33,051 nucleotides of DNA, taken from an uncultured Verrucomicrobiales bacterium. GTDB lineage: Bacteria; Verrucomicrobiota; Verrucomicrobiia; Verrucomicrobiales; Akkermansiaceae. Numbering within the stretch: the first letter of the stretch is position 1; every line of letters starts with the position of its first letter. Under the pieces are notes generated by a model. It saw nothing but the letters and a program-made list of their open reading frames with translations, ran no database searches and was not told the origin of the DNA. Positions 1 through 33,051 of this stretch are shown piece by piece. The stretch is from NCBI GenBank assembly GCA_937930235.1, contig CALGLJ010000063.1, forward strand, positions 1 to 33,051, written 5' to 3'. A program made the translations under genes and the position numbers.

Positions 1-39
1 CTTTCTAAATATTCTTCCTGACTTTGGTGACTCATGATT

Positions 40-137
40 CCAGATAATGATTTCATCTGGGTGTCATTCTTTCTGGCGCAACGACCTTCACCACTCCGGT
101 TTTGGAGTTTCCTTCGGTGTCATTCTACTTGGCGCAA
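40..137. repeat. Structured intergenic stretch with a 22-bp imperfect direct repeat
   Basis: Two copies of a 22-bp sequence lie at 60-81 and 116-137 and agree at 19 of 22 positions by eye; both start GGTGTCATTCT and end TGGCGCAA. Each is preceded by a short hairpin: CCAGAT (40-45) pairs with ATCTGG (55-60), and ACTCC (93-97) pairs with GGAGT (104-108). No supported gene covers this region. It may be a pair of binding sites or the tail of a repeat cluster that starts left of the window. The repeats are seen directly; the role is unknown. Confidence 0.5.
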
Positions 138-140
138 TGC

Positions 141-176
141 GCGATATAGTTTTGACACGTTAATATCGCTTTTTTC
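141..176 (+). terminator. Candidate intrinsic terminator
   Basis: GCGATAT (141-147) and ATATCGC (163-169) form a perfect 7-bp stem around a 15-nt loop, and a run of six T follows (170-175). This fits a rho-independent terminator for a gene left of the window. The loop contains TTGACA, and a further TTGACA lies at 186-191, so promoter elements for the next gene may be close by. Confidence 0.45.
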
Positions 177-223
177 TAAAAAAAATTGACACTGTGTCTG
201 ATCACTTAAAATCATCACTGTTG

Positions 224-1303
224 ATGAAAAACTTTATTCTTTCTCTCGTAGCAATTTCTCCACTTCACGCCGCCATCTCCTCTTCGCCTAGTCATATTCC
301 AGTCTCAGTGAATGGAAGGGACCTTGTTTACGACTCTTCGCGAAATCTCCTCTACGCGAGCGTGCCTAGCTCTTCCGGAATTCAATACGGAAACTCAATC
401 GTCAGGATCGACCCTTCTAATGGTAACATCGTCGGCTCAAATTTTGCGGGAAGCGAACCTGGTAAAATTTCTCTCAACAGCGATAATTCACGTCTCTATG
501 TCGGAATTGATGGAGCGCGCGGCTTCCGCTGGATGAATCCCGCGAATGGAAATTTAAGCCCCATCAATGCCCTTAACGGGTTCAACTCTTCACCAAGTAT
601 CGCCCAGAGCTTTTCCGCAGTGCCCGGACGCCCGAATGAAATAGCGATCTCCCTCGATGCAACTGGCTCTAGCGCATCTGGCTACCTCACCCTCTATCGC
701 GACTCCACTCGTTTGATCGATGGTGCGACCCTCTTTGATGCTGATCAGATTGCTTTTGCCTCTCCGACCACTCTGATCAGCTATGAAGATTCTTCCACCG
801 GCTTCACTCTCATTAATTGGACTTACGATCCAGCCCTCGGAGCCCTCACTAACACCCAATCGATCAGAGGTCTCATCTCAGGTTTCTCGACCAATATCGA
901 AATCTCGGGTCCTAACATCTTGGGATCCAACGGCACGGTAGTTGATTTTGAGTCATTTGTCGCTCAGGGCAGCCTTAGCGTATCAAACCGCAGCGGAATC
1001 GAGCAAATACTTGGAAATTACCTCTTCAGTCTTTCGGCTTCTTCTGTATTCGGTGATTCTAGCGACGAACTTACGCTCAGCGTCTTTGATCTTGATCGCT
1101 TTCTTCAAATCGACTCCGTCACACTCGACGTTGATATCACCGGACACATTGAAGAGTTGATTTATGCTGGAGATGATCGCTTGGCTTACATCACAAGCAC
1201 TGGAGAAATTGGAATCATTTCTGGTTTCGCCATTCCAGAGCCCACCACCTCTCTCCTCCTTCTTTCCTTTGTCACCCTCTTACCCTATCGCCGACGCGCC
1301 TGA
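224..1303 (+). CDS. PEP-CTERM sorting-domain protein, beta-propeller-like
   Basis: Predicted exported protein of about 359 residues. The ATG at 224 is preferred over an upstream in-frame GTG at 194 because it directly begins a classic signal peptide, MKNFILSLVAISPLHAA. The C-terminus has the three PEP-CTERM parts: the motif PEPTTS, a hydrophobic helix and the basic tail RRRA. In known systems this tail is recognised by an exosortase that anchors or releases the protein at the envelope; no exosortase gene is in this window. The body has repeated phrases such as LVYDSSRNLLYASVP and SLNSDNSRLYVGI, typical of YVTN/WD-like beta-propellers that resemble SMP-30 or surface-layer proteins. The enzymatic role, if any, is unknown. 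A weak promoter TTGACA (186-191) with TAAAAT (207-212) would give a very short leader. The gene is monocistronic and converges with the protease gene. Confidence 0.85.
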   Translation: MKNFILSLVAISPLHAAISSSPSHIPVSVNGRDLVYDSSRNLLYASVPSSSGIQYGNSIVRIDPSNGNIVGSNFAGSEPGKISLNSDNSRLYVGIDGARGFRWMNPANGNLSPINALNGFNSSPSIAQSFSAVPGRPNEIAISLDATGSSASGYLTLYRDSTRLIDGATLFDADQIAFASPTTLISYEDSSTGFTLINWTYDPALGALTNTQSIRGLISGFSTNIEISGPNILGSNGTVVDFESFVAQGSLSVSNRSGIEQILGNYLFSLSASSVFGDSSDELTLSVFDLDRFLQIDSVTLDVDITGHIEELIYAGDDRLAYITSTGEIGIISGFAIPEPTTSLLLLSFVTLLPYRRRA

Positions 1304-1324
1304 ACTATTAATCCAATAAGAGAA

Positions 1325-1341
1325 CCTCAGCTTAGCTGAGG
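1325..1341 (+). terminator. Hairpin after PEP-CTERM gene
   Basis: CCTCAGCT (1325-1332) and AGCTGAGG (1334-1341) are perfect 8-bp arms around one central T, 21 bases after the stop codon. A 17-bp odd palindrome with no T run may be a terminator, an mRNA 3' end stabiliser or a protein site. A real RNA loop would have to open the inner pairs. Confidence 0.45.
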
Positions 1342-1450
1342 ACCAATCAGATTTTCACTTATCCGGAGGTCTTCCATGGGTAGGTTTGTTGGGAGCTGCT
1401 CAAAGCCACAACGAAGCTCGGAAGATTATAAAAAATTGGGCTACACGTTG

Positions 1451-1484
1451 TGACAATATAAATATCACGTGATATTCATTGTCA
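1451..1484. terminator. Nested palindrome between convergent genes
   Basis: AATATCACGTGATATT (1461-1476) is a perfect 16-bp palindrome. It is flanked by TGACAAT (1451-1457) and its inverse complement ATTGTCA (1478-1484), giving an almost symmetrical 34-bp element offset by one base. It lies between the 3' ends of two convergent genes and could end transcription from both sides, or be a dyad bound by a regulator. There is no clear T run on either strand. Confidence 0.5.
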
Positions 1485-1537
1485 GCAAACATTTGGACCA
1501 AGCGGTGAATCAAGTGTGCCGGGCTGAACACAAACAG

Positions 1538-2401
1538 TTACAGGCTCAAGCAGATGACAGCCTGTGTATCTGATCGTGCTACATCAGCTTCAATTAATTT
1601 TTGAAGCCATGCGGTGTCAGGTCGAAGGGCGAGTGCTTGGCTGTCTTTGGCATGTGCTTGCCCTAGGCTGAAATTTATGGCGACGAGGGCATGATTGATT
1701 CCAAGCAGTTCTCCATGAGTGTTTGTGAGGGGGCCGCCACTGTCTCCTTTACGAATAGGAGAGGTGTGCCGGAGAATTTGATAAGGTAATTCGCGATAGG
1801 TTTTCTCTTTCGTCCGGAGATGATGTCCGGCAAAGGGAGTGAGCTTTGCCTGAAGGAGTGCCTTGTTATTTTGATTCTTCTGCGCGTGAAACCCAGCACC
1901 AATGACGGCTTCTCCAGTCGCAGGAGGAGCGCTCCATTTGAAGGTCTTGGTGAGCGTTTGATCAATGTGTAAGAGAGCGAGATCGAGGCTGCTCAGAGAC
2001 GCTTTTCCCCGCCAGATCACTCGCGCTTTCTTTATGAGAACTTGGCCAGATGCTTGTGGAATGATGAGGTAGGTGGTCTTTTTTGTGACGCAGTGAGCTG
2101 CGGTTAGAAAATAGCCACGAGAATCAATGGCTGCGGCCATGGCCGTGGTAGGAGCGGTGTTAAAGTTGGCTAGCAAAGTTCCTCTTCGAGATGGGTCATG
2201 GTGGTGGTCTTTGGTCACAAAGAGATCGGGAGCATTTAAGATGACTGCGGTGCGATCGATGACATAGTCTCTCAGAGGGTATCCATGGACTCGCTGACCA
2301 AGGTGTTGGGTAAAGGATTCTCTGCGTTCGGTGTAGGTCGCAGAGTAGGGGCTGCAGCTCATGAAGAGAAAGCAGATGAGGCAAAGGAAGGGAAATTTCA
2401 T
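1538..2401 (-). CDS. Trypsin-like (S1 family) serine protease, lipoprotein
   Basis: Predicted secreted chymotrypsin-fold peptidase of 287 residues. The N-terminus is a lipoprotein signal peptide with the lipobox FMSC (Cys16), so the mature protein should be lipid-anchored. The catalytic triad is visible: His103 in LTAAHC, Asp140 in SSLDLALLHI and Ser221 in KGDSGGPL. There is no PDZ domain, unlike DegP/HtrA. The substrate is unknown; a role in envelope protein processing is an inference. The gene starts only five bases from the first possible start of the divergent gene at 2407, so promoters must overlap one of the coding starts or the other gene must start later. The ATG at 2401 is the natural start because the lipoprotein signal begins there. 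Confidence 0.85.
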   Translation of the reverse strand: MKFPFLCLICFLFMSCSPYSATYTERRESFTQHLGQRVHGYPLRDYVIDRTAVILNAPDLFVTKDHHHDPSRRGTLLANFNTAPTTAMAAAIDSRGYFLTAAHCVTKKTTYLIIPQASGQVLIKKARVIWRGKASLSSLDLALLHIDQTLTKTFKWSAPPATGEAVIGAGFHAQKNQNNKALLQAKLTPFAGHHLRTKEKTYRELPYQILRHTSPIRKGDSGGPLTNTHGELLGINHALVAINFSLGQAHAKDSQALALRPDTAWLQKLIEADVARSDTQAVICLSL

Positions 2402-2406
2402 GAACG

Positions 2407-3249
2407 ATGAAGATGGTAGCCCGCCATCCTAACTGCGGATTCGGTCATGTGCCAGTGATGTTTCGCTTTGATTTCATTCCATGGCTTGATTGCGGAGTAG
2501 ATTTGACTCATCTTTTCGCGGTGGAAACAACTTTTCCGATTGATCAAAAGGAACTCGCTCGCCGCCGCCGCGCGAGTGTTTTTGGATCGCTTTTCACTTG
2601 GATTCTACCCCTGCCAGCTTTGATTGCTTGGACTTTTCTAGGGCTCAACACTTTCATCTTTCTCGGGATCATGATCGGGGCTGGTTTCGGCCTTTATACT
2701 TATTGGAAGAAGAAACTCCCTCAACTTGAGCGAGAATGGATTGAGGAATTATCACAGAAGAGTAATCAGCAGCAGAATGTCTTGCTGATGACCAAGGCGA
2801 TTGCATTTGAAAAACAGGGGCATCAACAAGAGGCAAAAATATTGCGCGAGGCGGTTCTCTTGAAAAAGGAGATCGAAGAGCCGGTCCATAACTCGGAGTT
2901 ATCTCAAAGTCATAAGGAGAAGTTAGACACTCTCGTAGACACAATTTGCTTCGCTCTCGTAGGAAAGCTGGAACAACACGCAGTCAATCCGTCAGTAGAA
3001 CTCAACACGGAGTTGGGCCAGGCCATTGATATCCTGAAAGAGACGCGAAATGATCTTCCGAATATCTTAAATCCTGCAGGTGAGTTAGAGGTGTTTGAGT
3101 CTCAAGACCCTCTCCATAAGGCTATTACAGGATTAAAGGATGAGGCAAAACTTGCAAAGCGGGTAAGAAAACGGCTTTACACAGACTGGAGCCACAGTGA
3201 GGATTCTGAGACCATAATATCATCATCTCGAGCTGATATTTCTGACTAA
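2407..3249 (+). CDS. Hypothetical membrane protein with coiled-coil tail
   Basis: I do not recognise the family. The first ATG gives 280 residues. Two hydrophobic helices at about residues 59-78 and 81-99 follow a basic stretch, LARRRR. The remaining roughly 180 residues are charged, helical and probably cytoplasmic, with heptad-like segments. The start is uncertain: the ATG at 2407 leaves five bases to the divergent protease gene; an in-frame ATG at 2458 or a GTG at 2521 would leave room for a promoter. The N-terminal 38 residues look unlike a conserved protein start, and the stretch beginning VETTFPIDQKELARRRR is more typical. Function unknown. The gene ends 160 bases before the guanidine operon. 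Confidence 0.6.
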   Translation: MKMVARHPNCGFGHVPVMFRFDFIPWLDCGVDLTHLFAVETTFPIDQKELARRRRASVFGSLFTWILPLPALIAWTFLGLNTFIFLGIMIGAGFGLYTYWKKKLPQLEREWIEELSQKSNQQQNVLLMTKAIAFEKQGHQQEAKILREAVLLKKEIEEPVHNSELSQSHKEKLDTLVDTICFALVGKLEQHAVNPSVELNTELGQAIDILKETRNDLPNILNPAGELEVFESQDPLHKAITGLKDEAKLAKRVRKRLYTDWSHSEDSETIISSSRADISD

Positions 3250-3251
3250 AA

Positions 3252-3327
3252 TCACCTCTCCAAGGGATTAAATACTACGGGAAAAAGCTTTCGAATGAGG
3301 AGATTTTTACTCTCATGGAGAGGGTGA
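3252..3327 (+). other. Candidate structured RNA leader or attenuator
   Basis: TCACCTCTCCA (3252-3262) pairs with TGGAGAGGGTGA (3316-3327) over 11 base pairs with one bulged G, enclosing 53 nt. A competing pair, AGCTTTC (3286-3292) with GAAAGCT (3326-3332), would exclude the outer stem. A small inner hairpin ATGAG/CTCAT lies at 3295-3316. The order resembles a switchable leader, but the conserved guanidine-I (ykkC) core was not found. It could also be the terminator of the previous gene, whose stop codon is two bases upstream. Confidence 0.35.
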
Positions 3328-3368
3328 AAGCTGCATTTTAAGCACGAGAATCATCTTGGAGATTTTTA
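3299..3368. repeat. Direct repeat upstream of the guanidine operon
   Basis: GGAGATTTTTA occurs at 3299-3309 and again at 3358-3368. Two identical 11-bp words ahead of an operon that starts with its own DNA-binding regulator are candidate half-operators. The downstream copy overlaps an AT-rich stretch that includes AAAAAgtctaTTTTT (3371-3385). Confidence 0.35.
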
Positions 3369-3387
3369 TTAAAAAGTCTATTTTTCG

Positions 3388-3393
3388 TAATAT
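3388..3393 (+). promoter_or_regulatory. Candidate -10 element of the guanidine operon
   Basis: TAATAT sits 16 bases before the ATG at 3410 and is one substitution from the consensus TATAAT. No convincing -35 is found 16 to 18 bases upstream, where the sequence is T-rich; this would fit a promoter that needs an activator or is weak. Confidence 0.3.
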
Positions 3394-3409
3394 CTAGCAA
3401 CCCAAGCTT

Positions 3410-3856
3410 ATGTCAAAACGCGAACAAGTAGAACGAATCAGTCTGTCTCTCCCGGGAAATATTCTCCGTGAATTTGATGAGATTGTTGAAAAAAGAGGAT
3501 TCGATAGTCGCTCGCAAGCGGTGAGTGAACTTGTGGCCCGTGAAATTGATCGATACACCACATCGGAAAGTGATGGAATCATGGCAGGGACGATCACTCT
3601 CGTGTATGAACATTCTAAGGGAGATCTTAAAAAGAGGCTGTCAGAGATTCAGTATGAGCACATTAGCGAGGTGATTAGCACCATGCAGGTCCTGTTAGAA
3701 AATCACCACACTCTGGAGGTGATCCTCGTTCAGGGGCGAGCAAGCCAACTCCGTAAAATTTCGGATGAATTGATTACCTCGAAAGGGGTGAAGAGTGGCA
3801 CGATGACATTGACCGCCCCCGTGATGCCTCCGATTCAATATCCCACGAATCAATAA
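3410..3856 (+). CDS. NikR-family ribbon-helix-helix regulator lacking nickel ligands
   Basis: A transcription regulator of 148 residues, the normal NikR length. Residues 5-50 form the ribbon-helix-helix DNA-binding domain ([20 protein letters not shown]). Residues 60-140 match the ACT-like C-terminal NikR domain ([16 protein letters not shown]). Aligned by eye to E. coli NikR through the shared LE-x5-G end of the metal-site segment, the nickel ligands His76, His87, His89 and Cys95 correspond to Tyr82, Gln93, Leu95 and Thr101. Nickel sensing at the canonical site is therefore unlikely. The gene is eight bases ahead of the DUF1989 pair and shares their operon, so its natural job is probably control of guanidine catabolism. 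Candidate ligands are guanidine or a pathway intermediate; this is an inference. Near-site His84, His99 and His100 could form another metal site. Confidence 0.88.
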
Positions 3857-3864
3857 CTTTTTTA

Positions 3865-4584
3865 ATGAATCCAATATATCAGACGAATCTCACGGGAGCA
3901 GGAATGTGGTCCAAGGTCGTCAGCCGGGGAAAGCTCATCCGGTTTACCGATCTGGAAGGGGGGGCGAACGTGAGCCTCCAGCTCTTTAATGCCCACGAGC
4001 GGACTGAGCGTTATAATATGCCCGACACGCTCAAAGGTCAGCAGGTATTCTACCTCACTCAGGGGATTTGCCTGCACTCAGATATGGGGCGAATTCTCGC
4101 TTCGGTGATCGAGGATACCATGGGGTGGCATGATACCGTCTGTGGAGTCACTGATGAAGCGGATGTCTTTCAAAAGCACGGTGAGAAGAGCTATCAGGAC
4201 GCGAGAAATGATTGGTATCGTAGCGGAAAAGACTGCTTTTTGATCGAGCTGGCGAAATGGGGGCTTGGGAACGAATCACTTCTTCCGAATGTCAATCTTT
4301 TCAGCAAGGTGGTGACGGATGAAGAGGGAGATCTCAATTACGTTTCAGGTGCTTCCCAAGCAGGCTCATCCATCACTCTCCGTATGGATATGGACTGCCT
4401 GGTCGTTTTAAATACCTGCCAACATCCCCTGAATCCAGAAACCACGTATCAAGCCAAGCCAGTGAAACTTGAAGTGTTCCAGGGACCACTCGAGCTTCCC
4501 GTTGATGATGAGTGCCGAAATTCTCACCCCGAGAACGAGCGCGCATTCACGAATACTGAAGACTACCACACCTTAAGATTCTAA
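3865..4584 (+). CDS. Carboxyguanidine deiminase subunit (DUF1989, UAAP2-type)
   Basis: One of two paralogous DUF1989 proteins in this operon, 239 residues, matching the longer urea-carboxylase-associated protein 2 type. Members of the pair are now known to form the carboxyguanidine deiminase CgdAB, which turns carboxyguanidine into allophanate and ammonia. Visible family motifs are GWHDTVCG (87-94), which carries the His-Asp-Thr core, and NTCQHPLN (183-190). There is no signal peptide, so it acts in the cytoplasm. It lies one base before the second subunit gene, which supports translational coupling and a heteromeric complex. I do not assign CgdA or CgdB to the two proteins because the letter order is not certain from memory. 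The alternative older name is urea-amidolyase-associated protein. Confidence 0.85.
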
Positions 4585-4585
4585 G

Positions 4586-5224
4586 ATGACAGAAAGCCGA
4601 TTGAATCCAGAAAACGCCATTTTTCGTAACAAAATCGACGCCGGTGATTACTGGTGGCACGAGATTAAGAAAGGGCAAATTTTACGCATTCACGATCTCG
4701 AAGGAAATCAGGCCGCCGATACCTTATTTTACAAAGCAGGTCACCTACATGAGCGCTATAGCGCGAGTGATACCATCAAACGGCAGCAAGGACTCTATCT
4801 CACAACTGGATCGGTCCTGATGTCTACCGCAGGGCATCCGATGTTAGAGATCATTGCTGACACCTGTGGACGCCACGATACCGTCGGCGGCGCGTGTTCT
4901 CGCGAGAGCAATACCATGCGTTATGATCTCAATAAGGAGCCCATGCATGCCTGCCGTGATTCATTTATTCAGGGAGTGCAAAAAATGGGAGGGTCAAAAG
5001 CAGACATTACCTGTAACATTAACTTTTTTATGAATGTGCCGGTGAGCCCTGAAGGGGGGCTGACTTTTGAAGATGGCATTTCCGCACCCGGCCGGTATGT
5101 CGAATTACTTGCCCTCATGGATGTGGTGACTCTCATTTCAAATTGCCCTCAGTTGAATAACCCCTGTAACGGGTGGAATCCTACGCCCGTGGAAACCTTG
5201 ATCTGGGACCAGCCAGCTCCTTAA
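4586..5224 (+). CDS. Carboxyguanidine deiminase subunit (DUF1989, UAAP1-type)
   Basis: The second DUF1989 protein, 212 residues, similar to the shorter urea-carboxylase-associated protein 1 type. Motifs include [13 protein letters not shown] (92-104), HACRDSF (121-127) and [11 protein letters not shown] (186-196); the His, Asp and Cys residues are probable metal or catalytic site members. It is about the same fold as its neighbour (shared LEG, HER and HDT motifs), so the pair arose by duplication. The expected role is the second subunit of CgdAB, hydrolysing carboxyguanidine to allophanate. The spacing of one base before and four bases after places it firmly in the operon. Cytoplasmic, with no membrane segments. 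Confidence 0.87.
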
Positions 5225-5228
5225 AAAT

Positions 5229-8200
5229 ATGTTTAAGAAAGTTCTAATTGCCAATCGGGGTGAAATTGCCGTGCGCATCAGTCGCACCCTGCGCAAAATG
5301 GGAATTCAAGTCGTCGCGGTCTATTCCGAGGCTGATCGTGGAGCACCGCATGTCTTGGAAGCGGATGAAAGCTATTTCTTAGGGCCGAGCTCTGTGGATG
5401 AGAGTTACCTCAATATGCCGCGTCTTTTGGAAATCATTTCCGAAAGTCGAGCGGAAGCCGTACATCCTGGTTATGGCTTACTCAGTGAGAATGCGGAATT
5501 TGCAGAAAAGGTGGAAAAAACAAACTGCCGTTGGTTGGGGCCAAGTCCTGAGTCGATGAGGCAGTTTGGTCTCAAGCATGCGGCTCGTGATCTGGCGCAG
5601 AAAGCAGGCGTTCCACTGTGTCCGGGGACAGATTTGATCCAGAATGTCAGCGAAGCACTGCAGGCCTCTCGTGAAATTGGCTTTCCGCTTATGCTGAAAA
5701 GCACTGCGGGCGGGGGAGGAATTGGTATGACGGTGTGCCATTCGGAAGAGGAGATTGAAAAAACTTTTGAAACGGTAGTGCGCCAGGCACAGGCAAACTT
5801 TGGCGATGGAGGCGTCTTTTTAGAACGCTTCGTTGAATCGGCCCGCCACATCGAGGTGCAGCTCTTTGGAGATGGGAAAGGAAATGTCATCTCTTTGGGG
5901 GATCGCGATTGTTCCGCGCAGCGGCGGAATCAAAAGGTCGTGGAAGAAACTCCCGCTCCCGGATTAACTGAGGCGAAGCGTGCCGAACTTTTTGAAGCGG
6001 CAATTAACCTTGGGAAGATCGTCAATTATCGTTCGGCTGGCACCGCAGAATTTCTTTACGATATCGAGCGCGAGGAATTTTATTTCTTGGAAGTGAACTG
6101 TCGCTTGCAAGTGGAACACGGAGTGACGGAGCTTGTGACCGGCGTGGATCTTGTCGAATGGATGGTGCGACTGGGAGCCGGGGAAGATCCCATTCAACCC
6201 GTGACCCCAAGTGGCGCGGCGATCGAAGCGCGAGTGTATGCCGAGGATGCGTCTAAGAACTTTCTCCCAAGTGCCGGCCTGATTACGCGTGCTTCCTTTC
6301 CCCAGGGAGTGCGGTGTGATACCTGGATTTCCGATGGGACAGAAGTGAGCTCATTTTATGATCCTCTCTTGGCTAAAATCCAAGTCCGGGGCGAGACCCG
6401 TGAGGATGCTCTCGCACAACTCCAGGAGGCCTTAAAAGAGACTCGTATTGGGGGGATTCGGACGAATTTAGATTACTTGCAGGTGATCGTTGGAAGCGAA
6501 GACTTTCAAGCGGGCGGAGTGAGTACGAAATGGCTTTTGACCCTCTCGTTCAAACCTCGTATTATCTCGGTGCAGAAGGGTGGGACCATGACCACGGTGC
6601 AGGATTGGCCCGGACGAATTGGCTTTTGGGATGTCGGAGTGCCGCCTTCTGGCCCGATGGATTCCCTGAGCTTGCGCATGGCCAATCGCTTGGTGGGAAA
6701 TGCCGAAGAAGCGCCCGGCTTGGAGATCACGCTGACCGGTCCCAATCTGCATTTTAACATGGATGTCACCGTGGCTCTGGTCGGGGGGCGTTTGAAAGGG
6801 AACTCGATTCCGCAAAATGAACCAGTAAAGGTATTTGCTGGGCAGGTGTTGGAGGTGGGGGAATTGGACATTGGGTGCCGTGCTTATCTCGCGATTGCAG
6901 GTGGAATTGATGTTCCAGAATATCTTGGGAGTTGTTCGACTTTCACTCTAGGACAATTCGGCGGACATGGAGGGCGCGCTCTTTTGCCCGGTGATGTGTT
7001 AGAAATTGGGGAGATGCCGCCGAAGGTCTCTTTATTAGAGGAACAAGAGCGCCATTGGCCGGTGATAACTCATGAATGGGAGATCGGAGTGCTTTATGGT
7101 CCTCATGGAGCGCCTGATTTTTTCCTAGATGAAGACATTGAAGAATTTTTCGCAGCTTCTTGGGAGGTGCATTTTAATTCTGCCCGGACTGGGGTGCGCT
7201 TGATTGGCCCCAAGCCTAAGTGGGCTCGTCCAGATGGCGGAGAGGCGGGGCTTCATCCATCAAATCTTCATGACAATGCCTACGCCATCGGAGCGGTGGA
7301 TTTCACCGGAGATATGCCGGTGATTTTGGGGCCTGATGGACCGAGTCTTGGTGGATTTGTCTGCCCTGTGGCGATTATTGAGGCTGAGCTTTGGAAAATG
7401 GGACAGTTGAAACCTGGTGATCGGGTCAAATTCCGCCCCGTCTCCATGGCCTCGGCACGTGAGATGGCTCAGCAAGTGGACTCTTGGATCAAAGTGGGTG
7501 GAGCTTACCCAGAACTCCCTCCCGCGAAACGTGAGAGCGTGTTTGTGGGGGAAAGTGAAGTGCAGGGGGAGCAGGTGAGAATCCGTCGTCAGGCCGATGA
7601 ATATGTCCTTCTTGAAATTGGGGAGATGGTTCTCGATCTTCGTCTGAGGTTTCTCGTACATCTACTCTACGAATGGCTCGGAAAAGAAGAACGTGAAGGT
7701 TTTGTCGATGTGACTCCGGGGATTCGTTCCTTACAAGTGCATTATGACCCATGGAAAATTACCGAAGCTGAGTTGGTGAAAATTTTGCTCAAGGGTTTGA
7801 CCGAACTGCCCGCCTTGGAAGATGCCAAAGTCTCTTCCCGAGTGGTGCATCTTCCGCTTGCTTGGGATGATCCGAGTACGCAGCTCGCCATCGATCGCTA
7901 TATGAAGGGGGTGAATCCTGAAGCGCCTTGGTGTCCGAGTAATATTGAATTTATTCGTCGGATCAATGGCTTAGAGAGCCGTGAGCAGGTGAAGGAGATT
8001 GTGTATTCTGCCGAATACCTCGTGATGGGGCTGGGAGACGTCTATCTTGGTGCGCCAGTCGCTACTCCTCTCGACCCGAGGCATCGACTCGTCACGACTA
8101 AATATAATCCAGCTCGTACTTGGACCCCGGAAAATGCGGTGGGAATTGGAGGAGCGTACCTCTGTATTTATGGAATGGAAGGTCCTGGGGGGTATCAATT

Positions 8201-8783
8201 CGTAGGGCGAACGGTGCCGATCTGGAACCGTTTTAATGAGACGCCGGTCTTTAAGAAAGACGCTCCTTGGCTCCTAGAATTCTTTGACCGCCTCAGTTGG
8301 TATGAAGTGTCATCAGAGGAGCTTTTAGAGATTCGCCGTCAGATGTTGACGGGGGAATACGTGCCACGGATTGAAGATGAAACCTTCCGCCTTGGAGAGT
8401 ATTTGACCTTTCTGGAAGAGGAGTCTGAATCGATCTCCTCCTTCCGGGACCTGCAGCGCGAGGCTTTTTCCGCCGAGAGGCAACGATGGGAGGAAGCGGG
8501 GCTCAATATGGCCAGCATGGAAGAGGTCGAAGTTGAGAGTGAAGAAATCGAACTCCCGGAAGGGTGCGAGTTTTTAGAATCACCCATGGCTGGCAGTGTT
8601 TGGCAAGTGTTGGTCGAAGATGGCAAAGATCTTGCTGAGGGAGAGGTCGGGGTCGTCCTTGAGGCGATGAAAATGGAAATGAGTGTCCCCGTTCTCCGTA
8701 AGGTCCAGGTGGAATCTGTTTTGGTGAAACCAGGGGCAATGGTGAAAGCTGGAGATCCTCTTCTGATTTTACGCCCTATTTAG
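5229..8783 (+). CDS. Biotin-dependent guanidine/urea carboxylase
   Basis: A single-chain carboxylase of 1184 residues, close to the usual 1200. Order of domains: biotin carboxylase with ATP-grasp fold (about 1-440; glycine-rich loop STAGGGGIGM at 158-167 and RDCSAQRRNQKVVEE at 226-240), a KipA/AHS2-like half (about 444-755), a KipI/AHS1-like half (about 780-1000), and a biotinyl domain (about 1105-1184) with the biotin site EAMKMEM, Lys1148. It uses ATP and bicarbonate to carboxylate the substrate. Enzymes annotated urea carboxylase that are encoded beside the DUF1989 pair act mainly on guanidine; that neighbourhood is why I favour guanidine. The residue that separates urea from guanidine preference was not identified with certainty here, so urea remains possible. 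Four bases separate it from each neighbour. Confidence 0.93.
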   Translation: MFKKVLIANRGEIAVRISRTLRKMGIQVVAVYSEADRGAPHVLEADESYFLGPSSVDESYLNMPRLLEIISESRAEAVHPGYGLLSENAEFAEKVEKTNCRWLGPSPESMRQFGLKHAARDLAQKAGVPLCPGTDLIQNVSEALQASREIGFPLMLKSTAGGGGIGMTVCHSEEEIEKTFETVVRQAQANFGDGGVFLERFVESARHIEVQLFGDGKGNVISLGDRDCSAQRRNQKVVEETPAPGLTEAKRAELFEAAINLGKIVNYRSAGTAEFLYDIEREEFYFLEVNCRLQVEHGVTELVTGVDLVEWMVRLGAGEDPIQPVTPSGAAIEARVYAEDASKNFLPSAGLITRASFPQGVRCDTWISDGTEVSSFYDPLLAKIQVRGETREDALAQLQEALKETRIGGIRTNLDYLQVIVGSEDFQAGGVSTKWLLTLSFKPRIISVQKGGTMTTVQDWPGRIGFWDVGVPPSGPMDSLSLRMANRLVGNAEEAPGLEITLTGPNLHFNMDVTVALVGGRLKGNSIPQNEPVKVFAGQVLEVGELDIGCRAYLAIAGGIDVPEYLGSCSTFTLGQFGGHGGRALLPGDVLEIGEMPPKVSLLEEQERHWPVITHEWEIGVLYGPHGAPDFFLDEDIEEFFAASWEVHFNSARTGVRLIGPKPKWARPDGGEAGLHPSNLHDNAYAIGAVDFTGDMPVILGPDGPSLGGFVCPVAIIEAELWKMGQLKPGDRVKFRPVSMASAREMAQQVDSWIKVGGAYPELPPAKRESVFVGESEVQGEQVRIRRQADEYVLLEIGEMVLDLRLRFLVHLLYEWLGKEEREGFVDVTPGIRSLQVHYDPWKITEAELVKILLKGLTELPALEDAKVSSRVVHLPLAWDDPSTQLAIDRYMKGVNPEAPWCPSNIEFIRRINGLESREQVKEIVYSAEYLVMGLGDVYLGAPVATPLDPRHRLVTTKYNPARTWTPENAVGIGGAYLCIYGMEGPGGYQFVGRTVPIWNRFNETPVFKKDAPWLLEFFDRLSWYEVSSEELLEIRRQMLTGEYVPRIEDETFRLGEYLTFLEEESESISSFRDLQREAFSAERQRWEEAGLNMASMEEVEVESEEIELPEGCEFLESPMAGSVWQVLVEDGKDLAEGEVGVVLEAMKMEMSVPVLRKVQVESVLVKPGAMVKAGDPLLILRPI

Positions 8784-8787
8784 TGCC

Positions 8788-10506
8788 ATGAAAACAATTC
8801 AGGAATACCGGGAGGCTTATGCTGCAGGCCGGAGCGTCAAAGAGGTCATGCGTGACCTTTGGGAAACCATTCAAGCGGATGAAGATGAGGGGATTTTTAT
8901 AGTCAAATTCACCTGGGAGCAGATCGAAGCCCAGTTGGATGATGAGGATGGCCCTTTGAAAGGGATTCCTTTCGTTGTGAAGGACAACATCGATATCGGA
9001 GGGAGTCCTACCACTGCCGGATGCCCGGATTATGAGTATATGGCAAAGGAGTCGGCCCCGGTGGTCGATCTTCTCCGGCGAGCAGGGGCGATTTGTTTTG
9101 GCAAAACCAATTTGGATCAATTTGCCACGGGACTTGTCGGAGTGAGGACTCCGTATCCTGTTCCCAAAAATGCCTTTGATGAGAATTATCTTCCCGGAGG
9201 ATCGAGTTGTGGCTCGGCCATTGCGGTGGCAAAGGGCCTCGCGGTGTTTTCTTTGGGGACTGATACGGCGGGTTCCGGTCGCGTGCCAGCAGCTTTTAAT
9301 GAACTGGTGGGGCTGAAGCCAACTCGTGGGTATCTTTCCACCCGAGGAGTGGTTGACGCCTGTAAGTCGCTCGATTGCGTTTCCATCTTTGCACAAAATT
9401 GTGCGGATGCGGATCAGGTGCTCCAGGTGACGGCGAGTTACGATGCGGAAGAAGCGTGGAGCCGTCCTGCCTTGGCAAGCTGGCCCCGTATTGGATCAGA
9501 ATTTACCTTTGGCGTGCCTTCGTCAGCGCACTTGAATTTTTTCGGATGGGATACTGCTGAAGAATTGTTTGAAAAAGCAGCACAGCGTTTTGAAGCGATG
9601 GGTGGGCAACGTGTCGAGATTGATTTAAGCCCCTTCATCGACGCGGCAAAGTTGTTATACGAAGGTCCGTGGGTCACGGAGCGCTTTGTCGCGATTCGAG
9701 ATTTTTTAAAATCCAAACCGGACAAAGTCTTCCCGGTGACGCGTCAGATTATCGCGGCTGGTGAGACGCCGGTGGCGAGTGCTCTTTTTGAAGCTCAATA
9801 TAAATTGGCTGACTGTAAGCGCCTGGCCACGCAGGAGATGAGAAAGGTGGACTTTGTCTTGCTGCCAACCACCCCGAGAAATTTCACCCTCGATGAGGTG
9901 GCTGCAGAACCAGTTCAACTCAATTCCATTCTAGGAACATACACGAACTTCATGAATCTCTTAGATTACTCCGCATTGGCTCTGCCGGCAGGGCGATATG
10001 AAGGAACGCTTCCTTGGGGGATTACCATTTTTGCGGAAGCGGGGATGGACCGAGCCTTGCTGGAACTGGGCTCGATCTACGAAAATGGAGCCCCTGCGGG
10101 GGGAGACTGGGACGAAGTTCAGATTGCGGTTTGTGGAGCGCATCTTGATGGGATGGCTCTCAATTGGCAACTCACTGACCGAGGGGGAAAGCTGGCATAC
10201 GCATCGCAAACGGCTCCGGAGTATCGCATGTATCTCATTCCTGAAGGAGGAGGTCTACCGGAGCGCCCGGCGCTCATCATGGAAGAAGGAGGAGTAGCGA
10301 TCGAGGTTGAAGTCTGGACTCTAAGCCGAGAGGCTTTTGGCGATTTTGTTTCCCTGATTCCAGCTCCATTAGGAATTGGAAAAGTGCTTCTCAAAGATGG
10401 GACGGAGGTGCCTGGGTTTATCGCCGAGCCAAGAGCTGCTGCAGGTGCTCGCGATTTGAGTGAATTTCGTGGCTGGCGTGGATACCTAGCCCGAGGCTCA
10501 GCGTAA
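8788..10506 (+). CDS. atzF: Allophanate hydrolase
   Basis: Amidase-signature enzyme of 572 residues that hydrolyses allophanate to ammonia and CO2, the last step of the pathway. The Ser-cisSer-Lys triad is visible: Lys65 in PFVVKDN, Ser139 in GGSSCGS, and nucleophile Ser163 in DTAGSGRVPA. Residues about 455-572 form the extra C-terminal domain typical of allophanate hydrolase (VAVCGAHL-like start, then LNWQLTDRGG), which separates it from plain amidases and matches AtzF/DUR1-type enzymes. It is the last gene of the operon and its stop lies inside the 3' end of the convergent tonB gene, with a nine-base overlap. No transporter for guanidine or urea is seen in the operon. Confidence 0.92.
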   Translation: MKTIQEYREAYAAGRSVKEVMRDLWETIQADEDEGIFIVKFTWEQIEAQLDDEDGPLKGIPFVVKDNIDIGGSPTTAGCPDYEYMAKESAPVVDLLRRAGAICFGKTNLDQFATGLVGVRTPYPVPKNAFDENYLPGGSSCGSAIAVAKGLAVFSLGTDTAGSGRVPAAFNELVGLKPTRGYLSTRGVVDACKSLDCVSIFAQNCADADQVLQVTASYDAEEAWSRPALASWPRIGSEFTFGVPSSAHLNFFGWDTAEELFEKAAQRFEAMGGQRVEIDLSPFIDAAKLLYEGPWVTERFVAIRDFLKSKPDKVFPVTRQIIAAGETPVASALFEAQYKLADCKRLATQEMRKVDFVLLPTTPRNFTLDEVAAEPVQLNSILGTYTNFMNLLDYSALALPAGRYEGTLPWGITIFAEAGMDRALLELGSIYENGAPAGGDWDEVQIAVCGAHLDGMALNWQLTDRGGKLAYASQTAPEYRMYLIPEGGGLPERPALIMEEGGVAIEVEVWTLSREAFGDFVSLIPAPLGIGKVLLKDGTEVPGFIAEPRAAAGARDLSEFRGWRGYLARGSA

Positions 10507-11322
10507 GCGGAAGGGGAATGACTGCGTGACCGTGCTACGGATTTTCTGCCCCAGACCATTGACGGCTGGTTTGAAACGAAATTTTCTCGCCGCTTTGAGA
10601 GCCGCTTGATCAAGCGCGGCGTGGCCGCTGGATTTGACTTTGGTGACTTGAGAGACGCGCCCGTTAGTTTCGATCGTGATTCTCACCACCACGGTTCCAG
10701 TCTGTTTCGCTTTTTTTGCGGAGCGAGGGTATTTGGGTTTGGGGCGGCTTGTAGGGACAGCTCGGCGTGCAATCCGTTTGGCTTCCCGTGCGCGCTTTGC
10801 GGCTGCGGCTTGTTGCGCTTTTTTTGCCGCTGCGGCTTTTCGTCGTTTTTCGGCTGCGATCTGATCTTTACGGCGCTTCTCGGCTGCTCGCTTTTTCGCG
10901 AGCTCCTGTTTTTTTCGTTTTTTTAATTCACGAATTCTCTGATCCTCCTGCCGCTGTTTGATGATCGCAGGATCAATTTTTGGCTTGGGAGGAGTGACTG
11001 GTTTTGGTGGTGGTGTGGGCTCAGGCTCTGGAGCAGGTGGCTCAGGTTCAGGCTCGGGTTCGGGTTCAGGCTCGGGCTCCGGAGTCGGTGGCTCAGGTTC
11101 GGGTTCCGGAGCAGGTGGTTCGGGCTCCGGTTCCGGTGCGGGCGTGGGTTCCGGTGCCGGGGTGATTTCAACCAGATCGAGATCGAGAAGGGTGTTTTCA
11201 ATTTCTGGTGGCTCGTTGTCTTGCTCTGTGAATCTAATCCACCAGAGGGCGCCTGCATGGAGTCCTAGCGTGAGAAAGGCGATGCAGATCCAGATGGGAA
11301 CTTGATTACTGCGAGTCGTCAT
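10498..11322 (-). CDS. tonB: TonB family energy transducer
   Basis: Inner-membrane protein that passes the force of the proton gradient to outer-membrane TonB-dependent receptors. The ATG at 11322 is preferred over one at 11355 because the product then starts MTTRSNQVP just before the single N-terminal membrane helix (IWICIAFLTLGLHAGALWW). It has a Pro-Glu repeat spacer, a long Lys/Arg/Ala-rich helical segment with KKRAAEKRRK runs, and the C-terminal TonB domain with PKYPRSAKKAKQTGTVVV, GRVSQV and FRFKPA. About 274 residues from this start. It overlaps the end of exbD by 17 bases, so it is the third gene of exbB-exbD-tonB. No TonB-dependent receptor is in the window, so the cargo is unknown. 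Confidence 0.92.
   Translation of the reverse strand: MTTRSNQVPIWICIAFLTLGLHAGALWWIRFTEQDNEPPEIENTLLDLDLVEITPAPEPTPAPEPEPEPPAPEPEPEPPTPEPEPEPEPEPEPEPPAPEPEPTPPPKPVTPPKPKIDPAIIKQRQEDQRIRELKKRKKQELAKKRAAEKRRKDQIAAEKRRKAAAAKKAQQAAAAKRAREAKRIARRAVPTSRPKPKYPRSAKKAKQTGTVVVRITIETNGRVSQVTKVKSSGHAALDQAALKAARKFRFKPAVNGLGQKIRSTVTQSFPFRLR
11002..11163 (-). repeat. Pro-Glu repeat region in tonB
   Basis: A low-complexity tract encoding tandem PEPEP and APEPEP units that reach across the periplasm. At DNA level the + strand shows repeats of GGCTCAGG and GGTTCGGG. Such tracts change length by slippage and span the periplasm in TonB proteins. Confidence 0.8.
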
Positions 11323-11719
11323 CTTTCTTATGATAGCCAAGTTTGAGAATCCCACACTCGCGGGCTGTTTCGATGACCGTGATAAAGGTCCCCAGATGAG
11401 CCTTGCGATCCCCTCGGATTTCTAGGGATTCCATGCCCGTCTCTTGAATGAGACTTTTTATTTTCTGCGGGAGAGCGTCGAGAGTGATTTCAGAACCTTC
11501 AAGAAGGATTCGATTGTCAGCTTCGATGACGAGCGCGAGGGAGTCTTTCACCTTGCTCACCGGGGCAGAAGTCACCGGCCCTGTGGGGAGATCGACTCGA
11601 TGGTCGGGTTTGATAAACTGACTACTCACCATCAGGAAGATGAGGAGCTGGAAAACCACGTCGATGAGCGGGGTCATATCGATCCCGGCATCAATGCGTC
11701 GTTTACGAGTGATGAGCAT
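11306..11719 (-). CDS. exbD: ExbD/TolR biopolymer transport protein
   Basis: Membrane protein of 137 residues of the ExbD/TolR family, partner of ExbB in the proton-driven motor that energises TonB. It has one N-terminal membrane helix with the essential acidic residue, Asp20 in DMTPLIDVVFQLLIFL, and a periplasmic domain of about 100 residues. It starts three bases after the exbB stop. Its end overlaps the tonB start. The set sits opposite to the guanidine operon. ExbD and TolR are hard to tell apart on sequence; adjacent tonB makes ExbD more likely. Confidence 0.9.
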   Translation of the reverse strand: MLITRKRRIDAGIDMTPLIDVVFQLLIFLMVSSQFIKPDHRVDLPTGPVTSAPVSKVKDSLALVIEADNRILLEGSEITLDALPQKIKSLIQETGMESLEIRGDRKAHLGTFITVIETARECGILKLGYHKKDDDSQ

Positions 11720-11722
11720 GGT

Positions 11723-12319
11723 TTACTTGTCTTCCTGAGAGAAATACCACTCGCGTAAATGTGAAGTGAGTTGGTTGAGATCATGGACCAATTTATCCAC
11801 GCGAGATTCAAAGATCTTGGCCATTGCCATCGCTGGGATTGCCACAAGGAGTCCCGCCACCGTGGTCAGAAGACCGGTCCATATCCCATCTGCAAAATCT
11901 GCTGGACTGACGGTATCACCCAGTTTGGCGATTTTAGAGAAGGCAATCACCATTCCCCATACCGTTCCCAGAAGACCAATGAGGGGCGAGATTGCTGCGA
12001 TGAGCGCGAGAATACGTAGACCACGTTCGTGCTCAGAAATGACTCGGGACGCTTCTCGTTCCGTGACATTGAGGCAATGCTCTTCACCTCCCGAAGTTTC
12101 TTTCACAAAAGCCTTTGCGACACGACTGAGAGGATTGGCGTTTGGAGGCGGGCTGGAGTTGTTCTGGAGAGCCTTTAAAGTGGGGCCAACACGGTATCTC
12201 CGCAGGGTGTAGAAGAGGAACCGTTCCAGAATGATCGCTACGGAAATCAGCGAGAGAATCAGAAGCGGCCACATAAAGCCACCTCCTTGGAGAAAGAGAT
12301 CTTTGAGATCAAAAGTCAT
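11723..12319 (-). CDS. exbB: ExbB/MotA/TolQ proton channel protein
   Basis: Inner-membrane protein of 198 residues from the ATG at 12319. An alternative TTG start at 12349 would add ten residues; the ATG is preferred because GGAAG stands a few bases upstream of it on the coding strand. Three membrane segments are seen at about 16-33, 102-128 and 148-170, with the typical family text SPLIGLLGTVWGM and ADGIWTGLLTTVAGLLVAIPA. It forms the proton channel with ExbD. The cytoplasmic loop between helices 1 and 2 has the usual size for ExbB. It is the first gene of the exbB-exbD-tonB operon. Confidence 0.91.
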   Translation of the reverse strand: MTFDLKDLFLQGGGFMWPLLILSLISVAIILERFLFYTLRRYRVGPTLKALQNNSSPPPNANPLSRVAKAFVKETSGGEEHCLNVTEREASRVISEHERGLRILALIAAISPLIGLLGTVWGMVIAFSKIAKLGDTVSPADFADGIWTGLLTTVAGLLVAIPAMAMAKIFESRVDKLVHDLNQLTSHLREWYFSQEDK

Positions 12320-12437
12320 TGCTTCCGGTAGAGTGAGAGCGGAATGCAAAGAGTAAAAGTCTGAATTTGAGGTTTATGTCAGAACAGGCTGGATAGAAAA
12401 ACTTTCAACACATTGTCTCTGATAGTGTTAAAACGAA

Positions 12438-12463
12438 TTGACAGGCGATTCGTAGGCTAATAT
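12438..12463 (+). promoter_or_regulatory. Weak candidate promoter of the second PEP-CTERM gene
   Basis: TTGACA (12438-12443) and TAATAT (12458-12463) lie before the ATG at 12476, but with 14 bases between them, shorter than the normal 16-18. The same word pair TTGACA and TAATAT occurs at 152-166 ahead of the first PEP-CTERM gene with three bases between. The meaning is uncertain. Confidence 0.25.
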
Positions 12464-12475
12464 TCCCCCAGCATT

Positions 12476-13081
12476 ATGACATTTACTAAATCCTCCTTTA
12501 CTATTCTTCTAAGCGCTTTGGCCCCTCTTGCGACTGTTAACGCGGCAGTTGTTCTCGTCGTTGATGTCAGCGATCCGTCTGCAGTCACTTTCACCGCTCA
12601 AGATGCAGCGTCTGATATTAGCTCATCTCTAAACCGCTCTATGGAAGGCATTACCATTGAGAATTTTTTTAGCACCATTAGTGATGTCCGAACCGTTCGT
12701 TTTGTAGGTGGCAATCTTACTCCAAGTTTAGGTATTCAAACGAATCCGTATGTAGGAACTGGCACTTTCGACTATGGAGGTAGTATAGAATTTGGGATCG
12801 CTGATGACCTCTCTGTTTTCGCTAATAACACCGTTGAAAATAGTCAGCAATTTACCGCAGGCCAGCGAGCGTTTAACGGACAGGCGACTATTGACTTTAG
12901 CACAGAAGCCGCTGCCCTTCCTTCATTAGGCTCTACCGGAGATGTGATTACCGGATTTAATCCTAATAATGCTGGGGAAGGCTTAATCATTGGTCAGTGG
13001 ACGGTCGTGCCTGAGCCATCTTCTACCCTGATGCTCTGCGCCGCTTTGATCGGCTTTGGCAGCGTTCGTCGCCGGAAGTAA
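12476..13081 (+). CDS. Small PEP-CTERM sorting-domain protein
   Basis: Exported protein of 201 residues. Signal peptide MTFTKSSFTILLSALAPLA ends at VNAA, about residue 23-24. The C-terminus has VPEPSSTLMLCAALIGFGSVRRRK: PEP motif, hydrophobic helix and basic tail. The middle (about 25-175) is rich in Ser, Thr, Asn, Gly and beta-prone, with no known catalytic motif. Such proteins are anchored or processed by exosortase and are associated with extracellular polysaccharide in known systems. Function unknown. The gene is monocistronic, followed by a strong hairpin, and converges with the AlkB-like gene. Confidence 0.83.
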   Translation: MTFTKSSFTILLSALAPLATVNAAVVLVVDVSDPSAVTFTAQDAASDISSSLNRSMEGITIENFFSTISDVRTVRFVGGNLTPSLGIQTNPYVGTGTFDYGGSIEFGIADDLSVFANNTVENSQQFTAGQRAFNGQATIDFSTEAAALPSLGSTGDVITGFNPNNAGEGLIIGQWTVVPEPSSTLMLCAALIGFGSVRRRK

Positions 13082-13112
13082 ATCCACCAAACAATCATTT
13101 TCTTTAGATGAT

Positions 13113-13140
13113 GAGGATTTGCGTCTACACGCAAATTCTC
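13113..13140. terminator. Strong hairpin between convergent genes
   Basis: GAGGATTTGCGT (13113-13124) pairs with ACGCAAATTCTC (13129-13140) with one G-U pair and a 4-nt loop, CTAC. It stands between the stop of the PEP-CTERM gene (13081) and the stop of the AlkB-like gene (13208). No T run follows on the plus strand, but the stem is strong on both strands, and a bidirectional terminator is the likely function. Confidence 0.6.
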
Positions 13141-13207
13141 GGCGTCTAAGATTGTTGTCTGAACCTTTTTAAATAAAGGGCGTTTCGATTCGCGAATGAT
13201 TTGATTT

Positions 13208-13813
13208 TTATCGCTCCTTCATTTTGCGGAAGGTGAGGCTGATTCGGGGGGTGTTGATTCGGGTGCTTTTGGGGAGCGTGTGCATCCAGTGGGTCTGCGT
13301 TTCGCCGGCCATGAGGAGCAGGCTGCTGGGCTCGAGTTCGAGGGTGATCCGTTCTTTGGTCACTCGATGTTTGAAGTGGAAACGGCGTTGGGCTCCGAAA
13401 CTGAGGCAAGCGATGGGTGAGTTTTTCACGATCGATGACTCGTTATCGCGATGCCATCCCATACCCTCCGAGCCATCGTGGTAGAGGTTGAGGAGGCAGG
13501 AGTTAAATTGAGATCCAGTTTTTTGTTCGGTGAGCTTTTTAAGTTCGAGGAGAAGGGAGGTCCAGGGGATGGGGGATTTGGTTTTGCCGGAATAGGTGTA
13601 ATCGAGGCCAGAGTCGCCGAACCAAGCGACCTTGCGAGCGGTGACGATGGTCTTGCCAAACATTCTTACTTCATCGTGTTGCCAAGGGATCTCATGAGTG
13701 AGTCTCTCTAAAAAACTCTCGGTCTCGGTGGGTGAGAATAGCGAGGGGTAATAATGAACGAGGCCATCGTGCGGGAGAAGATTGACGCTTGGCTCATTCG
13801 GGGGGAGGTTCAT
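13208..13813 (-). CDS. AlkB-like 2-oxoglutarate/Fe(II) dioxygenase
   Basis: DNA/RNA dealkylating dioxygenase of 201 residues, of the type close to human ALKBH2/3. The iron ligands are His121 and Asp123 in MGWHRDNE and His178 in ETQTHWMHTLPK. The 2-oxoglutarate-binding arginines are Arg190 and Arg196 in NTPRISLTFR. Substrate-side motifs NLYHDGSEGMGWH and SFGAQRRFHF agree with the family. It should remove methyl groups from 1-methyladenine and 3-methylcytosine. It is monocistronic; a small inverted repeat CGAGGT/ACCTCG lies 26 bases upstream of the start codon (13839-13855) and could be an operator. No adaptive-response regulator (Ada) is seen nearby. Confidence 0.92.
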   Translation of the reverse strand: MNLPPNEPSVNLLPHDGLVHYYPSLFSPTETESFLERLTHEIPWQHDEVRMFGKTIVTARKVAWFGDSGLDYTYSGKTKSPIPWTSLLLELKKLTEQKTGSQFNSCLLNLYHDGSEGMGWHRDNESSIVKNSPIACLSFGAQRRFHFKHRVTKERITLELEPSSLLLMAGETQTHWMHTLPKSTRINTPRISLTFRKMKER

Positions 13814-14042
13814 GTTTGCAGAGTTTGCTTTTTTGAAGCGAGGTCAACAACCTCGAAAATAGAGCTCCCTACTTGAAGGGGAATCTATGAAATTCTCTCC
13901 TCTTGATCCCTGCTTGCTGGGGAATAGTGCCTCTCGGTGGTCGATATGACGGTAGGGACCGGTGAGGCAGATGAATGAGATTTTACAATATAGGTCGATA
14001 TTTGTAGTCGATCAGGGCGGCTTGGTTGGCTAGAAATGAGAC

Positions 14043-14663
14043 ATGGAAGAGAAAGAAAATGTTGAATTGGTCGAAGTTGCCGAGGTGATTGAAACACGAG
14101 GTTCTCAAGCGGCTTTGGATCGGATCATTCGAGGTCATGTCCTTTGGTCGATGGGCGCGGGACTGATTCCTATTCCACTTTTTGATATTGCCGCGGTGAG
14201 TGCGATTCAGATGGATGCTCTCAAGAAATTGGCGGACGAAGAGGGCGTTGACTATAGCACCGATGGAGGAAAGCAGTTTGTGACCGCGCTGACGGGAGGG
14301 ACTTTTGCCCGGATCGGGGCGAGCTTGTTGAAGGGAATTCCAGGAGTTGGAACGGTGATTGGTGGTCTCTCGATGTCGGCCATGTCTGCGGCGTCCACCT
14401 ATGCGGTATGCCATGTAGCGATTAGCCAGTTTCGGTCCGACGACAGTTTCGGTTCCGTTGATTTGGATCAAGCAAAGCGCCTTTACGAAAAAGCTTTGGA
14501 GAAGGGGAAGGCTTTTGTGAAGAAGCTGGAGAAGGAGGTCGATCCCAAGGAGACCAAGAAGGTTTACGAGAATCTCGATCAATTAAAATCTCTCCATGAG
14601 GAAGGCGTCCTCACAGATGCGGAATACGAGGAAAAGAAAAACCAGTTGCTGGCGAAGCTCTGA
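14043..14663 (+). CDS. DUF697 family protein with C-terminal SHOCT motif
   Basis: Protein of 206 residues. Residues about 20-125 match the DUF697 (YcjF-like) pattern, with ALDRIIRGHVLWSMGAGL, IPIPLFDIAAVSAIQ, and a glycine-rich hydrophobic part GIPGVGTVIGGLS that could insert in a membrane. The last 30 residues (DQLKSLHEEGVLTDAEYEEK) are a SHOCT motif, a short oligomerisation signal. The linker (about 140-172) is Lys/Glu rich and probably helical. DUF697 proteins are often encoded beside dynamin-like or other GTPases, which are absent here. The biological role is unknown. It starts within a region without strong promoter signals. Confidence 0.75.
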   Translation: MEEKENVELVEVAEVIETRGSQAALDRIIRGHVLWSMGAGLIPIPLFDIAAVSAIQMDALKKLADEEGVDYSTDGGKQFVTALTGGTFARIGASLLKGIPGVGTVIGGLSMSAMSAASTYAVCHVAISQFRSDDSFGSVDLDQAKRLYEKALEKGKAFVKKLEKEVDPKETKKVYENLDQLKSLHEEGVLTDAEYEEKKNQLLAKL

Positions 14664-14700
14664 GGTTCAAGTTTTTGCTTGTGAGGGAATGGCTCATGCA

Positions 14701-14732
14701 GATCAGCAGATCAGCAGATCAGCGGAGCAGCA
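14701..14732. repeat. 8-bp tandem repeat, four units
   Basis: GATCAGCA, GATCAGCA, GATCAGCG and GAGCAGCA follow each other at 14701-14732, in the noncoding stretch between two convergent genes. Short tandem repeats of this kind can vary in copy number. No coding meaning is seen; the surrounding 14664-14908 holds nothing else I can support except an AGGTA/TACCT hairpin at 14901-14914. Confidence 0.75.
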
Positions 14733-14908
14733 GAGAGAGTGATGGTCTCTAAGAAAATTTGTGGAATCACTTTTCAATCCGTTAGAATCAGCGTCAAAAA
14801 TTCCCTCCTTTGGATTCAAGGTCGCTGGAGGCTATCGGATTCTTTCTCGATGCTAGGCGAGGCAGTCGGAGTTCGGAAGATACTTTTTCTGAGAGCGTGA
14901 AGGTAAGT

Positions 14909-16978
14909 CTACCTGAGAATCACACACCCACATGATTCGAGGAATTTAAAGATGCCATCGTAAAATTCCGGTTTCCTTGTTTCGTCTTCGTGCGAGTGAT
15001 CTCCTTGGGGAACGTAAATTACGAGTCCTTTTCGAGCTCTGGTAAGGAGAACTCGGTATGAATTTTGTCGGTATGTTTTTTGTGATTCTTGTTTCTGATT
15101 TTGCCAAGTTGCTCCACTGATGCTGAATGCATCCCACTTCTTTTTCGTTAGGCGAAAATCAGCATCCCAGCAAAGTAGGGTGTAATCGAGTTCGAGACCT
15201 TGGACTTGAAATTGGTTTTGAGCAACTTCAAGCGTGTTCGATGAACGGATATCACCCGACGGTGCCAGCATCCATTGGCCAATTTTTGAGTCTGCTTGCG
15301 GTAGAACATGAATGCCTTCTGCGATGAGGCGTCTCGCTTGGCTGCTCGCGATCATTCCGGCTCGTTCCTCGCCGACACGGTGATCCCGAATCCACTTTTT
15401 AGCGGTTTTGAGATCTCTAGTCAGGAGTATTTTGATTGCCGATTGTTTTAGGCGATTTGCAATAGCTTTAGCTTTTATCGAATCGGCGTTTACTACTGCT
15501 GCAGCCCATTTTTCGAAATCCCTATTTTTGTAAAATCGTAACGAATGATCGAGGTGGCCGAGCCGGAGAGTTTTTCTTTTTGGGTGAGTTGTCCAATATT
15601 CTTCTTCGGCACTGTTTTCAAAAAGATCAGGAAGCTCCAGCGTGTCATCGCTAATTTGATAGGACCAATTTTCCTCCTGAGTGACGGCTTTGAACCATGA
15701 TGTGATTCCGCTTTCTCCTGTATTGATCGCTTGGTTATGTCCGAGAAGACAGATGACCAAGAGGCCTTCGTTTGGGTGATCTTTTTCGAGAGCTTCGAGA
15801 ACGAGTTGAGCTTCGTCTTTTTTAAGACGTTCATCGGCGACGGACCGGCCCTCGAGGTAAGTACGTTGAGCTTCATCGAAAATAACTAAGGTCTCGTTGC
15901 TGGGGGTTGATGAGTTAGATCGAGATTTTAGAAAACGGTGAGCTTTTTCAATTGGAAATGTTGCAAGATCGATGACGGTTTTAAGTTGTTGCTTTTTGTA
16001 ACCGGACGGAATTTTGAGCTGCTTTGCTGTGTTCTTTGCTCGATAGGAATTTTTTAGCGCGAGTTGGAGAACATCCACCAGAGGAGCATTGCCGGTGACG
16101 AATATGCTTTCGGTGGTCCTATAGAGAAGTTGTAGGCCGACGAGTGTTTTGCCCGCTCCTGGGGCGCCTGAGATAAAGATGACCCGTTTTTCTTTTTTTT
16201 CACGGACTTCGGTTACGATTTTCTGAAGTCCTTCGACACATTCAGCGATGATCTTTGCTGGGAGTGCATGTTGGTTGATGGCGCTCACATCATGTTGCCC
16301 GTAGAGTGAGATAGCAGCATCTAAGATGCTAGATGAGGGCTTGAACCGCGAGGTGATCCATTTTTGACGATTTAAAATATGCCTTCCTCTGCGAAGGGCC
16401 AGTAAGTTAGCTAAAGTCTCTGCGAGATTCTTAGCATCGCTTAGAAGGGATCGTTTGAGGACGGCTTGCCAGGGACTCTCATGAAATGAGATCTCGGAGG
16501 TTTCTGTAGCCTTGCATTGAGTGCTAACAACTACGGGGGTAATGATCAGATTACCTTCTTGGATGGCATCCTGGGTAACTTCGTGAAATTCACGGAGATT
16601 GATTGCGTAAGACATCGCCTGGTCTCGATCAGCCAATGTAGGTGCCTGCCTTTTGAATTCCAGAATGACGACGATTCCGGGAGCCAAAAGAACACAGTCC
16701 ATGCGAAGGCCGCGTCTCCGGAAGTCGTATTCTAAAATGACGTCTTCGAATTCATGTAGGCGGGGATCAGCAAGTGCGCTTTGAAGAACCTCGAGCCGCT
16801 CATTCTGCTTTCTGGTTAGAGATTGCTTTAAGAGATCAACACTAGTGTTCCATTCCTTCTCCTGCGCTGGCGGAGTGTCCCAGCCTTCTGATGCTGCAGT
16901 TCTAGCAAGCTGACCCACGACAATATCAGTTGAGGACTGAATGAATTGATCACAGGAAGAATCATACCAAGCGGACAT
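14909..16978 (-). CDS. DUF2075 helicase-like protein with N-terminal nuclease-like domain
   Basis: Large P-loop protein of 689 residues. Residues about 75-175 have a PD-(D/E)XK nuclease-like pattern: Asp94 in LRMDCVLL, then VVILEFK with Glu107 and Lys109. The DUF2075 helicase-like core follows: Walker A GAPGAGKT (271-278), Walker B LVIFDEAQ (364-371), and near the C-terminus QVQGLELDYTLL and YRVLLTRARKG, which resemble motifs V and VI of superfamily 1 helicases. The predicted activities are nucleic-acid-stimulated ATPase and cleavage. It is 11 bases downstream of a small unknown gene. Proteins of this layout occur in accessory regions and some families are linked to defence against phage, but none is proven here. 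The nuclease assignment is moderately certain. Confidence 0.85.
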   Translation of the reverse strand: MSAWYDSSCDQFIQSSTDIVVGQLARTAASEGWDTPPAQEKEWNTSVDLLKQSLTRKQNERLEVLQSALADPRLHEFEDVILEYDFRRRGLRMDCVLLAPGIVVILEFKRQAPTLADRDQAMSYAINLREFHEVTQDAIQEGNLIITPVVVSTQCKATETSEISFHESPWQAVLKRSLLSDAKNLAETLANLLALRRGRHILNRQKWITSRFKPSSSILDAAISLYGQHDVSAINQHALPAKIIAECVEGLQKIVTEVREKKEKRVIFISGAPGAGKTLVGLQLLYRTTESIFVTGNAPLVDVLQLALKNSYRAKNTAKQLKIPSGYKKQQLKTVIDLATFPIEKAHRFLKSRSNSSTPSNETLVIFDEAQRTYLEGRSVADERLKKDEAQLVLEALEKDHPNEGLLVICLLGHNQAINTGESGITSWFKAVTQEENWSYQISDDTLELPDLFENSAEEEYWTTHPKRKTLRLGHLDHSLRFYKNRDFEKWAAAVVNADSIKAKAIANRLKQSAIKILLTRDLKTAKKWIRDHRVGEERAGMIASSQARRLIAEGIHVLPQADSKIGQWMLAPSGDIRSSNTLEVAQNQFQVQGLELDYTLLCWDADFRLTKKKWDAFSISGATWQNQKQESQKTYRQNSYRVLLTRARKGLVIYVPQGDHSHEDETRKPEFYDGIFKFLESCGCVILR

Positions 16979-16989
16979 TGAAATAGTCT

Positions 16990-17325
16990 TTACATCTCCC
17001 TGAGAGTTTCAATGAAATCCGAGTGGTCGTGTCTTGGAGGCTCTACCTCCGCTGAATAGCTGATTTCTAGTTTCCTTGGCATATAAGGTTTCAACTCTTC
17101 AATGAAAAGAAACGCGTAAGAAATTCCGGAAATGGGTTCGATCCAATTATGGCTATTTGATTTAATAATCGAAGAGTGCTCGATGCCATTCTTTGGCAGG
17201 AATTCGACTTGGTCGTGAAAAATTTCGGCATACTCAACTCGAATATAACAGCAGTCTTTGAGAGTTAGCTTACTGGCATCAGCTGCGCTCGGGTCGATGT
17301 TCGATTGGCGGAGAAAAATGATCAC
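16990..17325 (-). CDS. Small protein of unknown function upstream of DUF2075 gene
   Basis: A 111-residue protein starting at a GTG; a stop codon lies just upstream in frame, so there is no earlier start. It is soluble, rich in Glu, Ile and Ser, with no signal peptide or membrane helix. I do not recognise the family. The text LEISYSAEVEPPRHDHSDF near the end and the balanced composition look like a real protein and not a shadow, and no competing gene covers it. It lies 11 bases before the DUF2075 gene, so the two probably form an operon; a role as partner, inhibitor or sensor of that protein is conjecture. Confidence 0.6.
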   Translation of the reverse strand: MIIFLRQSNIDPSAADASKLTLKDCCYIRVEYAEIFHDQVEFLPKNGIEHSSIIKSNSHNWIEPISGISYAFLFIEELKPYMPRKLEISYSAEVEPPRHDHSDFIETLREM

Positions 17326-17626
17326 GAATCAATATTGCCCGGATCAGAGAATTTTTGGGAATGAAAATAGGAAGAAAAGTGGGAACTAGACCTTCCTGAG
17401 GGAGTGGATGGGATCGAGTTTGGAGGCTTGATGGGGAGGAGATGAACAGTGAGTTGTCATTGAGGAATTATTTTTTGGGCAAGAAAAAGTGTTAGGTGCT
17501 CCCAGGAGCGCTTACGTTAGCGTAGTCGACTAAAGCGGGCCGGAAATGCCGCTCTCTTTATTCTTGATTGAGGGAGAAGGCTTCCGCTTTTCTTTTTCAA
17601 GGAGATCTATGAGCGATGGGTAACAA
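17326..17626. other. Intergenic region without a gene
   Basis: About 300 bases between the start of the small gene and the end of the GT39-like gene. I see no supportable coding region. A purine-rich stretch (17390-17460) lacks obvious motifs. Two hairpins in a row occur at 17494-17524, listed separately. A promoter for the minus-strand pair must lie within this region, but no clear one is visible. Confidence 0.5.
17494..17537. terminator. Compound hairpin element
   Basis: AGGTGCTCC (17494-17502) pairs with GGAGCGCTT (17505-17513) with two wobble pairs on the plus strand. TACG (17513-17516) pairs with CGTA (17521-17524). CGCTT (17509-17513) could alternatively pair with AAGCG (17533-17537). 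It lies 90 bases after the end of the long minus-strand operon. It may be a terminator or a member of a dispersed palindromic repeat family. Confidence 0.4.
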
Positions 17627-20600
17627 TCATTCGAGATAAGAATCGCTTTCGTTTCGAAAGGAGCGTGTATTGCCGCTGCTTTGGTCCCAGAGGAAGACTG
17701 ACCAAAGGTACGAGCGGTATTTGAGATCGCAATTTTCTCGAAGAAAAAGCTCTTCGCGGGCACCGGGGTATTCCCAGCGAATGTTCTTTTTTCGTGAGCG
17801 AAGTTTTTCGCGATTGACGATAATCCAAACCCGTTTCTCTTCTCGAAAGATGCGTTGAAGATGAGCGAGGCGGTTGACTACGACCGCATTACCATTCCGG
17901 TCTCTCAGGACTCCTTTGTTATTATAGGTGAAGTCGTACAAAATGGGAAGGGCGAGATCATAATCGACGCGCCCGAGTTCAATCTTGGCTGCATGAGGAT
18001 GAGGCTCGGTGATCATGACTTTATCGTTGGGACGTAGTTGGGAACGAACGTAGGCGAGACTGGAAATTGGATCGCCGAGAATTTTTTTGTCATAGGAGCC
18101 AGCAATACGCCAAGGAGCGAAGGATAGGATGACAATCGTGGTAGCAATCCAACGGATAGGTGAGGCCTTAGAGGGATGTGTTTTTGAAGAAATCCAACGG
18201 GAGAAAATTTCGAGTCCATGAACCCCTAGAAGAATCCAGAGGGGAATAATGGAATACATGTACCGGAAGCTCACCGAAGTGATCAGAAAGTTGAATGCAA
18301 TGATGGAAATCAAAAGCATAAGGTGAAGGGTGATGAAGTACCGATTCCCACGCCTCAGAGAGTAAATCAGGCTGAAGAGATAAAAGATGCTTAAGGCGAG
18401 ATGGAGCCGAGAGTATCCAATAAACATTGAGAAAAGATTACCGAGTTCCCAAAAGGTGGGTGAAAGAGTCGCTTCAACATTGGGAGAAACTCCGACGCTG
18501 CGAGTCAGGCATTTGACTTGGAAGAGGGCGATGTCAGCGAGGATGAGTGTCCCGGCAAAGAGCAAGTAGAGTGAGGATTTGAAATCCCACTTGAGTGGGG
18601 CACCTTTTCCGAAAAGGAGATAGAGCACCGCAAAGACAGGGACAAAGCTAATGCTGATTTCTTGACTGAGAACGGCCGCGGCAAAGACTAGAATAGCCCC
18701 AACACGAGCTTTGACCGAGCGTGCTCGCAAGAATCCCTCGATAAAGAGAAACAACATGATCATGACCATGAGCTGCTGCTGTTGGTAGAAGCGGGCAATG
18801 TGTCCGCTAAAGATGAGAAAGGGATGCAGCGCAAAAATGAGCAACGCGACTGCCGCGAGCCCATCACTGCGAAGGGAGCGCCGCGCTAGGTAATAGAGAA
18901 ACCAACCGGTAAGGACGGAGAGTAAAACGGAGTATAGTCTCAGTGACCAGATGTGAGAGCCAAAGACTTTGGCAACGCCAGCAGCGGCATAATGGTAAAG
19001 CGGACTGCGACTATACCAGATCTCGTCAGCAATTTGTGGTTTGCCCGTTTCAACAATCGAAAGGATGGCTTGGATAGAAGCATATTCATCATCGTCAATG
19101 GGTTGATGGTCAATTTTCCAGGCTCTCAGAAGAAAGGTGAGAATGAGAAGGAGAGGGAGTGCCCATCGGGAAAGTGATCTGTTCGCACCCGCCCCCTTGG
19201 GCCAAAAGCGAATCACGATCATTAAGAAGAGAACACCGAAAGGAACTCCATAGCTCCAAGTATTTGAGAGAAACCAAAGAGCTTCACTTCTCTCCTGAAA
19301 GCAGCTTTGTAAAATAAGAGCGAGCCCAAAGAGGGCACTGATCAAGATGGCAGGTGTTTTGAGTAACTGAAGCCGCTGACCAAGTAAGGAAAAAAGCCCT
19401 GTGAGGATCAAAAAAATTACTCCGAGTCTTCCCAACTGAATTTGATGAGAACAGGTGCCCATGAATTTCAAGGCGGGGAGATCTTTGGCGTGAATCAAGG
19501 TGCCTTCAATGGCTTCCTCATTCCATACCAGCTCAGCAAGCCCGTCGCTGCCAGAGATCGCAAACTGAGCAGGGGTATTTTGTGAGATTGGGTCGGTGAT
19601 TAATCGAAGGCGAATGGTGTTTTCCCCTGATCGTAAAAGTTGAGAAATATCAAATCCTTGGAGGGTGGGTTGGTGACGCTCTCGAAGGAGGCTGTGAGGG
19701 ATCGCTGTTTCAGGCTCTTCCAGAAAGCCGTAGGGATCTTGGAGGCGGCCTTTTTCTTCGTCGGGATCATCGAGAAATATTTCGCCCGTTTGATTGGGAC
19801 GTTCACGAGTGCGATTCAGGGTGTTCTCATACCGTTTGAAATCATTTGTCGTGGGATCTCCATGACGCGGGTCTGTAAAACGTTTTCCACCAAAGAAGGA
19901 GTGTGTTTCGTCGGGATCGAGAAGGACTGGGGGCGTGGCCAAGGGGCGTCGGCCTTCCCAGGTGACGTCCCACTCGCCGCCATTGTATGTGTTTTTTTGA
20001 TAACGAGTGGGTTCGACTAAGTGGTCATTGATCCAGAGCCAATAGTTACTATGCGTCAGGAGAGTGAGAATTCCTGATGCGCGAGAGTGAGAAAAGCTAG
20101 CGGAGAATTCGCTTGTCTTTGATTTGTCAGAACTATGAATCCATTTCTTAGGAATGCAGTTTTGAAAGAGGTGAGGTGGGACGGGAGAGAGAAATGATTT
20201 AGAACGTTCTTGGAGTTTTGCATTTCTCCAATGACTGACGTTTTGTTGTGTCTGAGTCCAATGGTTTTGGCGTAAGCTAAGAGGCACTGGTTCGGCCTTC
20301 CAGCTCTCATCAGTATTGATAGAAATCGTTTTCCCTCCCCGTAGCTGAATAGAACCAAAAGCGATTGCAGCAGGTGATGAGGCTCTGGCTTCGATTTCGA
20401 GACAGAGAGAGTTTTTTCCCTTTCTTAAATAAGGCGTCAGGTCAAAGAAGGTCAGAAGAAGATCATTCCGGTGGCCGCTCCACTGATATTCACGTGGGAA
20501 GTTATAGGCGATGAGTGGTTCTGTGGATGTAATCCGTTGTCCTGCTTCAGTGAGGCCATTTTGAAAAGGGCGGGTGGGTCTCCAGTAAGTCTGCGCTCCG

Positions 20601-20890
20601 ATCGGGTTTCCATTACAGAGAAGCTCAAAACCACCTTCACTAGAGACGGCCACCCAAGCACGTTCGATTTCTGTTAGACAGGTGATTTCTTTTCGGAAGC
20701 ACCCAGTATAGTGTTGATCTTGCTGAGTGCTGATCCAATGAGAGGCGGCAGGGGCGTGGTAGCGATGCAATGTGATCCCTTGCCGAGATTGACCGCTTAA
20801 GAACCACCAAGTCAGGAGGCAGCATAAGCTGAGCCAAAACGCTGAGCTTGTTTTCTGGGAGAGCGCTCCGATCCGTTGGGAAAATCTCAT
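17627..20890 (-). CDS. GT39-like membrane glycosyltransferase with large exported beta-rich front half
   Basis: A protein of 1087 residues. A first membrane helix (about 15-33) is followed by about 450 extracytoplasmic residues with two parts that look like beta-sandwich carbohydrate-binding or glycoside hydrolase 2-type domains: WVAVSSEGGFELLCNGN, LTPYLRKGKNSLCLEIEARA, then LWINDHLVEPTRYQ and ISQLLRSGENTIRLRL. From about 487 many membrane helices follow. The text HQPIDDDEYASIQAIL (596-610) carries the acidic loop of the GT39/PMT_2 (ArnT-like) family, which transfers sugars from polyprenyl phosphate. The fusion is unusual; typical family members are about 450-600 residues. The gene overlaps its upstream partner by four bases and closes the operon. 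The likely donor comes from the GT2 encoded in the same operon. The acceptor is unknown. Confidence 0.8.
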   Translation of the reverse strand: MRFSQRIGALSQKTSSAFWLSLCCLLTWWFLSGQSRQGITLHRYHAPAASHWISTQQDQHYTGCFRKEITCLTEIERAWVAVSSEGGFELLCNGNPIGAQTYWRPTRPFQNGLTEAGQRITSTEPLIAYNFPREYQWSGHRNDLLLTFFDLTPYLRKGKNSLCLEIEARASSPAAIAFGSIQLRGGKTISINTDESWKAEPVPLSLRQNHWTQTQQNVSHWRNAKLQERSKSFLSPVPPHLFQNCIPKKWIHSSDKSKTSEFSASFSHSRASGILTLLTHSNYWLWINDHLVEPTRYQKNTYNGGEWDVTWEGRRPLATPPVLLDPDETHSFFGGKRFTDPRHGDPTTNDFKRYENTLNRTRERPNQTGEIFLDDPDEEKGRLQDPYGFLEEPETAIPHSLLRERHQPTLQGFDISQLLRSGENTIRLRLITDPISQNTPAQFAISGSDGLAELVWNEEAIEGTLIHAKDLPALKFMGTCSHQIQLGRLGVIFLILTGLFSLLGQRLQLLKTPAILISALFGLALILQSCFQERSEALWFLSNTWSYGVPFGVLFLMIVIRFWPKGAGANRSLSRWALPLLLILTFLLRAWKIDHQPIDDDEYASIQAILSIVETGKPQIADEIWYSRSPLYHYAAAGVAKVFGSHIWSLRLYSVLLSVLTGWFLYYLARRSLRSDGLAAVALLIFALHPFLIFSGHIARFYQQQQLMVMIMLFLFIEGFLRARSVKARVGAILVFAAAVLSQEISISFVPVFAVLYLLFGKGAPLKWDFKSSLYLLFAGTLILADIALFQVKCLTRSVGVSPNVEATLSPTFWELGNLFSMFIGYSRLHLALSIFYLFSLIYSLRRGNRYFITLHLMLLISIIAFNFLITSVSFRYMYSIIPLWILLGVHGLEIFSRWISSKTHPSKASPIRWIATTIVILSFAPWRIAGSYDKKILGDPISSLAYVRSQLRPNDKVMITEPHPHAAKIELGRVDYDLALPILYDFTYNNKGVLRDRNGNAVVVNRLAHLQRIFREEKRVWIIVNREKLRSRKKNIRWEYPGAREELFLRENCDLKYRSYLWSVFLWDQSSGNTRSFRNESDSYLE

Positions 20891-22260
20891 AAGCCTTTCG
20901 ATTTCTGGCGAGCTTCACCGGCCGCTTTGACGTTTCCGGCGTTCAGTTCTCCTTGTGCAAGCATGAGCCATCCTGCTGAGAGGACCCCGCGTTTGTTTTT
21001 ACTTTTAAAAAGGCGATAGATTTCTGCGAGGCTTTCCATCATGGCGCGATTTGTTTCGAGCTCGCCAGTATGAAGTGCGATGAGTTGACGATGAAATCGT
21101 GCCTGAGGAGCATGTGGAACCTCGAGGAGAATGCGATCCAACCGTTCCCCCGCTTGGTGATGCTTTCCGGAGTTCATTTCATTCACGGCGACGCGCACTT
21201 CATGCCGAAGGATTTCACGTGCGGCGGCATGTGGTAGCTCATGTAAGCGATGCCTTTCTTGATCAAGAAGGGTGCGGGCCTGGGCGTAATACCCCTGCTC
21301 CTCAAGATACTGGATGGTGTAAAGTGAGGTGTATGAGCTTTCAGGGACTCCGTTTTTAAGCTGCAGGTATCCTTTCTGTCGAAGAATGCCACTGTCACAG
21401 AATAAAGTCGGCATCAGGGCGATTGCTCGATCAAGATCCTCCTCAGCTTGTCGGTATGATCCTTCTGTGAGAGCTGCTTTTGAACGGGCGAGAAAGTGAT
21501 GCGTGCTTGCGATGATGAGAGCATTGAGGCTGAAGATGAGAATGAGTCCTAAGCCAATGCGTGACGAAAGTTTACGCAAAAGAAGGCGCGCTTCAGCGAG
21601 GTCACGACGCCAATGATGTCCGATGATACAAATCAGACTTAGAAAAAATCCCATCATGCCATAGAACCAACCTTTCCCCACAAATTGCGTAAAGGCAGGT
21701 CCGTAACCAAGCCATGAAATCCAATCGTCGAGCCTAGTGAGCGAGATGCTTGTGACGGGTGGCTTATAAATCGCGAGACGCGAGGGTGGGTCTTGCGCTT
21801 GAATCCCAGCTCCTAAATTCAAACTGCGTTCAGAGTGGGCACGATAGACATCGCCACCAAGCCAAGTCATATTATCATGCTGCTGCTGGAGCCACGCGGC
21901 ATCTCCCATGATCTTTGAGTCGCGCATGGTGAGCCAACCCGGAAAGGCGAGCATGAGAAGAAATCCCACGACAGAGAAATAAATGAAATTCCGTTTGAGG
22001 CGGTGCCATCGCCCAGTTGCTGCGATGAATAAAAAAATCCCTAGAGCGAAGATGAGGACTTTAAAGAAAAGAGTGATCACGGAATCCTCGGTGCCAAAAT
22101 CGGCATCCACTGCTTCAACTGCTACCGGTATGGCAAACCAAGGTTTTAGAAAACTGAGAATGAGCAGAGTCACCGCGATGAGCGCCGCGAAAGCATTGAC
22201 ACACTGGGGGAGAAGGTCTCCGTGTGTTCTCGGTTTAATTTTGAATACGGATCTGATCAT
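20887..22260 (-). CDS. Membrane protein with TPR-like C-terminal half
   Basis: About 457 residues from the ATG at 22260; one codon upstream is a GTG. Membrane helices are at about 22-45, 65-85, 92-112, 197-220 and 234-255. The region between helices 3 and 4 should be periplasmic and contains DAAWLQQQHDNMTWLGGDVYR. The C-terminal 200 residues show repeated helix pairs with TPR character (AALTEGSYRQAEEDLDRAIALMP, GYYAQARTLLDQE, GKHHQAGERLDRIL, GELNAGNVKAAGEARQ). It starts inside the HlyD gene end and overlaps the GT39 gene by four bases. It may act as scaffold for the glycan machinery; this is inferred from context only. I do not recognise a named family. Confidence 0.72.
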   Translation of the reverse strand: MIRSVFKIKPRTHGDLLPQCVNAFAALIAVTLLILSFLKPWFAIPVAVEAVDADFGTEDSVITLFFKVLIFALGIFLFIAATGRWHRLKRNFIYFSVVGFLLMLAFPGWLTMRDSKIMGDAAWLQQQHDNMTWLGGDVYRAHSERSLNLGAGIQAQDPPSRLAIYKPPVTSISLTRLDDWISWLGYGPAFTQFVGKGWFYGMMGFFLSLICIIGHHWRRDLAEARLLLRKLSSRIGLGLILIFSLNALIIASTHHFLARSKAALTEGSYRQAEEDLDRAIALMPTLFCDSGILRQKGYLQLKNGVPESSYTSLYTIQYLEEQGYYAQARTLLDQERHRLHELPHAAAREILRHEVRVAVNEMNSGKHHQAGERLDRILLEVPHAPQARFHRQLIALHTGELETNRAMMESLAEIYRLFKSKNKRGVLSAGWLMLAQGELNAGNVKAAGEARQKSKGL

Positions 22261-23629
22261 CACTTAGAAGATTCCAATGTCCTTCAATAATTACCTTCTC
22301 TCCGAGTGCCAGCCCTTCACGAATCTCGACCTGTTCTAGGTCGATGTGACCAACCCTGATTTCGCGCTCTCGCCATTTGTTAGAAGATGCCTCATGATCG
22401 ACAACATAGACGATTCCTTTTCCGGCAGAGATTGAGGTGACTGCCGCTCTCGGCGCAGTGAGAGAGATTTTGTGTTGCTCGATTCTAGCAAATCCAGTCA
22501 TCCCGGTGACTAACTCGTGAGCTTGTTGGATTTCTAACTTCACTTTGAACGTTGCGGCCCATTCGGGAGATCCGGTGCCCCGTGGACGCAGCGGGCGAGA
22601 GATTTCGGGACCACCACTATTGAAACTCACGACTGGTTTGACATTGGTGACTCTCGCTTGGAATTCACGTCCCGGATAAGATTCGAAAGAGAGTGTGGCC
22701 TGTTGTCCTTCTTTTATATGAGCAAACTCTGCCTGATCAAAATAAGCATCAAACCAGAGGCCGCTGGAAATCAGAAAGCCTGGTTTACCGCTATCCTGAT
22801 TATATTCACCCGGGTTAATGAGCACCCGATCAATGACTCCGCTCGCTGGGGCATGGACAGTAAAGGTCGTGAGTTCATGTTCACGATGTTTCAGCGCTTG
22901 ACGGGCATCGGTGGTCGCATTTTGAGCGATTTTGAGGCTCTCTTTCACGCCATTCTCCGCCATAGTCATTGCGAGCTCCGCTCTGCTGAGGCGTTCTTTT
23001 GCGATCGTAAATTCATTTTTTACTTCGAGTAACCTCACTTCCGCAATGACTCCTTTGCGATAGGCTTCTTCGTACTTGTTCAATTTTGTTTGAGCGAGAT
23101 CGATTTGTCCTTGAAGCGAGCGCAGGTTGATTTTTTCCACTTCAGGGCGTTCCTGGGCGAGGACGTATGCGGAACCAAGTTTGACACGTTCTAGCTCGGA
23201 TTCTGCGGTCGAGAGAGCGAGTTTTGCGGATTCATATTTGAGGCGTGCTTGACTGCTATCGAGCACGGCGAGGAGATCTCCTTTTTGCACCCGCTGCCCT
23301 TCTTCAACATAGACTTCTTGAATGAGAGCCATGGGGATCAGAGGGACGAGAACCGGCTGGCTGGCGCAAACTCCTTCTCCCATGATTTTTCGTTTGAGAG
23401 ACTGTTCGGAAACTTCTCCAATCTTAACCTGGATCGATTCACCTGCTCGTCGAAGAAGTTGTGGTTGGCCCAGACTCGAAGAATACATTTTGTGATGAGT
23501 TCCCTGATAAGCGGGGTAAATCACGAAGGCCGTGAGAGCAGCCAAGGCGATGAGAGCCATGACTAAGGTCAAGAGAATGCCTTTGTTCTCGCTAGTGCGT
23601 TTTTGAAGCAGTCGAAGGAGGGCTTTCAT
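22235..23629 (-). CDS. HlyD/RND-type periplasmic adaptor (membrane fusion protein)
   Basis: An adaptor of 464 residues with one N-terminal membrane helix (about 18-40), a biotinyl-lipoyl-like domain split around a long coiled coil (about 120-265; VLDSSQARLKYESAKLALSTAESELERV and TKLNKYEEAYRKGVIAEVRLLEVKNE), and beta-barrel and C-terminal domains. Motifs such as YVEEGQRVQKGDLLAVLD and FTVHAPASGVIDRVLINPGEY are standard. It joins inner-membrane transporters to outer-membrane channels. No RND, ABC or MFS pump gene is seen in this operon; the outer-membrane partner is encoded divergently at 27592. It overlaps the preceding gene by four bases and the next by 26. Confidence 0.88.
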   Translation of the reverse strand: MKALLRLLQKRTSENKGILLTLVMALIALAALTAFVIYPAYQGTHHKMYSSSLGQPQLLRRAGESIQVKIGEVSEQSLKRKIMGEGVCASQPVLVPLIPMALIQEVYVEEGQRVQKGDLLAVLDSSQARLKYESAKLALSTAESELERVKLGSAYVLAQERPEVEKINLRSLQGQIDLAQTKLNKYEEAYRKGVIAEVRLLEVKNEFTIAKERLSRAELAMTMAENGVKESLKIAQNATTDARQALKHREHELTTFTVHAPASGVIDRVLINPGEYNQDSGKPGFLISSGLWFDAYFDQAEFAHIKEGQQATLSFESYPGREFQARVTNVKPVVSFNSGGPEISRPLRPRGTGSPEWAATFKVKLEIQQAHELVTGMTGFARIEQHKISLTAPRAAVTSISAGKGIVYVVDHEASSNKWREREIRVGHIDLEQVEIREGLALGEKVIIEGHWNLLSDDQIRIQN

Positions 23630-24558
23630 ACGTTTTTGGGGGTGAGAGGTTTTTGAAATCTGAGTTCTATGAGGTTTAGACTAAATGATAATAAGAGAGT
23701 AGATATTTCAGAAATCATTTGGATAGCCCTCCACAGAATGGAAACGAGAATAGCGGACTCGATGGAGCCATATTGAGAGAGCGCGATTACTAGCACAGCT
23801 TCACGCACTCCGATTCCTCCCGGAATGCCAATTGCCCAAAATCCTGCCAGCCAAGCACAGGATGCGATCACGATGGTGGTCGAATAGTTGAGCGTGAGAT
23901 TTGGAACAGCCTGAATAAGAACCCATAAGAGAGCGGTGTTTCCGAGGCAGAGAACGAGATACATTCCGGCGGTCTTGATCGCTTGTAAGGGGTGAAAGGT
24001 TGTGATGGTGAAAATCTCCTGAATCCTAGTCGCGATGGTTTTAGCATGGAATATGAGGAGAGCGAAAATGATGCTCGCCGCGATGGTGAGAGGGAGGAGA
24101 TGATCGCTGAGACGAAGAAGTGCGGGAGTGACCAAATGAAGAAGCTCTTTATTAAAGACGATGGTGGCGGCGAGGGCGGCCCAAGCAAAGTTTGTCAGAA
24201 TGACTTCAAGGACCATGCTGATCGAGGTCTGCTTTTTGGTGAGAGACAGTCTCTGAGCACTGACAATGCGTGAGCCGTAACTCCAGACGGAACCTGGCAG
24301 CCATTTCATGCTCTCGGATTCGATCCAAATACGAGCGCAGTTTTTGTGGGGAACTCGAAGGGCCAGAGATTTTAAGACCTCGGCCCATAAGCTGGCATTC
24401 AGGATTTGATAGAGAATCAAGCCGATCATGACGAGGCCAAGAACCTGCAGATCGATCATGCTCATTTGCTCTGGAAGTTTTTTGAGATGATCAGAGAGGG
24501 CTAGCACTGCGAGCCCCATCGCAAGTGCAAGAACTCCATATTTTAAGAAAGATTTCAT
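23626..24558 (-). CDS. LPG-synthase/UPF0104-type transmembrane protein
   Basis: Polytopic membrane protein of 310 residues from the ATG at 24558. A longer version beginning at 24657 would reach into the previous gene and adds a charged non-conserved head, so the downstream start MKSFLKYGVLALAMG is chosen. Eight or so membrane helices and the motif AIGIPGGIGVREAVLVIAL fit the family PF03706 (lysylphosphatidylglycerol synthase membrane domain, AglD/flippase-like). In glycan clusters such proteins are thought to move or modify lipid-linked sugars, but the activity of stand-alone members is not settled. It starts four bases after the GT4 gene stop. Confidence 0.85.
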   Translation of the reverse strand: MKSFLKYGVLALAMGLAVLALSDHLKKLPEQMSMIDLQVLGLVMIGLILYQILNASLWAEVLKSLALRVPHKNCARIWIESESMKWLPGSVWSYGSRIVSAQRLSLTKKQTSISMVLEVILTNFAWAALAATIVFNKELLHLVTPALLRLSDHLLPLTIAASIIFALLIFHAKTIATRIQEIFTITTFHPLQAIKTAGMYLVLCLGNTALLWVLIQAVPNLTLNYSTTIVIASCAWLAGFWAIGIPGGIGVREAVLVIALSQYGSIESAILVSILWRAIQMISEISTLLLSFSLNLIELRFQKPLTPKNV

Positions 24559-24562
24559 GAGC

Positions 24563-25792
24563 CTATGCCTGAGAAGGTTGTGGGTCAGCCTGTCTGTTCT
24601 TCGCGACAAGTTCGTGGTAGATCTCTGCCGTCTGTGCTGAAATTCTATCCCAGTCAAAGAACTGTCTTACATGATGGTAGCCTTGTTCCCCAAGGGTTGC
24701 ACCAAGTGCTGGATCTGAAAGAATACGTTGAATGGCATCTGCCAAAGCAGTAGGATCTTTTTCAGGTACGAGAAGACCTGTTTTTTCATTTTGGATCACA
24801 TCAATGATCCCACCGACCTTAGAGGCAATAACAGGTTTTTTGTATGAGAGCGCTTCAATGAGGACGACCCCTAGCCCTTCGGTATCTCCATTATCATCAA
24901 AGATCGCGGGGTGGACGTAGGCTGCACACTGACTGTAGAGTTCACTCAGTTCTTCGTTGCTCACAAAGCCGGCAAATTTAACGACGTCAGTCAGGCCCAA
25001 TTCTTTACTTTGTTGGATCCACTGCTCTTTACAATCACCTTCACCAGTGATGACGACGTTCACTTTCTGATGTTTGAGCACTTGAGGTAAGCTGTTTAAT
25101 AAAACATCGATTCCTTTACGTTGAATGAGCCTGCCGCAGAAGAGTAGGGTGGGGATTTTGGAAGCACTATGACGATGTTCTTTTTGAGTTACGGTGGCAC
25201 CGTAAGGGGTAATAATGGTGTCATCTTTTCCGCTGATCTTGAGAACTTCGCTTGCGGTATGAGAGCTATTGGCGCAGCGAACATCTGCGATGCGAAGAAG
25301 AGCTCCAAGTAAGCGATGGACCAGTGAACTTCTTCTCGCGATTGCCAACTCCGCGCCATGACTCATGGCAATGACTTTTACCCCAAGAAGGTATTTCGGT
25401 AAGATGGCCCAGAACCCATGGGGGAATGCCCAGTGAACATGGAGGACTTGAATGCGATGGCGTAAACACCATCCAAAAACGGCGATGATACCACAGAGAA
25501 TATATGGAATGGCGAGAAGCTGATATGCCAGAGAACGGGTTTTGCTCGGGGCTCCTTCATCATGAGTGAGAGATTCTATCGAGCGGGGAGCGTAACGGAA
25601 TCTGTGAACGGGAATATTGTCAATTTGGTGGCTTTTCAGCCCTTGATATGAGGGGGCAAATACTCGAATCGAGGTGTCATCACCAGCGGTTCTCTTGATG
25701 AGTTCTCTCATCCAGGGGACCTGACAGTCATTGTTTTGACGAGAATAGGTTGAGGTGACAATGGCGACTCTGATGGGGCTTTGAGTGTTCAT
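24563..25792 (-). CDS. GT4 family glycosyltransferase
   Basis: Retaining glycosyltransferase of 409 residues with a GT-B fold. The C-terminal Rossmann half shows LLFCGRLIQRKGIDVLL, VVITGEGDCKEQW and the E-x7-E donor site EGLGVVLIEAL, with PVIASKVGGIIDVI after it. The N-terminal half has VAIVTSTYSRQNNDCQVPWM. A hydrophobic helix at about 93-110 may attach it to the membrane. It probably extends a lipid-linked glycan on the inner face of the membrane; sugar and acceptor are unknown. Spacing of 20 bases to the GT2 gene upstream and four to the next. Confidence 0.9.
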   Translation of the reverse strand: MNTQSPIRVAIVTSTYSRQNNDCQVPWMRELIKRTAGDDTSIRVFAPSYQGLKSHQIDNIPVHRFRYAPRSIESLTHDEGAPSKTRSLAYQLLAIPYILCGIIAVFGWCLRHRIQVLHVHWAFPHGFWAILPKYLLGVKVIAMSHGAELAIARRSSLVHRLLGALLRIADVRCANSSHTASEVLKISGKDDTIITPYGATVTQKEHRHSASKIPTLLFCGRLIQRKGIDVLLNSLPQVLKHQKVNVVITGEGDCKEQWIQQSKELGLTDVVKFAGFVSNEELSELYSQCAAYVHPAIFDDNGDTEGLGVVLIEALSYKKPVIASKVGGIIDVIQNEKTGLLVPEKDPTALADAIQRILSDPALGATLGEQGYHHVRQFFDWDRISAQTAEIYHELVAKNRQADPQPSQA

Positions 25793-25812
25793 GATTTATG
25801 CAAGTTTAGGAT

Positions 25813-26820
25813 TTAGGCTACGTGATTTTCGGTGAAAGAATGGATGCTCTCGAAAGAGGGGAGAGGCTCGTCCGCATTCGCTATTTCGGCGACTCGAAGC
25901 TGGCGGCCGTTCTTCATGGAGCGATAAACAAGTTGTTCAAACAACAGTCCCTGCATGGCGATGAGGATTCCTGTTAGAAAGCTGGCTGATGCGATGATGA
26001 GGTAGACTGCAGAAGCATTTCCAGTGAAAGCAGAAATGACACCGGCAAGAGTAAGGACCATACTTGTGAGGATCAGGGCGGCCGCTACTTTTCCTGCAAA
26101 ATGCATCGGGCAATTCCTGAATCTCTGTAAAAAGCCAATGGTCGCCATGTCCATGAATCCGATGATCATACGGCCCCAGCCGTACTTGCTTTCTCCGAAC
26201 TGGCGAGCATGATGCTGGACAACAATTTCTGCGGTTTGGAACCCTTTGAAAGAAGCCAATGAGGGAACCATACGATGCATGTCTCCATACATCGGAAGGG
26301 ACTTCACCACCGCTTTCTTATAAGCCTTGAATCCACAATTATGATCGTGAAGTTTTACGCCCGTGAGGTTGCTCAACATGGCATTGAACACGCGACTGGG
26401 AAGGACCTTGTGCCACGGATCGTAACGTTTTTGTTTCCAACCAGTGACGATGTCATGGCTTTCGTCGATTTTTTCAAGAAAGCGGGGTATTTCTCTGGGA
26501 TCATCCTGAAGGTCTGCATCCATAGTGAAGACGATGTCTCCTCTGGCTTCGGCATAACCGAGGGCTAAGGCGTCCGCTTTGCCTCGATTGGCTGGGAAAC
26601 GGTAAGCTTTGACATGGCCATTTTCATGTCGCACCAGATTTTGCATTTCGCTCCAACTGTTGTCTGATGAGCCATCATCGATGAAGATGATTTCCCATGA
26701 ATGACAGAGTCCTTTGACATTTTCTGAGATGCCTTCGCAAAGGGTTTTCAGAGTGTTCTCCTCATTCATTGCCGGAATGATGAAGCTGATCGTGCGATTG
26801 TTATTTTTGAGATGATTCAT
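25813..26820 (-). CDS. GT2 polyprenyl-phosphate glycosyltransferase (DPM1/ArnC-like)
   Basis: Inverting GT-A glycosyltransferase of 335 residues. N-terminal catalytic domain has PAMNEENT (16-23), IIFIDDGSSDNS with Asp48-Asp49, and the metal-binding DADLQDDP (101-108). Two membrane helices near the C-terminus (about 242-265 and 271-292) match the ArnC/GtrB arrangement of enzymes that load a sugar onto polyprenyl phosphate. It is a natural donor maker for the GT39-like protein in the operon. The upstream gene is a degenerate copy of the same family with 33 bases between. Confidence 0.92.
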   Translation of the reverse strand: MNHLKNNNRTISFIIPAMNEENTLKTLCEGISENVKGLCHSWEIIFIDDGSSDNSWSEMQNLVRHENGHVKAYRFPANRGKADALALGYAEARGDIVFTMDADLQDDPREIPRFLEKIDESHDIVTGWKQKRYDPWHKVLPSRVFNAMLSNLTGVKLHDHNCGFKAYKKAVVKSLPMYGDMHRMVPSLASFKGFQTAEIVVQHHARQFGESKYGWGRMIIGFMDMATIGFLQRFRNCPMHFAGKVAAALILTSMVLTLAGVISAFTGNASAVYLIIASASFLTGILIAMQGLLFEQLVYRSMKNGRQLRVAEIANADEPLPSFESIHSFTENHVA

Positions 26821-26853
26821 TGTTTTGGTGGATGGGGGTTTGAAAAATAGGAA

Positions 26854-27426
26854 TTAAGAACGATTTGATTGAGGAAACGCGACGCCGTGGAAAACGGGGA
26901 GATGAACTTCTTCGTTGAGAGATTCGGTAAATGCGGGCTCGTTTCTGAGGAGACTGCTGGCGCCGGAAAGCAGGAGAATGAGGCCCGCAGTGGTGAAGAC
27001 GGAGCTGACTTTTTGAGACGGAGCATTTTTAGAAAGCTCACGTTCGGAATTGAGTTTTTTGACGAGAAGCTGCATCCCTGAAAGGGAAGTCCTAGAAGAG
27101 GGATCAACACTGATGACGATGTCTCCTTCTGCTAAGAGATGTCCGAGTGAAATGCTATGTGCTTTCCCATGATCAGCGGCTAGGCGATGGGCTTTGACAT
27201 ACTTAAATCCTTGTTTGGATAATTTTTTAATTTCACTCCAAATGTCATCGTTAGCACTACGATCGATGAAGATGATTTCCCAAGCCCGACATTCGGTGAG
27301 AAGTTGCTTTCGAATTTCTTGGTAAAGTGACGTTACGGAAATTTTGGAATTTCCGACCGGAACGATAATGCTGACAGTATGATTGCTGGGCTTCTTTTGT
27401 TGCAAGGGGATGGCTGATTGAGTCAT
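26854..27426 (-). CDS. Degenerate GT2-like protein (pseudo-glycosyltransferase)
   Basis: A 190-residue protein, the first gene of the operon. It aligns by eye with the N-terminal half of the next GT2: VSIIVPVGNS against ISFIIPAMNE, and WEIIFIDRSANDD against WEIIFIDDGSSDN. Catalytic features are altered: the second Asp of the DD pair is Arg56, the metal-site DADLQDD is replaced by VDPSSRT, and NE is NS. The acceptor half is missing; after about residue 135 only a single membrane helix (143-160) and a short tail remain. The reading frame is intact and the conserved WEI, GDIV and KAH words are kept, so it looks like a maintained non-catalytic partner, though a decaying duplicate is possible. Confidence 0.75.
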   Translation of the reverse strand: MTQSAIPLQQKKPSNHTVSIIVPVGNSKISVTSLYQEIRKQLLTECRAWEIIFIDRSANDDIWSEIKKLSKQGFKYVKAHRLAADHGKAHSISLGHLLAEGDIVISVDPSSRTSLSGMQLLVKKLNSERELSKNAPSQKVSSVFTTAGLILLLSGASSLLRNEPAFTESLNEEVHLPVFHGVAFPQSNRS

Positions 27427-27571
27427 GCCAATTTAATTGCTTATCGTGGGCCAAATGAGGTCGAGTCTTCTTAATCCATTGTAAATCAATGTTATTTTTT
27501 ATTTGTACGACATCTCACTTCTTCAAAAAGCAATGATTCCCTAAAGTTTTTACAGCCATTTTCTGAAGATT

Positions 27572-27588
27572 CCTGTAATCTTTACAGG
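27572..27588 (+). promoter_or_regulatory. Inverted repeat directly before the efflux protein start
   Basis: CCTGTAA (27572-27578) and TTACAGG (27582-27588) form a perfect 7-bp dyad with a 3-nt centre, ending three bases before the ATG. TTTACA (27549-27554) and TGTAAT (27574-27579) could be a promoter with a 19-base spacer overlapping the dyad; a regulator binding here would block it. As RNA, the hairpin would hide the start region. Confidence 0.45.
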
Positions 27589-27591
27589 GTG

Positions 27592-29058
27592 ATGAAACAG
27601 GTAACGGTGTCTTTCCTCGGCTCTTGTAGCCTCTTTCTGGGGTGTGCAAAGGTGGGACCAGATTATGAAAAAAGCCCTGAAATAAATCTTCCAGACAGTT
27701 GGACCCTTGCGATTCAGAAAGATAACTCAGCCCCTTTTTCTGGTGCGCAGCGGTGGTGGCAAAAGTTTGATGATCGAACGCTGGATCGTTTAATCCGAAT
27801 GTCTCGCCAAGCGAATCCGAATATTCAAATTGCGCGCGCACGAATCACCGAGTCTTGGCATCAACGCTCAGTGTTAGCCGCCGCTTGGTATCCCCATAGT
27901 GATTTTAACGCGAGAGATGACCGTGGTTTGGCGAGCTTTGATCGCTCTGGGGTAAAGTGGGATGCCAATGCCTCGCATGGACAACTCGCTCAGCTCGATG
28001 TGGGATGGGAACTCGATCTCTTTGGGAAGATCAAACGCCAGGTCGAAGCAGCTCAGGCAGAATATGAAGCTAAGATCGATGGCTGGCGAGACGTCATCGT
28101 CTTTATTAATAGTGAGGTGGCGCTGCACTACATCGCTTACCGGACGCTGGAAAAACGGATTGAAAATGCCGAAGAAGCTCGCCTGATTTTTCAGAAAACA
28201 AAGAACATGATTCAGCTTCTCAAAGAGCAAGGCATTGCCAGTCAGCTAGATCTTCACGAAGCAAATGGTCGTCTTAAAACGACGGAGTCTGATTTGCCCA
28301 GACTGACGCAGCAAAAAGTAGTTGTTAGAAATCGACTCGCAGCCCTACTCGCAATTCAGCCTAGTCATATGGAACGGCTGCTCCAAAAAAATCGTGAAAT
28401 TCCAACTCCGCCATCTTCCATCGCCACGGGATTTCCGAGCCAGATGTTACGCTCCCGTCCTGATGTGAGAAGAGCAGAGCGTAAAGTAGCGGCTCAGACT
28501 GCGAGAATTGGAATCGCAACGGCTGCGCTGTATCCGGAGCTATCCATTTCTGGAGCTATTACTTATGAATATCTCCGGCAAGGGATTACGGTAGAAACCT
28601 TGACTAGAACGATTGGACTAGGGCCTTCGCTCAAGTGGCGTATCTTCCATGGCTGTGCCGATCGAGCGCGAATCAAGGAGCAGCATGCTAAGCTGAATCA
28701 AGAGATTAGCACGTACCATAGTACGGTGATTCATGCAGTGACTCAGGTGGAAAATTCCATGGCGCGCTTGTATTTTACCAAGCAGAGACTCGCTCTTCTA
28801 CGGCAGTCGGTCGAGTCCCATCAGAAGGCTGCCGAGTTGATGGAGGATGCTTATCAACTTGGCGAAGTTGATTTACGAAGATTGCTGAATGCCCAGCGCG
28901 ACTTCATTAGTCATCGAGATGAGATGTTCGCGACTCAGGGCCGTCGAGCTGCGCATTCTGTGCGCTTATTCAAAGCCCTAGGAGGGGGAGAGCTTCCTCC
29001 ACCGAAACCTCAAGCCCGTAAAGAATCCAAAGCCAAAGAAACGGCTTCATCAAGATGA
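27592..29058 (+). CDS. TolC/OprM-type outer-membrane efflux lipoprotein
   Basis: An outer-membrane factor of 488 residues from the ATG at 27592 (a GTG three bases earlier is possible). The signal peptide has a lipobox FLGC (Cys18), followed by AKVGPDYEKS, the classic NodT/OprM opening. Family repeats are present: RWWQKFDDRTLDRLI, VGWELDLFGKIKRQVEAAQAE and, in the second half, ELSISGAITYEYLR and YQLGEVDLRRLLNAQRDFI. It forms a trimeric channel through the outer membrane. It is transcribed away from the glycan operon, which encodes an HlyD-type adaptor, and probably works with it. Its last 49 bases overlap the end of the convergent Hpt gene. Confidence 0.92.
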   Translation: MKQVTVSFLGSCSLFLGCAKVGPDYEKSPEINLPDSWTLAIQKDNSAPFSGAQRWWQKFDDRTLDRLIRMSRQANPNIQIARARITESWHQRSVLAAAWYPHSDFNARDDRGLASFDRSGVKWDANASHGQLAQLDVGWELDLFGKIKRQVEAAQAEYEAKIDGWRDVIVFINSEVALHYIAYRTLEKRIENAEEARLIFQKTKNMIQLLKEQGIASQLDLHEANGRLKTTESDLPRLTQQKVVVRNRLAALLAIQPSHMERLLQKNREIPTPPSSIATGFPSQMLRSRPDVRRAERKVAAQTARIGIATAALYPELSISGAITYEYLRQGITVETLTRTIGLGPSLKWRIFHGCADRARIKEQHAKLNQEISTYHSTVIHAVTQVENSMARLYFTKQRLALLRQSVESHQKAAELMEDAYQLGEVDLRRLLNAQRDFISHRDEMFATQGRRAAHSVRLFKALGGGELPPPKPQARKESKAKETASSR

Positions 29059-29321
29059 GTCCGAAATTCTCCCCAATGATAAACCTCGTACTCTCCTTGC
29101 TCAAGTTCCTGACAAATTTCAAATAATGAACTTAACCCCAATGATCCACTCGCTCCTTTGAGCTGATGGAGGATAGATTTTACCGTAGAAGGTTCTTTCT
29201 CCATCTGTGAAATTTGAGCTCGTGAATCCTTTAAAAAATTTTGAACTAATTCAACCAGAAGCTCGCGATCATCTCCTGCAAGAGCGAGCAACCTGTCTTT
29301 ATCAATCGACGCGACCTTCAT
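29010..29321 (-). CDS. Histidine phosphotransfer (Hpt) protein
   Basis: Four-helix Hpt protein of 103 residues. The phosphoryl-accepting His52 is in ILHQLKGASGSLGL, a standard Hpt pattern. Stand-alone Hpt proteins carry phosphate between the receiver of a hybrid kinase and a separate response regulator. The neighbours are the sigma54 response regulator on the other side and the H-NOX/hybrid kinase genes downstream of that, so it likely serves that relay. The gene starts 34 bases from the divergent regulator gene, and its 3' end runs 49 bases into the convergent efflux gene. Confidence 0.88.
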   Translation of the reverse strand: MKVASIDKDRLLALAGDDRELLVELVQNFLKDSRAQISQMEKEPSTVKSILHQLKGASGSLGLSSLFEICQELEQGEYEVYHWGEFRTHLDEAVSLALDSLRA

Positions 29322-29355
29322 AGGGTCATCTCACCATTCATTTTTTATCTTAGCC

Positions 29356-30705
29356 ATGAAAAACTACAATCTGATCATTGCCGATGATGATGCCACGGTG
29401 AGGCGACTTCTTGAAATGAAAGCTTCGCATTATGGATTTCATCCCATCACCGTCGATAATGGGGCCGAGGTGCTGGCGCTAGTGAACGAACATGTCGACG
29501 CGATCCTACTGGATATTCATATGCCGGGTATGGGTGGGCTGGAGTGTCTCGAAGCGCTAGCTAAGGAGGGGAATACCATTCCGGTCATTATTCTCAGTGG
29601 GGAGCAGGAAGTCTCTGTTGCGATGCAAGCGGTGAAACTCGGGGCTCTTGATTACCTCTGTAAGCCTTTTGATCTTGAGGAACTTTTTGCGACTTTAAGA
29701 AATGCAAAACGGATGAGCTTAATTCAAAGGGAGAATACCTCGCTGAAAGAGGGGATTTCCAGTCACACTTCAAGCTCTGGCCTGATTGCACACGCGGCCG
29801 CGATGTTGAAGCTTCAGAAGCAAGCAGAGAAAGTTGCGCGCCTGGATTCGACTGTCTTACTCACCGGGGAAAGTGGGACGGGGAAAGGAGTCTTTGCTCG
29901 CTATATCCACTCCCAGAGTGAGCGCGCGGATAAACCATTTGTGACCGTCAGTTGCCCAGCTCTTCCACGGGAGCTACTTGAGAGTGAACTCTTTGGTCAT
30001 GAGAAAGGAGCTTTTACGGGAGCGATTAAAAAACGGATCGGTAAGATCGAAGCGGCTAAAGGCGGGACTCTTTTCTTAGATGAAATAGGGGACCTACCCA
30101 TGGACCTTCAACCGAAACTTTTAAATGTTTTACAAGATCATGAATACAGCCCGGTGGGGAGTGAGAAGGTCATGAAATCTGACGTGAGAATTATCACGGC
30201 CACAAACATCAATTTTGAAGAAAAAATTGCGAATCAAGAATTTCGGGAAGACCTCTACTATCGCATTAGTGTCATCCCGCTTAGGCTTCCCGCGCTGCGT
30301 GAACGGGGGGATGAAATTATCGTATTAGCGGAACACTTTGCTTCACGCATTGCAAAAAATCGTAAGATTAAGAATCTCACAATTGCTCCCTGTGCCTCCG
30401 ATGCTCTCACCTCTTACCACTGGCCGGGAAATGTGAGGGAATTAGAAAATGTGATTGAGCGTTCTTCGGCCTTTTGTGAGAATCATACTATTACCGCAGA
30501 AGATTTACCGAGTAAGCTGACGCAAAAAGAGGCATCATCGTTGATGATATCAGGCCTCGCAGGAAACACGCTGGCGAAGATCGAAGCAGAAGCAATTCAA
30601 CAAACCTTAACCCTTTGCGGTGGTAATAAAGCTCAAACCGCACGGACCTTGGGAATTACCGAGAAGTCGATTTATAACAAAATGAAACGCCTAGGGCTTT
30701 CTTAA
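29356..30705 (+). CDS. Sigma54-dependent response regulator (NtrC family)
   Basis: Activator of 449 residues. The receiver domain (1-120) has the acidic pocket Asp10-Asp12, phosphorylation site Asp53 in ILLDIHMPGMGG, Ser81 and Lys103. The AAA+ domain has Walker A GESGTGKG (171-178), the sigma54-contact loop GAFTGA (218-223) and Walker B TLFLDEIGDLP. The C-terminus (about 400-449) is a Fis-type helix-turn-helix, GNKAQTARTLGITEKSIYNKM. It should activate RpoN-dependent promoters when phosphorylated. It lies 14 bases before the H-NOX gene, so regulator, sensor and kinase are likely co-transcribed. No clear sigma54 promoter was recognised in the window, so targets may lie elsewhere. Confidence 0.94.
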   Translation: MKNYNLIIADDDATVRRLLEMKASHYGFHPITVDNGAEVLALVNEHVDAILLDIHMPGMGGLECLEALAKEGNTIPVIILSGEQEVSVAMQAVKLGALDYLCKPFDLEELFATLRNAKRMSLIQRENTSLKEGISSHTSSSGLIAHAAAMLKLQKQAEKVARLDSTVLLTGESGTGKGVFARYIHSQSERADKPFVTVSCPALPRELLESELFGHEKGAFTGAIKKRIGKIEAAKGGTLFLDEIGDLPMDLQPKLLNVLQDHEYSPVGSEKVMKSDVRIITATNINFEEKIANQEFREDLYYRISVIPLRLPALRERGDEIIVLAEHFASRIAKNRKIKNLTIAPCASDALTSYHWPGNVRELENVIERSSAFCENHTITAEDLPSKLTQKEASSLMISGLAGNTLAKIEAEAIQQTLTLCGGNKAQTARTLGITEKSIYNKMKRLGLS

Positions 30706-30719
30706 AAAGATTACCAACT

Positions 30720-31259
30720 ATGAAAGGAATTGTATTTACCGAGTTTCTCACGATGGTGGAAGAAACCTTTGGCTTCGACATGGTTGATACCATTATCGAG
30801 AAAAGTGAACTTCCGTCCGGCGGAGCTTATAGTGCGGTAGGCACTTATCCGCATACCGAGATTGTCTCATTAGTCTCGCAACTGAGCCATGAAAGTCAGA
30901 TGGAAGTTCCCTTACTGTTAAAGACCTTTGGGCATTACCTCTTTCAAAGCCTGGCAAAGGCATATCCTCAATTTGTCGACCGCACCAGTGCTCCGCTGGA
31001 TTTTTTGGAACAAGTAGAAACATACATCCATGTGGAAGTCAGGAAGTTATACCCAGATGCGGAACTCCCACATTTTTCCTGCTCGCGTCCAAATTCAGAA
31101 AATGAATTGCACATGATTTATGAATCGCGACGGCATATGGAAGATGTTTGCGATGGCCTCATCCATGGTTGTTTGGAATATTTTAAAGCGGATTGTTCGG
31201 TGAAACGTGAAGCATACCCTGACGGGCGAGAACTCTTTGTGATTTCTCAAAATTCCTAA
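30720..31259 (+). CDS. H-NOX (heme nitric oxide/oxygen binding) protein
   Basis: Stand-alone H-NOX domain of 179 residues, the usual length. Seen motifs: MKGIVFTEFLTMVEETFG, GAYSAVGTYPHTEI, the proximal heme ligand His104 in YIHVEVRKLYPDAELPHF, and the heme-propionate motif Y-x-S-x-R as Tyr134-Glu-Ser136-Arg-Arg138. By spacing from this motif, the distal Tyr140 found in oxygen-binding H-NOX (Thermoanaerobacter type) falls on Val143, so this is predicted to bind NO and not O2. It is cytoplasmic. It is five bases ahead of a hybrid histidine kinase; in known bacteria such H-NOX proteins inhibit the cognate kinase when NO is bound. Confidence 0.93.
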   Translation: MKGIVFTEFLTMVEETFGFDMVDTIIEKSELPSGGAYSAVGTYPHTEIVSLVSQLSHESQMEVPLLLKTFGHYLFQSLAKAYPQFVDRTSAPLDFLEQVETYIHVEVRKLYPDAELPHFSCSRPNSENELHMIYESRRHMEDVCDGLIHGCLEYFKADCSVKREAYPDGRELFVISQNS

Positions 31260-31264
31260 TTGTC

Positions 31265-33051
31265 ATGTTAGACGAGAGCCAAAAATGGAAAAAACGTTAT
31301 GAACGAGAGAAGAATGCCCGTCTTCAGGCCGAAAAATTATTAGAAGAAAAAAGCTCACAGCTTTATCATGCGAATCTTCAACTTGAAGAAAAAATCGCGC
31401 TGGAATCCTCAAAGTATCGCCTTCAGGAGAAAAAATTCACCGCCCTGTTTCACTCATCCATCGACGGGATCATCCTCCATCAAATGGATGGCCAAATTTT
31501 GGACGCAAATGAAGCCGTTTGCGCTATGACGGGGCGGACGCCTTCAGCGTTGATTGGAGCACATCTCAAGCTGATTCATCCGGAAGAATATCAGCCAGTC
31601 TGTCAGGAAGCTCTTCAGGAAATGGAGCGAGAAGGTCAGGTACGCTTCTCCTGCCTGATCCAAAATCGTGAAGGGGAGATGATCCCTGTTGAAATTTCGG
31701 CGAAACAATTTGAGGTCGAAGGTGAGATCGTTTGCCAAGGGATTATTCGTGATGTCACCGCACAACATCAAGCGGCTAAAAAGCTACAGGATGCCACTAT
31801 TGCCGCGATTAAAGCAAACGAAGCGAAGTCTCTATTCTTAGCCACCATGAGCCATGAGATCCGAACTCCCTTAAATGGAATCATCGGATTCACGGACCTC
31901 TTGTTGCAGAGTGAACTCTCTCTGGAGCAATTTCAGCACTTAGAATTAGTGAAAAAAAGTGGCGATATGCTCCTCAATATCATCAATGATATTTTAGATT
32001 TTTCCCGCATCGAAAGTAATCAGATCGAACTGGAAGAAGTTGATTTCTCTCTGACGGAATGCCTTGAAGAAACATTTGATATTCATTCCCAGACTGCTTT
32101 GGCCAAGAATGTAGATCTACTATATTCTATCGATGAAGATGTTCCAAACTATCTCAATGGTGATCCTGGGAGAATCAAACAAGTATTGTTGAACCTTGTA
32201 TCTAATGGTTTGAAATTTACGGAAAAAGGCTCAGTCATAATCCGGGTGCAAAAACTCACCTCAGATGTTTTACAACTGACCGTTTCTGATACCGGCCTTG
32301 GATTTGATCAAGAACTGGAAGCGCAGCTTTTCCAACCCTTCCAACAGGCAGATCCCTCCACGACTAGAAAATTTGGAGGAACTGGCCTTGGATTGGCAAT
32401 TTGTAGGCAGCTCTTAGGCATCATGGGGGGGAGTATTTCTGCAAAATCCGTCGTAGGTCGTGGGTCGGATTTTATTGTCACCTTTCCCTTTAAGCTCGCA
32501 CAGGCACCTCCTGCGCAGGCGAATCTGAATAAGAAACCATTTTCCGAGTATCGTGTTCTGGTCGTAGATGATTATGAGGTGAACCTTCAATTCATGAAAT
32601 TTCGTCTGGAAGCATGGGGCTGCCAAGTCTCCCTCGCGACTGGTGCTCATGAAGCTCTGACGATGATGAAACAAGCTGAGGTCGCATTTGATGTCATCCT
32701 CATTGATCGGCTCATGCCCCAAATGGATGGGATTCAATTAGCCTTAGAAATTCGAAAATCTTTCAAAGGGAATATTGCAGAAATGATCTTAGTTACTTCA
32801 TCACGCTTAGAAGGAGAAAAACAAGAGGCCATCGATGCCGGTATTTCCTCGGTCGTTTATAAACCGGTAAAAGAGAAAGATCTCTTAGCCTCCCTGAATT
32901 TGGCTTTTAAAAATAAGAAACCGACTTCGATAACACCAACTCCTTCGTTGCCTGCAAAATCTAAAAAGCCTTTCACGAATCGCTTTGTCCTCATCGTTGA
33001 AGACAATCCGATCAATGCAAAATTAGCCAAGCTTCTGTTAGAGCGACAGGG
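31265..33051 (+). CDS. Cytoplasmic PAS hybrid histidine kinase, 3' end beyond the window
   Basis: A gene open to the window end; the visible part is 595 codons. Order: an N-terminal coiled coil (about 1-55; LQAEKLLEEKSSQLYHANLQLEEK), a PAS domain (about 60-175; DGIILHQMDGQILDANEAVC), HisKA with His197 in MSHEIRTPLNG, HATPase with NGLKFTEKGS, DTGLGF and GGTGLGLAI, a first receiver domain with Asp481 in ILIDRLMPQMDG, and the start of a second receiver (FVLIVEDNPINAKLAK) at the edge. No membrane segment is seen, which fits control by the soluble H-NOX encoded just upstream. The two receivers imply transfer through the Hpt protein to the sigma54 regulator. The kinase may have further domains past the edge. 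Confidence 0.9.
   Translation, partial: MLDESQKWKKRYEREKNARLQAEKLLEEKSSQLYHANLQLEEKIALESSKYRLQEKKFTALFHSSIDGIILHQMDGQILDANEAVCAMTGRTPSALIGAHLKLIHPEEYQPVCQEALQEMEREGQVRFSCLIQNREGEMIPVEISAKQFEVEGEIVCQGIIRDVTAQHQAAKKLQDATIAAIKANEAKSLFLATMSHEIRTPLNGIIGFTDLLLQSELSLEQFQHLELVKKSGDMLLNIINDILDFSRIESNQIELEEVDFSLTECLEETFDIHSQTALAKNVDLLYSIDEDVPNYLNGDPGRIKQVLLNLVSNGLKFTEKGSVIIRVQKLTSDVLQLTVSDTGLGFDQELEAQLFQPFQQADPSTTRKFGGTGLGLAICRQLLGIMGGSISAKSVVGRGSDFIVTFPFKLAQAPPAQANLNKKPFSEYRVLVVDDYEVNLQFMKFRLEAWGCQVSLATGAHEALTMMKQAEVAFDVILIDRLMPQMDGIQLALEIRKSFKGNIAEMILVTSSRLEGEKQEAIDAGISSVVYKPVKEKDLLASLNLAFKNKKPTSITPTPSLPAKSKKPFTNRFVLIVEDNPINAKLAKLLLERQ

Follow-up and report, generated by a model that had tools for sequence, protein, structure and literature searches.

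A NikR-like protein without nickel ligands seems to stand in for the usual RNA switch at guanidine-use genes

The window, by which we mean the whole 33,051-nucleotide stretch of DNA analysed here, carries a short gene for a NikR-like regulator that is followed on the same strand, with short gaps, by UAAP1, UAAP2, a TIGR02712-type carboxylase and allophanate hydrolase (Table 1). All four downstream genes exceeded their NCBIfam cut-offs, which agrees with the original prediction that the regulator is the first gene of an operon with the DUF1989 pair, the carboxylase and the hydrolase. Residue 691 of the carboxylase lies at the position of N1330 in K. lactis urea amidolyase, which we take to be the position that discriminates the Asp from the Asn enzymes, and the guanidine-type Asp was found in all 73 carboxylases of loci where the position could be read. 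Asp is assigned to guanidine carboxylases and Asn to urea carboxylases in the available text of PMC12186494, and by this residue the window's enzyme is marked as a predicted guanidine carboxylase. No nickel genes were found among the Pfam and NCBIfam families of the window operon.

Table 1 Features of the regulator and the guanidine operon in the window
Feature	Position	Strand	Basis
Predicted operator, 28-bp dyad TTATTAAAAAGTCTATTTTTCGTAATAT with TATTA-N16-TAATA core, 16 bp before the ATG	3366..3393		family matrix
NikR-like regulator, 148 aa, nickel ligands absent	3410..3856	+	Pfam RHH_1 and NikR_C
Ribbon-helix-helix DNA-binding domain, residues 9-48	3434..3553	+	PF01402
NikR_C domain, ligand positions replaced	3584..3814	+	PF08753
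Substituted ligand codons Y82, Q93, L95 and T101	3653-3655, 3686-3688, 3692-3694, 3710-3712	+	HMMER/MAFFT alignments
UAAP1 / DUF1989, carboxyguanidine deiminase subunit by family	3865..4584	+	TIGR03425, 313.0 bits (cut-off 205.95)
UAAP2 / DUF1989, carboxyguanidine deiminase subunit by family	4586..5224	+	TIGR03424, 318.3 bits (cut-off 284.7)
Biotin carboxylase annotated urea carboxylase	5229..8783	+	TIGR02712, 1767.8 bits (cut-off 1303.85)
Asp691 of the carboxylase, guanidine carboxylase mark	7299-7301	+	aligns with K. lactis urea amidolyase N1330
Allophanate hydrolase	8788..10506	+	TIGR02713, 688 bits (cut-off 511.05); PF21986 AH_C

The importer genes of the same genome sit on another contig, C37; relatives carry importer genes within the regulon. 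A pair of binding-protein genes with kinship to the guanidine importer was observed there (L164, G000:C37:24264-33000). One has a permease and an ATPase with it; behind the second come a long ORF of membrane-like type and an ORF resembling a response regulator, both named by eye. Facing the guanidine operon at 10498-12349 on the minus strand of the window are TonB-like (with Pro-Glu repeats), ExbD-like and ExbB-like ORFs, likewise recognised by eye.

The domains proposed for the regulator in the original prediction, RHH followed by NikR_C, were both recovered by Pfam, RHH_1 with 23.3 bits and NikR_C over residues 59-135 with 84.6 bits (E 5.5e-24), and this protein is the sole NikR_C match in the window's draft genome (86.6% complete). 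Its PDB sequence matches were all NikR (12 of 12; P. horikoshii NikR best, E 8.4e-31), as were all of the 50 Foldseek matches listed for an AlphaFold2 monomer model built from 57 sequences (mean pLDDT 84.7). Whole-chain TM-scores of the model against NikR structures reached only 0.4-0.7 because the two domains swing, and the C-terminal domain lay within 1.0-1.3 A of the Ni-bound E. coli domain 1q5y. We aligned the protein with E. coli NikR 1q5v and P. horikoshii NikR 2bj1 using HMMER, and with E. coli NikR read from NC_000913.3 using MAFFT. In all three alignments His76, His87, His89 and Cys95 (E. coli numbering), which we take to be the NikR nickel ligands, fell on Tyr82, Gln93, Leu95 and Thr101 of the window protein. 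These are the residues to which the ligands had earlier been assigned by eye, and as the separate alignments agreed, a misalignment was rejected.

The association of the regulator with guanidine genes was conserved. Among 288 genomes of the window's phylum, which we read as Verrucomicrobiota from those near relatives that carry names, a NikR homologue was found in 98 and UAAP2 over the cut-off in 35; 20 stretches were picked by hand from the NikR-homologue matches. In 24 of these 35 the regulator immediately precedes UAAP1 in the same orientation; in four (G039, G048, G134 and G172) it is divergent and 3.8-5.9 kb from UAAP1, and in seven it was absent. In all three of the four divergent loci that were fetched, ABC importer genes lay between the regulator and UAAP1, joined in two of the three by creatininase- and glutamine synthetase-like genes. 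A wider contig scan, based on peptide patterns from the family alignment and thus favouring family members, confirmed 284 relatives, including some from Gammaproteobacteria, Methylophilaceae and Parvibaculum. In the best 80 of the 284, which were kept, DUF1989 was downstream in 67 and at least one pathway gene was in the locus in 79. The 13 without DUF1989 downstream comprised 12 with importer or glutamine synthetase-like genes and one (L078) with none; L076 also has the carboxylase and allophanate hydrolase. These counts, which are uncorrected for kinship, support the conserved link between NikR-like genes and DUF1989/carboxylase operons on which the original prediction depended. A chance neighbourhood was rejected because the link holds across two phyla.

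No Rfam family matched at the gathering score in the window, so no catalogued guanidine riboswitch is present there. A hidden catalogued riboswitch was rejected, since no Rfam match was obtained in the window or in 14 loci of its phylum. With strict filters and 12 candidates per genome among the matches listed, guanidine-I (RF00442) was found in none of the 288 genomes of the phylum. Guanidine-II (RF01068), searched with strict filters and 20 candidates scored per genome among the matches listed, was over the cut-off in 14 of the 288 genomes, in none of them near a UAAP2 operon; with strict filters neither riboswitch was found in the window's own genome.

In Gammaproteobacteria, UAAP2 was over the cut-off in 29 of 369 genomes, of which 21 have guanidine-I and eight lack it. 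The regulator was directly upstream of UAAP1 in seven of the eight genomes without guanidine-I (G301, G309, G358 at a contig edge, G394, G437, G500 and G643, but not G607) versus none of the 21 with it (Fisher p 5e-6, uncorrected for kinship); a NikR homologue is encoded elsewhere in four of these 21 (G298, G521, G631 and G673). A second sample consisted of 23 proteobacterial genomes chosen for carrying the regulator, all with UAAP2 and three of them (G298, G301 and G309) shared with the 29. The regulator adjoined UAAP1 and guanidine-I was not found in 16 of the 23. In the other seven, guanidine-I was located upstream of UAAP1 on the UAAP1 strand, at 81-223 bp in five genomes and at 1.9 and 2.0 kb in the remaining two. 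The NikR-like gene of these seven was found elsewhere, in the company of importer or glutamine synthetase-like genes, so that a different ligand is conceivable. From this gene order, the regulator appears to take the guanidine-I position before the importer and deiminase genes.

A scan for guanidine-II covered 15 of the 16 proteobacterial loci where the regulator adjoins DUF1989 (L111 omitted), and ten of these 15 operons have the riboswitch immediately before the carboxylase; two of the ten matches had E-values of 0.0097 and 0.014, yet were over the gathering score. The ten (L047, L057, L066, L067, L069, L070, L099, L101, L107 and L109) have a NikR-like operator at the front. Operons of this type, as far as their predicted elements tell, have two kinds of control in one operon. 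The enterobacterial arrangement given in the available text of PMC12186494 has guanidine-I on the importer and deiminase genes and guanidine-II on the carboxylase and hydrolase genes.

Neither the regulator nor a guanidine-I match was present in seven of the 35 operons of the window's phylum and in gammaproteobacterial G607, so other control exists. Five of the seven phylum operons (L115-L119, in G210, G002, G011, G089 and G112) had no NikR-like gene, operator or Rfam match, and four of the five have three DUF1989 genes. One further NikR-like gene (L120, G254:C1:842066-842452) contains an in-frame TGA and has a poor operator match of 3.0 upstream, and is possibly a decaying copy.

To define the operator, we examined 87 stretches upstream of NikR-like genes. 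Perfect 7-bp inverted repeats with spacers of 14 and 16 occurred in 11 stretches each (0.4 and 0.8 expected), and with a spacer of 12 in six (0.4 expected). The resulting symmetric matrix describes a 28-bp dyad with the consensus GTAWTAC-N14-GTAWTAC, also GTATGA-N16-TCATAC. Sites over the 99% null of mononucleotide shuffles were found in 48 of the 87 stretches, and the matrix was trained on these 48, all from the window's phylum. The window's site, which neither comparison of the upstream DNA with the nearest relative nor a generic inverted-repeat search had revealed, scored 14.0; it is the sole site above 12 in the window (next best 8.5) and the weakest of the 48 matrix sites. After the matrix was retrained without the window, it scored 12.4, a value reached by one of 5000 dinucleotide shuffles of 3250-3409.

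Over 1.249 Mb of sequence from 94 loci, the matrix gave 97 sites above 12, 96 of which were within 320 bp upstream of pathway genes: 47 before the NikR-like gene, 34 before the importer binding-protein gene, nine before UAAP1, four before a glutamine synthetase-like gene, and one each before the carboxylase and a permease; the last was classed as other. Training had used the 47 sites upstream of NikR-like genes plus one in L113, which leaves 48 pathway-gene sites and the one classed as other as untrained. Shuffled loci gave three sites above 12 in 0.76 Mb. A site was present in 77 of 89 loci with the regulator, five of the 12 site-less loci being cut by contig ends, and in none of five DUF1989 loci without the regulator. 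With the family matrix, no operator was found at the importer genes of the window's own genome on contig C37. At 22 proteobacterial loci with the start of the importer cluster, exact copies of GTAWTAC-N14-GTAWTAC were found in 20 and a copy one base off in L091, all of them 13-120 bp upstream of where the match to the binding-protein gene starts; the copy in L100 is two bases off and 263 bp before the permease match. All but one of the 22 scored above 12, the exception (L101, 8.3) being due to differing inner bases.

The palindrome before E. coli nikA, which is presumably the NikR operator, scored 28.8 with the family matrix, the top of 10 kb. The half-sites of H. pylori NikR are TRTTA/TAWTA, two helix turns apart, in the available text of PMC5385501. 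Given the nikA match and the likeness of the H. pylori half-sites, the regulator family seems to keep the DNA code of NikR, as judged from predicted sites.

Type III glutamine synthetase-like (TIGR03105) and creatininase-family (PF02633) genes accompany the importer in many relatives (for example L103:4783-6952 and L112:6558-8738), and in some loci an operator lies directly before the glutamine synthetase-like gene (L112:7356 and L114:9416). Perhaps a related guanidino or ureido compound is handled by these genes.

Sigma-54-type promoter elements were called as GG-N10-GC matching 9 or more of the 14 consensus letters, using a consensus and a start-site distance that we assume for sigma-54. They were found in 29 of 47 Verrucomicrobiota operator stretches, compared with 1.8 expected and two on the reverse strand, and the remaining 18 stretches had none at 9/14. 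Seven of the 29 were at an offset of -3, with the operator over the -24/-12 region, 19 at +27 to +31, with the operator just upstream of the element, and three elsewhere. Of the proteobacterial importer sites, 21 of 22 had such an element (2.6 expected, two on the reverse strand), 18 at offsets of -22 to -24 and three at -29 to -30, which puts the operator across or right against the start expected from the assumed spacing. In the window no GG-N10-GC element was found at the operator, and a generic promoter scan gave one match on the wrong strand (0.8 expected). Operators positioned over or against sigma-54-like promoters favour repression, in addition to control by nitrogen limitation. We regard it as extremely likely that the NikR-like protein is the regulator of the guanidine regulon, and quite probable that it is a repressor. 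Guanidine-use genes that are usually under an RNA switch thus seem to be under a protein here.

The same promoters bear on the signal that is sensed. They point to nitrogen control, and the protein might regulate the guanidine regulon while responding to the general nitrogen status or to some different metabolite (2-oxoglutarate, glutamine, urea, allophanate, carboxyguanidine or ammonium); sigma-54 control, however, would already give the nitrogen signal. ACT-type domains often bind amino acids, the C-terminal domain of the regulator is presumably ACT-like, and the regulon includes type III glutamine synthetase-like and creatininase-like genes, all of which would suit such a signal. That the regulator nevertheless trades places with an RNA switch specific for guanidine in front of the same genes, and that guanidine-II is retained as well in 10 of 15 operons, makes this account unlikely beside one in which guanidine or a close metabolite is sensed.

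To better understand the fate of the metal site, we aligned 148 rows and merged identical cores to 133 unique proteins, a set in which loci from the contig scan and from the phylum overlap (L156 had no tblastn match, and L124, the same region as L031, has no row). Proteins were counted as linked when a pathway gene was in the same locus, which for L014, L015, L020, L021, L129-L134, L136 and L139 was decided by coordinates. Cys95 was kept in none of 100 linked members versus 30 of 33 unlinked proteins. Two of the three Cys-less unlinked exceptions (L078 and L135) grouped with the family on the tree, and the third (L031) was too short to place. None of the linked members kept all four ligands; three were kept in 28, two in 21, one in 41 and none in 10. 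The 28 retain all three His, and the 10 with neither His nor Cys at the four positions include the window's regulator. Shared ligand loss among DUF1989-linked NikRs, which the original prediction proposed to check, is therefore confirmed for Cys95 (gone in 100 of 100) and does not extend to complete loss.

In a tree of 130 rows, which omits L031, L139 and L159, the Cys-less group formed one side of a single branch (SH-aLRT 99), and Cys95 changed once compared with seven changes at H76, nine at H87 and six at H89. The split of the family was supported at 100/97 in a tree of 78 rows without the ligand columns, for which every second family member was taken and L138 and L140 were also omitted. 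With one change at Cys95 and 6-9 at each His, loss of Cys95 looks like the founding event of the regulator clade, after which the His residues would have been lost later and unevenly, with the window's protein at an end point. By alignment, degeneration of the metal site extends through the entire clade.

Some of the members with three His may still bind metal, and the window's regulator exceeds the cut-off of the NCBIfam NikR equivalog NF003381 (126.5 versus 105); both would fit a protein that still senses nickel or another metal through an altered site. We consider this improbable against the universal loss of Cys95, the repeated changes at the His positions, the members stripped of His and Cys altogether and the operon free of nickel genes. 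Moreover, G130 and G394 each carry an NikR with the HHHC ligand set together with a family member, so the two roles seem separate. We are thus highly confident that the NikR-like regulator is not nickel-responsive. As NF003381 accepts the ligand-less window protein, it is suggested that clade members are annotated as nickel-responsive by mistake, and such automatic annotation is probably wrong.

The family has constraints of its own: Q108 and P140 occur in 99 of 99 aligned members, the position of Q108 being R or K in 29 of 30 Cys-bearing NikRs, and the acidic residues E87 (84 of 100), E97 (68) and E103 (85) are conserved, none of them invariantly. A vestigial metal site that varies freely and the 47 of 97 operators before the regulator's own gene might suggest an effector-less autorepressor or architectural RHH protein that sets only a basal level, which is very improbable for a protein whose C-terminal domain is intact, with this family-specific constraint, and which occupies the place of an inducible switch in relatives.

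Taken together, we find it fairly probable that a nickel-independent NikR paralogue keeps the guanidine regulon repressed until guanidine or a close metabolite releases it. The earlier reading of the protein as a guanidine sensor is supported in part, by the operon link, the degenerate metal site, the guanidine-type Asp and the alternation with guanidine-I, and we lean towards guanidine itself as the effector. In the proposed mechanism, two RHH dimers flanking the C-terminal core of a tetramer, modelled on NikR, would bind the 28-bp dyad defined by comparative genomics, with half-sites 21 bp apart. The dyad covers or abuts a sigma-54-type promoter in most relatives, and from this geometry the bound repressor would block RNA polymerase. 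Guanidine or a closely linked metabolite, on entering the cell, would bind to the C-terminal domain, most likely where the metal site used to be, and the ligand-bound repressor would leave the DNA, allowing the importer, deiminase, carboxylase and allophanate hydrolase to be made. The regulator would thereby be the DNA-level counterpart of the guanidine-I riboswitch, which works on RNA.

The regulator shares the RHH and NikR_C fold with NikR of E. coli, P. horikoshii and H. pylori, and a dyad operator whose half-sites are spaced by roughly two turns of the helix, seen in the regulator family at the sequence level and present as a weaker copy in the window. It differs from NikR in forming a separate clade in which all linked members have lost Cys95, and the window's protein all four ligands, in sitting with guanidine rather than nickel genes, and in having Q108 and a Pro-containing C-terminal tail. 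The guanidine-I (ykkC) riboswitch precedes the same importer and deiminase genes and alternates with the NikR-like protein, but it is an RNA, in contrast to a protein regulator, and had no match in the window or the 288 phylum genomes. The guanidine carboxylase operons of Enterobacterales, as described in the available text of PMC12186494, share UAAP1/UAAP2, the Asp carboxylase and allophanate hydrolase with the window, and the importer with its relatives; they are controlled by guanidine-I and guanidine-II riboswitches, whereas here a protein appears in the guanidine-I role.

The literature searched contained no paper on the regulator clade and none joining NikR with guanidine carboxylase or DUF1989. 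In their available text, PMC2667541 gives no link between NikR and urea carboxylase or allophanate, and PMC12153308 gives none between NikR and allophanate or urea carboxylase, the match there being an author's name. A search on NikR, guanidine and riboswitch surfaced only a paper on a c-di-GMP-binding protein, a further one gave just two papers on H. pylori NikR, and one on guanidine-responsive transcription factors gave nothing relevant among the matches listed. By term counts, NikR and repressor are absent from the main texts of the comammox guanidine and methylguanidine papers.

With moderate confidence, we propose that this is the first recognised family of guanidine-sensing transcription factors: a paralogue of NikR in which the nickel site was lost a single time, beginning with Cys95, and the operator code of NikR was kept. 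It would replace or partner guanidine riboswitches across Verrucomicrobiota and Proteobacteria, gating sigma-54-dependent guanidine regulons. The family is a concrete candidate for a guanidine sensor, with a defined operator and natural riboswitch-to-protein replacements at the same genes. If this is true, a metal sensor can turn into a metabolite regulator with its DNA code retained.
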